Source: Sphingobacteriales bacterium (lineage in GTDB: Bacteria > Bacteroidota > Bacteroidia > Chitinophagales > CAIOSU01). From it: a DNA stretch of 64,000 nucleotides. This document shows, piece by piece, positions 1-64,000 of this stretch. The notes under the pieces are model-generated. The model was not told where the DNA came from. It made no database searches and saw only the letters and a list, made by a program, of their open reading frames with translations. The stretch is from positions 126,001 through 190,000 of the forward strand of contig JAIXUD010000010.1 in the NCBI GenBank assembly GCA_027483645.1, in the 5' to 3' direction. Made by a program: the position numbers and the translations under genes. Numbering within the stretch: position 1 is the stretch's first letter; the number at the start of each line of letters is the position of its first letter.

Positions 1-1976
1 CTAACGGGGAAAGCAGGGATGTTAAGGTAAACTCCAATGGTGTAGTGTTCGCAGAAATTAACAGGAAATACTATCGTTCTGACAATGGTATTGATTATAC
101 CCTTATTGGTGGTGGCACTAGTGGTTTCCCTACTACCAATGTAAAGCGTACAGAGTTTGCTGTATCTCCTCAAGATGCCAGCTACGTATATGCAGCAATA
201 TGTAATAATGCTGACGGCCTACGTGGTATTTATCGCTCTATTGATGCCGGGCTAACATGGAAAGCGTATAGCCAAGAGAACTCGACGGTATTTAATCCAT
301 TAGGTTCGCAAGGTGAGTATGATTTGGCTTTTGGTATAAACCCAACTAACAAAGATGAAGTAGTTATCGGTGGTCAGTTAGAACTGTGGAAAGGCGGATT
401 GGATGTTGGCTGGAATTTGATAGCTTATTGGGCACCTGAAAGCCCAACAAATCCATATTATGTGCACGCCGATATGCACGCCATACAATTTGACCCAACC
501 AATTCCGACATCATGTATGTATGCTCTGATGGTGGCATAAGTAAATCATTGAATGCCAATAACCAATTTCCAACATTTACCCCACGCAATAAAAACTATG
601 TTACCACTCAATTTTATCACATGGCGGCTAGCCCAAGTGGTGAGGTAATAGCTGGAGCTCAGGATAACGGTACTGTGTACATCAATTACAAAGGAAACAC
701 AGTTTTCACTGGCCTCGATGTAAATGGTGGTGATGGCGGTTATTGTGCAATTTCGAGCTTGAATCCTGACATCCTTTTCTCTGAATCACAGTTTGGCAAC
801 CTGGAGCGCTCCTTGAACCGTGGTACAAGTTTTGGCGGTGTTTGGGATGCCTTTGCAACCGCGTTGGGTGCAGGTACCGAAGGTTTCTCCCAGTTTATCT
901 CTCCTTATGATCTTTGGGAAGAGCAAACTCAGGTGGTAGATAGTATCATATTCAACCTTACTACTCTTGAAAATGATACGTTTTTCTCTATCAAAAACAA
1001 AGGATACCTCGTGTTCGGTGCTGGTGGTCGTATTCTGTTTACACCCGATGCCTTAGAGTCTGGCGGTATTTACTGGTATACGGCAACCCTTAGCGGCACA
1101 GTGAGCGCGGTTTCTCCAGCGCCAAATGGCGATTTTTATGTGGGCACTACTGGTGGAAATTTATATCTTGTTTCAGGTCTAAAATCAGCAAATTACAATC
1201 GTTCAAATAATACTGTTACTGGAGTAAATCTAAGGTTGCTAAGAGGGTCAAATACCTGGACGGGTACATCTTCACGCTATATCACCTCTATCGGGGTTGA
1301 CCCGCGCAACTCTGCGCACGTGGTGGTTACTTTTGGAGGATATGGCAACCAAACTAACGTTTTTGAAAGCCAAGATGCAGTTGCAAATACACCAGTGTTT
1401 ACGAGCATACAAGGCGACTTACCAAACATGCCTGTTTATGGTGCGGTTATTGATCAATACAACCCCACCAATATTATACTAGGTACCGACTTCGGCCTAT
1501 GGTCTACCATTGGCGGGGGCACTTGGAGCCAAGAGTTGAACGGGCTGTACAATACGCCAATATATAGCGTAATACAAAGGAATCTTTATAACGAAGATTG
1601 CGCCGTGATTTATGCTGCTACTTATGGTCGCGGTATGTTCCGCAGTACTACCCTTACAAGCCTCAACAATTCTAGTTGCAACTTGGCCGCTGGTATTATA
1701 GAAAACAAGCCAGTGACGCTTAATAAGGTTAACCTATATCCTAACCCAGTAAGCGATCAATTGTACTTGGATATGTACTTGGCAAAATCGGGCAAGGTTA
1801 CCGTTCGAATTATTGATTTGCTGGGCCGCGAAGTACTGAAACAAGGCTATGGCAACCAATCAGCTGGCAATATTAAGTTGACAACCAACGTAAATGCATT
1901 GCAAACTGGTGTTTACGTAGTAGCAATCGAAACGGCTTTGGGTATCGATACTAGGCAAATAGTTGTTTCCAAGTAA
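1..1976 (+). CDS. Secreted beta-propeller (BNR/sialidase-like repeat) protein with T9SS C-terminal domain, 5' partial
   Basis: The reading frame is open from the first bases of the window, so the N-terminus lies upstream; the GTG at 45 is only an internal codon. The visible 650 or so residues contain repeated blocks of the BNR/VPS10 kind (for example a YRSIDAGLTW stretch near the start), typical of six- or seven-bladed propellers in large secreted Bacteroidota proteins. The last 80 residues form a type A T9SS sorting domain: an LYPNPVSD motif, a beta-rich segment with IIDLLGREV, then GVYVV and a terminal QIVVSK. The protein is therefore probably exported across the outer membrane by the type IX system and released or attached to the surface. 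Its substrate cannot be told. A strong hairpin terminator follows the stop codon. Confidence 0.85.
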   Translation, partial: NGESRDVKVNSNGVVFAEINRKYYRSDNGIDYTLIGGGTSGFPTTNVKRTEFAVSPQDASYVYAAICNNADGLRGIYRSIDAGLTWKAYSQENSTVFNPLGSQGEYDLAFGINPTNKDEVVIGGQLELWKGGLDVGWNLIAYWAPESPTNPYYVHADMHAIQFDPTNSDIMYVCSDGGISKSLNANNQFPTFTPRNKNYVTTQFYHMAASPSGEVIAGAQDNGTVYINYKGNTVFTGLDVNGGDGGYCAISSLNPDILFSESQFGNLERSLNRGTSFGGVWDAFATALGAGTEGFSQFISPYDLWEEQTQVVDSIIFNLTTLENDTFFSIKNKGYLVFGAGGRILFTPDALESGGIYWYTATLSGTVSAVSPAPNGDFYVGTTGGNLYLVSGLKSANYNRSNNTVTGVNLRLLRGSNTWTGTSSRYITSIGVDPRNSAHVVVTFGGYGNQTNVFESQDAVANTPVFTSIQGDLPNMPVYGAVIDQYNPTNIILGTDFGLWSTIGGGTWSQELNGLYNTPIYSVIQRNLYNEDCAVIYAATYGRGMFRSTTLTSLNNSSCNLAAGIIENKPVTLNKVNLYPNPVSDQLYLDMYLAKSGKVTVRIIDLLGREVLKQGYGNQSAGNIKLTTNVNALQTGVYVVAIETALGIDTRQIVVSK

Positions 1977-1979
1977 GAG

Positions 1980-2132
1980 ATGTGAAATATGGGATATGAA
2001 ATGAGAAATAAGAAATAAACAAAGAGATGGCAGAAGTAATTTTGCCATCTCTTTTTGTTTAAAGCCAGCGCATTTCACATTTCTCATTTCACGTTGCTCA
2101 TTTCACATTTCACATTTCTCATTTCATATTTC
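1980..2132. repeat. Low-complexity GAAATGAGAAATGTGAAATG-type inverted repeat
   Basis: Purine-rich copies (ATGTGAAATAT, GAAATGAGAAAT) lie at 1980-2016. Their reverse complements (ATTTCACATTTCTCATTTC, several times in tandem) lie at 2071-2132, flanking the terminator. The copy block ends just before the start of the next gene at 2140. It looks like an intergenic simple-sequence repeat; no function is evident. Confidence 0.6.
2017..2060 (+). terminator. Rho-independent terminator after the T9SS propeller gene
   Basis: An AAAGAGATGGCA arm pairs perfectly with TGCCATCTCTTT across a 10-base loop. A T-rich tail follows, about 40 bases after the stop codon at 1976. Confidence 0.8.
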
Positions 2133-2139
2133 CCTTCCC

Positions 2140-2805
2140 ATGCGCTTAATTATTTTTGATATTGACGGCACTTTGGCCAATACCGATTATGAAAAAGACA
2201 ATTGCTATGCCGAGGCATTTCAGCAGGTTACTGGGCGCACCCTAGAAGGGTTGGAGTATGCCAGCTGCTACCACATTACCGATTCTGCCATTACTGATCA
2301 CTTTTTCCAGCAAATGCATGGCCGCAACGCCCTGCCAGAGGAGCTAGCGGCCCTCAAATCTTCCTTTCGTGGGGCATTGCAAGCTAAGCAAGCCACGCAT
2401 CCGCAATTCTTTGAAGAGATACCGGGCGCTAGCCATACGTTCAACTATTTAATGGCTCAACCCAACATTCACTTGGGTATTGCGACCGGAGCCTGGAGAG
2501 ACCCTGCCCAGTTTAAGCTAGAAACTATTGGCATACCTGCGAGCCAGGTGCCGTTTGTAGGGGCCGATGATTCGCATTCTAAAGAGGATTCGATAAGGGA
2601 TGTTATAGCATTGGCACGTGCGCAATATGGCGACCACCAGTACCAAGAGATACTGTATGTGGGCGATAGGGTATATGATTGGCAGGTAAGCCAAAAACTC
2701 GGCCTCGGTTTTATTGGGGTTGATTATTTGGGCACGGGCATCTTGAAAAATGCTGGAGTAACAAAAGTGCTTCGCGAGCTTACACCAGAAGATATATTGG
2801 GCTAG
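2140..2805 (+). CDS. HAD-superfamily hydrolase (phosphoglycolate-phosphatase-like)
   Basis: A 221-residue cytosolic protein of usual HAD subfamily IA length. Motif I is [10 protein letters not shown] at residues 5-14 (nucleophile Asp and second Asp both present). A helical cap domain follows (about 17-90). The motif II Thr/Ser is in the GIATGAW stretch near residue 115, and the motif IV acid pair is near GDRVYDWQ around residue 180. These residues are expected to carry out Mg-dependent phosphoester hydrolysis through an aspartyl-phosphate. The substrate is unknown; phosphoglycolate or a nucleotide/sugar phosphate are the usual guesses. The stop codon overlaps that of convergent pdxJ in a CTAG palindrome. 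Confidence 0.85.
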
Positions 2806-3527
2806 TCTTGATAAGCACCAAGTTGCTGGCGGTACATACCAATTACATTCTCCAAACCATAATACAGGGCATCCGAAATCAAGGCATGGCCAATGGATAC
2901 TTCCAGCAGGCCAGGCACATGCTGTTTAAAGTACTTCAGGTTATCCAAACTTAAGTCGTGCCCGGCATTTATGCCCAGGCCAAGTTGGTTGGCAAAGCGT
3001 GCGGCATTCACATATTTTTCTACTGCTTTAGCTGGGCTGTGGAAGTAGTTTTGGGCATACGGGCCAGTGTACAATTCAATTCTATCGGCTCCAATAACGG
3101 CTGCCCCTTCAATAAACTGCTCAATAGTATCCACAAAAAGTGAAACACGGATGCCAAATGATTGAAGCTCCTCAATGGTATCTTTCAAAAACTGCTGGTG
3201 CTTAATGGTATCCCAACCTTCTGATGAGGTAAGTACATCAGGGCCATCGGGTACTAGGGTGCATTGCTCTGGCCGTATATCGTGCATCATTTGCAGGAAA
3301 TGGCTGTTTGGGTAGCCTTCTACATTAAACTCTGTTTTTACTACCTGCTTTAAGTCGTATACATCTTTGAATTTAATGTGCCGTTCATCGGGGCGGGGGT
3401 GTACCGTAATGCCATCGGCGCCAAAGCGCTCACAATCTTTGGCTACTTGTACCACATCGGGCACATTGCCGCCACGTCCATTGCGAATGAGGGCTATTTT
3501 GTTGATGTTTACGCTTAGGCGGGTCAT
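2802..3527 (-). CDS. pdxJ: Pyridoxine 5'-phosphate synthase PdxJ
   Basis: A 241-residue TIM barrel that condenses 1-deoxyxylulose 5-phosphate with 3-amino-2-oxopropyl phosphate to make pyridoxine 5'-phosphate (DXP-dependent vitamin B6 pathway). Family signatures are clear: N-terminal [18 protein letters not shown], then [16 protein letters not shown] (phosphate/substrate binding), the GIRVSLFVD strand, the IELYTGPYA segment and [10 protein letters not shown]. The ATG at 3527 was chosen because it matches the usual [10 protein letters not shown] beginning. A longer frame would start at a TTG ten codons upstream inside the promoter. A consensus -7 box lies about 28 bases before the start. Confidence 0.96.
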
Positions 3528-3554
3528 AATAGGTGATGGTTGACAAATGAATAT

Positions 3555-3583
3555 CAAAGATAGGGAAAGGGCAGATTTTACAA
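3555..3583 (-). promoter_or_regulatory. Bacteroidota-type promoter for pdxJ (-33 TTG, -7 TATCTTTG)
   Basis: On the minus strand TATCTTTG occupies 3562-3555 and a TTG occupies 3583-3581, about 21 bases upstream. This matches the TTG / TAnnTTTG consensus of the Bacteroidota primary sigma factor. The start codon at 3527 follows after about 27 bases. Confidence 0.6.
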
Positions 3584-3663
3584 CCTATTGTTAATCACAA
3601 TTACTTCCCGTTTACAATTTAATATACTATCTTACGATTTCATTTTTTATTGAAAAAACTATC

Positions 3664-4992
3664 ATGAAAAAAGCGAAGTTCCTCCTCCTCAGCTTTTGTT
3701 TGTTAAGCTGCCTTCCCAATGCCTTTGCCAACAAAGCGCCAGAAACCTTCATGATGGAGTATAAGCTGCTATACAGCTACACCGAAGACTCGCTGGAGCG
3801 GTTTTGGAAGGCAAACAAAATACCCCAAGTACTAATGCCCGTTGAGAACGCGGTAGATATGTACGAGATAACCTACAAAGGCATGTGGCTTGATAGTAGT
3901 TTTGTAATGGCTAAAGGGGTATTGTACGTTCCCAAGTCTGACCAACCACTTGCCGAGATGGCTTATTGCCATGGCACCCGGATATCGGTAGCGCAAAGTT
4001 ATGGTATACAGGATTTGGAACAGGTAATAACCATGATGCATGCTGCCGATGGATATATATCTTACTTTCCGTTTTACTACGGCCTTGGCGGTGGCGAGAA
4101 AGAGCACATATACCACGATGCCTTTACCGAAGCCATGTCGGTAATATACATGATTAAAGCTTGCAGAGAGATATTGCCCCAGATAAACGTAAAAACCAAT
4201 GGGCAATTATTTCTTACTGGATACTCGCAAGGTGGCCACGCCAGCATGGCTACCCATAAAATGTTAGAAACCAATGCCTTCCCCGATGTGCAGGTAACGG
4301 CATCTTCGCCTATGGCAGGTGCTTATGACCTTACTGGCGTACAGGCGCAAACTATGTTTATTGAGTATGATAGGCCGCACTATTTGCCATATTTGCTTAT
4401 TTCTTACAATTACGCCTATAATGTATGGCCAAATGACATTTATACCGTTTTCAAACCCCCATATGATAAGGACATGGCCAATTACTTTGCCATGCCTAGG
4501 GTTTTTGATTATGGATATTTAGATTCCGTATTACCAAGTATACCTAAGGATATGGTGATTGATAGCTTGATAACCATATTTAAGACGGATACCAATTTTC
4601 TATTTACTGCCAAGCTAAGGCAGAACAACCTATATAACTGGATACCTAAGGCACCCATGCAGTTGTGTGCTTGCTACGGCGACAATGAAGTGCTATACCA
4701 AAACACGGAAGTTGCCTACAACTTCATGCACCCAAAGGCACCCCACGTAAGCAAGCGCGTGTTTGGCAAGCACTTATCTCACAACCCATGCGCGCCAATG
4801 GCTATAGTATATAGCAAAAGCTTTTTTGACAATGTGCGCAAAGGCAAAAAGAAGCCGCATAAGCTTGGTTTTGGCAGAAGCTTCATTATGGCGATAGGAA
4901 TTGCACAAGCTAACACTCAGGCTAAAAAGCACAAAAAAAAGACTGGCAGCGTAGAGAATGACCCTATGGCTGCCAGAAAAGGTAAAAAATAA
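3664..4992 (+). CDS. Secreted alpha/beta-hydrolase (lipase/esterase-like)
   Basis: A 442-residue protein with a Sec signal peptide (MKKAKFLLLSFCLLSCLPNAFA, cleavage near residue 22). The body is an alpha/beta-hydrolase fold. The nucleophile elbow GYSQGG sits near residue 187. An upstream YCHGTR segment may form the oxyanion hole, and the late H in KHLSHNPC is a candidate catalytic histidine. The layout resembles secretory lipase / prolyl-oligopeptidase-like esterases. The last 50 residues are Lys-rich (KKPHKL, KKHKKKTGS, KKGKK) with no sorting domain, so it may be periplasmic. Substrate unknown. Confidence 0.75.
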   Translation: MKKAKFLLLSFCLLSCLPNAFANKAPETFMMEYKLLYSYTEDSLERFWKANKIPQVLMPVENAVDMYEITYKGMWLDSSFVMAKGVLYVPKSDQPLAEMAYCHGTRISVAQSYGIQDLEQVITMMHAADGYISYFPFYYGLGGGEKEHIYHDAFTEAMSVIYMIKACREILPQINVKTNGQLFLTGYSQGGHASMATHKMLETNAFPDVQVTASSPMAGAYDLTGVQAQTMFIEYDRPHYLPYLLISYNYAYNVWPNDIYTVFKPPYDKDMANYFAMPRVFDYGYLDSVLPSIPKDMVIDSLITIFKTDTNFLFTAKLRQNNLYNWIPKAPMQLCACYGDNEVLYQNTEVAYNFMHPKAPHVSKRVFGKHLSHNPCAPMAIVYSKSFFDNVRKGKKKPHKLGFGRSFIMAIGIAQANTQAKKHKKKTGSVENDPMAARKGKK

Positions 4993-5018
4993 AACGTAAA
5001 AAGGTGGAGGGCGGGTTG

Positions 5019-5540
5019 TTAATCAACCAAAGCCCTAACTTTTAGCACTACATCAACCGCGCCAGTAGCTGCGTTGAATGGGGCATCGTTATACATTCTT
5101 ACGAAGAAGGTAAACTGATTTTTCTTGATAATAGGTGCTAAATCGCTAAACTCCGAATCCATAGAGATTTGGGTTACTCCATTAGGAATAACGGTTTGGA
5201 ATGCCGCTTTGGTGGTATCGGTGCCATCAGTAAAAAAGGCTTCTACGTAGCCTGCTGCATCAAAATTGGCACCGGTTGGGCCAGTAATGCGCACTACTAC
5301 GCTTTGGGCTTCAATGCGTTTTACGCTTTCCAGTGTTAGGCCCAGTGTATTTAGTTGGGCTTCGATGCCAGTAGTAATAACGTCTTCGGATATAACAGTA
5401 GTAGCACCTTGTGGCAACGCATTTACCGAAAAGCCTTCAATAGTGAGTGGCACTTCAAACTCTCGTTCAGTTTCGCCATCGGTACAGGCAGTAAAACAAA
5501 TGGCTACAGAAGCCACCATCAGCAAAAGATACTTTTTCAT
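5019..5540 (-). CDS. Predicted lipoprotein, function unknown
   Basis: 173 residues. MKKYLLLMVASVAICFTAC is a lipoprotein signal peptide with the lipobox Cys at residue 19. The mature part (TDGETEREFEVPLTIEGFSV onward) is predicted beta-rich and Thr/Val-rich, ending in a VDVVLKVRALVD strand. It resembles the many small beta-sandwich lipoproteins of Bacteroidota but I do not recognise a named family. It stands alone between two plus-strand genes. Confidence 0.65.
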   Translation of the reverse strand: MKKYLLLMVASVAICFTACTDGETEREFEVPLTIEGFSVNALPQGATTVISEDVITTGIEAQLNTLGLTLESVKRIEAQSVVVRITGPTGANFDAAGYVEAFFTDGTDTTKAAFQTVIPNGVTQISMDSEFSDLAPIIKKNQFTFFVRMYNDAPFNAATGAVDVVLKVRALVD

Positions 5541-5617
5541 AATAGTTGGTTGGTTTTTATGATTAAATTAAGAGTACACTAAAAGTAATAAAACAAAAGC
5601 AGAACTTTTATGTGCTC

Positions 5618-5625
5618 TATCTTTG
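5618..5625 (+). promoter_or_regulatory. -7 box TATCTTTG directly before aat
   Basis: TATCTTTG is followed by CACC and then ATG. The transcript is expected to begin within a few bases of the start codon, so the aat mRNA may be leaderless. Confidence 0.55.
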
Positions 5626-5629
5626 CACC

Positions 5630-6313
5630 ATGCCTATTTTCCGATTGAGTAAAAACCTGTTGTTTCCTGACGTGGAATTGGCTGAGCCTGATGGCTTGAT
5701 AGCGATAGGCGGCGATTTGAGAGCCGAACGGCTGCTGCTGGCCTACACTACTGGCATCTTCCCTTGGTACAATGAAGGCGAACCGATTTTGTGGTGGTCG
5801 CCAAACCCTAGGATGGTTCTTTACCCTGCGGAGCTTAAGGTATCCAACAGTATGAAGCAGGTACTCCGAAGTGGGCGTTATAGGGTAACTTTTGATACCG
5901 ACTTTGCCCAAGTAATAAACAATTGTGCCCAAATGGTGCGAGATGGGCAACCCGGCACGTGGATAGTACCCGATATGATAAAGGCGTATACACGGCTGCA
6001 TGAGTTGGGGTTTGCGCATTCGGTTGAGGTTTGGGAAGGAGATCAAATGGTAGGTGGGCTATATGGTTTAGGTCTGGGCAAAGTCTTTTGTGGCGAATCA
6101 ATGTTTAGCAAGGTAAGCAATGCCAGTAAGGTTGGGTTTATCACCCTGGTGCAGTGGCTTGAAAAACAGGGCTTTCATTTTATTGATTGCCAAACCCATA
6201 CGCCCCATTTGGAAAGCTTAGGCGGTAAACTGATACCTAGGCAGGCCTTTTTAGCCGCCCTTCAGGCGGCGCAAGCTGGTGGTGTAGAACCAGACAGGTG
6301 GGAGTACTTATAA
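5630..6313 (+). CDS. aat: Leucyl/phenylalanyl-tRNA--protein transferase
   Basis: A 227-residue cytosolic enzyme that transfers Leu or Phe from tRNA to N-terminal Arg/Lys, feeding the ClpS/ClpAP N-degron pathway. The family core is intact: LIAIGGDL, then YTTGIFPWYNEGEPILWWSPNPRMVL (GNAT-like active site), GTWIVPDM, HSVEVW, GGLYGLGLGKVFCGESMFS, and FIDCQTHTPHLESLGG. The ATG at 5630 was chosen because the family starts a few residues before the L-FP segment and because the promoter -7 box occupies the bases just upstream. It converges on dprA with a 6-base gap. Confidence 0.96.
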   Translation: MPIFRLSKNLLFPDVELAEPDGLIAIGGDLRAERLLLAYTTGIFPWYNEGEPILWWSPNPRMVLYPAELKVSNSMKQVLRSGRYRVTFDTDFAQVINNCAQMVRDGQPGTWIVPDMIKAYTRLHELGFAHSVEVWEGDQMVGGLYGLGLGKVFCGESMFSKVSNASKVGFITLVQWLEKQGFHFIDCQTHTPHLESLGGKLIPRQAFLAALQAAQAGGVEPDRWEYL

Positions 6314-6319
6314 GGAGTA

Positions 6320-7432
6320 TTAACTAAGCGCATACATTTTACCGGGAAGGGTGCGTACAATACCATTAAGCTCAAGCCCTAACAATGCGGCAGCTACCTG
6401 GCTGGCGGGCATCCGCGCACGAAAGGTGAGCTCATCGATAGCCAGTTGCTTATGCTCTTGCAACAGGTCTATCACCATTTTTTCGTCGGGGCTTAGGTCG
6501 GTAAGTAGTTGCAGTTGGCGGGGTGGGGCAGGGGTGTTTTCGGCATCGGTCCATCGCATTACTTCTAAAAACTCATCCATGCTATCCAGTATGGCCGCGC
6601 GGTTGGTACGTATTAGGTAGTTGCATCCTTCGCTACAAGGCTGGTTTATATTGCCCGGTACGGCAAATACATCCCTATCATAGCTATTGGCCAAGGTAGC
6701 CGTAATCATGCTACCTCCTTTTATCTTGGTTTCCACCACTATGGTGGCATCGCTCATGCCAGCTACAACGCGGTTGCGACGGGGGAAATTCTCCCGGTCT
6801 GGCATCGTACCCGATGGGAACTCGGCAAGCAATCCACCTTGTTCATACATTTTATCGGCAGTGCTTTTGTGTTGAGCGGGGTACAACCTATCCAGCCCAT
6901 GGCCCAGCACGCCCACGGTAGGCAGGCCCTGTTTAAGGGCAGCGCGGTGGGCTATAATATCGATACCATAAGCCATGCCGCTAGTAACCAGTACGTTGTG
7001 GCTTTGTAGCTTGTCAATAATCTGCTCAGTTACCATTTTGCCATAATCGGTAGCGTTGCGGGTGCCTACTATGCCCACTATGCGGTGCATGTTGAGGTCG
7101 GTATTACCTTTATAATATAGCATTACCGGGCTATCGTGGCACTGCAATAGCCGCTTTGGGTAGTCGGAATCAAGATAGAAGAGCGGCTTGATGGCATTTT
7201 TCTCGATAAACTTTAGCTCTTGTGCTGCCCGCTCTAGTGCGTTGCTGTTCATTATCTCACGCGCCCTGGTATCGCCAATGCCCGGTGCTCGTTGCAGTTT
7301 GGCGTGGCTAGCATCAAAAACTTCCTTTACGCCGCCGCAATAGCTCACCAAGCCCTTTACTAGTATATCGCCCACTGATGGTAAAAAAGTGAGGGCTACC
7401 TCATGTAGCAAAGTATCTTTCGTAGTTCCCAT
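6320..7432 (-). CDS. dprA: DNA-processing protein DprA (Smf)
   Basis: A 370-residue single-strand-DNA-binding protein that loads RecA in natural transformation. An N-terminal helix-hairpin-helix-like segment (about 1-80, APGIGDTRA) precedes the Rossmann-fold DNA_processg_A domain. That domain has VGIVGTRNATDYG near residue 118, SGMAYGIDIIAH near 155, VGVLGHGLDRLYP, LLAEFPSGTMPDRENFPRRNRVVAG, and FAVPGNINQPCSEGCNYLI. The last 60 residues form the winged-helix DprA C-terminal domain. All canonical motifs are present, so uptake competence or recombination use is plausible. Confidence 0.96.
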   Translation of the reverse strand: MGTTKDTLLHEVALTFLPSVGDILVKGLVSYCGGVKEVFDASHAKLQRAPGIGDTRAREIMNSNALERAAQELKFIEKNAIKPLFYLDSDYPKRLLQCHDSPVMLYYKGNTDLNMHRIVGIVGTRNATDYGKMVTEQIIDKLQSHNVLVTSGMAYGIDIIAHRAALKQGLPTVGVLGHGLDRLYPAQHKSTADKMYEQGGLLAEFPSGTMPDRENFPRRNRVVAGMSDATIVVETKIKGGSMITATLANSYDRDVFAVPGNINQPCSEGCNYLIRTNRAAILDSMDEFLEVMRWTDAENTPAPPRQLQLLTDLSPDEKMVIDLLQEHKQLAIDELTFRARMPASQVAAALLGLELNGIVRTLPGKMYALS

Positions 7433-7903
7433 TTGGCCGCTAAGCTAAATAAATTAGTTAAAAACTTTAGTATCTACGCTAAAAATTTATTGGGAGCATC
7501 CGGCAAATTTATATCATGGTTTACTGCTCGTTTTTTTTAGTATTTGCACCAGGCTTTTAACGTCCTTAATTCACTATGTTGTTAAGTGGCGATGCCTTAC
7601 TTGTACAATATAGTAGATGCGGTCCCATATAAGTTGCAGCTATCGAAGAATTATGGCCATTTAAGTATACAGGTAATACTGTACTGGCTATTTATCTGGT
7701 CCTCCAAATAGCTTAAGTATTAAGGCTTATGAAGCCCATTAACCGTCCATTTATCTGGAATAGGTAAAATTGCGTAGTATTTTATAGTAAATGGCCATAC
7801 CCCATGTAACCTTCTACGCACAACTACGTATATGCCTTCAGTGGACATTTCAACGGCACATTGAAACGCCCAGCATATATAACTCAACCTCATTCTCAAA
7901 GCC
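7433..7903. other. 470-base intergenic region before the giant repeat protein
   Basis: AT-rich, with no ORF of convincing composition on either strand and no strong hairpin. The word TTTATCTGG occurs twice (about 7688 and 7750). Sequences near TAAAATTGCG (about 7765) and AGTATTTGCACC (about 7540) resemble but do not fit the -7 consensus. The promoter of the 7904 gene should lie here. Confidence 0.4.
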
Positions 7904-10900
7904 ATGAAAACATTAAAAGCAATCGCATTTGCGGTATGTACATTATTGTTCTGCTCATCACTTGATGCTCAAACGTATACCTGGAACGGTTCGGCGAGCT
8001 CTAACTGGAACACCCCCGGTAACTGGACACCTGTAGGCCCCCCTGCGCCTGCCAGCACTGTGAACATAACTAACAGCGCTGCGCCAAACATGCCAGCACT
8101 GCCAAGTAATGTTACCATTACTAATTTAACGGTAAACGTAAGCACATTAAACCTTGCTTCATTTACGCTTGTGGTAACTGGGAATGCCAGTATTAGCGGC
8201 AGTACGGTTACTACGGGCAATATAAGCGCGAGGGATTTTACCTCAATTGCAACTTCAAATTTCACTGGCACTACAACCCTTACCAAAACGGGCGGTGGCG
8301 ACAACATATGGGGTGGCGGCAATACTTTCCAAAATCTTACCCTTGTAAACAATGACAATAACTACATAAGGCTCAATAATACCACTGCCGATACTTATAA
8401 CGGCAATACCCGCTTTGCCACCACCAACGGATACATAGATGTGGCATACACCGCCAACGCTACCTTCAACGGTAATTTGACGATTGATGCCAGCGGCGCC
8501 AATGGTGTAAGGTTTGGCCAAAATAATGGCTCAACCACTATAGCATCGGGCTCGGCATTGCTTACCAATGGCTACACCTCTACCCAAATGATTATTCGCA
8601 ACGTAACGCAAAACGGAACGGCTGCGAATGGTACATTTACCCCAGTGAACTTTACCCCAACTGCTTGTATATTTGGTGGCAACTTTACCTGTACCGCCAC
8701 TACTGCTACCATCACCAGTAGTGAGTTTAGGGCCACTAATAGCATTACTGCCACCAACCTTAGCGGCGTGCGCCAAAGTGGTTTCAGTAGTGTTTCGGGT
8801 ACTACTACCTTAACCAAATCTGCTGGCGGTGCTAATAACTGGTACGGCGGAAACACCTTTAATAACACTACCATTATCAATAACAGCACCAACCAAACCA
8901 TCAGTTTGGCCAGTACTGCTGCCGATGTATTTAACGGCACCACAACGTTTCGAACATCGGGCGCTAACCGCATAAATGTCGCCAATACCCAAGGTGCTAC
9001 CTTTAATGGCAACGTATATGTTAACAATACTGGTACCTCTGGTATCTACTTTGGCGCCAACAACGGCAGCACTACCATCGCTTCAGGCTTTGCGCTGCTT
9101 ACCACTGGATATGCTACTGGTGTGCTTTCGCTCCGCAACATTGTACAGAGTGGTTCAACAGCCAATGGTAGTTTTTCGGCTCCTACATTTACTGTGCTCA
9201 ACTGTACCTTCAATGGCAACTTTACGGTACCAACAAGCACCACCATATCTATAACTGGCTCAACCTTTAACCGTACCAATAGTTTTACTGCTACCAATAT
9301 TTCTACGCTTGCTACTAGTAGCTTTAGCGCCACCAGCGGCACCACCACCTTCACCAAAACCGGCGGTGTTGATAATACTTGGACAGGTGGTAATACCTTC
9401 GCTAATACTACGTTTACCAATAGTAGCACTGGGCGTTACATTCGCAGCGGTACCACGGTAGCCACTACCTACAACGGCACCACCCGTTTTGTGGCGAGTG
9501 GCACCGGCATCTTGCAAATTGCCTATAGCAGCAATGCTACTTTCAATGGTAACGTATATGTTGATTGCACTACTGCAGGCAATATTTCCTTCGGTACAAT
9601 TTCCGGTACAAGTACTATTGCGGCAACATTTGCGCTACTTACCAACGGATTTACAGCAGGTACTTTATACCTAGGTGGGATAACGCAGAATGGTACTGCT
9701 AGCAATGGCAGCTTTTCGCCAACTACTTTTACTGCTATCAATAGCACTTTTAATGGCAATTTTACCTTAACAACTGCTACCACTGCTACAATTACCGGTA
9801 GTAACTTCCCCCGCACCAATAGCTTTACTGCTGCCAACATATCTGGCGTAGCTACTAGCACCTTTAGCACTACCAGCGGTACTACCGCATTTGTAAAAAC
9901 TGGCGGTGTAAGTAACATTTGGAACGGCGGCAACACTTTTAGTAACTGTACCTTTACCAATAGCAGTACCAACTTACAAGTACGCCTAGCAGGCACTACT
10001 GGCGATACATACACCGGCACCACCCGGTTTATAGCTCAAAATGCCAATACCATTTATCCAGCTTACGCAGGTGCCAGTACCTTTGCTGGCAACGTAACTA
10101 TTGACAATAGCGGTACCGGTGGCATCTACTTTGGCGGTGGTGCAGGTACTGGTACAATAGCCTCGAGCTTTGCATTGCTTACCAACGGTTTCAGCACAGG
10201 TACGCTATCTTTAATAGGCGTTATTCAAAATGGCTCTACTACCAACAGCGCTTTTGCACCGGTTACCTTTGTAGCTACCAATTGCAACTTTGGCGGCAAC
10301 TTTACCCTAACTTCAGCTACCACTGCTACTATAACTGGCTCTACGTTTAGCCGAACCAATAGCTTTACCGCTGCAGATATATCAGGTGTAGCCACCAGCA
10401 CCTTTAGCACAACCAGCGGTACTACGGCCTTTGTAAAAACCGGTGGTGCAATCAACGTTTGGAACGGCGGTAACACTTTTAGCAATTGTACCTTTACCAA
10501 CAGCAGTTCCAACTTACAATTACGCCTAGCAGGTACTACTGGCGATACATACACCGGCACCACTCGGTTTATTGCTCAGAATGCCAATACCATTTATCCA
10601 GCCTTCGCAGGTGCCAGTACCTTTGCTGGCAACGTAACTATTGACAATAGCGGTACCGGTGGCATCTACTTTGGCGGTGGTGCAGGCACTAGTGCTATAG
10701 CATCAACCTTTGCATTGCTTACCAACGGTTTCAGCACAGGTACGCTATCTTTAATAGGTGTTACACAAAATGGCTCTACTACCAACAGTGCTTTTGCACC
10801 GGTTACCTTTGTAGCTACCAACTGCAACTTTGGCGGCAACTTTACCCTTACTTCGGCTACTACTGCTACTATTACTGGTTCTACGTTTAACCGCACCAAT

Positions 10901-13519
10901 AGCTTTAGTGCTACAAACTTTGGCAACATAACTACCAGTAGCTTTAGCCCTACCAGTGGCACCACTGCCATAATTAAAACTGGTGGTACTACCGAAATCT
11001 ACACTGGCGGCAACACCTTTAACAATACCACCTTTACCAATGGTACTGCCGGCCAATTGATACGCATTGGTACTACTGCAGCTACTACTTTTAACGGCAC
11101 CACCCGTTTTATAACTACTGGCACCAACAGCTTCCAGATTGCTTATAGTGCCAATGCAACTTTCAATGGCAACGTTTATTTGGATTGTACCAGCACCAAC
11201 GGCATTTTCTTCGGTACCTTAACAGGCACCACCGACATTGCCTCGGGCTTTGCGATGCTTACCAACGGCTTTACTGCGGGTACGCTAGCTTTGATTGGGG
11301 TTACGCAAGATGGCTCAACAGCCAATGCTACCTTTAACCCTACCACGCTTACGGCTACCAACAGCACCATCAGGGGCAACTTTACAGCAGTGGTTTCAGG
11401 CACTACTACCATTACTACTTCTGTTTTTCAGCGCACCAACAGCTTTACCTCTGGTACGTTTGCAACCATGAGTGGCAGCAACTTTAGCGCTACCAGCGGC
11501 ACCACCACCTTTACCAAAACGGCTAATACTGCCGAATTGTGGACCGGTGGCAATACCTTCTATAACACTACCATTACCAACAATAGCGCTTCACAATCCA
11601 TAAGGCTTGCCAGCACTACTGGCGATACCTACTTTGGTACTACAAACTTTGTGACGGCCAATGCGGCTACTATATTGCCAGCCTACAACTTGGCCAGCAC
11701 TGCTGCCGGCAACGTTTTCTTAAATGTAGCAGGCACAGGCGGCATATCTATTGGTGCTGGTACCGGTACTTTCGAAATCGCATTAGGCTATGCACTAAAA
11801 ACAACTGGCCATAGCGCAACTGCCCCGCTTGTTATTGATGGGCTTACCCAACTGGGTACTGCTGCCAACGATAGTTTCCGAGTATCGACAATGACCATTA
11901 CCGGTAGCAATATTGGCGGCGGGCTTACCTTCTTTGCTAATACAGCAGTACTGCAAACCAGTACTTTTGCCGGCGACAATAGGTTTTTTGCAAATGCATT
12001 TACTACGGTAAACAACTGTATCTTCAGCACTGGCAGCAGCTCCACCTTAATTACTAAGCGCGGCGTTAGTAACGATACTTGGGCTGGCCCAAATACCTTT
12101 GGAAACGTAACCATGCACAACCGTAGCAACGGCCGCTTACGCCTAGCAAATGGCAGCCCTGACACTTATGTGGGCACCTTGATCATGGTACAAGACTCAA
12201 CCGGTGCAATTGAAGTGGCCTACAATGGTGCCAACCTTTTCCAAGGCAATATATCAACCGTTGGTAGCACTTCTCTTGTAAATATGGGAAGCGGAACTGG
12301 CACAGTGGTAATAGATGGCAACACTGCTCAATCGGTTTTGGGTTCTTCATCGGGTATTACCATGAGCCGCTTAAGCATGACCACTAGTGGCACCTTTACT
12401 TTGCAAACGCCACTGAGCATACTTAACGCACTAACATTTACTAATGGCAAAATAGTAAGCGATGCCACCAATTTACTTATATTGGCCGACAATGCTACCG
12501 CTACTGGTGCAAATACCAATAGCTATGTAAACGGCCCTGTGCGCAAAGTGGGCAACGATGCCTTTACCTTCCCAACTGGCGATGCTACTTACTATGCACC
12601 AATAGCCATTTTTGCCCCTGGGGTAGTTACCGATCACTTTACCGCACAATACTTCTTTGCCAGCCCTAACGATAATGGCTATGATACTACAAGCGTAGAG
12701 GCTACCATGGAAACCGTATCAAACCGCGAATACTGGATACTTGACCGCACCAACGGTAGCTCTGGAGTGCGTGTTACCATGTTTTGGGATACCCGCAGCG
12801 GCTCTATTGCAGACTATACTGACTTGCGCGTTTCTAGATGGAACGGCAGCCAGTGGATGGACCACAGCTTTAGCAACTACACCGGCAACAATACAGCAGG
12901 TAGCTTAACCAGTGCTAATCCCATCACCAGCTTTAGCCCCTTTACCTTTGGCTCAACTACCAGTGGCGCTGCACTACCAGTAGAAATGACCAGCTTTACT
13001 GCCGAGGTGGTAACCGAAGGGGTTCAACTTAACTGGACTACCGCAGTGGAAATAAACAACGACCACTATGTAGTGGAGCGCTCGCTTGATGGGTTGGTGT
13101 TTGAAGCCATTGGCCGAGTAGCAGGTATGGGCAACACCAGCGTAACGCAGTACTACGAGTTTCTAGATATAGCCCCTAAGCCAGGCTTGCTATACTACCG
13201 CTTGAAACAAGTGGATATTGACGGCGCCAGCGAAACCAGCGAAATGGTATCGGTATTTATTAAAGCCAACGCGGTGGCTGATGTAACTTGGAGCACTTAC
13301 CCTAACCCTGCCATAAACCAAATTGAGATAATTGGTGGCGAAGAAGGCCGAATGGTTGGCCTAGAGCTGATGGACCAAAATGGCAGCAGCCTAAGCTACC
13401 GCCCCTTGGTATTCGGAGAAAAGAATACACTGGACGTAAGTGACTTGAAACCAGGGATGTACATTGTACGCATTGTTACCCCAGAGAAAGTAACTAGCCA
13501 ACGATTTATCAAACTTTAA
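7904..13519 (+). CDS. Giant repetitive secreted protein with T9SS C-terminal domain
   Basis: 1871 residues. Signal peptide 1-22 (ends CSSLDAQ). Residues about 23-75 (YTWNGSASSNWNTPGNW) resemble the first strands of autotransporter-like beta-helix proteins. From about 120 to 1540 there are about eight repeats of 178-180 residues, each reading roughly TTxTKTGG-(x)nW-GGNTF-N-TFTN, DTYNGTTRF, ATFNGNV, ASxFALLTNGF, TQNGS and GSTFxRTNSF. This is a right-handed beta-helix or fibre style. Most repeats are spaced exactly 540 bases, and two neighbours share an identical 81-base run (10066-10146 and 10606-10686). The C-terminus has an LPVEMTSFTAE module, an FN3-like VERSLDG domain and a type A T9SS domain (STYPNPAINQ through RFIKL). 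It is probably a surface adhesin or filament; the ligand is unknown. Thr, Asn, Ser and Gly dominate. Confidence 0.85.
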   Translation: MKTLKAIAFAVCTLLFCSSLDAQTYTWNGSASSNWNTPGNWTPVGPPAPASTVNITNSAAPNMPALPSNVTITNLTVNVSTLNLASFTLVVTGNASISGSTVTTGNISARDFTSIATSNFTGTTTLTKTGGGDNIWGGGNTFQNLTLVNNDNNYIRLNNTTADTYNGNTRFATTNGYIDVAYTANATFNGNLTIDASGANGVRFGQNNGSTTIASGSALLTNGYTSTQMIIRNVTQNGTAANGTFTPVNFTPTACIFGGNFTCTATTATITSSEFRATNSITATNLSGVRQSGFSSVSGTTTLTKSAGGANNWYGGNTFNNTTIINNSTNQTISLASTAADVFNGTTTFRTSGANRINVANTQGATFNGNVYVNNTGTSGIYFGANNGSTTIASGFALLTTGYATGVLSLRNIVQSGSTANGSFSAPTFTVLNCTFNGNFTVPTSTTISITGSTFNRTNSFTATNISTLATSSFSATSGTTTFTKTGGVDNTWTGGNTFANTTFTNSSTGRYIRSGTTVATTYNGTTRFVASGTGILQIAYSSNATFNGNVYVDCTTAGNISFGTISGTSTIAATFALLTNGFTAGTLYLGGITQNGTASNGSFSPTTFTAINSTFNGNFTLTTATTATITGSNFPRTNSFTAANISGVATSTFSTTSGTTAFVKTGGVSNIWNGGNTFSNCTFTNSSTNLQVRLAGTTGDTYTGTTRFIAQNANTIYPAYAGASTFAGNVTIDNSGTGGIYFGGGAGTGTIASSFALLTNGFSTGTLSLIGVIQNGSTTNSAFAPVTFVATNCNFGGNFTLTSATTATITGSTFSRTNSFTAADISGVATSTFSTTSGTTAFVKTGGAINVWNGGNTFSNCTFTNSSSNLQLRLAGTTGDTYTGTTRFIAQNANTIYPAFAGASTFAGNVTIDNSGTGGIYFGGGAGTSAIASTFALLTNGFSTGTLSLIGVTQNGSTTNSAFAPVTFVATNCNFGGNFTLTSATTATITGSTFNRTNSFSATNFGNITTSSFSPTSGTTAIIKTGGTTEIYTGGNTFNNTTFTNGTAGQLIRIGTTAATTFNGTTRFITTGTNSFQIAYSANATFNGNVYLDCTSTNGIFFGTLTGTTDIASGFAMLTNGFTAGTLALIGVTQDGSTANATFNPTTLTATNSTIRGNFTAVVSGTTTITTSVFQRTNSFTSGTFATMSGSNFSATSGTTTFTKTANTAELWTGGNTFYNTTITNNSASQSIRLASTTGDTYFGTTNFVTANAATILPAYNLASTAAGNVFLNVAGTGGISIGAGTGTFEIALGYALKTTGHSATAPLVIDGLTQLGTAANDSFRVSTMTITGSNIGGGLTFFANTAVLQTSTFAGDNRFFANAFTTVNNCIFSTGSSSTLITKRGVSNDTWAGPNTFGNVTMHNRSNGRLRLANGSPDTYVGTLIMVQDSTGAIEVAYNGANLFQGNISTVGSTSLVNMGSGTGTVVIDGNTAQSVLGSSSGITMSRLSMTTSGTFTLQTPLSILNALTFTNGKIVSDATNLLILADNATATGANTNSYVNGPVRKVGNDAFTFPTGDATYYAPIAIFAPGVVTDHFTAQYFFASPNDNGYDTTSVEATMETVSNREYWILDRTNGSSGVRVTMFWDTRSGSIADYTDLRVSRWNGSQWMDHSFSNYTGNNTAGSLTSANPITSFSPFTFGSTTSGAALPVEMTSFTAEVVTEGVQLNWTTAVEINNDHYVVERSLDGLVFEAIGRVAGMGNTSVTQYYEFLDIAPKPGLLYYRLKQVDIDGASETSEMVSVFIKANAVADVTWSTYPNPAINQIEIIGGEEGRMVGLELMDQNGSSLSYRPLVFGEKNTLDVSDLKPGMYIVRIVTPEKVTSQRFIKL

Positions 13520-13549
13520 TTTCCCTCTTGCATAATATTTTCCTAACCC

Positions 13550-13641
13550 GAACTTTGGTCAGTTCAAAAACAATCCGCATACAATAGAACTTTGGTCAGT
13601 TCTATAAAACTACCCTCATGCAATAGAACTTTGGTCAGTTC
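13550..13641. repeat. Three copies of the 16-base hairpin repeat GAACTTTGGTCAGTTC
   Basis: Exact copies lie at 13550-13565, 13587-13602 and 13626-13641 (spacing 37 and 39 bases). Each can fold GAACT/AGTTC around TTGGTC. The preceding bases CAATA are also shared by copies 2 and 3. All lie between the stop of the giant repeat gene and its terminator, so they would be in its 3' UTR. Confidence 0.8.
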
Positions 13642-13650
13642 GAAAGAAAG

Positions 13651-13683
13651 AAAGCCACCGGATTCCCTCCCGGTGGCTTTTTT
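13651..13683 (+). terminator. Rho-independent terminator after the giant repeat gene
   Basis: AAAGCCACCGG pairs with CCGGTGGCTTT over an 8-base loop, followed by a T run. It is 130 bases after the stop codon, beyond the three 16-base repeats. Confidence 0.88.
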
Positions 13684-13708
13684 GTGTTTTATGAGTTTAT
13701 ATAACGGA

Positions 13709-13942
13709 CGTCATTGCGAGGAATGAAACGTAGCTTTTCGCGAAGTTGAATGACGAAGCAATCCCATGCCACAAAGGGTGATGTTGCCTGCCCAGTAAAT
13801 CAAAATAAATAATGCGTGCTTTTTTCAGCGGTTAGCTATGATTATTCTTCAGGGCTAGGGATTACTGCAAAAGCAGTGAGAAAAGTAGCTTCGTCGTTCC
13901 AATGCCGATGAAAAATCGGCAAAGTCGCTCCTCGCAATGACG
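13709..13942. repeat. MITE-like element with 14-bp perfect terminal inverted repeats (CGTCATTGCGAGGA)
   Basis: CGTCATTGCGAGGA at 13709-13722 is the exact reverse complement of 13929-13942. Inside, GACGAAGCAATC and AGCTTCGTCG form a second, weaker inverted pair. The GTCATTGCGAGG...GACGAAGCAATC wording is a recurring intergenic repeat in Bacteroidota genomes as far as I recall. There is no ORF in its 234 bases. Confidence 0.7.
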
Positions 13943-13970
13943 CGCATTTTGTTAGAATTATATTAAATCC

Positions 13971-14402
13971 TCAGCATACTATGCCATGGTCGCTATTGAG
14001 CATTTCGTGGTAAGATTTGGTAATCAATTCGCGCAGCACGGTATGGTCAACATCCGCCAGTTTATTGATGTAGAGGCATGCTTTGGCGGTTTTGTGTTTG
14101 CCAAGTTTAGTTAGTAACTCGTGGTATTGGGCAAAACCGCTGTACAGGTATAGGCTAAAGTTAGCCTTTCGCGGCGAAAAGCCGATTAACGGTGCGTTGC
14201 CCTCGTGGCCGCTGGCATATTTGTAATGGTACTGCCCGAAGCCGATGATGGATGGCCCCCACATTTTTGGTGGTAGGCCGGTAACCTCCTCCATCATTGC
14301 AATTAGCACTTTGCTATCTTCGCGCTTCTTATCATCTTCAACAAATGTGTTCAAGAAATCGGCTACGCTTATTTCGGTGGGTTTGGTTTTATTTTCAGGC
14401 AT
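13971..14402 (-). CDS. DUF1801 (YdhG-like) domain protein
   Basis: 143 residues from the ATG at 14402; a longer frame uses an upstream non-ATG codon inside a repeat. It begins MPENKTKPTEISVADFLNTF. The DUF1801 core includes KVLIAMMEEVTGLPPKMWGPSIIGFGQYHYKY, SGHEGNAPLIGFSPRKANFSLYL and LGKHKTAKACLYINKLADVD. DUF1801 proteins adopt an SHOCT-unrelated alpha/beta fold of unknown cytosolic function. The next gene on this strand is separated by repeats, so it is probably monocistronic. Confidence 0.85.
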   Translation of the reverse strand: MPENKTKPTEISVADFLNTFVEDDKKREDSKVLIAMMEEVTGLPPKMWGPSIIGFGQYHYKYASGHEGNAPLIGFSPRKANFSLYLYSGFAQYHELLTKLGKHKTAKACLYINKLADVDHTVLRELITKSYHEMLNSDHGIVC

Positions 14403-14424
14403 TTGTCTAATGTTTAATTGTTTT

Positions 14425-14522
14425 GACCACAAAGTGCACAACGAAAAACCACAAAGAACACAAAGCCCGCTATTTTTATTTAGTGTCCTTCGTGCCTTTT
14501 ACCTTAGTGTTCTTTGTGTTAA
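14425..14522. repeat. Interspersed palindromic repeat (ACCACAAAG ... CTTTGTGTT), copy 1
   Basis: Starts GACCACAAAG, contains AACCACAAAGAACACAAAG, and returns as TTAGTGTTCTTTGTGTTAA. The other copy is at 58670-58760. Both are intergenic and about 90-98 bases long. Confidence 0.65.
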
Positions 14523-14546
14523 TATTTAAGGGATTGCAAATTGAAG

Positions 14547-14580
14547 TTGTCTTGTGTCTTGTGTCTTATGTCTTGTGTCT
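14547..14580. repeat. Short tandem repeat of TTGTGTC
   Basis: TTGTC is followed by CTTGTGTCTTGTGTCTTATG and TCTTGTGTC, a roughly 10-base direct repeat lying just downstream of the phosphatase stop codon. No function is apparent. Confidence 0.6.
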
Positions 14581-14585
14581 AATAT

Positions 14586-15275
14586 TCACTTCTTCTCCAG
14601 CACCGCTTCTTCCTCGTTCTTTTGCACCAATATCTCGAAAGTATCTAAGTTGAGGGCGATGAGGTTGCCCAGTTCTTCGCCTTTATACACGCACCCAGCA
14701 TCGATGCAAATGCTGTAGTTTTTTATTTTTTTAAGGCCCTCCCTTATTACAGTAAGCTTGGTGGGTGTATGGCCGTGGATGATGCGGCGGTACTGTATCT
14801 TGGCGGGGATGATGCGGTTGCTGCGGCTCCACAGCATGGCAAACCGATCGGTAAATGGGTTTTTATCTAAGAAGTTTAGGCTGGCATGCACCAGCACGAA
14901 ATCTTCCAGCTCAATATAGTATTCTAGGCTGTAGAAGAAGTTTAGGTACTCAGTTGGTATATCGGCAATGGTTTTTACCTTAAAGCTCTTTAGGGTTTGT
15001 TTGCCCCCTTGCTGATTGAAGGTGGGTATCAACATTGGGTCTTCTAGTGCGCGCAGCAATAGCTCCTCGTGGTTGCCAATAAGGCAGCGCACCTTATGGC
15101 CGTCTTCCCGCAGTTTTAGTATGGTCTTTATAACCTTCTTGCTTCTTGGGCCTTTGTTAATGTAGTCGCCCAATAGGTATAGATAATCATCGGGCTGCAA
15201 CTCCATCCTTTCCAGCAGCTGCTTAAAGGTTTTGTTGCATCCGTGTATGTCGCTAATGGCCCACCGCTTAGGCAT
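14586..15275 (-). CDS. Metallophosphoesterase, serine/threonine phosphatase family (PrpA/ApaH-like)
   Basis: 229 residues. Calcineurin-like motifs are complete: ISDIHGC (residues 8-14), LLGDYINKGPRS (about 34-45), LIGNHEELLL (about 65-74), HASLNF, and HGHTPT followed by IDAGCVYKGEELGNLIALNL. These coordinate two metal ions. The family hydrolyses phosphoproteins or diadenosine tetraphosphate, and the sequence alone does not decide which. The start codon overlaps the end of gpmI by 8 bases, so the two are co-transcribed with gpmI first and possibly translationally coupled. Confidence 0.88.
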   Translation of the reverse strand: MPKRWAISDIHGCNKTFKQLLERMELQPDDYLYLLGDYINKGPRSKKVIKTILKLREDGHKVRCLIGNHEELLLRALEDPMLIPTFNQQGGKQTLKSFKVKTIADIPTEYLNFFYSLEYYIELEDFVLVHASLNFLDKNPFTDRFAMLWSRSNRIIPAKIQYRRIIHGHTPTKLTVIREGLKKIKNYSICIDAGCVYKGEELGNLIALNLDTFEILVQKNEEEAVLEKK

Positions 15276-16815
15276 GAGTTACGGGTTTTACTTGGTACAG
15301 TAGCGAGGTTCCGGTCATTTGTGGTGGTTTGGGTAGGCCCATTAGTTCCAGTATCGTGGGTGCCAAGTCGCCCAAGCGGCCACTAGTAAGCGGTAGCTGG
15401 TAGTCGTTGCCCACAATAATAAAAGGTACTGGGTTGGTGGTGTGTGCCGTATTGGGGCTGCCATCCGGGTTTATCATCAGGTCGCTGTTACCATGGTCGG
15501 CAATAATGATGGTAGTGTAGCCGCCCGTGAGGGCAGCCGCGGTTACCGCGGCTGCGCAGGCGTCCACAGTTTCGCAGGCTTTCACGGCAGCTTCAAATAC
15601 GCCAGTGTGGCCTACCATATCGGCATTGGCGAAGTTGAGGCAAACAAAGTCGGCCTTGCCTTCTAGCAACTTGGGCACCAGTGCATCGCGCAGCTCGTAG
15701 GCGCTCATCTCGGGTTTCAAGTCGTAGGTAGCTACCTTGGGCGAGGCGCACATAATGCGCTCTTCGCCTATAAAAGGCTCCTCTCGGCCACCGTTGAAAA
15801 AGAAGGTAACGTGCGGGTACTTCTCGGTTTCAGCTATGCGCATCTGGGTTTTGCCAGCTTCTGATAGCACTTGCCCTAAGGTGTGCTCTAGGTTATCGGT
15901 ATCGAACAGAATTTCTACATCCTTGAAGGTCTCATCATACGTAGTCATGGTGAGGTACCGCAAGGGTAGGGGCGTCATGCCCTGCTCGGGGAAGGCCTGT
16001 TGGCTGAGGGCTTGGGTAAGCTCTCGGCCCCTATCGGTGCGGAAGTTGAAGAACACCACCACGTCGCCAGCCTCAATTTTGGCTAGGGGCTGGTGGTTTT
16101 CATCAGTAATGGCAATGGGCTTGATAAACTCATCGGTAACGCCAGCGGCATAGCTGGATTCCAATGCCAGCACAGGATCCACAAAATGCTCGCCAGTATT
16201 GTGTACCAGTAGGTCGTAGGCTAGTTTTACGCGCTCCCAGCGCTTATCCCTATCCATGGCATAGTAGCGGCCAATAACGGAAGCCACTTTGGCTGGGTTG
16301 GTTTGTAGGAACTGTTGTAGGTCTTTCAAGTATTTCGCGCCGTTCATTGGGTCGGTATCTCGGCCATCCATAAAGGCATGGATGAACACATTGTCCAGCC
16401 CGTGCTCTTTGGTTACGCGCAACAAGCCCTTCAGGTGGTCGATGTGAGAGTGTACGCCGCCATCGCTTACCAGGCCCAGCAAGTGTACTTTCTTGTTTTG
16501 TGCTTTTGCGTATTGCAGGGCATCCAGCAGCACTTTATTTTGGTCAATCTCGCCCTCTAGCATGGCCTTGTTGATGCGCACCAGCATTTGGTACACCACG
16601 CGGCCTGCGCCAATGTTCATGTGGCCCACTTCGCTATTGCCCATTTGCCCATCGGGCAGGCCTACATCAAGCCCCGAGGTTTTGAGCGTGGCGTGGGGGT
16701 ATTTGCTGTAGAGCGAATCCATGAAAGGGGTATGGGCCTGGTCGATGGCCGATACGGCTGGGTCGGTAGCGATGCCCCACCCATCCAATATCATCAACAG
16801 CACTTTATGGTTCAT
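15268..16815 (-). CDS. gpmI: 2,3-bisphosphoglycerate-independent phosphoglycerate mutase
   Basis: A 515-residue alkaline-phosphatase-superfamily glycolytic enzyme interconverting 3- and 2-phosphoglycerate with two Mn ions. N-terminal LMILDGWG carries the first metal Asp (D11). GNSEVGHMNIGAGRVVYQ carries the phosphoserine nucleophile S61. The inserted transferase domain has SDGGVHSHIDHL, HAFMDGRDT and VIGRYYAMDRDKRWERV. C-terminal ligands are in FVCLNFANADMVGHTG, IIIADHGNSDLM and NTAHTTNPVPFI. Length is standard. A near-consensus -7 box (TATCTTTA, 16851-16858 on the minus strand) precedes it. Confidence 0.97.
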   Translation of the reverse strand: MNHKVLLMILDGWGIATDPAVSAIDQAHTPFMDSLYSKYPHATLKTSGLDVGLPDGQMGNSEVGHMNIGAGRVVYQMLVRINKAMLEGEIDQNKVLLDALQYAKAQNKKVHLLGLVSDGGVHSHIDHLKGLLRVTKEHGLDNVFIHAFMDGRDTDPMNGAKYLKDLQQFLQTNPAKVASVIGRYYAMDRDKRWERVKLAYDLLVHNTGEHFVDPVLALESSYAAGVTDEFIKPIAITDENHQPLAKIEAGDVVVFFNFRTDRGRELTQALSQQAFPEQGMTPLPLRYLTMTTYDETFKDVEILFDTDNLEHTLGQVLSEAGKTQMRIAETEKYPHVTFFFNGGREEPFIGEERIMCASPKVATYDLKPEMSAYELRDALVPKLLEGKADFVCLNFANADMVGHTGVFEAAVKACETVDACAAAVTAAALTGGYTTIIIADHGNSDLMINPDGSPNTAHTTNPVPFIIVGNDYQLPLTSGRLGDLAPTILELMGLPKPPQMTGTSLLYQVKPVTHA

Positions 16816-16926
16816 ATCGGTGGTAACGTAGAATTTGTGTAACGGTTCCGTAAAGATAATATTTACCCATTAACCCTTTGCGTTCTGTAGCGGGTCGATT
16901 GGGAATATTCCCCTAATTTCGCCCCT

Positions 16927-17343
16927 ATGCAAAGCGTCTTTACCAATAAAGCCCAACAACCTACCTCAGACGAACTGCAAACCGCCCTCGGCGAAACGTT
17001 TGTCTATTGGCTGGAGCTGGCTGCATTTACCAAAAAAGCCTACCCGAAAGCTACCGGTGGCTGGCACTACGCCAGCGAAAAGTACGGCTGGAGCTTCCGC
17101 ATCAATGATAGCAAACGCGCCTTGCTATACCTATTGCCACGGGCAGGGTTTTTTAAGGTAGCCATGGTATTTGGGCAAAAAGCCACCGACCAAATCATGC
17201 AAAGCACCATAGCCGACAGCATCAAAACCGAACTGCAAAACGCCATCGCCTATGCCGAAGGCAGGGGGATAAGGATAGAGGTGAACAATGCCGCGGTGGT
17301 GGAGGATATTAAGTTGCTGGTGCAGGTAAAGTTGAGTAACTAA
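16927..17343 (+). CDS. DUF3788 family protein
   Basis: A 138-residue cytosolic protein matching DUF3788 over its whole length: TNKAQQPTSDELQTALG, YGWSFRINDSKRALLYLLPR, FFKVAMVFGQKATDQIM, and AYAEGRGIRIEV. The fold is predicted DUF1801/PhnB-like in size, but no biochemical role is established that I know of. A -7-like box TAATTTCG at 16914-16921 ends five bases before the ATG, so the message may be leaderless. It is divergent from gpmI. Confidence 0.85.
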   Translation: MQSVFTNKAQQPTSDELQTALGETFVYWLELAAFTKKAYPKATGGWHYASEKYGWSFRINDSKRALLYLLPRAGFFKVAMVFGQKATDQIMQSTIADSIKTELQNAIAYAEGRGIRIEVNNAAVVEDIKLLVQVKLSN

Positions 17344-17484
17344 ACTACTCTAACCCCTACCAAGCACTGGCCAGCACGGGCATGATGCTGGTAATTTTAT
17401 TAAACATCGCCTGCACATGATGATAACTTTCCGCTAGTGGCCTAGCCCCTTTCGCTTCATCATATGGCAATATACACAGAGGGT

Positions 17485-18297
17485 TTAATCTTTGAAATTG
17501 CCCTTGCGCTTTTCCATAGAACTGATGAAGGCTTCGTTCAAATCGTTTGATAGTATCATGGCCGCATTCCAGGTAGCAATATAGTTAAGCCCATCTTCTA
17601 CGGTGTGGTCGCGACTATAGCGCAGCATCTCTTTGCTTCCCCTAATGGATAAGGGCGATTTTGAGGTAATTTGTTCGGCAATTTCTGCAACGGCTTTCAG
17701 CAAACCGTCCCTATCGGCATAAGTACTGTTCACCAAACCGCACGCTTTAGCCTCGGGGCCTAATACCCTTCGGCCGGTATACGCCATTTCGCGCACCATA
17801 CCGTCGCTTATAAGTTTCGGCAAGCGTTGCAGGCTACCCAAATCGGCTACCATACCCATATCTATTTCCTTAATGGTAAAGTAAGCATCTTCAGTGCAAT
17901 AGCGCATGTCGCAGGCCGAAACAATATCGAGGCCACCCCCAATGCAGCCGCCATGTATGGCAGCCAGCACTGGCTTGCTACAGCGCTCAATAGCATTTAT
18001 TGGTGCCTGCAGCACTTTCACAAAGCCTCTGATCTTTTCACGTACCCTACCTTCGCATTCATCGGCGGTTTCTTGCCTTATGGCCATCAGTAGTTCCAGG
18101 TCAATACCCGCACAAAAGTGTTTGCCCTGACCTTGCAATACTATCACTCGGGCATCGGGGTTGGTATCCAAGTCCTCAAAAACCGCTTGCAGTTCGTTCC
18201 AGGCCTGCTTATTCAAGGCGTTGGCTTTGTCAGGTCTATTAAAACTAACGGTGGCAACGTGGTTCTCTATATTTAGGCTTAAGGTCTGGTAGGTCAT
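17485..18297 (-). CDS. Crotonase-family protein, probable delta(3,5)-delta(2,4)-dienoyl-CoA isomerase
   Basis: 270 residues from the ATG at 18297. Crotonase signatures: FNRPDKANALN (17-30), GKHFCAGIDL (oxyanion hole, about 58-67) and AAIHGGCIGGGLDIVSACD (112-130). Acidic residues D124 (GGGLD), E144 (IKEID) and D152 (VADLG) sit where ECH1-type dienoyl-CoA isomerases carry their catalytic triad. Enoyl-CoA hydratases have Glu at two of these places, which is why I prefer the isomerase call. The DMRYCTEDAYFTIKEID stretch is very ECH1-like. The predicted role is moving double bonds during beta-oxidation of unsaturated fatty acids. A longer TTG start at 18324 is less likely. Confidence 0.85.
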   Translation of the reverse strand: MTYQTLSLNIENHVATVSFNRPDKANALNKQAWNELQAVFEDLDTNPDARVIVLQGQGKHFCAGIDLELLMAIRQETADECEGRVREKIRGFVKVLQAPINAIERCSKPVLAAIHGGCIGGGLDIVSACDMRYCTEDAYFTIKEIDMGMVADLGSLQRLPKLISDGMVREMAYTGRRVLGPEAKACGLVNSTYADRDGLLKAVAEIAEQITSKSPLSIRGSKEMLRYSRDHTVEDGLNYIATWNAAMILSNDLNEAFISSMEKRKGNFKD

Positions 18298-18409
18298 GGT
18301 AAATTCGTTTATGCTAAAGTGCAAGTTATAAAATTAGGTCGGTTTTAATAGGGAGCATAATTATTGATTTTAACCAGGTTGGTAATTGTTTGTGATACAG
18401 CAACCAACA

Positions 18410-18427
18410 TGTGATCTTGGAGGGATT
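18410..18427. repeat. Partial duplicate of the tRNA-Arg 3' end
   Basis: TGTGATCTTGGAGGGATT differs at one of 18 bases from 18549-18566, which is the 3' end of tRNA-Arg plus two flanking bases. It lies 140 bases downstream of the tRNA in the same orientation, beyond its terminator. Confidence 0.55.
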
Positions 18428-18454
18428 GGTTGCGAAAAGCTCCCCCGCATGCTG

Positions 18455-18496
18455 TGAAACAAAAAGCCCCATCTCGTTTTGAACGAAACAGGGCTT
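18455..18496 (-). terminator. Terminator of the tRNA-Arg transcript
   Basis: Read on the minus strand, AAGCCCTGTTTCGTT can pair with AACGAGATGGGGCTT over a short CAAA loop. The middle four pairs include G-U wobbles that work only for the minus-strand RNA. A TTTTTGTTT tail follows. It lies about 55 bases after the tRNA 3' end. Confidence 0.65.
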
Positions 18497-18550
18497 ATAA
18501 AACATCATTCACTAATTAACCAATCAACCAATCAACCAGTTACCAAATTG

Positions 18551-18624
18551 TGACCTTGGAGGGATTCGAACCCCCAACCAACAGAACCGGAATCTGTCAT
18601 TCTATCCAATTGAACTACAAGGCC
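18551..18624 (-). tRNA. tRNA-Arg (anticodon CCG)
   Basis: A 74-base cloverleaf on the minus strand. Acceptor stem GGCCTTG/CAAGGTC has one G-U pair and discriminator A. The anticodon arm is ACAGA-TTCCGGT-TCTGT, giving anticodon CCG. The T-arm is GGGGG-TTCGAAT-CCCTC. The 3' CCA is not encoded. It reads CGG arginine codons. Confidence 0.95.
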
Positions 18625-18689
18625 AGTACTTATTTCTAAGATGGGGCAAAATTAACACCTTTTCCACTGAAATTGTAACACGGGTTGAA

Positions 18690-18697
18690 TAGTTTTG
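18690..18697 (+). promoter_or_regulatory. -7 box TAGTTTTG for the thioesterase gene
   Basis: TAGTTTTG lies 21 bases before the ATG at 18719, with a TTG 17 bases upstream at 18673. This fits the Bacteroidota TTG / TAnnTTTG promoter. Confidence 0.6.
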
Positions 18698-18718
18698 CAC
18701 CGTACTTAAACCACTGCC

Positions 18719-19246
18719 ATGTCGCGCGCAAAAGCCCCTAAGGAATCTGAGACCATTATGACCGAGATCGTGTTGCCCAACGACACCAATGCACTGCACA
18801 ACCTTCGTGGGGGTAAAATTCTGCACTGGATGGACATTGCCTCGGCCATTGCCGCCGGCCGACACGCCGAAGCCGTGGTAGTAACCGCCTCCGTGGACTC
18901 TGTATCTTTCGAAAATCCCATTAAATTGGGCGATGTGGTAACCATTACCGCTACTGTTACCCGCGCTTTCCGTACCTCGGTAGAGACCTATATTGAGGTT
19001 ACAGCCGAAAACCTACCCAGCAAAACGCACTACAAGTGCAACACTGCCTATTATACCTTCGTGGCGTTGGATAGCAATGGCCGCCCCAAGGTATTGCCGC
19101 AGGTGGAGCCCACTAATGCCCACGAAAAGGAAAAATACGCCGGTGCCATGCGCCGCCGCGAACTTCGCCTAGTGCTTGCCGGCCGCATGAAACCAGCAGA
19201 GGCCAAGGAGCTGCAATCTCTGTTTGTTAATTTGGAGAATGGCTAG
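18719..19246 (+). CDS. Acyl-CoA thioesterase, hotdog fold (YciA/BACH type)
   Basis: 175 residues. The hotdog core includes NALHNLRGGKILHWMDIASAIAAGRHA, the usual helix with catalytic Asp (D39), followed by VVVTASVDSVSFENPIKLGDVVTITATVTRAFRTSVETYIEV. The YKCNTAYYTFVALDSNGRP strand follows. Family members hydrolyse acyl-CoA to free acid and CoA in the cytosol. A C-terminal helical extension (YAGAMRRRELRLVLAGRMKPAEAKELQSLF) is common in this group. A small predicted membrane ORF begins at the base after its stop codon. Confidence 0.88.
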   Translation: MSRAKAPKESETIMTEIVLPNDTNALHNLRGGKILHWMDIASAIAAGRHAEAVVVTASVDSVSFENPIKLGDVVTITATVTRAFRTSVETYIEVTAENLPSKTHYKCNTAYYTFVALDSNGRPKVLPQVEPTNAHEKEKYAGAMRRRELRLVLAGRMKPAEAKELQSLFVNLENG

Positions 19247-19393
19247 TTGATCTGGCAACTTTCCATAGCGTGGATACTTTCTATTCTGTTTGTCATTTTT
19301 GGCAGGCGTAAACCACACTATCTGTCTAGGCTTAAATGGGGTAAATATTATCATATTGAACCAAAGCCAACCGACGAAGTACCGCCAAATTAA
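19247..19393 (+). CDS. Possible 48-residue membrane protein starting directly after the thioesterase stop
   Basis: TTG follows immediately on the TAG stop of the thioesterase. The frame stays open for 48 codons: one hydrophobic segment (IWQLSIAWILSILFVIFG, residues 2-19), then RRKPHYLSRLKWGKYY and an acidic Pro-rich tail ending DEVPPN. A basic stretch after the membrane segment and natural-looking composition suggest a real gene. However, there is no ATG and no recognised family. Confidence 0.35.
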   Translation: MIWQLSIAWILSILFVIFGRRKPHYLSRLKWGKYYHIEPKPTDEVPPN

Positions 19394-19494
19394 CGGCAAG
19401 TAATCGTTGCATCCTTAGAGTTTTTAACTTTGCGTTCGTTGCAGTTAAATACATTGTACTTCGTTCATCGTACCTTGTACATCAATTGAAGCAA

Positions 19495-20514
19495 TCACTC
19501 TTTTATCGTCACTTTCAACACCCAATCTTCAAACACTTGCCCAACGTAAAAGGTATTTTTGTAGGCCACAGCTACCGAATTACCACTGATAGAGGAGCCA
19601 GAAGTGCTGTACAATACCTCGGTCTTGCCGTTTTCCAGCTTTACTAAATACACTATACCCGGTGAAAGCTTTTCTGCATTGCGGGCATGCTTGATGAATT
19701 TGCCTGAGCTAGGGTGCGCCGCTATGAGCACTGTGCCAGGGTTGGCTAGGCTGATGTTATCCAAGCCCTTTAGCTTTGCCACGTTCCGTAGATATACCAA
19801 GCTGCCATCGGCTTGTCGGCTATATTCGGCTAGGGTCTTCTTTTGCGTTGCGGCTACATACACGCGGTCGCCTTCCACCAATATACCATTGGCATAGGCT
19901 AGCTTTTTGTCGTTGGCATTAAAGCAGGTGCCATTGGCGGGGCAATAGACTATTCGGCTGGTGCGCACTTGGAACATTTTTTCCATCAACCAACCAAAAC
20001 CAATATTAGCGCGCTTGCTGTCGTTGTTTACATAAAAACCACCATCGGGCAATCCCGCAACATCGTTTGGTGATACTATCAGTTTGCTCTCAATCTGCTT
20101 TTGGAAGAGCAAGGTTTTGCCTTGTACCTCATATACCAAAATGCTGTTGCGCTTGGTTTTGGCTTCTTTGTTATACTCGTGGTTTACCACAAACAGCCAT
20201 ACCTTACCATTGCTACCCAGCACCAAATCAATACCATGCGGGTTAAAAACCAATCCTTCCGGCTCGTTGGTACGGGTTAGCGTATCCTTGGCATTGGTCT
20301 CAGGGTCTAGGGCCACGATCTCGCCAAAGCGTGGCAGTTCATTGCGCCGTTGGCTGCAGGATATTAGTAGGCGCTTTTGTCCGTTCAGAGTATCCAGTAC
20401 TATATCCTCCGTGCCAGGGCCAAGGTGAATTACCTCCTCGCTAAACGTGGGCTCTTGGGCTTGGGCGGTGAGGAAGGTGATTAGGATAAGGAGTGGGAGG
20501 AGAAGTTTGGACAT
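19495..20514 (-). CDS. Secreted paraoxonase/arylesterase-like beta-propeller
   Basis: 339 residues with a signal peptide (ends LTAQAQ, about residue 20). The sequence tracks the paraoxonase six-bladed propeller: E36-D37 in GTEDIVLD, H93 in FNPHGIDLV, H112 in LFVVNHEY, N150-D151 in VSPNDVAGLPDGGFYVNND, N209 in YANGILV, and D252-N253 in LDNISLA. These are the positions of the catalytic-calcium ligands and His dyad in PON1. The enzyme is therefore a plausible Ca-dependent lactonase/arylesterase of the periplasm. SMP-30/gluconolactonase relatives have a different ligand pattern. No neighbouring gene suggests the substrate. Confidence 0.75.
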   Translation of the reverse strand: MSKLLLPLLILITFLTAQAQEPTFSEEVIHLGPGTEDIVLDTLNGQKRLLISCSQRRNELPRFGEIVALDPETNAKDTLTRTNEPEGLVFNPHGIDLVLGSNGKVWLFVVNHEYNKEAKTKRNSILVYEVQGKTLLFQKQIESKLIVSPNDVAGLPDGGFYVNNDSKRANIGFGWLMEKMFQVRTSRIVYCPANGTCFNANDKKLAYANGILVEGDRVYVAATQKKTLAEYSRQADGSLVYLRNVAKLKGLDNISLANPGTVLIAAHPSSGKFIKHARNAEKLSPGIVYLVKLENGKTEVLYSTSGSSISGNSVAVAYKNTFYVGQVFEDWVLKVTIKE

Positions 20515-20530
20515 GGTGGTAGTATGTGTT

Positions 20531-20737
20531 TTGTCTGAATCAGAATTTGCAGAATTTGAGAATTATAGAATTTATTTTAGCGAATTTTTTAAATTGAAGA
20601 CTCATGATACTAGTTTACCGAAGCTAATCTTGGTATAAGCATACGATGATTGCAAGCATTATGCTCTATTGTTAGTAAATGAGATAAAGTTGCTCAATTC
20701 TATAATTCTTAAAATCTGCAAATTCTGATTCAGACAA
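20531..20737. repeat. Inverted-repeat element A flanking the GxxExxY gene
   Basis: 207 bases bounded by 42-base arms. 20531-20572 (starting TTGTCTGAATCAGAATTTGC) and 20696-20737 are reverse complements with two mismatches. The centre is AT-rich and non-coding. Confidence 0.8.
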
Positions 20738-20739
20738 CA

Positions 20740-21138
20740 TTAAACAGGCTTGGGATGATATTTTGGATTGAACATAAGCTTGTACTCTAAACTAATGCCT
20801 CCAAAATTAAGCAATAGACCCTTAGGATAGTCATACACAACCGCATAGTTTTTTGCTTGCGCTATATGCAGGTCTTCAAGTTTAACAAGCGCTTTTATTT
20901 CTATCACCAATTTATCATCAACAATAAAATCGGCCCTTCTCTCACCAACTTCATAATCATCATAGAACACTTTACAATTCTGTTCTCTTACATGAGGAAT
21001 AGAGGCTCTAGTGAGTTCAATAGATAAACAGCGCTGGTAAATAAGTTCTTGGAAACCAGGCCCCATTTTTTGATGCACCTTCATGGCACAACCTATTACT
21101 GCATAGGTTAGAGAATCTTTATAGGCAGGTGTTTCCAT
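20740..21138 (-). CDS. GxxExxY protein
   Basis: 132 residues. The name-giving motif GFQELIY (GxxExxY) lies about 28-34, followed by LSIELTRASIPHVREQNCKVFYDDYEVG, RADFIVDDKLVIEIKAL (PD-(D/E)xK-like core: D, E and K), and YAVVYDYPKGLLLNFGG. The family is widespread, often multicopy in Bacteroidota, and of unknown function; the nuclease-like core is an inference. The gene fills the space between two roughly 205-bp inverted-repeat elements almost exactly (2 bases to one, 2 to the other), which suggests that it moves as a cassette with them. Confidence 0.92.
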   Translation of the reverse strand: METPAYKDSLTYAVIGCAMKVHQKMGPGFQELIYQRCLSIELTRASIPHVREQNCKVFYDDYEVGERRADFIVDDKLVIEIKALVKLEDLHIAQAKNYAVVYDYPKGLLLNFGGISLEYKLMFNPKYHPKPV

Positions 21139-21140
21139 TT

Positions 21141-21344
21141 TCGTCTGAATCAGAATTTGCAGAATTATAAAATTATAGAATTACTTACAACAAGATGAAA
21201 ATAGAAACCAATCACTTTATATTTCCAGTTGAAGTTAAAAATTGCTAATCGTGCACGCTATCCAAGAGTATTACGTTTAAAGTTAGTACATGTGCACAAC
21301 ACAATTCTATAATTCTCAAATTCTGCAAATTCTGATTCAGACAA
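21141..21344. repeat. Inverted-repeat element B flanking the GxxExxY gene
   Basis: 204 bases with arms 21141-21182 and 21303-21344. The right arm is the exact reverse complement of the left arm of element A (20531-20572), 42 of 42 bases. The whole 814-base segment 20531-21344 is thus bounded by perfect inverted repeats. Confidence 0.8.
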
Positions 21345-21347
21345 ACC

Positions 21348-21397
21348 TTAATTCTGCAAATTCTGATTCAGACACCCGTAATTCTGACCCAGACCTG
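21348..21397. repeat. Two degraded half-copies of the TCTGATTCAGACA repeat
   Basis: TTAATTCTGCAAATTCTGAT then TCAGACA (21348-21374) and TAATTCTGACCCAGACC (21380-21396) repeat the outer end of element B. They run right up to the promoter of the next gene. Confidence 0.6.
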
Positions 21398-21398
21398 T

Positions 21399-21406
21399 TA
21401 ACTTTG
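21399..21406 (+). promoter_or_regulatory. -7 box TAACTTTG before the BatA-domain operon
   Basis: TAACTTTG ends six bases before the ATG at 21412, so the operon mRNA is probably leaderless or has a very short leader. The -33 region falls within the degraded repeat copies. Confidence 0.55.
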
Positions 21407-21411
21407 CCCGC

Positions 21412-23439
21412 ATGAGTTTTGTGTACCCTGCCTTTTTGTTTGCCGCAGCCTTGGTAGCCATACCCATTATTGTACACCTGTTCAACTTCAGGCGCTACAA
21501 AACGGTGTATTTTACCAACGTGCGTTTCCTCAAGGAGGTGAAGGAGGAAACTACCAGCCGCAGCAAGCTTAAACACCTGTTGGTGTTGGCTGCCCGTTGC
21601 CTCGCCGTGCTGTTCTTGGTGTTGGCGTTTGCACAGCCGTTTATCCCGGTAAACAAAACAGAGCAAACCAAGGAAGGCACCCGTGGCATCTCCATCTTTA
21701 TCGACAACTCATTTAGTATGAGTGCCGAGGCGGATGATGAGGCATTGCTGCTGCGCGCCAAACGCAAAGCCCGCGAGATAGTGGACGTATATGGCGAGAC
21801 GGGTCGTTTTCAGTTATTGACAAATGATTTTGAGGCCCGCCACCAGCGCTTTGTATCGCGGGAGGAGGTGCTGAACATGATAGACGAGGTGCAGCCCAGC
21901 CCACGAAGCCGCCCACTGAGGGAAGTATTGGCCATGCAAAAGAAGACCTTTACCGATGGACGGATTGATGTGCCGGTAGGATATTGGCTGTCGGATTTCC
22001 AAAAGAATATCGCCGACTTTGAGCCAGATACTGCCATCAGCCTATCGCTGGCACCGTTGCAAGCAGTAAAGCAACAGAACGTGTATATCGATTCCGCCTG
22101 GTTTGAAAGGCCGATTGTATTTACCAACCAGCCCAACAACCTGTTTGTAAAGATTATGAACAGCGGTGATGCGGAGATAGAGAACAACCGCCTTACGCTC
22201 AACATAAACGGCCAAACCAAGGCCATTACCGATTACAGTATTGCTGCCAATAGCTTCGTTGTTGACACCTTGGTGTTTACGGTGCCTACCGATGGCTGGT
22301 ACCAAGCTGAGCTAAGCATTCAAGATTACCCAATTACGTTTGACGACATCTACTATATGGCCTTCCGCTCAACAGGTAAGGTGCAGGTGCTGGTGATAAA
22401 CGAGGATAAAGAGAGCCCTTTCCTAAAAGCCATCTATGCCGATAGCGAGCGCTTTGGCCTTACTACCCAACCTGTAAATAGGTTGGACTATACCGCCCTC
22501 ACCAACAATGGATTGATTGTCCTCAACAACCTCAACGCCATCCCTTCAGGCTTAGCGGCAGAGCTGGAGAAGTACTTGCAAAACGGCGGTGCCTTGGTAA
22601 TATTCCCAAGTGCAAGGGCTGATATCAACTCATTCAACACCTTCTTTAATGTAGTTGGGGTGAATAGCATCGGTGGGTTGAGCACCGTAGAAATGCCCGT
22701 AACCACACTGGAAACCCAGCACGACCTGTTTCAAGATGTATTTGAAGCGGTGCCGCGCAACTTATCGCTACCCAACACCAAACTCCATTATACCTTTGTA
22801 CCGAGTACCCGTAGCAATGAGCAGGAGCTGCTGACCTTCCGCGACGGCACCTCTTTTATGAGCGCTTATACCCACGAAGGAGGAAAAATCTACGTATCTG
22901 CTAGCCCGCTGGATAGGGATGTTACCGATTTCCCTGTACATGCCATCTTTGTGCCGATGCTCTATAAAATGGCCTTGAGCGGCGGCCAATTACAAGCCCC
23001 AGCTTATACCTTGGGTAACGATAACGTAGTAGAGGTGATTTCGGAAATGGTGAATGCCGATGCCTCATTGAAACTAAAAGGCAAAACCGCCGAGTTTATC
23101 CCGCAGCAGCGTATCAATGGCAACCGCGTACTGCTTACCGTAAACGACCAAAGCCTGCGCGATGCAGGCATATTTGAAGTGCAAACCAACGATGGTAAAA
23201 TGCTGGCCTTGGCAGCCTTTAACTATAACCGCAACGAATCGGTAGCTGATTACTATACTTTGGATGAATTGGAGAACCGCTATCCACAAGCCAACATCTC
23301 GGTATTGGATGCTGGAAGTACTAATTTTGCTGGGTTGGTACAGGAGTTTGACCGCGGGATTGTTCTGTGGAAACTTTGTATTATTTTTGTGCTGTTATTT
23401 GCCGGAATCGAAGCGCTGTTGTTGCGCTTTATGAAATAA
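21412..23439 (+). CDS. BatA-domain / vWA-like membrane protein
   Basis: 675 residues. Residues 1-80 are the BatA N-terminal double-transmembrane domain: YPAFLFAAALVAIPIIVHLFNFRRYKTVYFTNVRFLKEV, then RSKLKHLLVLAARCLAVLFLVLAFAQPFIP. A von Willebrand A-like domain follows from about 88 (ISIFIDNSFSMSAEADDEAL), carrying a DxSxS metal site. The middle is beta-rich and periplasmic, with a GATase1-like VLVINEDKESPFLKAIY to GALVIFPSA part. A C-terminal membrane helix ends LLRFMK. The family is linked to aerotolerance and envelope stress in Bacteroides, but the exact role is unknown. It heads a tight operon (22 bases to the next gene). Confidence 0.85.
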   Translation: MSFVYPAFLFAAALVAIPIIVHLFNFRRYKTVYFTNVRFLKEVKEETTSRSKLKHLLVLAARCLAVLFLVLAFAQPFIPVNKTEQTKEGTRGISIFIDNSFSMSAEADDEALLLRAKRKAREIVDVYGETGRFQLLTNDFEARHQRFVSREEVLNMIDEVQPSPRSRPLREVLAMQKKTFTDGRIDVPVGYWLSDFQKNIADFEPDTAISLSLAPLQAVKQQNVYIDSAWFERPIVFTNQPNNLFVKIMNSGDAEIENNRLTLNINGQTKAITDYSIAANSFVVDTLVFTVPTDGWYQAELSIQDYPITFDDIYYMAFRSTGKVQVLVINEDKESPFLKAIYADSERFGLTTQPVNRLDYTALTNNGLIVLNNLNAIPSGLAAELEKYLQNGGALVIFPSARADINSFNTFFNVVGVNSIGGLSTVEMPVTTLETQHDLFQDVFEAVPRNLSLPNTKLHYTFVPSTRSNEQELLTFRDGTSFMSAYTHEGGKIYVSASPLDRDVTDFPVHAIFVPMLYKMALSGGQLQAPAYTLGNDNVVEVISEMVNADASLKLKGKTAEFIPQQRINGNRVLLTVNDQSLRDAGIFEVQTNDGKMLALAAFNYNRNESVADYYTLDELENRYPQANISVLDAGSTNFAGLVQEFDRGIVLWKLCIIFVLLFAGIEALLLRFMK

Positions 23440-23461
23440 ACCGAGAGGGATAAACCACTTC

Positions 23462-24745
23462 ATGGATATCATCATCAGGGCTGCCCGTATCATTGATTCT
23501 GCCGGTAAAACGGCCGCCCAGCAACAAGATATTCTCATCCGTAAAGGGAAAATCGAGAAGATTGCTGCCAATATACCCAACGACAAGAAGCTGAAAGAGA
23601 TAACGGGCACCAACCTGCACGTTTCCATCGGCTGGGTTGATATGGGTGCCTTTATTGGCGACCCAGGGCTAGAGCACCGAGAGGATTTGCATACCGCTAT
23701 CCGTTCGGCCGCCGCGGGTGGGTTTACTACCATCCTTGCCAACCCCAACACACAACCGGCGCTGCACAGCAAATCGGAAATTGAATATGTCATCCGCAAG
23801 AGTGCGGGTAATGTGGTGAATATACTGCCCATAGGCGCGGTAAGCCACGACTGCAAAGGGGTGGACATAACCGAAATGCACGACATGCACGCTGCTGGTG
23901 CCATTGCTTTTGGCGATGGTTTCAACTCATCTCTTAATGCCGGGCTTACGCTTAGGAGCTTGCTGTATGTAAAACCATTTGGAGGGTTAATCATCGCCCA
24001 CCCATTCGAGAAGAGCATTGCCAAAAGCGGCCAAATGAACGAGGGCATCAACAGCACCATCCTTGGCATGCACGGTATACCGCATTTAGCCGAGGAGCTG
24101 ATGGTAAAGCGCGACCTGGATATATTGGCCTACACCAATAGCCGCCTGCACTTTGCCTACGTATCTACGCCGCAGTCTGTGGAGCACATCAAGAAAGCGA
24201 AGGCCGATGGCCAGTTGGTTACCTGCTCGGTAACTCCGTACAACCTTACCTTGGAAGACGACCTATTGCTGGACTACGATACCAATTACAAGCTAATGCC
24301 GCCACTGCGCACCAAAGCCGATAACCAGGCCTTGGTAAAAGCATTGAACGATGGTACTATTGATACTATCACTAGCTTCCACTTCCCTCACGACCCAGAG
24401 AATAAGGACCTGGAGTTTGATATGGCCGACTTTGGTATGATTGCCTTTGAAACCACTTTTGCCTTGGTAAATACCTATCTTGGCAAAAAGGTGGATTTGG
24501 AGACGATAATAGAGAAGTTTACTACGAACCCGCGCGATATTTTAGGTTTGGAATTACCAGAGATTGCTGAGGGCGAAATGGCCGATATTACCATTTTTGA
24601 TCCAGAGGAAAAGTGGACGTTTACCCAGAAAGACATTAAATCGCGCTCCAAGAATACGCCATTTGTTGGCACTCAGTTTACGGGCCGTGTAATTGGTATA
24701 GTTAACAATGGTCAAGTTTACCTAAACGAAATAGCCAAGGCATGA
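23462..24745 (+). CDS. Dihydroorotase-like amidohydrolase lacking catalytic metal ligands
   Basis: 427 residues, full-length for a type I dihydroorotase with both the composite beta domain and the TIM barrel. The metal HxH motif (normally DxHxHxREPG) reads DMGAFIGDPG at 60-69, with both His replaced. The later IAHVST His is Y233 in FAYVST. VTPHHL is VTPYNL (259-262). The catalytic TDHAPH reads SFHFPH (305-310), with Asp changed to Phe. H180 and D152 remain. Non-catalytic dihydroorotase homologues that support aspartate transcarbamoylase are known in other bacteria, so a structural or regulatory role is the likely inference. It overlaps the next gene by ATGA and lies in an envelope/glycosyltransferase operon rather than with other pyr genes. 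Confidence 0.85.
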   Translation: MDIIIRAARIIDSAGKTAAQQQDILIRKGKIEKIAANIPNDKKLKEITGTNLHVSIGWVDMGAFIGDPGLEHREDLHTAIRSAAAGGFTTILANPNTQPALHSKSEIEYVIRKSAGNVVNILPIGAVSHDCKGVDITEMHDMHAAGAIAFGDGFNSSLNAGLTLRSLLYVKPFGGLIIAHPFEKSIAKSGQMNEGINSTILGMHGIPHLAEELMVKRDLDILAYTNSRLHFAYVSTPQSVEHIKKAKADGQLVTCSVTPYNLTLEDDLLLDYDTNYKLMPPLRTKADNQALVKALNDGTIDTITSFHFPHDPENKDLEFDMADFGMIAFETTFALVNTYLGKKVDLETIIEKFTTNPRDILGLELPEIAEGEMADITIFDPEEKWTFTQKDIKSRSKNTPFVGTQFTGRVIGIVNNGQVYLNEIAKA

Positions 24746-25323
24746 GTACTGTTGAATCATCAAGCATACAGCAGATCGGATTGCGCAACGGCGTAGTTTC
24801 CGGTATCCTTAGTATTATTTACACCCTATTATTATACATATTGGGTGGAGAGCTATTGTTCAAAACCAGCATGCAATTGTTGGGCAACGTTATCCTCATT
24901 GGGATGATGTGTTACACGGTTCAGACGTATCGAAAGCAACACAACAATTATGTGAGCTTCCGCCAAGCATTTGGTGGGGCCTTTTCAGTATCTGTATTTG
25001 GGGTGCTCTTGCCATTGCTTTTTGCTTACATCCTTTATACATATATCGATCCTGAACTTACCATGCGTTTAAAGGAGTATACCATCAAGACCTCGATTGA
25101 AATGTTCCAGTGGTTTAACATGAGCGAAGACCAAATTGATGCAGCATTAGATGAGATAAAAGAGAAAGATTACTCGCCCACTATTGCCAATTACTTGAAA
25201 GGTTATGTTGGTGCGCTTATTTTTGCTGCTTTGTTTTCTGTAGTTGTAGCATTTGTCTTTTGGCTGATTTCGCGCAAAAATGAGCCAGCACCAGCGTTTG
25301 ACCCAATTATTGACCATAATTGA
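24742..25323 (+). CDS. DUF4199 membrane protein
   Basis: 193 residues with four predicted membrane helices: VVSGILSIIYTLLLYILGG, LLGNVILIGMMCYTV, FGGAFSVSVFGVLLPLLFAYILYTY and YVGALIFAALFSVVVAFVFWLI. This is the DUF4199 pattern common in Bacteroidota. The segment KQHNNYVSFRQAFGGAFSV is the family core. Function unknown. Start and stop overlap both neighbours (ATGA with the upstream gene; TGATG with the downstream one), so it is translationally coupled inside the operon. Confidence 0.85.
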   Translation: MSTVESSSIQQIGLRNGVVSGILSIIYTLLLYILGGELLFKTSMQLLGNVILIGMMCYTVQTYRKQHNNYVSFRQAFGGAFSVSVFGVLLPLLFAYILYTYIDPELTMRLKEYTIKTSIEMFQWFNMSEDQIDAALDEIKEKDYSPTIANYLKGYVGALIFAALFSVVVAFVFWLISRKNEPAPAFDPIIDHN

Positions 25324-26261
25324 TGCAGTTATCCATCGTCATACCGCTTTACAACGAGGAGGAATCGCTCCCCGAACTGCACGCCTGGATTCGCCGGGTG
25401 GTGGAGCAAGAGGGCTATGACTATGAGGTGATTTTTGTGGACGATGGCAGCCGCGACAACTCTTGGCAAGTGGTGCAAAGCCTAGCCAGTGAAAACCCAC
25501 GGGTAAAAGCTATCCAGTTTCAGCGCAATTATGGCAAGTCGGCAGCATTGAACGAAGGCTTCCAAGCAGCAAAAGGTGATGTTGTAATAACCATGGATGC
25601 CGACATGCAGGATAGCCCTGATGAAATACCGGAGCTATACGCCATGATAAAGAGCGGCCAGTACGATTTGGTGTCGGGCTGGAAACAAAAGCGTTTCGAC
25701 CCGCTTTCAAAGACCATTCCTACTAAGATTTACAACGGTGTTACCCGCTACTTTACGGGCATCAAGTTGCACGATATGAACTGTGGTTTGAAATCGTACA
25801 ACCGAAAGGTGGTAAAGAGCATCGAGATATATGGCGAAATGCACCGTTACATACCTGTAATAGCCAAGCAGGCAGGCTTTGCCAAAATAGGGGAGAAGGT
25901 AGTGCAGCACCGCGAGCGCCAATACGGCGTTACCAAATTCGGTATGAACCGGTTTATCAACGGTTTTTTGGATTTACTCTCCATCTTGTTCGTAACCCGC
26001 TTTAGCAAAAAGCCCATGCACTTTTTTGGTACCATGGGTTTGATTGTGTTCTTCTTCGGCTTTTTAATACTGCTTTACCTCAGCATCAGTAAGCTGTTTT
26101 TCTTGGGGTATGGAATGACGGAGCGGCCGATATTTTATTTGGGCTTGATAACAATAGTTATAGGCGTGCAGTTGTTTTTAACTGGGTTCTTGGCGGAGCT
26201 TATCTCGCGTAGTGCTGCCGACCGGAACGATTATCTCATCAGCCAGCGCATAGGGTACTAA
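25323..26261 (+). CDS. Family 2 glycosyltransferase with C-terminal membrane helices (DPM1/GtrB/ArnC type)
   Basis: 312 residues from the ATG overlapping the DUF4199 stop. GT2 domain: SIVIPLYNEEESLPEL, VIFVDDGSRDNSW, QFQRNYGKSAALNEGF, the nucleotide-sugar DxD in ITMDADMQDSP, and DLVSGWKQKR. It is followed by two membrane helices (FFGTMGLIVFFFGFLILLYLSI and PIFYLGLITIVIGVQLFLTGFLAELI). This architecture transfers a sugar from a nucleotide donor to undecaprenyl phosphate at the inner membrane. Donor and final glycan are unknown; lipid-linked sugar for envelope glycan is the usual role. Confidence 0.9.
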   Translation: MQLSIVIPLYNEEESLPELHAWIRRVVEQEGYDYEVIFVDDGSRDNSWQVVQSLASENPRVKAIQFQRNYGKSAALNEGFQAAKGDVVITMDADMQDSPDEIPELYAMIKSGQYDLVSGWKQKRFDPLSKTIPTKIYNGVTRYFTGIKLHDMNCGLKSYNRKVVKSIEIYGEMHRYIPVIAKQAGFAKIGEKVVQHRERQYGVTKFGMNRFINGFLDLLSILFVTRFSKKPMHFFGTMGLIVFFFGFLILLYLSISKLFFLGYGMTERPIFYLGLITIVIGVQLFLTGFLAELISRSAADRNDYLISQRIGY

Positions 26262-26264
26262 AGT

Positions 26265-27254
26265 ATGTTCTACTCCCTCATTATACCCGTATACAACCGC
26301 CCCGACGAGATACGGGAGTTACTGGAAAGCCTGCTATTGCAGACGTATAAGAACTTTGAGGTAATTGTGGTAGAGGATGGCAGCAAGCCCGAGCTAAGCG
26401 CCATGCAGATAGTGATGGATTTCTCGCACAAGCTCAATGTAAATTACTTCTATAAAGAGAATTCTGGCCAAGGCTTTGCCCGCAACCATGGCTTTGAGCG
26501 CGCTAAGGGTGATTACTTTATCATTTTCGATAGTGACATAATAGTTCCGCCACATTATATGGAGGCGGTGGACAAAAACGTAACCGAGCGCGGCTTGGAT
26601 GCATTTGGTGGCCCCGATGCGGCACATGATTCCTTTACCGATGTGCAGAAGGCCATCAGCTACTCTATGACGTCGTACTTTACTACTGGTGGTATCCGTG
26701 GTAAAAAGAACAACCTAGGTCCATACCACCCGCGAAGCTTCAATATGGGCATCTCGCGCAAGGTTTATGAGAAGGTCGGTGGGTTTATCATTCCTTTTAT
26801 GGGCGAGGATATTGAGTACAGCATCCGCATCATCAATGCTGGTTTTAAAACTGGTTTAATTGAAGATGCCTATGTGTATCACAAGCGCCGCACCAACTTT
26901 AGTCAGTTTTTTAAGCAAATCAAGTTCTTCGGCAGGGCCCGTATCAACATCCATAGTTTTTTCCCGAAGGAGTTGAAGTATGTGCACTTTTTCCCAGCAA
27001 TGTTTATCGTGTACTTAGTGCTGGTGCCTGTTATGATGTTGGCTTGGCCATGGTTGGGCGGATGGATGCTTAGATTTTTATTTCTCTACACGTTTGCCAT
27101 TTTTGCCCATGCAACCAGCCAGCATGACGACATGAAAATTGGTGCCTACTCGGTGGCTGCGGCCTACACACAGTTGGTGGGCTACGGTATCGGGTTTATG
27201 GATGAGGCCTACCACCGCTGGGTAAAGAAGGAGAAAACCAATGCAAAACAATAA
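26265..27254 (+). CDS. Family 2 glycosyltransferase
   Basis: 329 residues. GT-A core: SLIIPVYNRPDEIRELLESLLLQTY, VIVVEDGSKPE, and FIIFDSDIIVPP (DxD). GFARNHGFERAKGDYF and a conserved acidic ED in MGEDIEYSIRIINAGFKTG follow. C-terminal hydrophobic helices (FFPAMFIVYLVLVPVMMLAWPWLGG, FLFLYTFAIFAH) suggest membrane association. It lies three bases after its neighbour and overlaps the next gene by 14 bases. It probably extends the same glycan as the adjacent transferases. Confidence 0.88.
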   Translation: MFYSLIIPVYNRPDEIRELLESLLLQTYKNFEVIVVEDGSKPELSAMQIVMDFSHKLNVNYFYKENSGQGFARNHGFERAKGDYFIIFDSDIIVPPHYMEAVDKNVTERGLDAFGGPDAAHDSFTDVQKAISYSMTSYFTTGGIRGKKNNLGPYHPRSFNMGISRKVYEKVGGFIIPFMGEDIEYSIRIINAGFKTGLIEDAYVYHKRRTNFSQFFKQIKFFGRARINIHSFFPKELKYVHFFPAMFIVYLVLVPVMMLAWPWLGGWMLRFLFLYTFAIFAHATSQHDDMKIGAYSVAAAYTQLVGYGIGFMDEAYHRWVKKEKTNAKQ

Positions 27255-28005
27255 GCCCTACCCCAAGGTAAGCATCATTACCGTAGTGTGGAACGCCAAA
27301 GATGCGCTTCGGGCTACTATTGAAAACATACTAGGACAGAGCTATCCCAATATTGAATACATTGTTATCGATGGCGGTTCTACCGACGGTAGTGTGGAAG
27401 TGGCCAACGAATACAAAGACCGCATTGCCTACTACATAAGCGAGAAAGATAAGGGCCTTTATGATGCCATGAACAAAGGCTTCCGCGCCGCTACTGGAGA
27501 ACTGGTGTGGTTCATCAATACCGGCGACTATATTGAAACACCTGATACCCTTACCCACATATACAATCAATGGGGATTGCTAGATGATGTTTATTATGGC
27601 GAGACCCATTTTATTGATGAGGCAGGCACCATCCTCGGTACTCGAAGCGCCCTCACTACCCGCAAGGTACCTAAATCGCTTACTTGGAAAAGCTTCAGGC
27701 ACGGGCAGGTAGTATCGCATCAATCAATTATAGTGAAGCGCCTTTTAGCAGGCGAGTTTAACCTTAATTACCGCGTAAGCGCGGATGTAGATTGGGGCAT
27801 TACCGCACTCCGTAAAGCCCATCGCATCATTAATACGCATATGGTGCTCACCAAATACTTGGTAGGCGGCTTCAGCAAGAAGCACCAGCAAACCAGCTGG
27901 AAGGAGCGTTTCAACATCTTCGTGAAACATTATGGCTGGCTGCAAGCACTCTGTTTCCACGCCTACTTTGTGTGGCGGGCTGTGTGGTTTAAGTTAGTTG
28001 GTTGA
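27241..28005 (+). CDS. Family 2 glycosyltransferase (WcaA-like)
   Basis: 254 residues. VSIITVVWNAKDALRATIENILGQSYPNIEYIVIDGGSTDGS is the classic opening. It continues with YYISEKDKGLYDAMNKGFRAATGELVWFINTGD (the DxD equivalent is NTGD), and the acceptor-side segment HQSIIVKR to NYRVSADVDWGI. No membrane helix except a weak C-terminal one. It is the last gene of the BatA/DHO-like/DUF4199/GT operon, with its start inside the preceding gene. Confidence 0.88.
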   Translation: MQNNKPYPKVSIITVVWNAKDALRATIENILGQSYPNIEYIVIDGGSTDGSVEVANEYKDRIAYYISEKDKGLYDAMNKGFRAATGELVWFINTGDYIETPDTLTHIYNQWGLLDDVYYGETHFIDEAGTILGTRSALTTRKVPKSLTWKSFRHGQVVSHQSIIVKRLLAGEFNLNYRVSADVDWGITALRKAHRIINTHMVLTKYLVGGFSKKHQQTSWKERFNIFVKHYGWLQALCFHAYFVWRAVWFKLVG

Positions 28006-28385
28006 GGTTGTCAAAAACAGCGGACTAATTCAAAATTTCGAGTACCTTAAAATTCTTAATAGTAGGGCAATCGCCCGTTATCCCCGATTAAGTCTAAGCC
28101 TATAAGTGAAGCATCTTTTTATGGGGCGGATTGCCACAATGATTGCCGCATTCTCCTCAGCATTAAAATTGATGGCATCTGTTTTGATAAAAATTACATC
28201 AGTAGCATCTAGTCTCCGTTAAAAAGGTCACCTCAAAAGACAATTGTGGAGTATTGGTATAGTGCAAGCTATTGCTAAGAAAGGTAATGGATAGGCATAA
28301 TTGGATAATAAGTGCTAGAAGTAATGCTAATGAGAGTTTGGAGTTTTTGCTGTTATGGCCACTTGAACAATAAAATATACGATAA
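28006..28385. other. 380-base intergenic region
   Basis: AT-rich, with no ORF of coding-like composition, no strong terminator and no repeat shared with the rest of the window. It contains the end of the glycosyltransferase operon and presumably the promoter of the response-regulator gene; an AATAAAATATACG stretch directly precedes its ATG. Confidence 0.4.
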
Positions 28386-28784
28386 ATGTCGGTGATGAAG
28401 ATATTATTGGCTGAGGATGATGTGGACGATAGGGAATTTTTTTATAGTTTTCTGAAAGAACGCTTGGATATTGAGTTGTTGCCAGCTGTGGAAAATGGTG
28501 TGGAACTGTTTGAGTATTTGGGTAAACAAATGGACAGTTCAACTTTTCCCGGTGCCATTATCCTCGACCAAAATATGCCCAAACTTAATGGCCTGCAAAC
28601 TTTGCAGATGCTTAAGGAAAATCCGCGGTACGCCCACATACCCGTTATGATGTATACTACCTACGCTGAGGAGAACCTAGTGCAGAGAAGCACCAACGCA
28701 GGCGCCATTATGGTAATGGAAAAACCCACCACAGAAGAAAATTACAACAACATGGTGAATAGGTTTATTGAAGTTATTGGTTAG
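28386..28784 (+). CDS. Single-domain response regulator (CheY-like receiver)
   Basis: 132 residues comprising only a receiver domain. The acidic pair EDD (residues 10-12) lies in ILLAEDDVDDREFF. The phosphoacceptor Asp lies in AIILDQNMPKLNG (about residue 59). The switch Thr is in VMMYTTYAEE and the Lys in VMEKPTTEENY. The AEDDVDDREFF form is typical of Bacteroidota stand-alone receivers that partner hybrid histidine kinases; no kinase is nearby. It is followed by a run of TTATTGG repeats. Confidence 0.92.
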   Translation: MSVMKILLAEDDVDDREFFYSFLKERLDIELLPAVENGVELFEYLGKQMDSSTFPGAIILDQNMPKLNGLQTLQMLKENPRYAHIPVMMYTTYAEENLVQRSTNAGAIMVMEKPTTEENYNNMVNRFIEVIG

Positions 28785-28976
28785 TTATTGGTTATTGGTT
28801 ATTCGTTATTGGTTGAAACAGTAACTACATTTCTAGTTGTCCGTACCATCCTTACGTCTCGTGGGAGAGAAGTATACTCTTAAATTTTTCAAATTCTGCA
28901 CTTTGTTTTAATTTGACTATTAAGTAGTGAAATTTCTACTAATGTTTTGACGTTATGCACGCACACACCACCCCAG

Positions 28977-29765
28977 ATGCGCACCCCGCTATTCGCCGTA
29001 GTAATCCTCACTATCCTAAGTAGTTGTAATCAGTCTCCACCTGAAATAGCTTGCCAAGAGCCAGAAATAGCACCCGTTGCAATTCAGGACACTATCATAC
29101 CTGTCTTTGGGTACCGCTTTACCGTTACCGGTGATTTTAATGGTGACGGCAAGGCGGATACGCTTGTAGAGCATTTTGTGGATTGCGAGGGCAAGGAAAT
29201 CAATAAATATCCTGACCCCGATTCAGACAATTACGGAAATCACATACGTAACCTGAATAATGAACCCATGGCTTTTGCTAGTGCCACGCTGCAAGGTTTC
29301 GATACCATATTCACCGGTGGTTGGAGCTTGGGTTTTGATTACCTGCGTAACGAAGGCGACTTGGATGGCAACGGTACTGATGAAATAGCATACGTAAGTA
29401 ACTGGGTTGATCAGTCTTCTCTAAACACCTGCATAATTATGACTCATACCCGCACGGGCTGGAAGAATATGTACAGCTTCGGTATATGGGAGTGGCAGAT
29501 ACCGCCTTTGCCATTTGGCAGCAGCACTTATGGGCTGTTCGGATCAACTGGCATAGAAACCTATGAACAAGACGATACATTGAACGCACAATTAGAGCAA
29601 CAGCTACAAGCATTCAGCTTTATTAAAAAGGAAAAGGACGGATACATAACGGTATTAATGCGCAACGACGAAGAAAACGATTCCATTGGCCCAGCGGAAA
29701 AGGTAAGATCCTATATTCGACTCAGAGATGAGAAAATACTGAAGATGGATTATGCTTGGGACTAA
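28977..29765 (+). CDS. Predicted lipoprotein with Ca-binding-like DxNxDG motifs
   Basis: 262 residues from the ATG at 28977 (a TTG lies ten codons upstream). MRTPLFAVVILTILSSC is a lipoprotein signal with the lipobox Cys at residue 17. The mature protein has two FG-GAP/EF-hand-like loops, GDFNGDGKADTLV (about 53-65) and GDLDGNGTDEIAYV (about 118-131). These resemble calcium-binding repeats of integrin-like propellers, though only two are visible. Family unknown to me. Confidence 0.7.
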   Translation: MRTPLFAVVILTILSSCNQSPPEIACQEPEIAPVAIQDTIIPVFGYRFTVTGDFNGDGKADTLVEHFVDCEGKEINKYPDPDSDNYGNHIRNLNNEPMAFASATLQGFDTIFTGGWSLGFDYLRNEGDLDGNGTDEIAYVSNWVDQSSLNTCIIMTHTRTGWKNMYSFGIWEWQIPPLPFGSSTYGLFGSTGIETYEQDDTLNAQLEQQLQAFSFIKKEKDGYITVLMRNDEENDSIGPAEKVRSYIRLRDEKILKMDYAWD

Positions 29766-29801
29766 TTAACCAATCAGCCAACAACCAATAACCAATCAAC
29801 C

Positions 29802-31151
29802 CTAGTAAAACGTAGGATCCACTTCCCGTTCCTCGAAAACAATTCCTTCGGCCTCCAGTTCATCCAACACGGGGTTGTACACTTCGGGTAGAGTAGGGAT
29901 GCGCACACCGGTAAGGGCGATTTCTCCCTTCAGCATTTTGCGTACGGCAATGGCTACGGGCAGGCCCACTGTTTTGGCCATGGCGGTGTGTATGTGGTCT
30001 CCGCCAATGGAAACCATGCTGGCGTGTACCTCGTGTTGCTTGCCGTTTTGCTCGTAGTTAAAGCGGTGCCACATTACCAGCATGTCTTTGTCCTCAGGCT
30101 TTAGGGTCCAGCGGTCTTCTAGTATTTTTTGCAGCATTTGTGCAGGGGTAGAGGGCTTGTTGAGGCCCACGGGTACATCGTCGAACATACCTAGCCATTT
30201 CAGCTTATACATTTCCTCGCTGGCGAGGTCAAGGTTTAGGTAGTGCGCCAGTTTAAGTTCTACGGTGTTAACTAAATCGTATGATAGAAATGAGTTGGTA
30301 AACTCCCGTTTAGTCATATTTTCAGAGCCCTGCATGATAAAACTATCATCGGTAGCGCCTAGGGTGATAAACTGGTCCCATGAGCGGCAAAAGCCTGGGC
30401 GGCGCAGTGTACCCCGGAACATGGTAGGTATATCTTCCAAGCCGTAGTGCTCGCGGTATTTCAGGCTATCGCGGTTGCCATAGCCCTCAAATATGCCCCA
30501 ACCCGGTATGTTAATGATTTCGGTACGGCGGAAAAGGCGGTGGTACGGTATGTATTTATACTTGCCCATTTGTACAAACTTGGCGGTACCCTGCCCGGCC
30601 AATACTACGTTGCGGGGGTTCCAGGTAAACTTGTAGCGCCAAGGGTTATCGTGCTCACTATCGGGTGCTACCAGCCCGCCGGTAAAGCTCTCGAAACCCG
30701 TCATCTTCCCGCCTTCGGCTTTGATGCGATCAATTACCCGCATGGCACTCATATGGTCAATACCTGGGTCTACGCCCATTTCATTGAGAAATAGCAATCC
30801 GCGCTCTTCGGCAGCTTGGTGCAATTGCTCCATCTCAGGGCTCACGTAGCTAGCCGTTACCAAGTGGCGGCGTTGCTTAAGGCACTCTTGAGCCACGGGC
30901 AGGTGCAAAAAGGCTGGTAGCATCGATACCACGATGTCGGCATTTCGCACCAAGTTCTCTAGTTTCAAGGTGTCATCCAGCGTAAACTCAACCACGGCAA
31001 CGTTTTGCAGTTTGCCTACTTTGGCGCGCACGGCATCGGGTTCAGCATCGCCTACCGTAATGGTATAGCCTTCCGCTGCACTGTAATTGGCTAGGTGCTC
31101 AATCAATACCGTGCTGCTTTTACCCCCGCCTAATATCAAGATGGTTTTCAT
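29802..31151 (-). CDS. Saccharopine dehydrogenase family protein
   Basis: A 449-residue oxidoreductase. N-terminal Rossmann ILILGGGKSSTVLIEHL (4-20), then VVSMLPAFLHLPVAQECL, HLVTASYVSPEM and NEMGVDPGIDHMSAMRVID. GKMTGFESFTGGLVAPDSEHDNPWRYKFTWNPRNV is typical of the saccharopine-reductase/LYS9-like branch. The expected reaction is NAD(P)-linked interconversion of saccharopine and lysine or aminoadipate semialdehyde. Bacterial members often act in lysine catabolism. It is monocistronic with a consensus -7 box 23 bases upstream. Confidence 0.9.
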   Translation of the reverse strand: MKTILILGGGKSSTVLIEHLANYSAAEGYTITVGDAEPDAVRAKVGKLQNVAVVEFTLDDTLKLENLVRNADIVVSMLPAFLHLPVAQECLKQRRHLVTASYVSPEMEQLHQAAEERGLLFLNEMGVDPGIDHMSAMRVIDRIKAEGGKMTGFESFTGGLVAPDSEHDNPWRYKFTWNPRNVVLAGQGTAKFVQMGKYKYIPYHRLFRRTEIINIPGWGIFEGYGNRDSLKYREHYGLEDIPTMFRGTLRRPGFCRSWDQFITLGATDDSFIMQGSENMTKREFTNSFLSYDLVNTVELKLAHYLNLDLASEEMYKLKWLGMFDDVPVGLNKPSTPAQMLQKILEDRWTLKPEDKDMLVMWHRFNYEQNGKQHEVHASMVSIGGDHIHTAMAKTVGLPVAIAVRKMLKGEIALTGVRIPTLPEVYNPVLDELEAEGIVFEEREVDPTFY

Positions 31152-31173
31152 TAACTTTAATCTTGGTTGGTGG

Positions 31174-31181
31174 CAAAGCTA
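31174..31181 (-). promoter_or_regulatory. -7 box TAGCTTTG for the saccharopine dehydrogenase gene
   Basis: The minus strand reads TAGCTTTG at 31181-31174, followed by CCACCAACC and the ATG at 31151. It fits the TAnnTTTG consensus. Confidence 0.55.
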
Positions 31182-31226
31182 CCCTTAATTTGGTTATTGG
31201 TGAATTGGTTTTTGGTTGATTAACTA

Positions 31227-31262
31227 ATAACCCACGCCCAAAAGCGTGGCAAGCTAATAACG
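31227..31262. repeat. Hairpin repeat AATAACCC-hairpin-GGCAAGCTAATAAC, copy 1
   Basis: The stem CCACG/CGTGG (31232-31236 and 31245-31249) is flanked by the same words as the copy at 61362-61396, where the stem is CCTCG/CGAGG. Confidence 0.65.
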
Positions 31263-31277
31263 AATACACACCAAAAT

Positions 31278-31745
31278 ATGAAGCAGATAGAACACACCAC
31301 CCTGATAACCGTATACGAACACAACAACGAACTGGCGGCCGCCGATGCAGAGCTATTGCAGCGCAGCAAGCAAGCCATGGCACACTCGCACTCACCCTAT
31401 AGCCACTACCCGGTAGGTGCGGCATTGCTGCTGGAAGACGGCACCATAGTAGAGGGCAGCAACCAAGAGAACGCCTCATTCCCCTTAGGTCTGTGTGCCG
31501 AAAGAACTGCCCTGGCCAACAGCGCCATCAATCACCGTGGTAAAGCAGTAAAAGCCATTGCCGTAAGCGTAGGCACTGAAGTTGCCGCCCCTTGCGGTAT
31601 GTGCAGGCAGGCATTGCTAGAGCAAGAAAGCATTCAAGATACTCCCATCCGCATCTTGCTGCGAGGAGGTGATGAAACCGTTTATGCTATCGGTTCGGTA
31701 AAGGAGTTGATGCCGTTGCCGTTTTATTCTAAAAATCTGCGATAG
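31278..31745 (+). CDS. cdd: Cytidine deaminase
   Basis: A 155-residue homotetrameric-type, Zn-dependent pyrimidine salvage enzyme that deaminates cytidine and deoxycytidine. Signatures: AHSHSPYSHYPVGAALLLEDGTIVEGSNQENASFPLGLCAERTAL, with catalytic CAE (Zn Cys and proton-shuttle Glu), and PCGMCRQAL with the other two Zn cysteines. The C-terminus LMPLPFYSKNLR is usual. It is divergent from the saccharopine dehydrogenase gene, with a hairpin repeat in between. Confidence 0.96.
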   Translation: MKQIEHTTLITVYEHNNELAAADAELLQRSKQAMAHSHSPYSHYPVGAALLLEDGTIVEGSNQENASFPLGLCAERTALANSAINHRGKAVKAIAVSVGTEVAAPCGMCRQALLEQESIQDTPIRILLRGGDETVYAIGSVKELMPLPFYSKNLR

Positions 31746-31798
31746 ACCAAGGACCAAGGACGAAAGACCATGGATTAAAAGATTGGTTAAACATAGCG

Positions 31799-31839
31799 AA
31801 TTCTGCAATTCTTAAATTCTGGAAATTCTGATTCAGACA
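31799..31839. repeat. Single copy of the AATTCTG...TCTGATTCAGACA repeat
   Basis: AATTCTGCAATTCTTAAATT followed by CTGGAAATTCTGATTCAGACA matches one arm of the elements around the GxxExxY gene, without a partner arm nearby. Confidence 0.65.
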
Positions 31840-31978
31840 TCCGGGCATCCGTTAAAAATTGTTATTTGCCCAATTTCGGTATGCTTATCGCTAATTTCCC
31901 ACCATGGCTTCTTTATTTCGCAACATCCATTTGTATATATTTGTAGCCTCTGTAGTTCTTTATTAAGAGATTGATTGT

Positions 31979-33523
31979 ATGAAATTTATGGCACACTTAC
32001 TTACGTTGGCCCTATGGGCATTGATTGGCTGTGGCGCACCAGCAGAAAATACCGTGGACGAGATACAGGTAGAGCCTGTTTACGAGCAGTTTGAGAAGAA
32101 AGGCGGCTACGAGATTAAGGTAAAAATCAACAACCTTAAGGATACTACCGTTTTCTTAGCATTCTATTTGGGTAATAGTACTTACATGAAAGATACCGCT
32201 CGGGTTGATGCCAATGGGGTAGGGGTGTTTCAATCGGATAGTGCCTTGCCGCAAGGTATATACTTGGTAGTGTTGCCTCGCAAAACTTACTTTGATGTAG
32301 TAGTGGGCGAAAACCAGCATTTCTATGTGGAGAATGACACCAATCCAGCTGATTTTGTGAAGAATTTTAAGAGCACGGGCAGCTTGGAGAACGAGATTTT
32401 CTATGGTGACATCCGCTTTATAGCAGAGCGAAGCAAGAAGCGCGAGGAGATAAACAAGCAAATTAATGACCTTGAGGAAAAGAAGAAGGCCAAAGAGGCT
32501 GAAAAAAAGAACAACGAGGTTGAGAAATTGAAGGAAGAGGTAGAGAAATTGAAAGAAGAGCTGGTTAAGTTAGACGACGAGGTGAAAGCCAACCGTAAGT
32601 TACTCATAGCAAAATACCCAGGTACACTTTTCTCTAGGCTACTGAAAGTGATGGAAGAGGTGCCTACGCCGGAATCACCGAAAAAAGAGAATGGCGATTT
32701 GGTGGATTCTAACTTTGCCTACAACTACTACAAAGCGCATTACTTTGATAATTACGACTTTGCCGATGCCCGCTTACTGCGCACGCCAATACTACACAAC
32801 AAAGTGGAGTATTACCTAGATAAGGTGTGCATACAGCATTATGATACTATTATAGGTGCAGTAGAGCTTATCGTTCAATCATCCAAAAAAGATGAGGAAG
32901 CCTACAAGTATTGGGTGATAACCTTGCTGAACAAATATGCCAACAGCAACGTGATGGGCCACGAAGCGGTGTATGTGCACATTGCCAAAAAATACTACAC
33001 CGAGGCGCAAGCTTATTGGTTGGATAAAGCGGAGAAGTACCGCATTATGGACCGTGCCCTGAAAATGGAGCCTACCTTGCTAGATAAGCCTGCTCCCGCG
33101 CTGGCGCTTAAAGACATCAACGGAAAGATGGTAAACCTTTACTCCATACAGGCTGAGTACGTGATGGTAATGTTTTATGACCCAGATTGTGGCCATTGCA
33201 AAAAAGAAGCGCCATTGTTTAAGGCCGCTTACGATAGCTTGAAAAACATGTACGACCTGAAAGTAGTAGCCGTGAGCATCACCAGCGAAACAGAAAAGTG
33301 GAAGAAATTCATCAAGGAATTCGGTATTGAGGATTGGACCCATTTGGCTGACATTGAACGGGTAAATAATTTCCGCGAGATATACGACTTGCAGAGCACG
33401 CCCCGCTTGTTTCTATTGGATAGGGGTAAATTCATTCGTGGTAAACGCTTTGCGCCCGATCAATTGGCCGACTTGCTGAAGCAGTTGGAACGGGTAAGAC
33501 TGGAGAAGGAAAAGAAAAAGTAA
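31979..33523 (+). CDS. Thioredoxin-like thiol-disulfide oxidoreductase lipoprotein with coiled-coil insert
   Basis: 514 residues. MKFMAHLLTLALWALIGC is a lipoprotein signal peptide (Cys 18). A DUF4369-like beta domain follows (about 40-130). Then comes a highly charged coiled coil (about 140-205, including NDLEEKKKAKEAEKKNNEVE and three VEKLKEE heptads), a helical DUF5106-like region, and a C-terminal AhpC/TSA-thioredoxin domain from about 365. The last has the active site DPDCGHCKKEAPLF (CxxC) and the cis-Pro loop STPRLFLLD. The protein is expected on the periplasmic face, where it would reduce or exchange disulfides. The coiled coil suggests dimerisation or a spacer. Confidence 0.85.
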   Translation: MKFMAHLLTLALWALIGCGAPAENTVDEIQVEPVYEQFEKKGGYEIKVKINNLKDTTVFLAFYLGNSTYMKDTARVDANGVGVFQSDSALPQGIYLVVLPRKTYFDVVVGENQHFYVENDTNPADFVKNFKSTGSLENEIFYGDIRFIAERSKKREEINKQINDLEEKKKAKEAEKKNNEVEKLKEEVEKLKEELVKLDDEVKANRKLLIAKYPGTLFSRLLKVMEEVPTPESPKKENGDLVDSNFAYNYYKAHYFDNYDFADARLLRTPILHNKVEYYLDKVCIQHYDTIIGAVELIVQSSKKDEEAYKYWVITLLNKYANSNVMGHEAVYVHIAKKYYTEAQAYWLDKAEKYRIMDRALKMEPTLLDKPAPALALKDINGKMVNLYSIQAEYVMVMFYDPDCGHCKKEAPLFKAAYDSLKNMYDLKVVAVSITSETEKWKKFIKEFGIEDWTHLADIERVNNFREIYDLQSTPRLFLLDRGKFIRGKRFAPDQLADLLKQLERVRLEKEKKK

Positions 33524-33634
33524 GCTGCCACTGGCTGTTAATTGTTACTAATTGCTCTAAATGGGGTATCCCTGTTTGCAATTATTGTCTTACTTTTGAA
33601 TTCCATTTAATCAAGTCATAACTACCCTATTACC

Positions 33635-34375
33635 TTGAGCGACCGGCTGGTACTTATCCCAACCTACAATGAGCGTGAAAATATCGCGAAGATGATACAT
33701 AAGGTGTTCTCTTTGCCTATGGCGTTCGATGTGCTCATTATTGATGATGGCTCGCCCGACGGTACCGCGCAGATTGTTAAAGACCTGATGCTACAATACC
33801 CTGGGCTGCAAATTGAAGAGCGAACGGGTAAGTTGGGATTAGGCACGGCATACATCCATGGTTTCCGCTGGGCACTAGCTAGGCACTACCAATACATCTT
33901 TGAGATGGATGCCGACTTCTCGCACAACCCTGAAGACTTACCACGCCTTTACGAAGCTTGCCACACCAGTGGTGGAGACCTATCAGTAGGCTCTCGCTAT
34001 ACCAAGGGCGGCAACGTAAAAAACTGGCCATGGGACCGTATATTCATCTCTTATGGCGCTTCGCTTTATGTACGGATGATTACTTGGATACCTTGCAAAG
34101 ATGCCACGGCAGGGTTTGTATGCTACCGCCGCATAGTTCTAGAGACTATGGACCTCTCCCGCATTCGGTTTATTGGCTATGCCTTCCAGATAGAAATGAA
34201 ATTTACCGCCTGGAAACACGGCTTCAAAATAAAAGAGGTGCCCATCACTTTCATCGACCGTGTAGAGGGCGTTTCGAAGATGAGCACCAAGATTATTAAA
34301 GAAGCCGTATTTGGCGTGCTAAGCTTGCAATGGGAAAGCTTCACTAGGAAGTACCCTAAGCCCTTGAAGAAATAA
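33635..34375 (+). CDS. Polyprenol monophosphomannose synthase-like glycosyltransferase
   Basis: 246 residues with no membrane tail. The GT2 core is DPM1-like: LVLIPTYNERENIAKMIHKVF, VLIIDDGSPDGTAQIV, ERTGKLGLGTAYIHGFRWAL, the metal motif FEMDADFSHNPEDLPRL, DLSVGSRYTKGGNVKNWPWDRIFISYGASLYVRM, and the late KEVPITFIDRVEGVSKMS. It is predicted to make polyprenyl-phosphate mannose (or a similar sugar) at the cytosolic membrane face. The start is a TTG: no in-frame ATG gives the conserved MSDxLVLIPTYNE beginning. Confidence 0.9.
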   Translation: MSDRLVLIPTYNERENIAKMIHKVFSLPMAFDVLIIDDGSPDGTAQIVKDLMLQYPGLQIEERTGKLGLGTAYIHGFRWALARHYQYIFEMDADFSHNPEDLPRLYEACHTSGGDLSVGSRYTKGGNVKNWPWDRIFISYGASLYVRMITWIPCKDATAGFVCYRRIVLETMDLSRIRFIGYAFQIEMKFTAWKHGFKIKEVPITFIDRVEGVSKMSTKIIKEAVFGVLSLQWESFTRKYPKPLKK

Positions 34376-34387
34376 GCTTCTCTCCTT

Positions 34388-35818
34388 TTACCTCCAGCCA
34401 CCTCCAAGCTCTTGATACATGCGCACAGTTGCGTTAAGCTGTTCTTTCTTTATCTCCACAAGCTCAATTTTCGCCTCCAATGCATCGCGCTGGGTAAGCA
34501 GCACTTCCATATAATCGGCCCTTGCTGACTTGAAGAGGTTGGTGGAAATATCGATAGACTGATTTAGCGCTTCAACCTGCTGTTTTTTCAACACAATAAC
34601 CCGTTCTAAGTTACCAATCTTACTAAGCTGATTGGCAACCTCAATATAGGCTTTCAATATTACCATTTCATAGTTGAATACTGCCTGCTTTTGCTTTGCA
34701 TTGGCACTTGCATATATTGCCTTAATGCCGTTTCGGTTTACTAGCGGTGCTACCAAATCGCCAGCAATATTAAATAGTATCGATTCGGGTGCTTTTATAA
34801 ATTGCACCAAATTAAAACCTTCCAGCCCAAGGCCAGCTTGTATGTTGAGCGACGGATAAAAATCGGCTTTGGCTACCCTAACGTCTAATTTGGAGGCTTC
34901 CAAATCTAGATTTGCTTGTTTAATATCGGGGCGGTTCTCTAGCAACTGTGATGGTATACCCGTAAAAATACTGTCGGGTAAAAGATTCAAGAAGTTGTCA
35001 GAGCTTCTTAATACCGGTTGCGGAAATCTACCCGTTAAAAAATTGAGCTGATTCTCAATTTCGACAATCTGTTGAATGATTTCATACTGCAAGCTTCTAT
35101 TTTTAAGCACCTCTGCCTCAAACCTTCTTACCGCAAGTTCCGTTACCTTGGCCGCTTCCTTCTGCATTTTTACAATCTGTAGTGCATCCTGTTGTATGAG
35201 GATGTTGGATTTAAGAATGTTCAATTGATTATCTAAGGCCATTAACTCGTAGTAAGAAATTGCTATTTCGGCAACCAACCTAGTTACCATATAGTTTCGC
35301 CCTTCAATGGATGACAAATAGCGATAGTTGGCCGATTTTTTGGCATTGCGCAGTTTCTTCCAAATATCCACCTCCCACGATGCGAAGATGCCCAACTTGT
35401 AGTTTTGCAGCGGCTCGGGCAAGTGCTTGCCATCTTCGTATGTTGATGAGTAGTCACTGGCGCCCTTGCTGGTAAACCGGCTCGGCTTATCCACCCCTGC
35501 ACCTGCACCGATGCCTACAAATGGAAGGTACTCACCTTTGCGCGCCCTTACTTCATTTTTAGCTATATCAATTTCCAGCAAGGCAATATTGAGTTCTTGG
35601 TTGTTTTTCAAGGCTGTATCAATAAGCGCTACCAAGTAAGGGTCAGAGAAGAACTCATTCCATTTAATCTGGGCCGTGTTGGTAGTGTCTGTGGTAGTTG
35701 TATAGCTGGCGGGCACGGTATCGTTAGCGGGCCGTTGCACCATGCTAGGTATACAGCCAGTTGCTAGCAGCATCATCAAAACGAGCCAGTAACCTGTATG
35801 CTTGGTTATGTTATTCAT
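34388..35818 (-). CDS. Outer-membrane efflux lipoprotein, TolC/NodT (OprM-like) family
   Basis: 476 residues. Lipoprotein signal YWLVLMMLLATGC with lipobox Cys near 22. Two OEP repeats follow (about 60-270 and 290-470), with IKWNEFFSDPYLVALIDTALKNNQELNIALLEIDIAKNEVRARKG, LGIFASWEVDIWKKLRNAKKSA and SIFTGIPSQLLENRPDIKQANLDLEASKLDVRVAKADFYPSLNI. It would form the trimeric outer-membrane channel of the tripartite pump encoded upstream, as third gene of the operon (MFP-RND-OMF). Confidence 0.93.
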   Translation of the reverse strand: MNNITKHTGYWLVLMMLLATGCIPSMVQRPANDTVPASYTTTTDTTNTAQIKWNEFFSDPYLVALIDTALKNNQELNIALLEIDIAKNEVRARKGEYLPFVGIGAGAGVDKPSRFTSKGASDYSSTYEDGKHLPEPLQNYKLGIFASWEVDIWKKLRNAKKSANYRYLSSIEGRNYMVTRLVAEIAISYYELMALDNQLNILKSNILIQQDALQIVKMQKEAAKVTELAVRRFEAEVLKNRSLQYEIIQQIVEIENQLNFLTGRFPQPVLRSSDNFLNLLPDSIFTGIPSQLLENRPDIKQANLDLEASKLDVRVAKADFYPSLNIQAGLGLEGFNLVQFIKAPESILFNIAGDLVAPLVNRNGIKAIYASANAKQKQAVFNYEMVILKAYIEVANQLSKIGNLERVIVLKKQQVEALNQSIDISTNLFKSARADYMEVLLTQRDALEAKIELVEIKKEQLNATVRMYQELGGGWR

Positions 35819-35894
35819 TGGTTTTATTTTCTATAGTTTTTTTGAAATAAGGGTGCAATAGTACCCATAAGTACTATTGCGCCCCGTTCATTCA

Positions 35895-38800
35895 TCAATC
35901 TTCAATGGTATGCACTATTTCTTCTGAAAGGGGCTCCAGGTGCTCATTTCTAATGAGATTGCGTCCTTCTACCAACTTGGCAAAGGCAAAATAGAGCCCA
36001 GGGATAACAATCACACCGAAAATGGTACCTACCAACATACCTCCCAGTGCCGAAGCACCAATGGTTCTATTACCAATAGCTCCAGCGCCATGGGCCAATA
36101 CCAATGGAATCAAACCTGCTATAAAGGCAAAGGACGTCATCAATATAGGCCTAAAGCGCATTTTGGCGCCTTCAATGGCTGATTGCAGCACGGTGGCACC
36201 CTGTTGGTTGCGCTGTACGGCAAACTCAACAATAAGCACTGCGTTCTTACCTAATAGGCCCACAAGCATTATCAACCCGATCTGGGCATAAATGTCATTG
36301 GCAAGGCCCAAAAGCTTAAGCATCAACAGCGAGCCGAAAATACCCACGGGCAATGACAGCAATACCGCAAAAGGCAGCACGAAGCTCTCATATTGCGCAG
36401 CCAGCACCAAGTACACAAACACCAATACTACCAGCAGTACGTATACCGCCTCGTTGCCGCGCTGTGCCTCGTCATACGACAAGCCTTCCCAGGCAATGTC
36501 GTAGCCTATAGGTAAGGTTTCTTTGGCTACCTCGCGTATGGCATTGATGGCATCCCCTGTAGTATAACCTTCGGCTGGTAGGCCGTTAATGGCGGCTGAG
36601 TTGTACAAGTTATATCGGGTAAGCTCATTAGGACCTTGGGTTTTGCGCAACTTCATAAAAGAAGAATAGGGCACCATTTCGCCCGATTCATTTTTAACGA
36701 ATAGGTTGTCCAAGTCTGATGGGTATCTGCGGCTTTCTGGTGTGGCCTGCACGTATACTTTAAAAAAGTTGCCAAAGCGTATAAAGCCTTGCTCATACGT
36801 GCTGCCTATCATGATGTTGAGGTTTTCCATGGCCCTGCCGATGGATACGCCTTTTTGCATGGCCGCTTTGTTGTCAATCTCTAGCTCATATTGCGGGAAG
36901 TTGGCCGAGAAGAACGTGAACAAGCCCGTTATCTCCTTGCGCTTTTTCAAGGCTTCCATAAACTCATCGTTTATCTTCTGAAACCCTTGGTAATCGTTGG
37001 TGTTGGTTTTATCAAGCATGCGAAGGGAGAAACCGCCCGAAGAGCCAAAGCCTGGTACTGCTGGGGGTTCAAAAAACTCAATAACGGCGCCCAGATTTTT
37101 TGATTTTACCTCTAGCTCTTCCATTATTTCATGTACTGATTTATCACGGTCCGACCAGGTTTTTAAGTTAATGAGGCAAGTACCCGCATTCGATGCACGG
37201 CCCTCCGTCATTATCTCATAACCCGCCAATGCCGATACCGACTCCACACCCTCAATTTCCTCGCATATTTGCTGCAGTTGTTGCGATACTTGGTTGGTTA
37301 TCTCTAGGGTAGCACCCGGTGGTGTTTGTATAATGGCATATATAGTACCTTGGTCTTCGCCAGGTATAAAGCCTGCCGGTAGTGCTTGGTTTTGGAAAAA
37401 GATACCCACGCTGAAAAGGGCCACAATACCAAAGGTTACCCACCTTCTATGGGTAATGATGGTCAATAGCCCGATGTACCTTCCTGTTAGTTTCTCGAAA
37501 AGGCCGTTGAACCAATCGATGAACCTATTGATGGGCGACTTTTTCCTCGGTTTGCCATGCTCGTTGTTCAGAAGAATAGCGCACAATACAGGGGTTAAGG
37601 TAAGGGCTACGATAGCTGAAAGGATAATGGAGCTAGCCATGGTAATGGAAAACTGCCTGTAGAAAGTACCAACCGGCCCCGACATAAAGGCGATAGGAAG
37701 AAAAACCGATACCATTACCAATGTAATGGCTATAATAGCACCACTTATCTCGCCCATTACTTCTCGTACCGCCCGGTATGGCGATAAGTGCTTTTCGGCC
37801 ATTTTAGCATGTACGGCCTCCACTACAACGATGGCGTCATCGACGACTATGCCTATCGCCAAAACTAGTGCAAAAAGGGTAATTAGGTTAATCGATAGAC
37901 CAAACATCTGCAACACGAAAAATGTGCCCACTAGCGAAACTGGTACTGCTATAATGGGGATAAGGGTTGATCGCCAATCGCCCAAGAAAAGAAATACTAC
38001 CAATGCAACGAGCAGAAAAGCATCGCGCAGGGTATGGGTAACTTGCTCAATGGATGCATCCAAAAACTGCGAAACGTCATAGCTTATCTTATAATCCATG
38101 CCTGGTGGGAAATCAGGTTCCATCTCCTTCAACTTAGCCTTTACCTCTTCAATCACTTTGCTGGCATTGCTGCCATACGATTGTTTCAACACTATAGCTG
38201 CCGAAGGAAAGCCATCAAGGTTAGAGTAGATATCGAAGAATTCGGAGCCCAGCTCCACGTTGGCAATGTCTTTCAGTTTAATAATCTCGCCTTCTTCGGT
38301 TGCCCTTATGATGATGTCTTCGTACTGCTCGGGCTTGTTGTATCGGTCTTGATAGATAAGCGTATACTCTAGTGATTGCGCCTGCAAGCCAGAGCTTTGG
38401 CCCAACCTACCTGGGCGCGCTATTACGCTCTGCTCCAGCATGGCTTCCATTACCTCTTCGGCAGATACGTTGTATGCTCGCATGCGGTCGGGTTTTAGCC
38501 ATACCCGCATGGCAAATTGCCTATTACCCAAAATAGTAGACCTAGAGATACCGTTAATACGGTTTATCTCAGGAATGATGTTCACGTTGGCATAGTTATA
38601 CAAAAACTTCTGGTCGGCATTTTTATCGGTGCTGAACAGGTTTACGTACATAAGCATACTTGGCTGTATGGGCGTTATCACCACCCCTTCTCGTTGTACC
38701 AGCGGAGGCAGTAGCGGCATGACTTGGTCTACCCTGGTTTTTACCATTACCACTGCTCTATCAGGGTCGGTACCGGGCTCAAAGGTTACCCGTATGGTAG

Positions 38801-39062
38801 CCTCGCCAGCGCTAGTAGCATCCGATGATATGTAGCGCATGCCCTGTACGCCGTTAATGGCCCGCTCTAATGGAATCAAGGTTGATTTTACCAGCACATC
38901 GGCACTGGAACCGGGGAAGGCAACAAAGATGTTTACAGTAGTAGGGGCAATATCAGGAAACTGGGAGATAGGTAGTTGCTTGATAGCCAGACCTCCCGTA
39001 AAAAGTATAATGATTGAAATTACGATGGCGAATACTGGCCTATGTATTATTTTGCTAAACAT
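35895..39062 (-). CDS. RND multidrug efflux permease (HAE1/AcrB type)
   Basis: 1055 residues, standard for the family. There are twelve membrane helices in two halves, starting FSKIIHRPVFAIVISIIILFTGGLAI. SQFPDIAPTTVNIFVAFPGSSADVL and AIVLKQSYGSNASKVI are in the porter domain. The proton-relay Asp pair lies in LAIGIVVDDAIVVVEAVH, and the relay Lys in LVGLLGKNAVLIVEFAVQR. HAE1 features outweigh HME (metal) features, so the exported compounds are probably hydrophobic drugs, detergents or secondary metabolites. It lies between the MFP (18 bases upstream) and the OMF genes. Confidence 0.96.
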   Translation of the reverse strand: MFSKIIHRPVFAIVISIIILFTGGLAIKQLPISQFPDIAPTTVNIFVAFPGSSADVLVKSTLIPLERAINGVQGMRYISSDATSAGEATIRVTFEPGTDPDRAVVMVKTRVDQVMPLLPPLVQREGVVITPIQPSMLMYVNLFSTDKNADQKFLYNYANVNIIPEINRINGISRSTILGNRQFAMRVWLKPDRMRAYNVSAEEVMEAMLEQSVIARPGRLGQSSGLQAQSLEYTLIYQDRYNKPEQYEDIIIRATEEGEIIKLKDIANVELGSEFFDIYSNLDGFPSAAIVLKQSYGSNASKVIEEVKAKLKEMEPDFPPGMDYKISYDVSQFLDASIEQVTHTLRDAFLLVALVVFLFLGDWRSTLIPIIAVPVSLVGTFFVLQMFGLSINLITLFALVLAIGIVVDDAIVVVEAVHAKMAEKHLSPYRAVREVMGEISGAIIAITLVMVSVFLPIAFMSGPVGTFYRQFSITMASSIILSAIVALTLTPVLCAILLNNEHGKPRKKSPINRFIDWFNGLFEKLTGRYIGLLTIITHRRWVTFGIVALFSVGIFFQNQALPAGFIPGEDQGTIYAIIQTPPGATLEITNQVSQQLQQICEEIEGVESVSALAGYEIMTEGRASNAGTCLINLKTWSDRDKSVHEIMEELEVKSKNLGAVIEFFEPPAVPGFGSSGGFSLRMLDKTNTNDYQGFQKINDEFMEALKKRKEITGLFTFFSANFPQYELEIDNKAAMQKGVSIGRAMENLNIMIGSTYEQGFIRFGNFFKVYVQATPESRRYPSDLDNLFVKNESGEMVPYSSFMKLRKTQGPNELTRYNLYNSAAINGLPAEGYTTGDAINAIREVAKETLPIGYDIAWEGLSYDEAQRGNEAVYVLLVVLVFVYLVLAAQYESFVLPFAVLLSLPVGIFGSLLMLKLLGLANDIYAQIGLIMLVGLLGKNAVLIVEFAVQRNQQGATVLQSAIEGAKMRFRPILMTSFAFIAGLIPLVLAHGAGAIGNRTIGASALGGMLVGTIFGVIVIPGLYFAFAKLVEGRNLIRNEHLEPLSEEIVHTIED

Positions 39063-39080
39063 TTCTTGTGTTTTTTAAGG

Positions 39081-40163
39081 TTACTCGGCCTTGATGCTCA
39101 AGTTTTTCATAACCGATAATGGCTCTACAAAGTCATAGTGTACTTCATCACCTTCTCGTACTTTTCGCAATCCTTCCAGCAGTATTTTATCGCTTTCTTT
39201 AAGGCCTTCGCTTATTACGTACAGGTGCGGTAGCTCCATGCCCACTATTACTTCAGTTGGCCTAGCTATATTATCCTTGTCAATTACAAACACATACTTT
39301 TTGCTCAGCACTTCGTAAGTGGCTTTTTGGGGTATAAGCAATGCGTTCTTTATAGGTAGGGGTATTTGGATAGTACCTGTTTCGCCATGCCTCAACAGGC
39401 CGTTAGGGTTGGGGAATGTGGCCCTAAAGGCTATGTTCCCTGTTTCATTATTGAAATCTGCGGCAATAGTATGCACTTCACCCAAATGCTCGAAAAGTAT
39501 GTCGTTGGCCATTAGCAACTTCACAATCATATGTTGGTCTTTGTTGTTGTTGCCCATATATTCTAGGTACTCGGCTTCAGGCACATTAAAGTATACCCAC
39601 ATTTCGCTATTGTCTGATAGGGTGGTAAGTAAATCGCCATCATCTACCAAGCTACCTAGCTGCACCTGCAATCGGTTCATATAGCCATCAAAAGGCGCCC
39701 TTATTTCGGTAAAGCTCAAATGGACTTGCGCCAGCATCAGTTCAGCATTGGCCTTATCCAATTTTGCTTTGGCCAACGCCAACTCGTTTATGGAGACAAT
39801 GCCGCTATCGGCCAGCATCTTGGTGTTTTTATACTCTATCTCGGCAAACTGTGCCTCCGCTTGGGCTTTGTTGGTTTCAGCTTGGTAAAGCTTCGGCATT
39901 ATTTGGAACATGAGTTGTCCCTTTTTCACAAACTGCCCTTCATCCACCAATATCTTTTCCAGATATCCTTTTTCAAGGGCCCTTATCTCAATATGCTGTG
40001 TAGCGTGTATTTGGCATACATATTCTTTGTTTGCCACGGTATCCATCCGCACGGGGCTGGTTACTAAAAATTTGGCGTGCTCTTCGGTTTCCTCTATTTC
40101 CGAATGGCAACTTGCGTAGCACAATAGTGCCAACAAGCCCAAAAATGACAGACCTTTCTTCAT
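39081..40163 (-). CDS. RND efflux membrane-fusion lipoprotein (periplasmic adaptor)
   Basis: 360 residues from the ATG at 40163. MKKGLSFLGLLALLCYASC is a lipoprotein signal peptide. The adaptor layout follows: barrel-sandwich half EIRALEKGYLEKILVDEGQFVKKGQLMFQI, alpha-hairpin QAETNKAQAEAQFAEIEYKNTKMLADSGIVSINELALAKAKLDKANAELMLAQ, and second half FTEIRAPFDGYMNRLQVQLGSLVDDGDLL. A beta-barrel and a membrane-proximal domain end in KVREGDEVHYDF. It is the first structural gene of the pump operon. Confidence 0.93.
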   Translation of the reverse strand: MKKGLSFLGLLALLCYASCHSEIEETEEHAKFLVTSPVRMDTVANKEYVCQIHATQHIEIRALEKGYLEKILVDEGQFVKKGQLMFQIMPKLYQAETNKAQAEAQFAEIEYKNTKMLADSGIVSINELALAKAKLDKANAELMLAQVHLSFTEIRAPFDGYMNRLQVQLGSLVDDGDLLTTLSDNSEMWVYFNVPEAEYLEYMGNNNKDQHMIVKLLMANDILFEHLGEVHTIAADFNNETGNIAFRATFPNPNGLLRHGETGTIQIPLPIKNALLIPQKATYEVLSKKYVFVIDKDNIARPTEVIVGMELPHLYVISEGLKESDKILLEGLRKVREGDEVHYDFVEPLSVMKNLSIKAE

Positions 40164-40336
40164 TGTTTTGTTATGTTTGTTAACCACTCCAGCATTATTT
40201 GGAATGCATACGCAGAAGCGCTGATACACGGTAGGCACAACAGGCCAACAGGTGTTAATGGAATGGCTGAATGTAGAAAAATAGATAACTGGGTACCGCT
40301 AGGTACAGGCAAATAAGAAAATGCCGAAAAGGAGAT

Positions 40337-40756
40337 TTATAAGCGGAATACTTGTAATACGGGCTGCCACTTTTTGAAGAGGGAGGTAGCAAAGGGATAA
40401 TGAGAAGTGGATGCTGGGAAAATCTGGTCGAGCAAAAGGCTGTTGGCATTTGCACCAGATTGAATAATAATATAATTGACAGCCTTATAAAACTTATCGA
40501 AAGTAGTAGTTTCTTCCGCAAAACCTGGTATGCCATGCATAGCGTACGAATCTTCGTCGCTTGGGCTGGTAACTATATGGAAGGCACTGGCATTGTAAGC
40601 GTGCGTAATGGAATTATTGTTGTGAGCTGGGGCAGTAACTTGCTGTGTAGTATGATTGTGGTGGCCGCAGTGTGAAAATAGCGCTACCAATTCTGTGCTG
40701 CTGCACAAAACCAAAAAAACTTGAACTAGTAATATTATCTGTAAGAGTTTTTTCAA
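40337..40756 (-). CDS. Small exported His-rich protein upstream of the efflux operon
   Basis: 139 residues starting at TTG (no in-frame ATG fits). MKKLLQIILLVQVFLVLCSS is a signal peptide or membrane anchor. It is followed by FSHCGHHNHTTQQVTAPAHNNNS with five His and one Cys in a short span. The C-terminus ends KKWQPVLQVFRL, which resembles the ending LAKLQVYRL of the Cys-rich protein at 50046. Both might belong to one small-protein group attached to transport operons; this is inference. Gap to the adaptor gene is 173 bases. A near-consensus -7 box CAATTTTG (40794-40787, minus) lies upstream. Confidence 0.6.
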   Translation of the reverse strand: MKKLLQIILLVQVFLVLCSSTELVALFSHCGHHNHTTQQVTAPAHNNNSITHAYNASAFHIVTSPSDEDSYAMHGIPGFAEETTTFDKFYKAVNYIIIQSGANANSLLLDQIFPASTSHYPFATSLFKKWQPVLQVFRL

Positions 40757-40889
40757 CTTTTAGTAGCCGTTCTAATTACTCCGGTACAAAATTGCATTAA
40801 ATATTTGGTATGCGCAGTATTATCGTTGTTAAGTATAGTTATAACTACCATGAGAGCACTACCAGCACTACAATTTTAACCTACATACC

Positions 40890-42362
40890 TTACCTACTAT
40901 AATTCGGAGCCTCTTTGGTAATATGTATATCGTGCGGGTGGCTTTCGTGCACGCCAGCGGCGCTTTGTTGGGTAAAGCGGGCCGTTGCCTGTAGGGTAGG
41001 GATGTCCTTAGAGCCGCAATAGCCCATGCCTGCGCGCAGGCCACCTATGTATTGGTACATTACCTCTTTCAATGAGCCCTTGAAAGGTACACGGCCTACA
41101 ATGCCCTCGGGCACTAATTTTTTAATGTCGTCTTCCACGTCTTGAAAGTAGCGGTCCTTGCTGCCTTCTTTCATCGCCTCTACCGAGCCCATGCCGCGGT
41201 ACGATTTGAATTTGCGGCCTTCGTATATAATGGTCTCGCCTGGTGACTCTTCCACCCCTGCGAACAAGGAGCCGGCCATAATTACATCCGCACCAGCCGC
41301 TATGGCTTTTACAATATCGCCCGTGTAGCGTATGCCACCGTCGCCAATAATGGGCACGCCAGTACCTTTCAAGCCTTGCGATGCCTCATAGATAGCGGTA
41401 AGCTGTGGTACGCCCACACCGGTTACAATACGGGTAGTGCAAATGGAGCCAGGGCCAATGCCCACCTTCACACCATCTGCACCAGCGTCGGCCAGGGCTT
41501 TGGCACCTTCGCGGGTACCCACGTTGCCTGCAATTACTTCAAGGTCAGGGAATTTTGCTTTCAAACCTTTCAAAGCATCAATTACGCCTTTGCTGTGGCC
41601 ATGCGCGGTATCAAGGGTTACTACATCTACCCCCACTTTCACCAAGGCTTCTACCCGCTCATATAAGTTGGCAGTTACACCCACCGCAGCTCCTACGCGC
41701 AGGCGGCCAAATTGGTCTTTACAGGCATTGGGGAAACTTTGTACTTTAATAATGTCTCTATAGGTTATCAACCCAATTAGCCTGCCGTTGCTATCTACCA
41801 TTGGCAGCTTTTCAATTCGGTGCTGCTTTAGTATTTGCTCCGCCTTGGTTAAGTCGGTGCCTTCGGGGGCTATGATCAAGTTGCTTTTGGTCATTACCTC
41901 TTGTACCTGCTTGGTTAGGTTGTGCTCAAAGCGTAGGTCGCGGTTGGTAAGTATACCTACCAACTTGAAGTTTTCATCCACAATAGGGATGCCGCCAATG
42001 CGGTACTCTATCATTATCTTTTTGGCCTCGCCGATGGTGTTGTGCGGGCGCAGGGTAATGGGGTCTATTATCAATCCGCTTTCGCTACGCTTCACCTTGC
42101 GCGCTTGCTCGGCTTGCTGCTCAATGGTCATGTTTTTGTGTATGAACCCTATGCCGCCTTCTTGTGCAATGGCAATGGCCAAGGCATATTCGGTAACGGT
42201 ATCCATAGCTGCGCTTACAATCGGCACGTTCAGGCGTATGTTGCGTGTAAGCTGGGTAGAGGTATCAACGTCGCGGGGGAGTACTTCGGAGTAGTTGGGG
42301 AGGAGTAAAACGTCGTCAAAGGTCAATCCCTGTCCCGCGAACTTGTCATTAGGTTGTAACAT
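40890..42362 (-). CDS. guaB: Inosine-5'-monophosphate dehydrogenase
   Basis: A 490-residue enzyme for the rate-limiting NAD-dependent step from IMP to XMP in guanine nucleotide synthesis. The TIM barrel opens with [28 protein letters not shown]. The two CBS domains (about 95-215; [40 protein letters not shown], and [30 protein letters not shown]) regulate it allosterically. The catalytic loop is [11 protein letters not shown] with the nucleophile Cys. The flap and [10 protein letters not shown], near the C-terminus, bind IMP. A perfect -7 box lies 17 bases upstream. Confidence 0.97.
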
Positions 42363-42378
42363 GGCTGCTAACTTTGCA

Positions 42379-42386
42379 CAAAATTA
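42379..42386 (-). promoter_or_regulatory. -7 box TAATTTTG for guaB
   Basis: The minus strand reads TAATTTTG at 42386-42379, then TGCAAAGTTAGCAGCC and the ATG at 42362. It fits TAnnTTTG. Confidence 0.55.
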
Positions 42387-42462
42387 AGGGTTATGGGTTG
42401 AATGGAAAAATGCGAGTTGAATTTTGTTTTAGGTACGCCATTTACCGGAATTGTATGGCACA

Positions 42463-42675
42463 TCATTTACCTTTCCTAGCCTTACGCTCTTTGTAAAGTT
42501 TGATGTTCCATAGTATGTAGGGAATTAGAACAGCCAGAATTAGTGTTGGCCATAAGATGCGTGCCATCCAGTAGACTATCTCTAGGTCGGTATCGCTGAA
42601 GCGCCTTCCATGACTACCATACCAACCAAATATGGAGAGTAGGGGTACAACAACAGTGGAAAGAAGAATTGCCAT
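42463..42675 (-). CDS. Small membrane protein (70 residues)
   Basis: Two predicted membrane helices: AILLSTVVVPLLSIFGWYG (2-20) and VYWMARILWPTLILAVLIPYILW (34-56). A short loop GRRFSDTDLE lies between them, and a strongly basic tail KLYKERKARKGK follows. No family recognised. The ATG overlaps the stop of the preceding small membrane gene by one base (TAATG), so the two are translationally coupled. Confidence 0.6.
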   Translation of the reverse strand: MAILLSTVVVPLLSIFGWYGSHGRRFSDTDLEIVYWMARILWPTLILAVLIPYILWNIKLYKERKARKGK

Positions 42676-42854
42676 TATGGGTTATCCAGTTTGCTATTAC
42701 GCTGCTTGTTAAAATCCTTTTGCCATTTCCAGTAAAGCAGCAACACTATCACCGCCATCAATAGAAAGCCACCGAAGAATACAACGATAACCCTCCCATC
42801 ATCCATCGAGTGCTTGGGAAACTTCGCAACAATCACGGCAAAAATAGGTATCAT
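42675..42854 (-). CDS. Small membrane protein (59 residues), coupled to the next gene
   Basis: From the ATG at 42854 (a GTG three codons earlier is possible). A hydrophobic N-terminus MIPIFAVIVAKF, then KHSMDDGRVIVVFFGGFLLMAVIVLLLYWKWQKDF with one clear membrane helix (about 25-44) and a polar tail KQRNSKLDNP. No family recognised. It forms a two-gene unit with the 70-residue protein, and there is no other gene on this strand for 450 bases upstream. Confidence 0.55.
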   Translation of the reverse strand: MIPIFAVIVAKFPKHSMDDGRVIVVFFGGFLLMAVIVLLLYWKWQKDFNKQRNSKLDNP

Positions 42855-43076
42855 TGAAATCACGGGGTTTATTTTTTAAATATACTGATTTTTCAGTAGA
42901 AATATGAAATTGACGTATGGCTGCAACCCTCTTTAGTATGATTTTCACCATTTATTGAAAGTGTTGAAAAGATGTGCAAAAAATCTTTTCCTCTTACAAA
43001 TAGCACTAATGGGTACTTTCTACGCATAAATGGCTACAGCATTGCGGGTTAAGTGAACGTTAAATAAAAAAAATGG

Positions 43077-43107
43077 TTGACAGGTCTGAAATCTAAGCGT
43101 ATTTTTG
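43077..43107 (+). promoter_or_regulatory. Promoter (TTGACA, TATTTTTG) of the 2.1-thousand-residue T9SS gene
   Basis: A TTG at 43077-43079 and TATTTTTG at 43100-43107 are 23 bases apart, start to start. The coding start follows about 47 bases later. Confidence 0.55.
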
Positions 43108-43153
43108 CACCCGCATTGCCACTTTGCACTTTTCAATAAGCACTATTATCAAG

Positions 43154-46100
43154 ATGTACTACATGACTAAAAGGTTAGTTCTCCCAACTTGGGTATTGGG
43201 ATTGTTGTTTGTATTGTTTACTGGTTCTGCTTTCGGGCAGGTAAATTATGTTAGCTGGGATTTCTCACCATCTATAACTAATGCTAACTACGCTACGAAT
43301 TTTACCAACCAGACTGGAGCAAGGACTTCTGCTCTTACATCTCCTACATTGTCAACTCTTACCACGGTTGGCGGTACGGGAGCAACAGCTAACACTTTCC
43401 ACCGATCAACAGGATGGCCTGCAGCATCAAGCACCTCCAACTACTTAGAATTCTCTGTTACATTGGCCGCAGGTCAAACTTTCAACAATTCTACACTTTC
43501 ATTTGCTACCTCTGCAGAGGTGAGCAGCACTACCACTGCTGCTAGAAACTATACAGTGACCTACGGATGGGGGGCATCTCCAACTTTTGCTAATGCTACT
43601 AATGGCGCAGTAACTGCGGTAACTGCTGCAGGTGGAACGAATACTGCAACCATACCTGCACCAGGCAATACCACTTCCACTAGGCTAACTATCAGAATAT
43701 TAGTGTTTGGCAACACCGGTGGTGGTAACATGCGATTCCGTACTTTGGCTTTAACAGGTGCCTCAGCTCCAGCAATTACCCCCACCACCGCCCCCGAAAT
43801 CAACGTAAAACAAAGCGCTACCAATCTTACTAGCGGCAGCGGCACTTACACATATAGCCCAAGCGTAAATGTAGGCAGCAGCTCCAGCGCTGTAACCTTT
43901 ACCATAGAAAATACCGGCGATGCCGTGTTAAACCTAGATGGCACGCCAAACAAAATAGCCATCAGCGGCCACACTAGCGATTTCACCATCAACCAAACTA
44001 GCACCTCTGCAACTGTTGCCATTACTAACGGCACCACCACCTTTACTGTAGCTTTCAACCCAACCGCTGGCGGCACTCGTTCCGCGGTTATTTCCATAGC
44101 TAGCGATGATGCGGATGAAGACCCTTATACTTTTACCGTTACAGGCACAGGTGTATCCTTAACCCCTACCTTGGGCGTAAATCCTACCAGCATCGCTTTC
44201 GGTACGGTAACCACCAATAACACCTCAAGCCAAAACTTCTTTACCCTTACCTCTAGCAACCTTACCGGCAACGTAACCGTAACACCGCCATCGGGCTTTG
44301 AGGTAGGTACTACCAGCGGCGGCCCTTATAGCGCAAGCGCCATCACCCTTACCCCTGCACAGGCTGCCAGCGTGCCGGTGTATGTAGTGTTTAAGCCTAC
44401 CGCAGCCATAGCTTACAGTGGCAATATTACGGTAAGCGGCGGCGGTGCTACTACTGCCAATGTAGCCGTTACTGGCACTGGCATTGCCCCTTGCGCAGCC
44501 CCTGCCAACCAGGCTACCAACCTTGTGTTTGGTACTATTACCGCTGGTAGCATTGGTGGTTCTTTTACCCCGGCAAGCGGCGGTGCAACAGGCTACCTAG
44601 TATTGGCCAGCACCAGTGCTACTGCGCCTACCAACCCTACCAATGGCAGCACCTATACCACCATTGGTGGTGCCTACAATGGCAACACTATTATTGCCGC
44701 AAACACTACTGGCAGTAGCTTTACTGCGGGCAGCCTAGCAGCCAATACCCCATACTACTTCTACATATACGCTTACAATAACACTACTTGCAGCGGTGGC
44801 CCTGTGTATAGAACCCCAGCCCTTACCAACAATGCAACTACGCTTAATGCGCCAATAGCCATTGCTACCTATACCTTTACAGGTGCTGTTGGCAATGAGG
44901 CTACTTTGCCTGCCGATTTGCCGCAACCAATAGGGGTAAATGCAGGCGTAGTTGATAGGCAGGGTATTGTATCAGCCGTGAGCGCCGCCAATACCTTCGG
45001 TACTGCTAACTGGCAAACTTCGGGCGGCGCTATTGACGTGTCTCGTTATATTGATTTTACCATAGCCCCAACTGCTGGCTACACCCTTACCCTTACCGAT
45101 TTCTCTTTCCAAGACCAGATTTCAGGTTCGGGCCCAATAAGTTTTGCTTTGCGCAGCAGTAAGGATAATTATGCAGCCAATATTTTTTCTGGCTCAACCA
45201 ATGCTACCATTACCGACCCAGCTCATGTAACTACTTTAACAGGTTTTACAACCCTATCAGCTGGTACTACCTTCCGTATTTACGGTTATGGTGCTTCGGC
45301 TGCAGGTGGTACTTGGAGGTTGGATAACATTATCATTAATGGTTTTATTGATGCAGGTCCACCAACCTTGGTAGTTAACCCTACCTCGTTGGCTTTTGGC
45401 AACGTAAACATTAATGCAACTTCTACCCAACAATCGTTTGACGTTACAGGCTATAACCTTACCAACAACGTGGTATTGAGCGTGCCAGCTGGTTATCAGT
45501 TTAGCACTACCAGCGGCAGTGGTTATACTTCAAGCAACATAACACTAACCGCTGCACAAGCAACAGCTGGCACTACCATATATGTTGTGTTTAAGCCTAT
45601 TGCAGCCACCACATACCCTGCTAGCATTACCATGACCAGCACGGGCGTAACCACCCCGCCATCGGTAGCGTTAACAGGTACAGGTGTTGTACCGCCGCCA
45701 ACCATTACTGCTAGTACTACTGGTACTTTGGCCTTTGGCAACGTAAACATCAATACTACCTCGGCGCAGCAATCATACACTATTGAGGGCGTTAACCTTA
45801 CCGCCAACTTGGTTGTAACCGCGCCAACCCGTTTTGCCGTTTCTACCGTATCGGGCGGCCCTTACACCAGCAGTGTAAGCCTTGCCCCTACTAGCGGTAC
45901 GGTAAATACTACTACTATATATGTAGTATACCAGCCAATAGCCAATGGCGCCAGCAGCGGCAACGTAACCAACGCCAGCACTAGCGCTACAACCCGCAAC
46001 ATAGCGGTAAGTGGCACAGGTGTAACGCCTTGCGTAGCACCTGCCAACCAGGCTACCAACCTTACCTTCCCTAGTATTGTAGGTACTACCATCAATGGCT

Positions 46101-49100
46101 CGTTTACAGCGGCTGTAGGCGGTGCTGATGGCTACCTAGTATTGCGCAGCACCAATAGCACCTTGAGCACAGGCCCCGTGGACGGTGTAGCTTATACTTT
46201 AGGCGGCACTTTGGGTGGCGGTACAGTAGTAGGCAACACCAGCAGCATTACTTTTAGTACCAGTGGAAGCCCAACTACTACTTACTACTTCTTTGTGTAT
46301 GCCTTTAACAACACTGGTTGCGTAGGAGGCCCATTGTATAAAAAACCGAGCCTAAACGGCAATGCCACTACATTGACCGCGCCATACACTGCATTCGATA
46401 ACTTTGACCGTGGTAGCAACACCACCACAGCCGGTATCCCTTCAAGTGGCGGCAGTACCGCTTGGACGGAGATTGAAGGTGCGGCTGCCCGTGTAGCCAT
46501 TTTCAATAACAAATTGGTGATAAACAGTGGCAGCCCTGCAGGTGCCGATGCGGCCTCGTTTAATATGACCGGTAAGTATGCCACTACCTATAACAACGCC
46601 CAAGGCGACTTGGTATGGGTGTTCAACATGGCATCTACCCGCAGCAACCCATCGGGCTTCCTTTCTACCAGCAGCACCTATGGCACCGCAGTAGTATTGG
46701 GCGGTACTAATGCTGACATTACTGATGCTGGCGATGGATATGCAGTAATTTTGGGTAATTCGAGTAGCCCTGATTATGTGAAAATCGTTCGCTATACCGG
46801 TGGCTTGATGAACCCAACCAACAATGCCAACCTTACCGATATTGTGAGCTATACTGCCAACAGTGCCGACCAGGAAATATTGAACGTAAAAGTTGAGTAC
46901 TCACCTACTACCAAAATTTGGAAACTGTATGTAAACGAGCCAGGCGGCACCGCTAGCTACAATACCAGCGGCCTTCAACCTAATTTCAGTTTCCCTGATC
47001 CTACGGTTGCTACTTATGCCACCGCAGCTAGCAGCTCAGCTGATAATAATGCTTTGTTGAACAGTGCTTTGCCATTTTCAGGCTTTTTATTCAACCACGG
47101 TACTGTTACCGATGAGTATGCTACTTTCGATAACTTTAACATACCAACTGCCCAACCTTGCCAACCTACCTGGACCGGCAATACTAGCACCAACTGGTTT
47201 GTGGGCAGCAATTGGAGCTGTGGTTTGGTGCCTACCAGCGCAGATGATGTAGTGATACCTAACGTAAGTGCCGGTAGCAATAATTACCCAGTAATAAACG
47301 CTTCGCTTAGTACCACGGCAGCAGTAAACAATATTATTATTGCAAGCGGTGCCAGTGTTACTATAAACGCCAACTTTATCGGTGGCTTCCCTGTAAGTAC
47401 CAACGATTTGGAGATACATGGTAACCTAACCAACAATGGCGTGGCCAACTGGGGCACCGGCACGGTAAACTTTACCGGCACGGCCACCCAAAGCATTAGC
47501 GGTAACAACAACTTCCAATATCTTACTATTGAAAACAACGTAACCCTTGCTAGCGGTACACAGAAGGTATTAGGTACCTTGGCATTGAAAGCCGGTACGC
47601 TTGCTACCAATGGCCGATTGACTATTGCCAGCAGCGCTACTTACACTGGTATGATTGACGAGTTTACCACTGGCTATACTGGCGGTATAACCGGCAACAT
47701 CACTGTGCAGCGCTATGCAAACAACACGGCCAGTTCGTTCTTCTACATTGGCTCGCCTGTAGGCGGTGCTCAGATTAGTGATTGGGGTGGAGAGTTTAGC
47801 CTAGCTACTATGAACGGTGCTACCGATGGTAGCCAAGTATTGCCAACAAGCACCTGTAGCCCTACCAATTTGCAAGCAGGTTCGCCATACGGTGGTTTGT
47901 TCGACTATCGCGAGAATGCCATCAACACCTGTAACCTGGAAGGCTGGCACGTGCGCACCACAGGTGGTATACCAGCCGCTAAAGGCTTTATCGGTCGTGT
48001 ACCAGTGGGTACCGTAATTGATTTGACAGGTACTTTCGTAGCCGACGTAACTGTAACTAGCCCAACCCTAACCCGCAGCGTAAACGCATCGGGAAGGCCA
48101 GCAGGTATGAACTTAGTGGCCAACCCGTTTGCCGCCCCTGTGGATTGGTCGGCGGTTTATGCAGCGAACACCGCCAACGTAACCGGTACTGCACACTTCT
48201 ACCAAACTTCTGGTCCATTGGCTGGTACCTATGTAGCGGTTAACAATACCTTAGGCGGACAAGAGATTGGCACTTCGCAAGCATTTATAGTGCAAGCGCT
48301 TAACAATGGTGCAACCATTTCGTTTACCGACGGTATGAAGCGCAACGGCGAAAACCAATACTTGCGCACTGGCCCGGCGTATGAGCAGTTGCTTACTTTG
48401 GATGTGACAGGAAATGGCTATGCCGACCGCGCTTATGTGGCGTTTGGTGCCGCATTTACCGCTGGCTTCGATGTGGAGTTTGATGGCCGTAAGCTTCAGG
48501 GCAAGCCAGAGCAACCAAGCCTATATGTAAACGATGGTAATGACCAGTATAGCATCTACGCTCAACCTTCGGTTGCACAAGTGCAGATTGTACCAGTTGA
48601 CTTTACTGCTGGTACCAATGGCAACTTTGCGATTACTGCCGATTTGACTTCATTTGACCCTACGGCGATGATTTTCTTGGAAGACCGCTTAACCGGTACC
48701 ATGACCAACCTGCGTTTGAACGGCACCTACAACTTTAATGCTACCGTAAACGAAGCTGCTGGACGTTTTGCCTTGCACTTCTTCCCAGCCATGGAAGTGG
48801 TTGCTGAAAACGCTACTTGCGCTGGATTGGATGGAGCCATCAATCTTAACCAACCTGGTACCACCGAGTGGAACGGCACCTTGAACGATGCGAACGGTAA
48901 CACCGTATTGGCCTTGAATAACTTCAACGGTACCCAAGCGGTAAGCAACCTTTCACCTGGTGTGTATACCTTGAACTTAGAACACGCCAGCGGATACACT
49001 GTAAACCTTAATTACTTGGTAGAAGGCCCTGCGCCAGTAGTGGCAAACTTTACTGCCCCGATACTTGCTACTGAAGGTGACAATGTAAGCTTTACCAACT

Positions 49101-49546
49101 TGGCAGTTAACGCTACTACTTACGCTTGGAGCTTCGGCGATGGTAGCACCAGCACCGATGCCAACCCAGTACATGCTTATGCATTCCCTGGAGAGTACTT
49201 GGTGGAAATGGTAGCCAGCAACGGCGACTGCCAGCAGAACTTTACCCAGTTGATAACCGTACAAGAGAAAGTTGCAAGTGGCATTAATGAGACCTTGGCA
49301 GGTAAAGTTAAAATCTATGCAGTAGGTACTGATATACATTTACAACTAGCCGACCTTACAGCAGTTTCAACTGTGGATGTGTTTAATTTGGTAGGACAAA
49401 AAGTAATAGTAACTACCAAATTGAACCAACTGAATGGAGCATTTGTTATTAGTCTACAAAATGCTGCAAATGGCTACTATTTTGTACGCATGGTTAATGG
49501 ACAGGACATTTTTATCGAAAAAGTTTTGATTAGTTCTGGAAATTAA
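43154..49546 (+). CDS. Giant secreted multidomain protein (choice-of-anchor D, FN3-like, PKD) with T9SS C-terminus
   Basis: 2130 residues from the ATG at 43154 (a second ATG at 43163 is equally good). Signal peptide VLPTWVLGLLFVLFTGSAFGQ. Next are a beta-sandwich head (about 20-210) and several choice-of-anchor-D/ASPM-like modules, recognisable by PTSIAFGTVTTNNTSSQ, TSLAFGNVNINATSTQQ and TGTLAFGNVNINTTSAQQ openings. Two CxAPANQATNL modules, a concanavalin-like domain near 1090-1320 (AFDNFDRGS), a beta-helix-like part (PTWTGNTSTNWFVGSNW), and a PKD domain (YAWSFGDGSTSTDANPVHAYAFPGEY, about 2000) follow. The tail KVKIYAVGTDIHLQLADLTAVSTVDVFNLVGQKV to FVRMVNGQDIFIEKVLI is a T9SS sorting domain. 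It is likely surface-exposed or secreted; function unknown. Confidence 0.85.
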   Translation: MYYMTKRLVLPTWVLGLLFVLFTGSAFGQVNYVSWDFSPSITNANYATNFTNQTGARTSALTSPTLSTLTTVGGTGATANTFHRSTGWPAASSTSNYLEFSVTLAAGQTFNNSTLSFATSAEVSSTTTAARNYTVTYGWGASPTFANATNGAVTAVTAAGGTNTATIPAPGNTTSTRLTIRILVFGNTGGGNMRFRTLALTGASAPAITPTTAPEINVKQSATNLTSGSGTYTYSPSVNVGSSSSAVTFTIENTGDAVLNLDGTPNKIAISGHTSDFTINQTSTSATVAITNGTTTFTVAFNPTAGGTRSAVISIASDDADEDPYTFTVTGTGVSLTPTLGVNPTSIAFGTVTTNNTSSQNFFTLTSSNLTGNVTVTPPSGFEVGTTSGGPYSASAITLTPAQAASVPVYVVFKPTAAIAYSGNITVSGGGATTANVAVTGTGIAPCAAPANQATNLVFGTITAGSIGGSFTPASGGATGYLVLASTSATAPTNPTNGSTYTTIGGAYNGNTIIAANTTGSSFTAGSLAANTPYYFYIYAYNNTTCSGGPVYRTPALTNNATTLNAPIAIATYTFTGAVGNEATLPADLPQPIGVNAGVVDRQGIVSAVSAANTFGTANWQTSGGAIDVSRYIDFTIAPTAGYTLTLTDFSFQDQISGSGPISFALRSSKDNYAANIFSGSTNATITDPAHVTTLTGFTTLSAGTTFRIYGYGASAAGGTWRLDNIIINGFIDAGPPTLVVNPTSLAFGNVNINATSTQQSFDVTGYNLTNNVVLSVPAGYQFSTTSGSGYTSSNITLTAAQATAGTTIYVVFKPIAATTYPASITMTSTGVTTPPSVALTGTGVVPPPTITASTTGTLAFGNVNINTTSAQQSYTIEGVNLTANLVVTAPTRFAVSTVSGGPYTSSVSLAPTSGTVNTTTIYVVYQPIANGASSGNVTNASTSATTRNIAVSGTGVTPCVAPANQATNLTFPSIVGTTINGSFTAAVGGADGYLVLRSTNSTLSTGPVDGVAYTLGGTLGGGTVVGNTSSITFSTSGSPTTTYYFFVYAFNNTGCVGGPLYKKPSLNGNATTLTAPYTAFDNFDRGSNTTTAGIPSSGGSTAWTEIEGAAARVAIFNNKLVINSGSPAGADAASFNMTGKYATTYNNAQGDLVWVFNMASTRSNPSGFLSTSSTYGTAVVLGGTNADITDAGDGYAVILGNSSSPDYVKIVRYTGGLMNPTNNANLTDIVSYTANSADQEILNVKVEYSPTTKIWKLYVNEPGGTASYNTSGLQPNFSFPDPTVATYATAASSSADNNALLNSALPFSGFLFNHGTVTDEYATFDNFNIPTAQPCQPTWTGNTSTNWFVGSNWSCGLVPTSADDVVIPNVSAGSNNYPVINASLSTTAAVNNIIIASGASVTINANFIGGFPVSTNDLEIHGNLTNNGVANWGTGTVNFTGTATQSISGNNNFQYLTIENNVTLASGTQKVLGTLALKAGTLATNGRLTIASSATYTGMIDEFTTGYTGGITGNITVQRYANNTASSFFYIGSPVGGAQISDWGGEFSLATMNGATDGSQVLPTSTCSPTNLQAGSPYGGLFDYRENAINTCNLEGWHVRTTGGIPAAKGFIGRVPVGTVIDLTGTFVADVTVTSPTLTRSVNASGRPAGMNLVANPFAAPVDWSAVYAANTANVTGTAHFYQTSGPLAGTYVAVNNTLGGQEIGTSQAFIVQALNNGATISFTDGMKRNGENQYLRTGPAYEQLLTLDVTGNGYADRAYVAFGAAFTAGFDVEFDGRKLQGKPEQPSLYVNDGNDQYSIYAQPSVAQVQIVPVDFTAGTNGNFAITADLTSFDPTAMIFLEDRLTGTMTNLRLNGTYNFNATVNEAAGRFALHFFPAMEVVAENATCAGLDGAINLNQPGTTEWNGTLNDANGNTVLALNNFNGTQAVSNLSPGVYTLNLEHASGYTVNLNYLVEGPAPVVANFTAPILATEGDNVSFTNLAVNATTYAWSFGDGSTSTDANPVHAYAFPGEYLVEMVASNGDCQQNFTQLITVQEKVASGINETLAGKVKIYAVGTDIHLQLADLTAVSTVDVFNLVGQKVIVTTKLNQLNGAFVISLQNAANGYYFVRMVNGQDIFIEKVLISSGN

Positions 49547-49606
49547 ACTATATTTCAGTATCTTTGAAGAAATACGGAGTGTAAAAGCTCCCAAAAACGC
49601 CCCGCA

Positions 49607-49816
49607 ATGAAGAAATTTATAATCATATTTACCTTGGCAGCACTGTTTGTAGTGTTGGGTACCAATATGTTGTTAGCTGGCCCACCACTTCCACCGCCAC
49701 CTCCATTGGCCATTCCTATCGATGGTGGCGCTGCGGTTCTGTTGATAGCTGGGGCAGCATTTGCTTCAAAGAAGATCTATGACAATCGTAAGAATCAAAA
49801 AGCTGAAGAGCTTTAA
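49607..49816 (+). CDS. Small PID-CTERM-like protein
   Basis: 69 residues. A signal-like hydrophobic N-terminus (FIIIFTLAALFVVLGTNMLLAG), then GPPLPPPPPLAIPIDGGAAVLLIAGAAFASKKIYDNRKNQ. The Pro run, PIDGG, a short membrane segment and a basic KK tail are the pattern annotated in Bacteroidota as PID-CTERM. It is thought to be a sorting signal recognised by an exosortase-like membrane protease. Only signal peptide and sorting tail are present; there is almost no mature domain. It begins 60 bases after the T9SS giant and ends at a terminator, so the two may share a transcript. Confidence 0.75.
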   Translation: MKKFIIIFTLAALFVVLGTNMLLAGPPLPPPPPLAIPIDGGAAVLLIAGAAFASKKIYDNRKNQKAEEL

Positions 49817-49835
49817 ATTCTGTTAATAAATATTA

Positions 49836-49873
49836 AAACGGCACTGTTTGGGTAACCATACGGTGCCGTTTAC
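49836..49873 (+). terminator. Rho-independent terminator after the PID-CTERM-like gene
   Basis: AAACGGCAC (49836-49844) pairs with GTGCCGTTT (49863-49871) across an 18-base loop. The downstream T run is weak, so termination might be partial. Confidence 0.65.
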
Positions 49874-49919
49874 GTTTATGCAAATACGTTGCATGGTTTA
49901 AAGGGGTAAATTTGTTTTG

Positions 49920-50055
49920 TTAGTATCAAGTAGTGAGTATCAAGTATCAAGATAAAATTTTGGTAAGTGAGGAAAACTATTAAATACTAAGATTGAATTT
50001 TTTTTCCATTAGCCGAATTGGTACTTGATACTTGATACTCACTACTTGATACTAA
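49920..50055. repeat. 136-bp palindromic element with 32-bp perfect inverted arms
   Basis: The left arm 49920-49951 (TTAGTATCAAGTAGTGAGTA...) is the exact reverse complement of the right arm 50024-50055. The arms consist of AGTATCAAGTA/GTGAGTATCAAGTATCAAG words. The right arm supplies the only start codons (TTG) for the frame of the following Cys-rich protein. Confidence 0.85.
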
Positions 50056-50489
50056 ATCCGAAATACATAGGTAGTCTGTTGCTGGTAGCTTTGATGCTAG
50101 CCACCACTATCGGTATTGGTATATACAAGCACACCTGCTTCGCTACGGGTTATGAGGCTTCTAGTGTTTATATGGTGGCTGAAGGTGGGCATGATGATGC
50201 AATGCCTTGCTGTGCAAAAAAACAAGACACTTGCGATAAGAAAACTGACGGCGCTGACACCCCTGGCTGCTGCGATAGGACCGCCGAATTCTATCAATTG
50301 GATATTCCGCAAAAGAACCAGGAGAAATTTGCTTACCAGGCACCAGTACTGCCAGTGTTGTATGTAATTACTATTGCTAACGCTGGGCTTTTGGTAGCCG
50401 ATAATTTGCCCCAATACCCTTTATACAACAACCTGCCGCCGCCCGGCGTAGGCCAGCATTTGGCCAAGTTGCAGGTGTACAGATTATAG
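50046..50489 (+). CDS. Cys-rich HYC_CC_PP-like small membrane/periplasmic protein
   Basis: About 147 residues from TTG 50046 (TTG 50025 and ATG 50094 are alternatives; no ATG lies before the membrane segment). Hydrophobic segment YIGSLLLVALMLATTIGIGIY, then KHTC, a long polar part with CCAKKQDTCDKKTDG and PGCCDRT (seven Cys in total), a second hydrophobic segment, and a NNLPPPGVGQHLAKLQVYRL ending. H-x-C, CC and PP landmarks match the HYC_CC_PP family, usually found beside TonB receptors and metal transporters. Metal or copper handling is an inference. A palindromic repeat covers the presumed start region. Confidence 0.6.
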   Translation: MILNPKYIGSLLLVALMLATTIGIGIYKHTCFATGYEASSVYMVAEGGHDDAMPCCAKKQDTCDKKTDGADTPGCCDRTAEFYQLDIPQKNQEKFAYQAPVLPVLYVITIANAGLLVADNLPQYPLYNNLPPPGVGQHLAKLQVYRL

Positions 50490-50555
50490 ACCATTTAGAA
50501 TGAGTTTGCATGCCGCGGTTACGCGGATGGTTTAATCATTTTAAATGGCAATCAA

Positions 50556-52781
50556 ATGTCGATAAAGATAAAGTACATCATCATAATCCTACTGGCTAGC
50601 TTGGGTGTACATGCCCAAACCATAGAAGGCCACGTATGGGAAAATACTGAGGCGGGGAAAGTGCCTGTCTATAGTGCCAATGTATATTGGCTCAATACCA
50701 CCATTGGTACCACTACCGATTTCAATGGCTATTTCGCCTTACCCAAGCACGAAACGCAGACGCAATTGGTGATAAGCTACATTGGCTACAGCAACGATAC
50801 CATTGATGCCAGTGCAAGCGGAAAGCTGGAGATAGTTTTAACCAAACCCCAAACCTTGGATGTGGCCACGGTAGAAGCTACCAAGAGCGGCACCAATTAT
50901 TCGTCGCTTGGTGCTATCAACAGCATCAACCTAAGCGAAAAGGAATTCAAGAAAGCCGCTTGTTGCAACCTATCAGAAAGCTTTGAGACCAATGCTGCGG
51001 TAGACGTAAACTTTGCCGATGGCATTACCGGCGCAAAGACCATTAAAATGATGGGGCTCGACGGCATCTATACCCAATTGATGATAGAGAACATACCCAG
51101 CATCCGTGGCTTGGGGCGTACTTTTGGAATGAGCCACATACCAGGTAGTTGGCTGGAAAGTGTGCAGATAAGCAAAGGAGTGGGAACCGTGGTAAACGGC
51201 TACGAGGCCATGGCAGGGCAAATTAACGTGGAGTTGAAAAAGCCCGACGAAGCGGAAAGGCTGCATTTTAATGCCTATATAAACCACATGGGCCGCAGCG
51301 AAGTAAACTTAAATATATCCAACGAGTTCAATGAGCGACTGAGCACTATGATAATGGTTCACGGCAGTGCTTTCCGAACCCGAACGGATATGAACCATGA
51401 CGGCTTTCTGGATATACCGCTCAACCAGCAGTTTAATGTGGCCAATCGTTGGGCGTGGTTTCATAAAGGCTGGGAAGTACAGGGCTTTGCGCGCGGCATA
51501 TATGAAGGCCGCATAGGTGGGCAAGAGGAGTTTGACCCAAAAACCCCGAAGCTAGAGCAGCCTTACTATGGTATGGACTTGGGTATACAGCGCTATGAAG
51601 GTTTTCTGAAAACGGGCAGAGTATTCAAGAAAGGCCTAAATCGGAGTATGGGTTGGATAAACGAGGCGGCTTACCACAAAATGGAAGGCTTCTTCGGGAG
51701 GAACGATTACAAGGGCGTGAATACGCACTATTATTCCAACCTTATTTTCCAAACCAATATTGTGAATCCCATGCACCAGCTCAAAGCAGGGGCGAGTTTT
51801 TTGCTGGATGATTACCAAGAGCAGTTTGGCAACATTGACCTGAAGCGCCGCGAACTAGTGCCAGGTGTGTTTGGCGAGTATCAATTTACTTACCTTACCA
51901 CCTTTACCTTGCTGGCTGGTATGCGCTTGGATTATCACAACCTCTATGGCGTGTTTGCCACACCGCGCCTGCACTTGAAGTATAGCCCAAAGGAGATGAC
52001 TACCTTCCGTGTATCGGCAGGGCGAGGCTACCGTGTAGCCAGCATTTTAGCGGAGAATACCAATGTGCTAGTCAGCTCTCGCCAAGTGATAGTGGCAGAA
52101 GCTTTGCAACCCGAGGAAAGCTGGACCTTCGGCGGAAGCTTTACGCAAAAGTGGGTTCACAAAAATCGCGACTTTAGTTTCAACGTTGATTTTTACCGCA
52201 CCGAGTTTATGAATCAAGTAGTGCTGGATTTGGATGAAGACCGCTACAGCTCCATATTTTATAACCTTGATGGCCGCTCGTATGCTAATAGCCTACAGAT
52301 TGAAGCGATTGCCGAAGTAATCCGTGGGCTGGAGATTAGGTTGGCTTATAAATTCAACGATGTGAAAACTACCTACCAAGGCGAGTTGCGCGATAGGTTG
52401 TTTACACCTCGACATGCTGGGCAGTTGAATGCCGCATATACCACGCGAAGCAAGCGTTGGTTGTTTGATGCAACATTGCAACTAAACGGGCGTGGGCGCC
52501 TACCGGCCAGCTATAGCCAAAGCGAACTGACTACCGATGGCGATTACTCGCCCGTATTTGTAACCCTAAACGCCCAGATTACCAAGATTTGGAAGCAATG
52601 GGAGGTATATGTAGGTGGTGAGAATATAACCGGCTACCGCCAGCACGATCCCATAATCGGATACGAAAACCCTTTCAGCCCCGATTTTGATGCATCATCT
52701 ATTTGGGGACCCATCTTCGGCCCGATGGCGTATGTGGGCGTTCGGTTTAATATTCCGCATAAGGAGCATGTTGCAAGGTGA
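50556..52781 (+). CDS. TonB-dependent receptor with carboxypeptidase-like N-terminal domain
   Basis: 741 residues. Signal peptide IKYIIIILLASLGVHAQ, then a CarboxypepD_reg-like domain (about 20-100: IEGHVWENTEAGKVPVYSANVYWLNTTIGTTTDFNGYFALP). A plug follows, with LSEKEFKKAACCNLSESFETNAAVDVNFADGITGAKTIKMMGLDGIYTQLMIENIPSIRGLGRTFGMSHIPGSWLESVQISKGVGTVVNGYEAMAGQINVELKKP. The 22-strand barrel ends in VGVRFNI. The AACCNLSESF cysteine pair is characteristic of receptors next to heavy-metal loci. Together with the Cys-rich upstream gene, a metal or metallophore substrate is plausible. TonB/ExbBD are elsewhere. Confidence 0.9.
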   Translation: MSIKIKYIIIILLASLGVHAQTIEGHVWENTEAGKVPVYSANVYWLNTTIGTTTDFNGYFALPKHETQTQLVISYIGYSNDTIDASASGKLEIVLTKPQTLDVATVEATKSGTNYSSLGAINSINLSEKEFKKAACCNLSESFETNAAVDVNFADGITGAKTIKMMGLDGIYTQLMIENIPSIRGLGRTFGMSHIPGSWLESVQISKGVGTVVNGYEAMAGQINVELKKPDEAERLHFNAYINHMGRSEVNLNISNEFNERLSTMIMVHGSAFRTRTDMNHDGFLDIPLNQQFNVANRWAWFHKGWEVQGFARGIYEGRIGGQEEFDPKTPKLEQPYYGMDLGIQRYEGFLKTGRVFKKGLNRSMGWINEAAYHKMEGFFGRNDYKGVNTHYYSNLIFQTNIVNPMHQLKAGASFLLDDYQEQFGNIDLKRRELVPGVFGEYQFTYLTTFTLLAGMRLDYHNLYGVFATPRLHLKYSPKEMTTFRVSAGRGYRVASILAENTNVLVSSRQVIVAEALQPEESWTFGGSFTQKWVHKNRDFSFNVDFYRTEFMNQVVLDLDEDRYSSIFYNLDGRSYANSLQIEAIAEVIRGLEIRLAYKFNDVKTTYQGELRDRLFTPRHAGQLNAAYTTRSKRWLFDATLQLNGRGRLPASYSQSELTTDGDYSPVFVTLNAQITKIWKQWEVYVGGENITGYRQHDPIIGYENPFSPDFDASSIWGPIFGPMAYVGVRFNIPHKEHVAR

Positions 52782-52804
52782 GTATTGATACAAAAGGCTC
52801 TTGC

Positions 52805-52887
52805 AGCGGTCAGACGACTATGGTGATGCGGGTAGTAAACTTCAGTCTCTGAGTGATTTACAATCGGAAAGGGCGTCCGACCGCTAC
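52805..52887 (+). repeat. REP-like element, left of the RAYT gene
   Basis: GCGGTCAGACGAC at the outer end and GTCCGACCGCTAC at the inner end form an imperfect inverted pair (GCGGTC-GACG / CGTC-GACCGC). The element is repeated in reverse orientation at 53650-53731. Confidence 0.75.
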
Positions 52888-52932
52888 GGGACCACAGCTA
52901 CGTGCTTAGAGACTCCCCAAGTTGGCTTCTCA

Positions 52933-53544
52933 TCAATATATTACCCTGTCTAGTATCTCTTGTCTGATAACTCCATAGCTATCTGTTACAAATGTTTCTC
53001 TATTAATGTCAACAAGTGCTAAAGCCAAATCTATATTACATAAGGTACCATTCCTCAATTCGGCATAATCTAAAAACGAGGAGTACTCCCAATCCTCCAT
53101 TCGGCTAACCAAATCTGCCTTGAGTATGTTTTGATGTATGTAGTGTAAACAAATTGCCAAGTGGTTAGGTCCTACTGTAGCTTTTAAATCCAATTGCTTA
53201 GCTTTCGATTTCTGTTGAAACAATGAACCTTTAAAGTTTTCTTGTTTTTGCAAAGCTTGGGTATAAGAACTTTGCATAGTGGCTATTTTTCGAGATAAAA
53301 CTTGCTGTGTCGTAGTACTTGTCTCCATACTCTCCTTTACCAACTTACATCCTTGCTCATTTGGTCTTAGTAAAAGATGGTAGTGATTTGGCATTAAACA
53401 ATAGGCTAGGATGTCACAATTTCCCGTTAAGGATTGACGGATTTTGCTGATAAAGTAAAGATAGTTGCTCCGAGTAAAGAAAATACGCTGCCTGTTATTG
53501 CCACGATTATAGACATGGTAAATTTCTCCTTGCATAAATTTCAT
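52933..53544 (-). CDS. REP-associated tyrosine transposase (RAYT, TnpA_REP / Y1 family)
   Basis: 203 residues. Y1-transposase core: GEIYHVYNRGNNRQRIF with the first conserved segment, YFISKIRQSL, CDILAYCLMPNHYHLLLRPNE with the HUH metal motif (HYH), and NLAICLHYIHQNILKADLV. A candidate nucleophile tyrosine lies in the CLHYIHQN segment. RAYTs are single-copy domesticated HUH nucleases that act on and may spread REP/REPIN palindromes. The gene is bracketed by two copies of a REP-like element in inverted orientation. Confidence 0.92.
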   Translation of the reverse strand: MKFMQGEIYHVYNRGNNRQRIFFTRSNYLYFISKIRQSLTGNCDILAYCLMPNHYHLLLRPNEQGCKLVKESMETSTTTQQVLSRKIATMQSSYTQALQKQENFKGSLFQQKSKAKQLDLKATVGPNHLAICLHYIHQNILKADLVSRMEDWEYSSFLDYAELRNGTLCNIDLALALVDINRETFVTDSYGVIRQEILDRVIY

Positions 53545-53649
53545 GCAATAAAAATAGCTAAAACTTGAAAAGGTAAGCGACTAGTAATTCCAACTAGATT
53601 TTGGTTGAATGTTGAACACATCCTAGTAAATTGGGGGGGAGGTAGTACA

Positions 53650-53731
53650 GTAGCGGTCGGACGCCCTTTCCGAACATAAGCCGTCGGATACGTCAACGCC
53701 ATCACTCGCACTACCGTAGTCGTCTGACCGC
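53650..53731 (-). repeat. REP-like element, right of the RAYT gene, inverted relative to the left copy
   Basis: Its reverse complement starts GCGGTCAGACGACTACGGT and ends CGGAAAGGGCGTCCGACCGC-TAC. These ends match those of 52805-52887, and only the centres differ. Confidence 0.75.
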
Positions 53732-53746
53732 AGGGAGACACAACAA

Positions 53747-53785
53747 AAAAGAGAACGAAACAGTATACCTGCTTCGTTCTCTTTT
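53747..53785 (-). terminator. Bidirectional hairpin terminator after hsp20
   Basis: AAAAGAGAACGAA and TTCGTTCTCTTTT are 13-base perfect inverted arms around a 13-base loop, 31 bases after the hsp20 stop. The minus strand continues in TTGTTGTG. Confidence 0.8.
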
Positions 53786-53816
53786 CACTATTTAACCATT
53801 TTCTCTTACTTTACGC

Positions 53817-54254
53817 TTAGCGGATGCTAATAGCGCGTTTCAATTTTTTCTCTTGCTCTTTCTTAGGCAAGGTAACATTTAAGATGCCGTTGTTGTAAAC
53901 CGCATCAATCTTCTCGCGGTCAACCGTTTCAGGTAAGGTGAATGATCGCTTAAACGAGCTATAGTTAAACTCGCGGCGGGTGTAGCCGTCTTTCTCGTTC
54001 TCGGCTTTTTGCTCCTTGGTTACCGATACGGTCAACAAATCGTGGTCAAGGTCGATAACGAAATCGGCTTTCTCAAAACCTGGTGCGGCCAACTCTAAGC
54101 TGTAGGCCTCTTCTGTTTCCTTAATGTTTACCGCTGGGCGGGTGGCATCATATTCCCTACGGAACACGTCGTCGTTAAAGAATTTTGGGAAGCCGTTGCT
54201 GATGAAGTTTGGCAATTGCGACTCATTGTTGTGTATCCATTTTAAAGTTCTCAT
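53817..54254 (-). CDS. Hsp20/alpha-crystallin family small heat-shock protein
   Basis: 145 residues, ATP-independent holdase. The alpha-crystallin domain covers about 38-140: PAVNIKETEEAYSLELAAPGFEKADFVIDLDHDLLTVSVTKEQ, REFNYSSFKRSFTLPETVDREKIDAVYNNGILNVTLPKKE (the A-x-x-x-n-G-V-L motif as NNGILNVTLPK) and terminal KRAISIR with an IxI-like tail. The N-terminal arm is short. Monocistronic, with its own promoter and terminator. Confidence 0.96.
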   Translation of the reverse strand: MRTLKWIHNNESQLPNFISNGFPKFFNDDVFRREYDATRPAVNIKETEEAYSLELAAPGFEKADFVIDLDHDLLTVSVTKEQKAENEKDGYTRREFNYSSFKRSFTLPETVDREKIDAVYNNGILNVTLPKKEQEKKLKRAISIR

Positions 54255-54306
54255 GGCTTTTTGTTTTTTAAGTTTTTTGATGATTGGCTATAAGCAATTG
54301 CAATAC

Positions 54307-54336
54307 CAAAGCTATTTTTAAGCCATAATGTCTCAA
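54307..54336 (-). promoter_or_regulatory. Promoter of hsp20 (-33 TTG, -7 TAGCTTTG)
   Basis: The minus strand has TTG at 54336-54334 and TAGCTTTG at 54314-54307, giving a leader of about 50 bases before the ATG at 54254. There is no obvious CIRCE-type operator. Confidence 0.55.
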
Positions 54337-54458
54337 TTTGTAGAAATAATACTGCCACTTTGTCTAAAAAACATTTTTTTGCTTTCCATACAACCCATCA
54401 GTTTTCTTCGCCGTCTTGTAATTGTTCCTTTTGTTCCAGTTTTTATTAGTTAGTTAGG

Positions 54459-54493
54459 GAAAACCCATACCAATCATTTAGGTATGGGTTTTC
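54459..54493. other. Perfect 13-bp palindrome between divergent promoters
   Basis: GAAAACCCATACC (54459-54471) and GGTATGGGTTTTC (54481-54493) with a 9-base spacer. It looks like a terminator on both strands but no annotated transcript ends here. It overlaps the expected -33 region of the downstream dtxR-type gene. Confidence 0.6.
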
Positions 54494-54505
54494 TCATTTT
54501 ACGTA

Positions 54506-54513
54506 TATCTTTG
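54506..54513 (+). promoter_or_regulatory. -7 box TATCTTTG of the DtxR-family gene
   Basis: TATCTTTG followed by GATAAAACTGGGTGC and the TTG start at 54530. The short leader supports that start. Confidence 0.55.
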
Positions 54514-54529
54514 GATAAAACTGGGTGCT

Positions 54530-55192
54530 TTGACGCTATCAACCACAGAAGAAAATTACCTTAAGGCTATCTTCAAGCTTTCCCTTAAAGGCCCTGATAA
54601 TATTTCTACCAACAACATTGCAGCTGAAACGCAAACTACTGCGGCATCGGTAAGCGATATGTTGAAGCGCCTAAGCGATAAGCAACTGGTGGCTTATGAA
54701 AAGTACAAGGGGGTGCAGCTTACCCAGCACGGCAAGGATATCGCCATTGCCCTTATCCGCAGCCATAGGCTTTGGGAGGTATTTTTGGTAGATAAGCTGG
54801 GCTACCGATGGGATGAGGTGCACGTGCTGGCTGAAGAACTGGAGCACATCAAAACCCCGGATTTGATTGGCCGCCTGGAAGCTTTCCTCAATTACCCCAC
54901 GCATGACCCGCATGGCGACCCGATACCCGATGCCGAAGGTAACATACAACACCATGAGCCCATTAGCCTGCTGGAGCTTGCTGCCAATGAAAGGGCATTG
55001 ATATTAAGGGTAAAAGAGCAATCGGCAGAGTTTTTGCAATACTTGGATAGGATAAAACTTAGCCTAGGTTCTCGATTGGAAGTGCTGGAAGTGAACAACT
55101 ACGACAACTCTCGCTTGGTGAAGATTAACGGTGCGCAACCGGTTTTTCTTTCGGAGAAGGTGAGTGAGAATTTGATAGTGAAGCGCGTGTAG
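54530..55192 (+). CDS. DtxR/MntR-family metal-dependent transcriptional regulator
   Basis: 220 residues with a TTG start (TLSTTEENYLKAIFKL is the conserved opening). Winged helix-turn-helix (about 5-70: ISTNNIAAETQTTAASVSDMLKRLSDKQLVAYEKYKGVQLTQHG). Dimerisation/metal domain with IRSHRLWEVFLVDKLGYRWDEVHVLAEELEHIKTPDLIGRLEAFLNYPTHDPHGDPIPD (usual Glu/His ligands EELEH and H-D-PHG). C-terminal FeoA/SH3-like domain from about 148. It is expected to repress Mn or Fe uptake genes when metal is bound. The nearby TonB receptor and Cys-rich protein are possible but unproven targets. Confidence 0.93.
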   Translation: MTLSTTEENYLKAIFKLSLKGPDNISTNNIAAETQTTAASVSDMLKRLSDKQLVAYEKYKGVQLTQHGKDIAIALIRSHRLWEVFLVDKLGYRWDEVHVLAEELEHIKTPDLIGRLEAFLNYPTHDPHGDPIPDAEGNIQHHEPISLLELAANERALILRVKEQSAEFLQYLDRIKLSLGSRLEVLEVNNYDNSRLVKINGAQPVFLSEKVSENLIVKRV

Positions 55193-55228
55193 ATAATTAG
55201 TTGATTGGTTATTGGTTCGAACGAATAT

Positions 55229-55684
55229 ATGCAGATACAAGCAGTACTATTTAGGATAATGCCATTGTTGGCAATAGTAATGGTTTTCGCATCTTGCGAT
55301 AAGCGGAAAATAGACTCTAACGACGAGGCCATTGGTAAGTATGATATACTAGCTGATGTAATGCGCATTCAATTACCCGGAAGCGATACCACCTATGCAT
55401 ATAATGTATCCTACACTGGTTATATGCGTGCTGTAGAATCAGAAGACAGTGTAGCAGCAGACTTAATAGTGATGCAAAATTTCGGCCCACAAAATGATAT
55501 AGGAGATATTGCCGCCAACGTTGCGAAAGACTCCCTGCTACTGGAGCTTGCCTTAATAAATGGCGACAGTGTATGGGGAAAAGGCATATTTAAGGGTAAG
55601 GACTTAACGCTCAATTATAACTATTGGATTAGTGATCAAGTGTTTTATACGGTAAGGTTGATTGCTACGCAGGATAGGGAATAA
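55229..55684 (+). CDS. Predicted lipoprotein, function unknown
   Basis: About 151 residues from ATG 55229. MQIQAVLFRIMPLLAIVMVFASC is a lipoprotein signal (Cys at residue 23). The mature part DKRKIDSNDEAIGKYDILADVMRIQLPGSDTTY has alternating beta-strand patterns and ends IATQDRE. No family recognised. It follows the DtxR-type gene by 36 bases and may be co-transcribed, though a repeat-like TTGATTGGTTATTGG stretch lies between. Confidence 0.6.
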   Translation: MQIQAVLFRIMPLLAIVMVFASCDKRKIDSNDEAIGKYDILADVMRIQLPGSDTTYAYNVSYTGYMRAVESEDSVAADLIVMQNFGPQNDIGDIAANVAKDSLLLELALINGDSVWGKGIFKGKDLTLNYNYWISDQVFYTVRLIATQDRE

Positions 55685-55758
55685 ACTTAAGCCAAAGGTA
55701 GTTGCGCCCTTGCGGCGGCATCGTGCCATCCACAAAGGCGCAATTGTACTACCGTTAT

Positions 55759-57126
55759 TTACTTCATTTGTATCGATTTCTCTAGTGACTCCAGCGCGTA
55801 TTCGATTTCGGCATCGGTGAGCTCATGGTCAACCAAATTTCCACCTAGGTATTGCTCGTACGCATGTAGGTCAAAGTGCCCATGCCCGCAGAGGTTGAAT
55901 AGGATGGTTTTGGCCTCCCCGGTTTCTTTCGCTTTTTTGGCTTCTGCTATTACTGTAGCTATGGCGTGGTTGGCCTCAGGTGCCGGTAATATGCCTTCAG
56001 TTTGGGCAAACAACATACCCGCAGCAAAGCACTCGCTCTGCTTTACCGAGCGTGCGGATATCAGCCCATCCTTCAACAACTGGCTTACAATTACGCCTGC
56101 GCCATGGTAGCGCAGTCCACCGGCATGTATGCTTGGCGGTACAAAATCGTGCCCGAGGGTGTACATAGGCAGCAAAGGCACCATACCTACTGTATCGCCA
56201 TAGTCATATCTGAACTTGCCTTTGGTAAGCTTAGGGCAAGATGTTGGCTCCACCGCTATACACTCCACCTTTTTGCCTTGGGTGAGATTGAGGTGTAGGA
56301 AAGGGAACGCAATACCTGCAAAGTTGGAGCCGCCGCCAAACGGGGCTATTACCATATCGGGGAAATCACCGGTCATTTCTAGTTGTTTCAAAGCCTCCTG
56401 CCCGATGATGGTTTGGTGCATCAGTACATGGTTGAGAACGCTGCCGAGTGAATACTTAATATTCTCGTTTTTCATAGCTACTTCCACGGCCTCGCTGATG
56501 GCGATGCCCAAGCTACCCGGCGAATCGGGCGTTTGCCCCAGTATCTGCCTGCCGCTATCGGTAAGGTTGCTGGGCGAGGCGATTACTTCCGCGCCAAACG
56601 TATTCATCAGCACCTTGCGGTAGGGCTTTTGTTGATAGCTCAGCTTCACCATATACACCTGCAAATCGATACCGAAGTGCTGGCAGGCAAAGCTCAGCGC
56701 ACAGCCCCATTGGCCGGCGCCGGTTTCGGTAGTCAGCTTGGTTACGCCTTCCATTTTGTTGTAGTAGGCTTGCGGTATGGCTGTGTTGGGCTTATGTGAG
56801 CCCGTTGGGCTCACGCCCTCATATTTGTAATAGATTTTGGCAGGGGTACCCAAAGCCTTCTCCAGTGCCGTAGCGCGGATGAGTGGGGTAGGGCGGTAGA
56901 TGCGGTAAAGCTCCTGCACGGCCTCTGGTATCTCGATATATCGTTCGGTGCTTACCTCTTGCTTGATGAGTTCCATAGGGAACAGCGGTGCCAAATCCTC
57001 TGGCCCCAGTGGTTGCTGCGTAACTGGGTGCAATGGCGGCAGCGGCTTGTTGGGCATATCGGCCATGATGTTGTAGTAGTGGGTGGGCATCTCGCCTTCG
57101 TTCAGGTATATTTTCTTGGTTTTCAT
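55759..57126 (-). CDS. trpB2: Tryptophan synthase beta-like protein, TrpB2 type
   Basis: 455 residues, clearly the longer TrpB2 class rather than the 400-residue TrpB1. It has the N-terminal [14 protein letters not shown]-like segment ([20 protein letters not shown]). PLP-enzyme motifs: [10 protein letters not shown] with Schiff-base Lys 112, TETGAGQWG (catalytic Glu 134), GGGSNFAG phosphate loop, and [14 protein letters not shown]. The expected reaction is beta-replacement of serine with indole to give Trp, but TrpB2 partners and in vivo role are less certain; some act as Trp salvage or Ser deaminase. It is monocistronic, with a Trp-codon leader and terminator 184-340 bases upstream. Confidence 0.93.
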
Positions 57127-57310
57127 GTTTATCTAAGGGTTGTACGGTTGATGGATATTTGAAAAGATGGGTATGCTAATGCCAGGGTGAAAGTATGTAC
57201 ATGGCATCGCCAGACTAGTCTTTCCGTTTCAAAAACGCACATCAAAACACAAACGATAGTTGTCGCTACAAGAAATGGGAACATGGTAATTATGGTTTTT
57301 TAAAAGTCCG

Positions 57311-57376
57311 AAGCTGAAAGGGAGGGAAAAGAAAAAGGGATACACGGTTTGTCGACCTGCGTATCCCTTTCAGCTT
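57311..57376 (-). promoter_or_regulatory. Putative attenuator (terminator and competing inverted repeat) before trpB2
   Basis: On the minus strand segment A (57376-57361, AAGCTGAAAGGGATAC) can pair its AAAGGGATAC with B (57343-57334, GTATCCCTTT), followed by TTTCTTTT. That is a 10-bp rho-independent terminator. The AAGCTGAAAGGGA part of A is also a perfect 13-base complement of C (57323-57311, TCCCTTTCAGCTT). A:B and A:C are mutually exclusive. It lies 25 bases after the stop codon of the Trp-rich leader ORF. Confidence 0.75.
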
Positions 57377-57401
57377 ATGGGATTAGAAAGAGGAAAAACT
57401 C

Positions 57402-57467
57402 CTACGCGGCCACCTGGGTTTGCCAAGTGCGCCACCAATTGTTGAGTTGTACCTTTTGAAAATTCAT
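57402..57467 (-). CDS. Tryptophan leader peptide (21 codons, three Trp) of trpB2
   Basis: An ATG at 57467 opens a 21-codon frame ending in TAG at 57402. It includes NNWWRTWQ: adjacent Trp codons 11 and 12 and a third at 15. Trp is rare, so three in 21 codons directly upstream of a terminator and a tryptophan synthase gene strongly suggests a ribosome-mediated attenuation leader. Residues outside the Trp cluster are unremarkable (MNFQKVQL start, QVAA end). It begins 84 bases after the recF stop codon on the same strand. The upstream TATAATTGC just before the ATG resembles a -7 box. Confidence 0.8.
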   Translation of the reverse strand: MNFQKVQLNNWWRTWQTQVAA

Positions 57468-57550
57468 GATGCAATTATAACGCGGAATTTTAAATTTGCA
57501 AATAGGGAGAGCAGATATTTGTTTTGATAAATCATCTGGAAGGGTCATAA

Positions 57551-58648
57551 TTAAACCAATTCCCCACCCTCTACCTCAAATATCTCTGGCGGGCTGGGAT
57601 GCCCGGTGAATACCGCCTCGATTCGGGCACGCTGGGTGTCGGTAATAAATATCTGCCCGAAAGAGGCATCGCTAATGTGGTGTAGCAATCGCGCGCTGCG
57701 CCCCGCATCCAGCTTATCGAAAATATCATCCAACAGCAAAAATGGCTTAACCCCTTTCTGGCGGTAAAGCAATTGATACTGGGCCAGTTTCAAGGCTATT
57801 AAATACGATTTTTGTTGCCCTTGGCTACCGAAACGGCGTACGGTGTGGCCGTCCATCATTAGTTCCAAGTCATCGCGGTGGGTGCCGTCGCTGGTGCGGC
57901 CCATGGCGCGGTCGCGCTCGAAGTTTTGCTGTAGTATTTGGGCTAGTGGCCTTTCGTTCAGCGGGCTGGTATAGTGCAGCCCCACCTGCTCGCGCTCGCC
58001 ACTAATAGCGGCATACACGGCATTAAAGTCGGGCACCAACTCTGCCACGTAACTGTGCCGCTTTTCGTGTATCAGCGTAGCATGGGCGCTCAATTCCTCA
58101 TCGTACACATTTATCATCGCCTTATCAAGCCTGCCAGTTTCCAAGCCCCGCTTTAACAAAGCATTACGCTGGGTAAGTATGCGGGTATAGGCTTGCAATG
58201 CATCCAAATACGGCCTATCAATCTGCGAAGCCGTCATATCCAAAAACCTACGCCTTTCCTCACTTGGGCCATTAATAAGTATGTTATCATCGGGAGTAAC
58301 AATAACCACAGGGAAACGCCCCACATGGTCGGCCAAGCGCTCGTAGGCCAGTTCGTTCAGTTCCAGTTCCTTCCTTTTCCCAAGTTTGTATACGCACTTC
58401 AGGTCTTGCTGCTCGCCATCCAGTTTTATACAAGCATCCAACCTAAAGAAATCGTGCTCGTGCTGTATGTTGTGCTGGTCGGTACTATGGAAGTAGCTTT
58501 TGCCCAAGCAGCAGTAATATATCGCATCCAGCAAGTTGGTTTTGCCCGCCCCGTTGTGCCCCGTAAAGCACACCATTTGCTTACTGAAGCTTATTTTAAG
58601 CTTCGGGTAGTTTTTGAAATGGAGGAGGGATAACGAACTAAGATGCAT
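57551..58648 (-). CDS. recF: DNA replication and repair protein RecF
   Basis: 365 residues, SMC-like ABC ATPase that loads RecA at gapped DNA with RecO/RecR. Walker A GHNGAGKTNLLDAIYY (about 30-45) follows the N-terminal LSLLHFKNYPKLKISFS. The Q-loop region is QHNIQHEHDFFRL. The RecF signature SEERRRFLDMTASQIDRPYLDALQAY and the ABC signature FGSQGQQKSYLIALKLAQ come next. Walker B KPFLLLDDIFDKLD and the D-loop follow, then FITDTQR. Length is typical. It is on the same strand as trpB2, with the leader/attenuator between. Confidence 0.96.
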   Translation of the reverse strand: MHLSSLSLLHFKNYPKLKISFSKQMVCFTGHNGAGKTNLLDAIYYCCLGKSYFHSTDQHNIQHEHDFFRLDACIKLDGEQQDLKCVYKLGKRKELELNELAYERLADHVGRFPVVIVTPDDNILINGPSEERRRFLDMTASQIDRPYLDALQAYTRILTQRNALLKRGLETGRLDKAMINVYDEELSAHATLIHEKRHSYVAELVPDFNAVYAAISGEREQVGLHYTSPLNERPLAQILQQNFERDRAMGRTSDGTHRDDLELMMDGHTVRRFGSQGQQKSYLIALKLAQYQLLYRQKGVKPFLLLDDIFDKLDAGRSARLLHHISDASFGQIFITDTQRARIEAVFTGHPSPPEIFEVEGGELV

Positions 58649-58669
58649 AGATTTCTTATGTTACGGCTT

Positions 58670-58760
58670 TAACCACAAAGGGCACTAAGTAAAAAACCAC
58701 GAAGTTCACGAAGCCTTCTTTGTGTTCTTTGTGCCTTCACCTTTGTGTTCTTTGTGGTTA
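58670..58760. repeat. Interspersed palindromic repeat (TAACCACAAAG ... CTTTGTGGTTA), copy 2
   Basis: TAACCACAAAG at 58670-58680 is the exact reverse complement of 58750-58760. The interior contains further TTTGTGTTCTTTGTG words. It pairs with copy 1 at 14425-14522. Confidence 0.75.
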
Positions 58761-58820
58761 AACAACATAACACCTTTCTTATTCGATAAAACCAGATTTT
58801 TTTGGCTTGCCGATTTTTGG

Positions 58821-58828
58821 TAGTTTTG
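58821..58828 (+). promoter_or_regulatory. -7 box TAGTTTTG of pdhA
   Basis: TAGTTTTG at 58821-58828 with a TTG at 58802 (19 bases upstream); the ATG at 58847 follows after 18 bases. Confidence 0.6.
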
Positions 58829-58846
58829 CCGACAAATGAACCGCGG

Positions 58847-59842
58847 ATGGCAAAGACAAAAATAACAAAAGACACCTACTTACAGTGGTACGAACTGATG
58901 GTGGTGCTTAGGAAGTTTGAGGAGCGGGCGGGAATGCTGTACGGCCAACAGAAAATTAGGGGCTTTTGCCATCTATATATCGGCCAGGAAGCTATTGCTG
59001 CTGGTATGATTAGCGCCATTCGTAAGGAAGACCCGGTAATTACCGCTTACCGCGACCACGGCCTAGCCCTAGCAAAAGGTATTACCGAGAAAGCCGCGAT
59101 GGCCGAGCTGTATGGCAAGGCAACCGGTTGCAGCCAAGGCAAAGGCGGTTCCATGCACTTTTTTAGCAAAGAACATTTCTTTTTTGGCGGCCACGGTATC
59201 GTAGGCGGGCAGATTGCGCTGGGCGCAGGTATTGCCTTCGCTGAGCAATATCGCGGTACCGATAACGTGTGCATCTGCTTTATGGGCGATGGTGCGGTAC
59301 GCCAAGGCGGCCTACACGAAACTTTCAATATGGCTATGCTGTGGAAGTTGCCTGTAGTGTTTATCTGCGAGAACAACTTCTACGCGATGGGTACCTCGGT
59401 GGCCCGCTCGAGCAACGTTACCGACATCCATAAACTGGGCCTAGCATACGATATGCCTAACAAGCCGGTGAACGGTATGAAGTGTGAGGATGTGCACGAG
59501 GCCATTGATGAGGCGGTGCAACGTGCCCGTAAAGGCGATGGACCTACCTTTTTGGAGATACGCAGCTACCGCTATAAAGGCCATAGCATGAGCGACCCTG
59601 CCAAGTACCGCGGCAAAGATGAAGTGGAAAACTACAAGAAACAAGACCCGATTGAGGTGGTAAAAGCGACTATTTTGGAAAAAAAATACGCTACGGCCAA
59701 ACAATTGGAACAAATAGATGAAAAAGTTAAGAATGTTATTGATGAAGCCGTTACTTTTGCAGAAGAATCTCCTTACCCGGATGCGGCCGAATTGTTTAAC
59801 CACATATACGTACAAGAAGATTACCCATTTATAAAAGACTAA
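58847..59842 (+). CDS. pdhA: Pyruvate dehydrogenase E1 component, alpha subunit
   Basis: 331 residues. Thiamine-diphosphate enzyme decarboxylating pyruvate and passing the acetyl group to lipoyl-E2. RKFEERAGMLYGQQKIRGFCHLYIGQEAIAAGMISAI, the active-site YRDHGLALAKG, GCSQGKGGSMHFFSKEHFFFGGHGIVGGQIALGAGIAFA, and the ThDP motif FMGDGAVRQGGLHETFNMAMLWKLPVVFICENNFYAMGTSV are complete. The E1 phosphorylation-loop region YRYKGHSMSDPAKYRGKDEV is also present. The beta subunit gene is not adjacent. The next gene is an unrelated TPR protein, so E1-beta lies elsewhere. Confidence 0.95.
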   Translation: MAKTKITKDTYLQWYELMVVLRKFEERAGMLYGQQKIRGFCHLYIGQEAIAAGMISAIRKEDPVITAYRDHGLALAKGITEKAAMAELYGKATGCSQGKGGSMHFFSKEHFFFGGHGIVGGQIALGAGIAFAEQYRGTDNVCICFMGDGAVRQGGLHETFNMAMLWKLPVVFICENNFYAMGTSVARSSNVTDIHKLGLAYDMPNKPVNGMKCEDVHEAIDEAVQRARKGDGPTFLEIRSYRYKGHSMSDPAKYRGKDEVENYKKQDPIEVVKATILEKKYATAKQLEQIDEKVKNVIDEAVTFAEESPYPDAAELFNHIYVQEDYPFIKD

Positions 59843-59846
59843 ACCA

Positions 59847-59916
59847 AAGAAGCTGTTTTGAAATGTAGCGCAAGATTTTTTATGTTGGAATTTTGAGCGA
59901 GACAAAGCAGCTTTTT
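59847..59916 (+). terminator. Long imperfect hairpin after pdhA
   Basis: AAGAAGCTGTTTTG (59847-59860) and CAAAGCAGCTTTTT (59903-59916) are inverted with two mismatches, and the distal arm ends in a T run. The 42-base loop contains ATTTTTTATG. It may act as a terminator or be a relic of a repeat. Confidence 0.4.
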
Positions 59917-59988
59917 GAAGGCATAATGGAATAATTACGGCGAAAAAAGCTAATGCAGACGTAGCCAAAATTACCCATAAAAAAATTG

Positions 59989-60717
59989 ATGAAACATTTC
60001 AAAACAGCTTCTAATATTCATTTTAACGCAAGCAATACCATGGTAACTGAACAAGCCCCTGTAACTACAGGTGTAAACCCTCAAAACAAACAACAATTCG
60101 ATTTCGCTAAAAACCAAAACATTATTCTCGGCGCATTGGCGGCGGTGTTGATTTTGGTAATTGGGTTTGTTGGATACAGCCAATACTACGTGCCTAGCCA
60201 AAATAAAGAAGCACAAGATTTGATTTTCGGTGCACAAGAGGCTTTTAAAGCGGGCAAATGGAACGAGACCCTGAATGGCGAAGTGCCAAACTATGTTGGT
60301 GTATTGACTATCGCCAATGACTACGGTAGCACCCAAACTGGTAAACTGGCCCACTTATATGCTGGTGTAAGCTATTTGAACCTTGGTGATTTCGACAAAG
60401 CTATCGAGCATTTGCAGAAATTCGAGAGCGACGATATCATCATCGGTGCTTATGCCTTGGGCGTATTGGGCGATGCTTATGCTGAGAAAGGCGATATGGA
60501 CAAAGCCATACAGTACTACAAAGATGCTGCCAACCACAGCCCTAACGAGCAATCGGCACCAGCATTTTTGTTGAAGAGCGCTTTGGCTTTGGAAGTACAA
60601 GGTAATAACAAAGAGGCTTTTGACCAGTTGCAGAAGTTGAAAAAAGAATACCCTAGCTACAATGCCCCATCAATGGAAGTGGAAACCCACTTGGCCCGTT
60701 TGGAGCAAAAACAATAA
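59989..60717 (+). CDS. TPR-repeat membrane protein (YfgM/BamD-like)
   Basis: 242 residues from ATG 59989 (ATG 60040 also possible). N-terminal cytosolic stretch to FDFAKNQN, then one membrane helix IILGALAAVLILVIGFVGYSQYY (about 44-66). At least three tetratricopeptide repeats follow on the periplasmic side: AHLYAGVSYLNLGDFDKAIEHL, GAYALGVLGDAYAEKGDMDKAIQYYKDAAN and LKSALALEVQGNNKEAFDQLQKLKKEYP. The helix-plus-TPR layout resembles YfgM/tetratricopeptide proteins that attach to the translocon. Exact partner unknown. Confidence 0.85.
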   Translation: MKHFKTASNIHFNASNTMVTEQAPVTTGVNPQNKQQFDFAKNQNIILGALAAVLILVIGFVGYSQYYVPSQNKEAQDLIFGAQEAFKAGKWNETLNGEVPNYVGVLTIANDYGSTQTGKLAHLYAGVSYLNLGDFDKAIEHLQKFESDDIIIGAYALGVLGDAYAEKGDMDKAIQYYKDAANHSPNEQSAPAFLLKSALALEVQGNNKEAFDQLQKLKKEYPSYNAPSMEVETHLARLEQKQ

Positions 60718-60734
60718 CATTTTAGCGAAGATTT

Positions 60735-61226
60735 ATGGCTAGCAATTTAAAGAGCCTATCCACATACGATGCCGAAAAAGTGCCCGACGCCGGGCACTTT
60801 TCGTTCGGTATAGTGGTATCGGAATATAACAACCACATTACCTTCCCGCTATTGGAAGGAGCAGTGGCCACTTTGGAGCAGCATGGTTGCAAGCAGGAGA
60901 ACATTAAGATAGTGTTTGTGCCTGGTGCTTACGAACTGCCGAGCGGTGCCCAATTACTGGACGATAGCGATACGTTCGATGGCATCCTGTGCCTAGGTTG
61001 CGTTATCAAAGGCGATACCGACCACGACATCTACATCAACACCGCCGTAGCGCAGGGGCTTACCCAACTCTCCATCGCGCGCAAGCGCCCGTTCCTCTTC
61101 GGCCTACTCACCCCCAACACCGAGCAGCAAGCCATCGATAGGGCAGGCGGCAAGCATGGTAATAAGGGTGTGGAAGTGGCTATTGCCGCCATTAAGATGG
61201 CGGATTTGGCGAGGCAGTTGTCGTAA
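60735..61226 (+). CDS. ribH: 6,7-dimethyl-8-ribityllumazine synthase
   Basis: A 163-residue penultimate enzyme of riboflavin synthesis, joining 3,4-dihydroxybutanone 4-phosphate with the ribityl-pyrimidine. Core: FGIVVSEYNNHITFPLLEGAVATL, VFVPGAYELPSGAQLL, and DGILCLGCVIKGDTDHDIYINTAVAQGL (H88-D89-type proton-relay and phosphate residues). LFGLLTPNTEQQAIDRAGGKHGNKGVEVAIAAI follows. It lies 17 bases after the TPR gene, probably in one operon; no other rib gene is in the window and no FMN riboswitch is visible. Confidence 0.97.
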   Translation: MASNLKSLSTYDAEKVPDAGHFSFGIVVSEYNNHITFPLLEGAVATLEQHGCKQENIKIVFVPGAYELPSGAQLLDDSDTFDGILCLGCVIKGDTDHDIYINTAVAQGLTQLSIARKRPFLFGLLTPNTEQQAIDRAGGKHGNKGVEVAIAAIKMADLARQLS

Positions 61227-61361
61227 TTGATTATTGATGTTTTGACCCAATCCTTGTGTCACGTTTTAGTGGTGCAGACGGCCGATATGAAGTTGCATTT
61301 GCAAAAAATTAGTAGATGCATTCTCAAAGCAAGGTAGTCGTCCGAGCACGCATTACGGACC

Positions 61362-61396
61362 AATAACCCTCGCCCAAGACGAGGCAAGCTAATAAC
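61362..61396. repeat. Hairpin repeat AATAACCC-hairpin-GGCAAGCTAATAAC, copy 2
   Basis: The stem CCTCG/CGAGG (61368-61372 and 61380-61384) replaces the CCACG/CGTGG of the copy at 31227-31262. The flanking AATAACC and GGCAAGCTAATAAC are identical. Confidence 0.65.
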
Positions 61397-61414
61397 TAAT
61401 CAACCAATAACCCC

Positions 61415-62395
61415 TCAGAAAATCTCCAGCTTAGGTTTATTGCCTAGTATCGCCTCAATGCGCTCCATTACGTCGGGCGTTAGTTTGGATACGTCTTCTA
61501 GGGCTTTGATGTTTTCTTGCAGGTGGCTAATCTTGCTACCGCCAGTGATTACGGTGCTTACATTCGGGTTCTTCAGGCACCAAGCAAGGGCAAAGCGGGG
61601 TAGGGTAGTGCCCACTTCTTTGGCGAGTGTGTCTAGCTCGCGGGCCATTTTTAGCTTTTCCTCGTTCATGATGCGGTCTTTCAACCATTCCAAGTTGGGA
61701 AGATTGATCCGGGTTTGCTCATCAGGTAGGCCATTGTTATATTTGCCGCTCAGCAAGCCGCTGGCCAGTGGCGACCAAATGGTGCTGCCCATCCCCCAAT
61801 CGCGAAACAGGCGGAAATACTCCACCTCAAACCGCTGCCTATGGAACATATTGTATTGCGGCTGCTCCATCAATGGGCCAATCAAGTTATATCTTTCAGC
61901 CACTAGGTGTGCCTCGGTTATTTCTTGGGCCGTCCACTCACTGGTGCCCCAATAGAGCACCTTGCCTTGCTGTATCAAGTGGTGCATGGCCCATACCGTT
62001 TCGGCTATAGGGGTGTTTATATCAGGGCGATGGCAGAAGTACAAGTCAAGATAATCCACCTGTAAGCGCTTTAGTGCCGCATCGCAGGCTTCCATTACGT
62101 GCTTACGGCTCAGGCCTTTTTGGTTGGGCAAGCTGCCACCCCAGAACACTTTGCTGCTCACCACATACGTGCTGCGGTCCCAATTCTTTTTCTTCAGGAT
62201 GTTACCCATCACAATCTCCGACTTGCCCGCCGCATAAGTTTCAGCATTATCGAAGAAGTTGATACCATTTTCGTATGCTACGGTCATCAGCTCTTCGGCC
62301 ACATCGTCGCCAATCTGTAAACCAAATGTAAGCCATGAGCCCAGCGAAAGGGCACTTACTTGAAGACCGCTACGGCCAAGACGTCTGTATTCCAT
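61415..62395 (-). CDS. Aldo/keto reductase (KCNAB/YghZ-like)
   Basis: A 326-residue TIM-barrel NADPH oxidoreductase. MEYRRLGRSGLQVSALSLGSW opens the barrel. GINFFDNAETYAAGKSEIVMGNIL contains the catalytic Asp and Tyr, STYVVSSKVFWGG the Lys, and DLYFCHRPD the His of the AKR tetrad. TSEWTAQEI and LAWCLKNPNVSTVITGGSKISHLQENIKAL (cofactor binding) follow. The shaker-beta-like branch often reduces aldehydes or lactaldehyde/glyceraldehyde-type substrates. It is divergent from the egtD side; a hairpin repeat lies beyond its stop codon. Confidence 0.93.
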   Translation of the reverse strand: MEYRRLGRSGLQVSALSLGSWLTFGLQIGDDVAEELMTVAYENGINFFDNAETYAAGKSEIVMGNILKKKNWDRSTYVVSSKVFWGGSLPNQKGLSRKHVMEACDAALKRLQVDYLDLYFCHRPDINTPIAETVWAMHHLIQQGKVLYWGTSEWTAQEITEAHLVAERYNLIGPLMEQPQYNMFHRQRFEVEYFRLFRDWGMGSTIWSPLASGLLSGKYNNGLPDEQTRINLPNLEWLKDRIMNEEKLKMARELDTLAKEVGTTLPRFALAWCLKNPNVSTVITGGSKISHLQENIKALEDVSKLTPDVMERIEAILGNKPKLEIF

Positions 62396-62578
62396 GATGT
62401 GCTAATTTTGTTTTTTAGATTGACGATTTTTGAATGCGCAATCTTATCATTCAATGATAGGCAAAAGATTTGCGTCAGCCAAAAATGTACGGTTATCTAT
62501 TGTTATCTTATAGTATTACCCAAAGAGAGGAATTTATGCCACACCTCATTAAATTATTCAAAGTTTAATAGAAAGAAA

Positions 62579-62668
62579 ATGTATCAACCTAAACTATGGC
62601 GTTATCAAAGTTATGGCTCAGAAAGATACGGCAGATGGAACAAATTGGCACTTTTTTGGTTTGAATGA
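62579..62668 (+). CDS. Possible 29-residue aromatic-rich ORF overlapping egtD by ATGA
   Basis: ATG 62579 begins MYQPKLWRYQSYGS, then ERYGRWNKLALFWFE and TGA at 62668. Three Trp and four Tyr occur in 29 residues. The stop codon overlaps the egtD ATG as ATGA, the usual signature of translational coupling. Whether it is a real peptide or chance is unclear. Confidence 0.3.
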   Translation: MYQPKLWRYQSYGSERYGRWNKLALFWFE

Positions 62669-63681
62669 GCTACAACTTGCCACAATTTCCACAACTTAGC
62701 ATCAACATGCCAACCACCGTTGCCAACCAAACTAACCTGCAAGCCTTTGCCGCCGATGTACGAGCGGGGCTTGAGCAGCACCCGAAAAGGCTCTCTAGCA
62801 GGTACTTTTATAATGTGAAAGGCGATGAGATCTTCCAACTGATTATGCAGTTGCCAGAGTATTACCCAACTCGCTGCGAGTACGAGATTTTTAGTACGCA
62901 GAAACAACAGATGCTGGAACTGTTCCGCAACGGGGGCAAGCCGTTTCAGTTAATTGAGTTTGGCGCGGGCGACGGTACTAAAACCAAAGTGCTACTGAAG
63001 CATTTGGTGGAGCAACAGGTAGCATTTACGTATGTGCCGATTGATATCTCCAGCCACGTGCTGGAGCAGTTGAGTGATAGCCTATCACTGGAAATACCGG
63101 AATGTAAGGTGAAACCCTTGGCTTATGAATACTTTGATGCGCTTGAGCGCTTGAGTGCGGATAGCAACGAGCGAAAAGTGATTCTGTTCTTGGGCTCCAA
63201 TATCGGCAACTTTACTGGCGAGCGGGCACATATGTTTCTGCAAGGTTTGGCAGACCGAATGAATTCAAACGACCTCCTGATGGTAGGTATGGACCTGAAG
63301 AAAGATCCATTGACTATATTAAATGCCTACAACGATAAGCAGGGCATTACCCGCGAGTTCAACCTTAATTTGCTAGACCGGATAAACGAAGAGTTGGGCG
63401 CTAACTTCAACCGCCAAAATTTCACCCATTACCCTACTTACGACCCGCTCACTGGCGAAACCAAGAGTTTCATAGTAAGCACTAAAAAGCAACAGGTAAC
63501 GATAGATGCTTTGGGGCAAACTTTTAGCTTTGATGCTTGGGAAGCGATACAAACCGAGCTCTCGCAGAAATACGACCTGTCGATGATTGAAGGCTTAGCC
63601 CACGAAGCTGGCTTACAAATTAAGACTTTACTATACGACTGCAAGCATTGGTTTGTAGATGTGGTATTGGAGAAAGCGTGA
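62665..63681 (+). CDS. egtD: L-histidine N-alpha-methyltransferase (EgtD-type)
   Basis: A 338-residue SAM-dependent enzyme trimethylating histidine to hercynine in ergothioneine synthesis. Conserved segments: KRLSSRYFYNVKGDEIFQLIMQLPEYYPTRCEYEIF, FQLIEFGAGDGTKTKVLL (SAM motif I), YVPIDISSHVLEQL, VILFLGSNIGNFTGERAHMFLQGLA, GMDLKKDPLTILNAYND, and REFNLNLLDRINEELGANFNRQNFTH. C-terminal HWFVDVVLEKA. The sequence alone cannot distinguish EgtD from orphan DUF2260 relatives. No sulfoxide synthase (EgtB) is in view. The start could also be ATG 62707; the upstream ATGA overlap favours 62665. Confidence 0.85.
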   Translation: MSYNLPQFPQLSINMPTTVANQTNLQAFAADVRAGLEQHPKRLSSRYFYNVKGDEIFQLIMQLPEYYPTRCEYEIFSTQKQQMLELFRNGGKPFQLIEFGAGDGTKTKVLLKHLVEQQVAFTYVPIDISSHVLEQLSDSLSLEIPECKVKPLAYEYFDALERLSADSNERKVILFLGSNIGNFTGERAHMFLQGLADRMNSNDLLMVGMDLKKDPLTILNAYNDKQGITREFNLNLLDRINEELGANFNRQNFTHYPTYDPLTGETKSFIVSTKKQQVTIDALGQTFSFDAWEAIQTELSQKYDLSMIEGLAHEAGLQIKTLLYDCKHWFVDVVLEKA

Positions 63682-63848
63682 GTATACACCTAGTTTTAAC
63701 AGCAATCTTTATTTAGCTAAGCGTATATTTTGGTACGGGCAATCGTCATTCTATTTTTTATTTAAGGCGCTGCCATCGATTTGGTAAATCACCCCAATTG
63801 CAGTAGTTTTAGTTTCCTCAAAAGAACCCGCTAAAAAAACCATATAAC

Positions 63849-64000
63849 ATGCCCTTAAGCAACGAATACCGTTCCATTATCGATAGCGCTGTAGGTGCCA
63901 TCAGCAGCCGCCAGTTTTTTGCACAGTACCCTGAGCACCCAAAAGCCTACGGCGAAGAAGCACCAGGCAAAGCTTTGGAAGCCTTTAACGCCCTGCAAGG
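63849..64000 (+). CDS. PaaN-like phenylacetate-degradation protein (3' partial, cut by window end)
   Basis: Only 50 residues are visible: MPLSNEYRSIIDSAVGAISS, then RQFFAQYPEHPKAYGEEAPGKALEAFNALQ. The pattern (AxxAI..R-F-x-YPEHPK-YGE-A--G--AF-AL) is the N-terminal part of PaaN, an aldehyde-dehydrogenase-family protein of phenylacetate catabolism. The identification rests on this short stretch and should be treated as tentative. Confidence 0.45.
   Translation, partial: MPLSNEYRSIIDSAVGAISSRQFFAQYPEHPKAYGEEAPGKALEAFNALQ

Follow-up and report, generated by a model that had tools for sequence, protein, structure and literature searches.

Control of tryptophan genes by a leader peptide carrying Trp codons is a textbook mechanism. 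In Escherichia coli trpL (RF00513, Trp_leader), a short leader with Trp codons is combined with alternative 1:2, 2:3, and 3:4 pairings and an intrinsic terminator. Another E. coli peptide, TnaC, likewise depends on a Trp residue, in the control of an indole/Trp gene. Attenuators have reportedly been predicted in Bacteroidetes/Chlorobi by Vitreschak et al. in 2004.

Within the Bacteroidota, Rfam holds RF01692, the "Bacteroidete tryptophan peptide leader RNA" or Bacteroid-trp (PMC2864571, PMC6414381). An occurrence ahead of the trp operon of F. psychrophilum is on record (PMC6414381), and signs of leader-peptide attenuation are described in that species (PMC9723704). RF01692 leaders are Trp-rich (for example, MKITMNNTWWWKNLRQTS and MFNNKNNSWWWSLLRQTS) and are followed by a terminator-like hairpin; where the gene is readable, the loci precede trpE or the trpB of trp operons. 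An attenuator is also predicted for Corynebacterium diphtheriae (PMC1262725), before the actinobacterial operon trpB2A, where trpB2 is paired with a trpA; a separate trpB1EDGC operon exists in the same genome. For TrpB2-class enzymes, a high affinity for indole and the use of phosphoserine are reported (PMC11917138). The open-access literature searched yielded no account of trpB2 attenuation in the Bacteroidota.

We analyze a leader region upstream of trpB2 in a window of 64,000 nucleotides, that is, the whole stretch of DNA under study. The region is very probably a classical ribosome-mediated transcription attenuator, such that trpB2 would be read only on Trp shortage. The case rests on the sequence parts, their conservation, the folding behavior of the RNA, the distribution of Trp leaders among trpB2 genes, and the absence of TrpA and TrpC. 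The mechanism is known; the target gene and the form of the RNA are new.

The window resembles E. coli trpL in its parts, in the UUGGUGGCGCACUU at its Trp codons (WWRT), and in the same three-state behavior under a comparable folding test. Unlike trpL, it would control a single trpB2 rather than a biosynthetic operon, its leader start adjoins the promoter, and its predicted antiterminator is two-armed, built from the 3' end of the ORF and the stop codon. It shares with C. diphtheriae trpB2A a Trp leader with an attenuator before a gene named trpB2; the window trpB2, however, is a stand-alone gene with a probable role in salvage. The first-pass annotation knew of no described example in the Bacteroidota, a statement that is incorrect for the phylum, as the Trp leaders of RF01692 are already known there, on trpE/trpB operons rather than on trpB2.

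Existing RNA models do not recover the region. RF00513, with a cut-off of 41 bits, scores 17.2 bits (E 0.55) at 57443-57391; RF01692 (cut-off 49 bits) has no match in 57220-57560 at E up to 10, and the Rfam search of the region returned chance-level matches only. The best RF01692 match in the window's genome (L115; 24.3 bits, E 4.6) lacks a Trp leader and was rejected as chance.

Leader, promoter, and terminator

The first-pass annotation described a 21-codon minus-strand ORF with three Trp codons, two of them adjacent. This ORF is present and is kept in relatives together with the terminator (Table 1). It starts 341 nt upstream of trpB2, and its Trp residues fall at codons 11, 12, and 15 of 21, a cluster of end-product codons in a short leader ORF of the kind seen in trpL-type attenuators. 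Within the whole window, three Trp in six codons are found in three ATG ORFs of 8-35 codons, the leader included, and a three-Trp ORF arose in 0 of 1,000 dinucleotide shuffles of the 300 nt adjoining trpB2, a stretch that stops short of the leader.

Table 1. Positions of the features of the trpB2 leader region in the window
Feature	Position	Strand	Sequence or remark
trpB2, TrpB-like PLP enzyme, controlled gene	55759..57126	minus	NF009057, TIGR01415
Distal 13-mer	57311..57323	minus	UCCCUUUCAGCUU; exact complement of 57376-57364; downstream of U-tract; genus-conserved
U-tract	57327..57336	minus	UUUUUCUUUU
Segments 3 and 4, intrinsic terminator hairpin	57333..57371	minus	GAAAGGGAUACGCAGGUCGACAAACCGUGUAUCCCUUUU; core stem identical in 4 genomes
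Segment 2b	57386..57394	minus	UCCUCUUUC; predicted second antiterminator arm, pairs with 57371-57364
Leader peptide ORF	57402..57467	minus	MNFQKVQLNNWWRTWQTQVAA, 21 codons, stop UAG
Segment 2a	57403..57412	minus	UGGCCGCGUA; leader ORF 3' end including UA of stop; predicted antiterminator 5' strand, pairs with 57363-57353
Trp codon 15	57423..57425	minus	
Segment 1, inner	57423..57435	minus	GUGGCGCACUUGG; pairs with segment 2 (57417-57406)
Trp codons 11 and 12	57432..57437	minus	UGGUGG
Segment 1, outer	57444..57454	minus	AGGUACAACUC; pairs with GAGUUUUUCCU (57401-57391)
-7 element	57472..57479	minus	TATAATTG; consensus TAnnTTTG, 1 mismatch
-33 element of sigma-ABfr promoter of Bacteroidota	57499..57502	minus	TTTG; 19 nt from -7 box

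The promoter elements follow the Bacteroidota consensus TTTG/TAnnTTTG (PMC7366714). The gap from the end of the -7 box to the leader ATG is 4 nt, so the mRNA, as we infer from this spacing, probably starts at or beside the AUG. A -7 box lies at most 15 nt from the leader start at 22 of 29 trpB2 leaders, compared with 24 of 116 control positions. The -33 TTTG is absent from the same-genus relatives.

As in trpL-type attenuators, an intrinsic terminator stands between the leader and the first gene. The hairpin with a T-rich tail noted earlier is there, at 57371-57327 of the minus strand, composed of AAAGGGATAC..GTATCCCTTT and then TTTTTCTTTT. Its distance of 25 nt from the leader stop is correct for the AAGCTG flank, whereas the 10-bp stem itself (AAAGGGATAC) begins 31 nt past the stop.

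trpB2 was also found in three further genomes of the genus, at 88% identity, and in each of them the conserved -7 box, leader, and terminator follow a gene other than recF. Absence from close relatives had been proposed as the test of the attenuator reading; on running it, we found the whole element in every one of these genomes. The leader peptides of the genus read MN[N/I]QKVQRNN[W/R]WRVWQV[P/Q]AAS*; Trp codon 11 is lost in L036 (W11R), and the Trp codons are otherwise kept. Between window and relatives, the terminator is 87% identical, the distal 13-mer 79-86%, the leader ORF 77-82%, the promoter 71%, and the linker from stop to terminator 65%; identity is 52-55% upstream of the element and 24% over the 186 nt after the 13-mer. 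Conservation behind another gene, together with the drop in identity downstream, argues that the element is a unit of its own, tied to trpB2 and not to recF. The recF neighborhood, part of the original description, is incidental. The stretch from the attenuator to trpB2 (window 57312-57127, minus strand) is about 72 nt longer than in the relatives and is not conserved.

The same comparison bears on a simpler account: a plain intrinsic terminator behind recF, a Trp-rich ORF that arose by chance, and a trpB2 promoter further downstream, with no Trp control. The hairpin need be no more than a strong terminator, its core is invariant and offers no covariation, and the 186 nt from the distal complement to trpB2 could house a promoter. 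Yet those 186 nt are the unconserved part, and in the relatives the element follows a different gene and comes with its own -7 box and leader. Trp leaders also stand, together with terminators, at about a third of the trpB2 genes sampled (see below). We consider the plain terminator improbable.

Alternative pairings in the leader RNA

The free leader RNA is predicted to fold into the terminator and an extended stem 1:2 containing the Trp codons. This folding beats 200 of 200 shuffles (z -4.5), and the relatives give z -3.8 and -5.1. Two pairs of stem 1:2 show compensatory changes, one outer (columns 23/68, U-A in the window and G-C in the relatives) and one inner (columns 40/56, A-U and G-C, respectively), and several one-sided changes also keep pairing. 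On the conserved Trp codons and covariation that the first-pass annotation asked to have checked, stem 1:2 shows these compensatory changes, L036 carries W11R, and the core terminator, invariant in the 4 genomes, yields no covariation. The four window-type sequences come from one genus and are not independent.

For every nascent length, a ribosome was set on one of the Trp codons or on the stop codon, and the RNA beyond it was folded. A ribosome at codon 11, 12, or 15, combined with a transcript that stops in the terminator loop, allows 8-10 segment 2:3 pairs in 4 of 4 genomes, and the minimum free energy of this stalled state is -17 to -18.8 kcal/mol in all four. No segment 2:3 pairs form with the ribosome at the stop codon, and 0-1.4 form without a ribosome; in both states, the terminator folds. 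The predicted antiterminator sets the leader 3' end (57412-57403) and 57394-57386 against the 5' arm and loop of the terminator, where the partner of segment 2a is UACGC-A-GGUCG. By folding in the four genomes, and with moderate support from shuffles, this strand is free on a stall at the Trp codons, masked at the stop codon, and exclusive of the terminator. The comparison with shuffled linkers is the softest part of the attenuator case: an equally good antiterminator folding gain occurs in 13-16 of 1,000 shuffles for the relatives and in 73 of 1,000 for the window, where the result is weak. At equilibrium, the terminator always wins in the full-length RNA, as it does in the E. coli trpL control; therefore, the switch must be kinetic and decided during transcription, in E. 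coli too.

We infer the following course of events in the cell. Transcription would begin at or just before the leader AUG, with a ribosome trailing RNA polymerase along the 21 codons. When charged tRNA-Trp is ample, the ribosome would reach the UAG and cover segment 2a, the terminator hairpin would form, and transcription would end at the U-tract. When charged tRNA-Trp is scarce, the ribosome would stall at codons 11/12 (or 15), breaking stem 1:2 and leaving 2a and 2b free; the emerging 5' arm and loop of the terminator would pair with them, the terminator would be pre-empted, and trpB2 would be transcribed. Without a ribosome, stem 1:2 would form and termination would follow. How a stalled ribosome chooses the fold had not seemed obvious from the spacing; an antiterminator located at the leader 3' end has a spacing that accounts for the choice.

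The first-pass annotation placed the decision elsewhere, in a distal 13-mer or in an ATCCC at 57383-57379 competing for the 5' side of the terminator stem. Both complementarities are present. The 13-mer is an exact match to 57376-57364, although this target covers the AAGCTG flank and only the lower part of the stem, not the whole 5' side; it is also conserved, with a complement of 11-13 nt at about 2880-2893 in the same-genus loci L035-L037 and a single change, in L037, that leaves a G-U pair. However, RNA polymerase reaches the 13-mer only past the U-tract, so that this segment is confined to read-through RNA and has no say in whether the terminator forms. The ATCCC can pair with GGGAT in the window, but this pairing is one pair short in all three relatives, where T-A has become A-A. 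A deciding role for either strand is thus very unlikely, and both were rejected as switch elements. The 13-mer plays no part in the attenuation model and may fold the 5' end of the read-through mRNA into a hairpin of -25.4 kcal/mol; could the distal complement serve RNA stability or as a processing site? Pairing of CCUCUUUC with GAAAGGG was also considered as the sole antiterminator and set aside, as a ribosome at the stop codon permits it just as well and it does not discriminate by itself; its place is in the second arm.

Trp leaders at other trpB2 genes

We surveyed 300 nt upstream of each of 79 other trpB2 loci, mostly from Bacteroidota. ATG-started leaders in which a six-codon stretch has at least two Trp precede 26 of the 79; the reverse strand gave none, and shuffles predict 1.4. 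Two leaders with GTG starts bring the loci with a leader to about 28 of 79. Leader and terminator go together: a terminator accompanies 24 of 26 loci with a leader and 10 of 53 without (Fisher p 2.5e-10). Of the 23 non-window leaders with a recognized terminator, 19 switch clearly in the ribosome-position test. The automated test showed no clear switching for L109, L112, L113, and L114; L113 switched at another endpoint. With the whole element in three relatives and comparable leaders at many trpB2 genes, the initial proposal of a Trp-codon-sensing transcription attenuator before trpB2 is supported.

The TrpB2 tree unites the window genus and Bacteroidales in one supported clade (96/95), in which 24 of 27 members, the window included, have leaders. 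Leaders outside it occur in the Flavobacteriaceae (L055, L060, and L061) and at L080 and L083. The Bacteroidales and Flavobacteriaceae leaders share the target gene and switch logic of the window, but their RNA sequence differs. In the Bacteroidales, unlike in the window, the freed leader segment (for example, GCUGUGAA) pairs with the loop and 3' arm of the terminator (UUCACAGC). The Flavobacteriaceae leader L055 scores 34.3 bits against RF01692, under the cut-off of 49. Outside the genus, an RNA model of the window type had no credible match in 295 genomes of the class. Matches of RNA model R1 at L127 and L128 lack a Trp leader and were discarded as chance.

The breadth of the survey also bears on stalling of the TnaC kind, in which the nascent peptide and free tryptophan, rather than uncharged tRNA-Trp, would hold the ribosome. 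TnaC likewise relies on a Trp residue and targets an indole/Trp gene, and the window leader is fairly conserved within its genus (77-82% nucleotide identity). Across the clade, however, the peptides share little except two or three clustered Trp codons, and the stall positions required by the RNA folds are the Trp codons themselves. Moreover, with stalling on free tryptophan, trpB2 would be expressed under Trp excess, the opposite of what a synthetic enzyme calls for. We regard this account as very unlikely and retain attenuation through tRNA-Trp charging.

Some loci depart from the common arrangement. The Trp leaders outside the main clade at L080:2812-2866 and L083:2814-2895 (MHNLSIWAWWPASQAAI, MTPVQCWWWRMSMITSDMW..) differ in outcome: L083 switches in the folding test, and L080 shows no terminator. 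In L088 and L089 (Bacteroidales, leader clade), the region 80-30 nt upstream of trpB2 keeps the terminator without the Trp leader, and another gene ends directly upstream, an apparent loss of trpB2 regulation.

TrpB2 and tryptophan supply

The controlled gene encodes a TrpB2 by both family models, at 727.9 for NF009057 (cut-off 366) and 633.7 for TIGR01415 (cut-off 518.85); its score against TIGR00263 (trpB) is 145.4, under the cut-off of 392.45. By this family assignment, the gene downstream of the leader supplies the amino acid that the leader would sense. TrpA and TrpC/IGPS are absent from the genome, which is 97.9% complete, and both families were found in 14 of 14 control genomes. The host bacterium thus appears unable to make tryptophan from scratch. 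The TrpB2 step would join indole with serine or phosphoserine to give tryptophan; with neither TrpA nor TrpC in the genome, the enzyme probably salvages outside indole.

TrpA was not found in genomes G001-G003. Across the survey, TrpA is missing above cut-off from 21 of 29 genomes with a leader, this one included, and from 4 of 22 without (Fisher p 0.0002), an association that is a lead only, as incomplete MAGs are common in the set and the genomes with a leader are relatives.

A Trp-codon attenuator before TrpB2 would mean that cells treat the enzyme as a source of tryptophan when charged tRNA-Trp is low. Such control fits indole salvage and bears on the role of TrpB2 in organisms without TrpA. 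Trp attenuation in the Bacteroidota would extend to a further gene and to RNA forms not captured by current Rfam models. A broader proposal stands evenly balanced in our judgment: that trpB2 Trp attenuators are ancestral in one Bacteroidota TrpB2 lineage, that they mark TrpB2 as an indole-salvage enzyme of Trp starvation, mainly in TrpA-less genomes, and that leader initiation at or near the RNA 5' end is part of the design.

Two further features of the window are recorded here. On the plus strand, the DnaX frameshift element of Rfam matches 53729-53782 weakly, at 22.2 bits (cut-off 35), probably by chance. On the minus strand, 52933-53544 is an ORF whose N-terminus, judged by eye, resembles a REP-associated (Y1) transposase.
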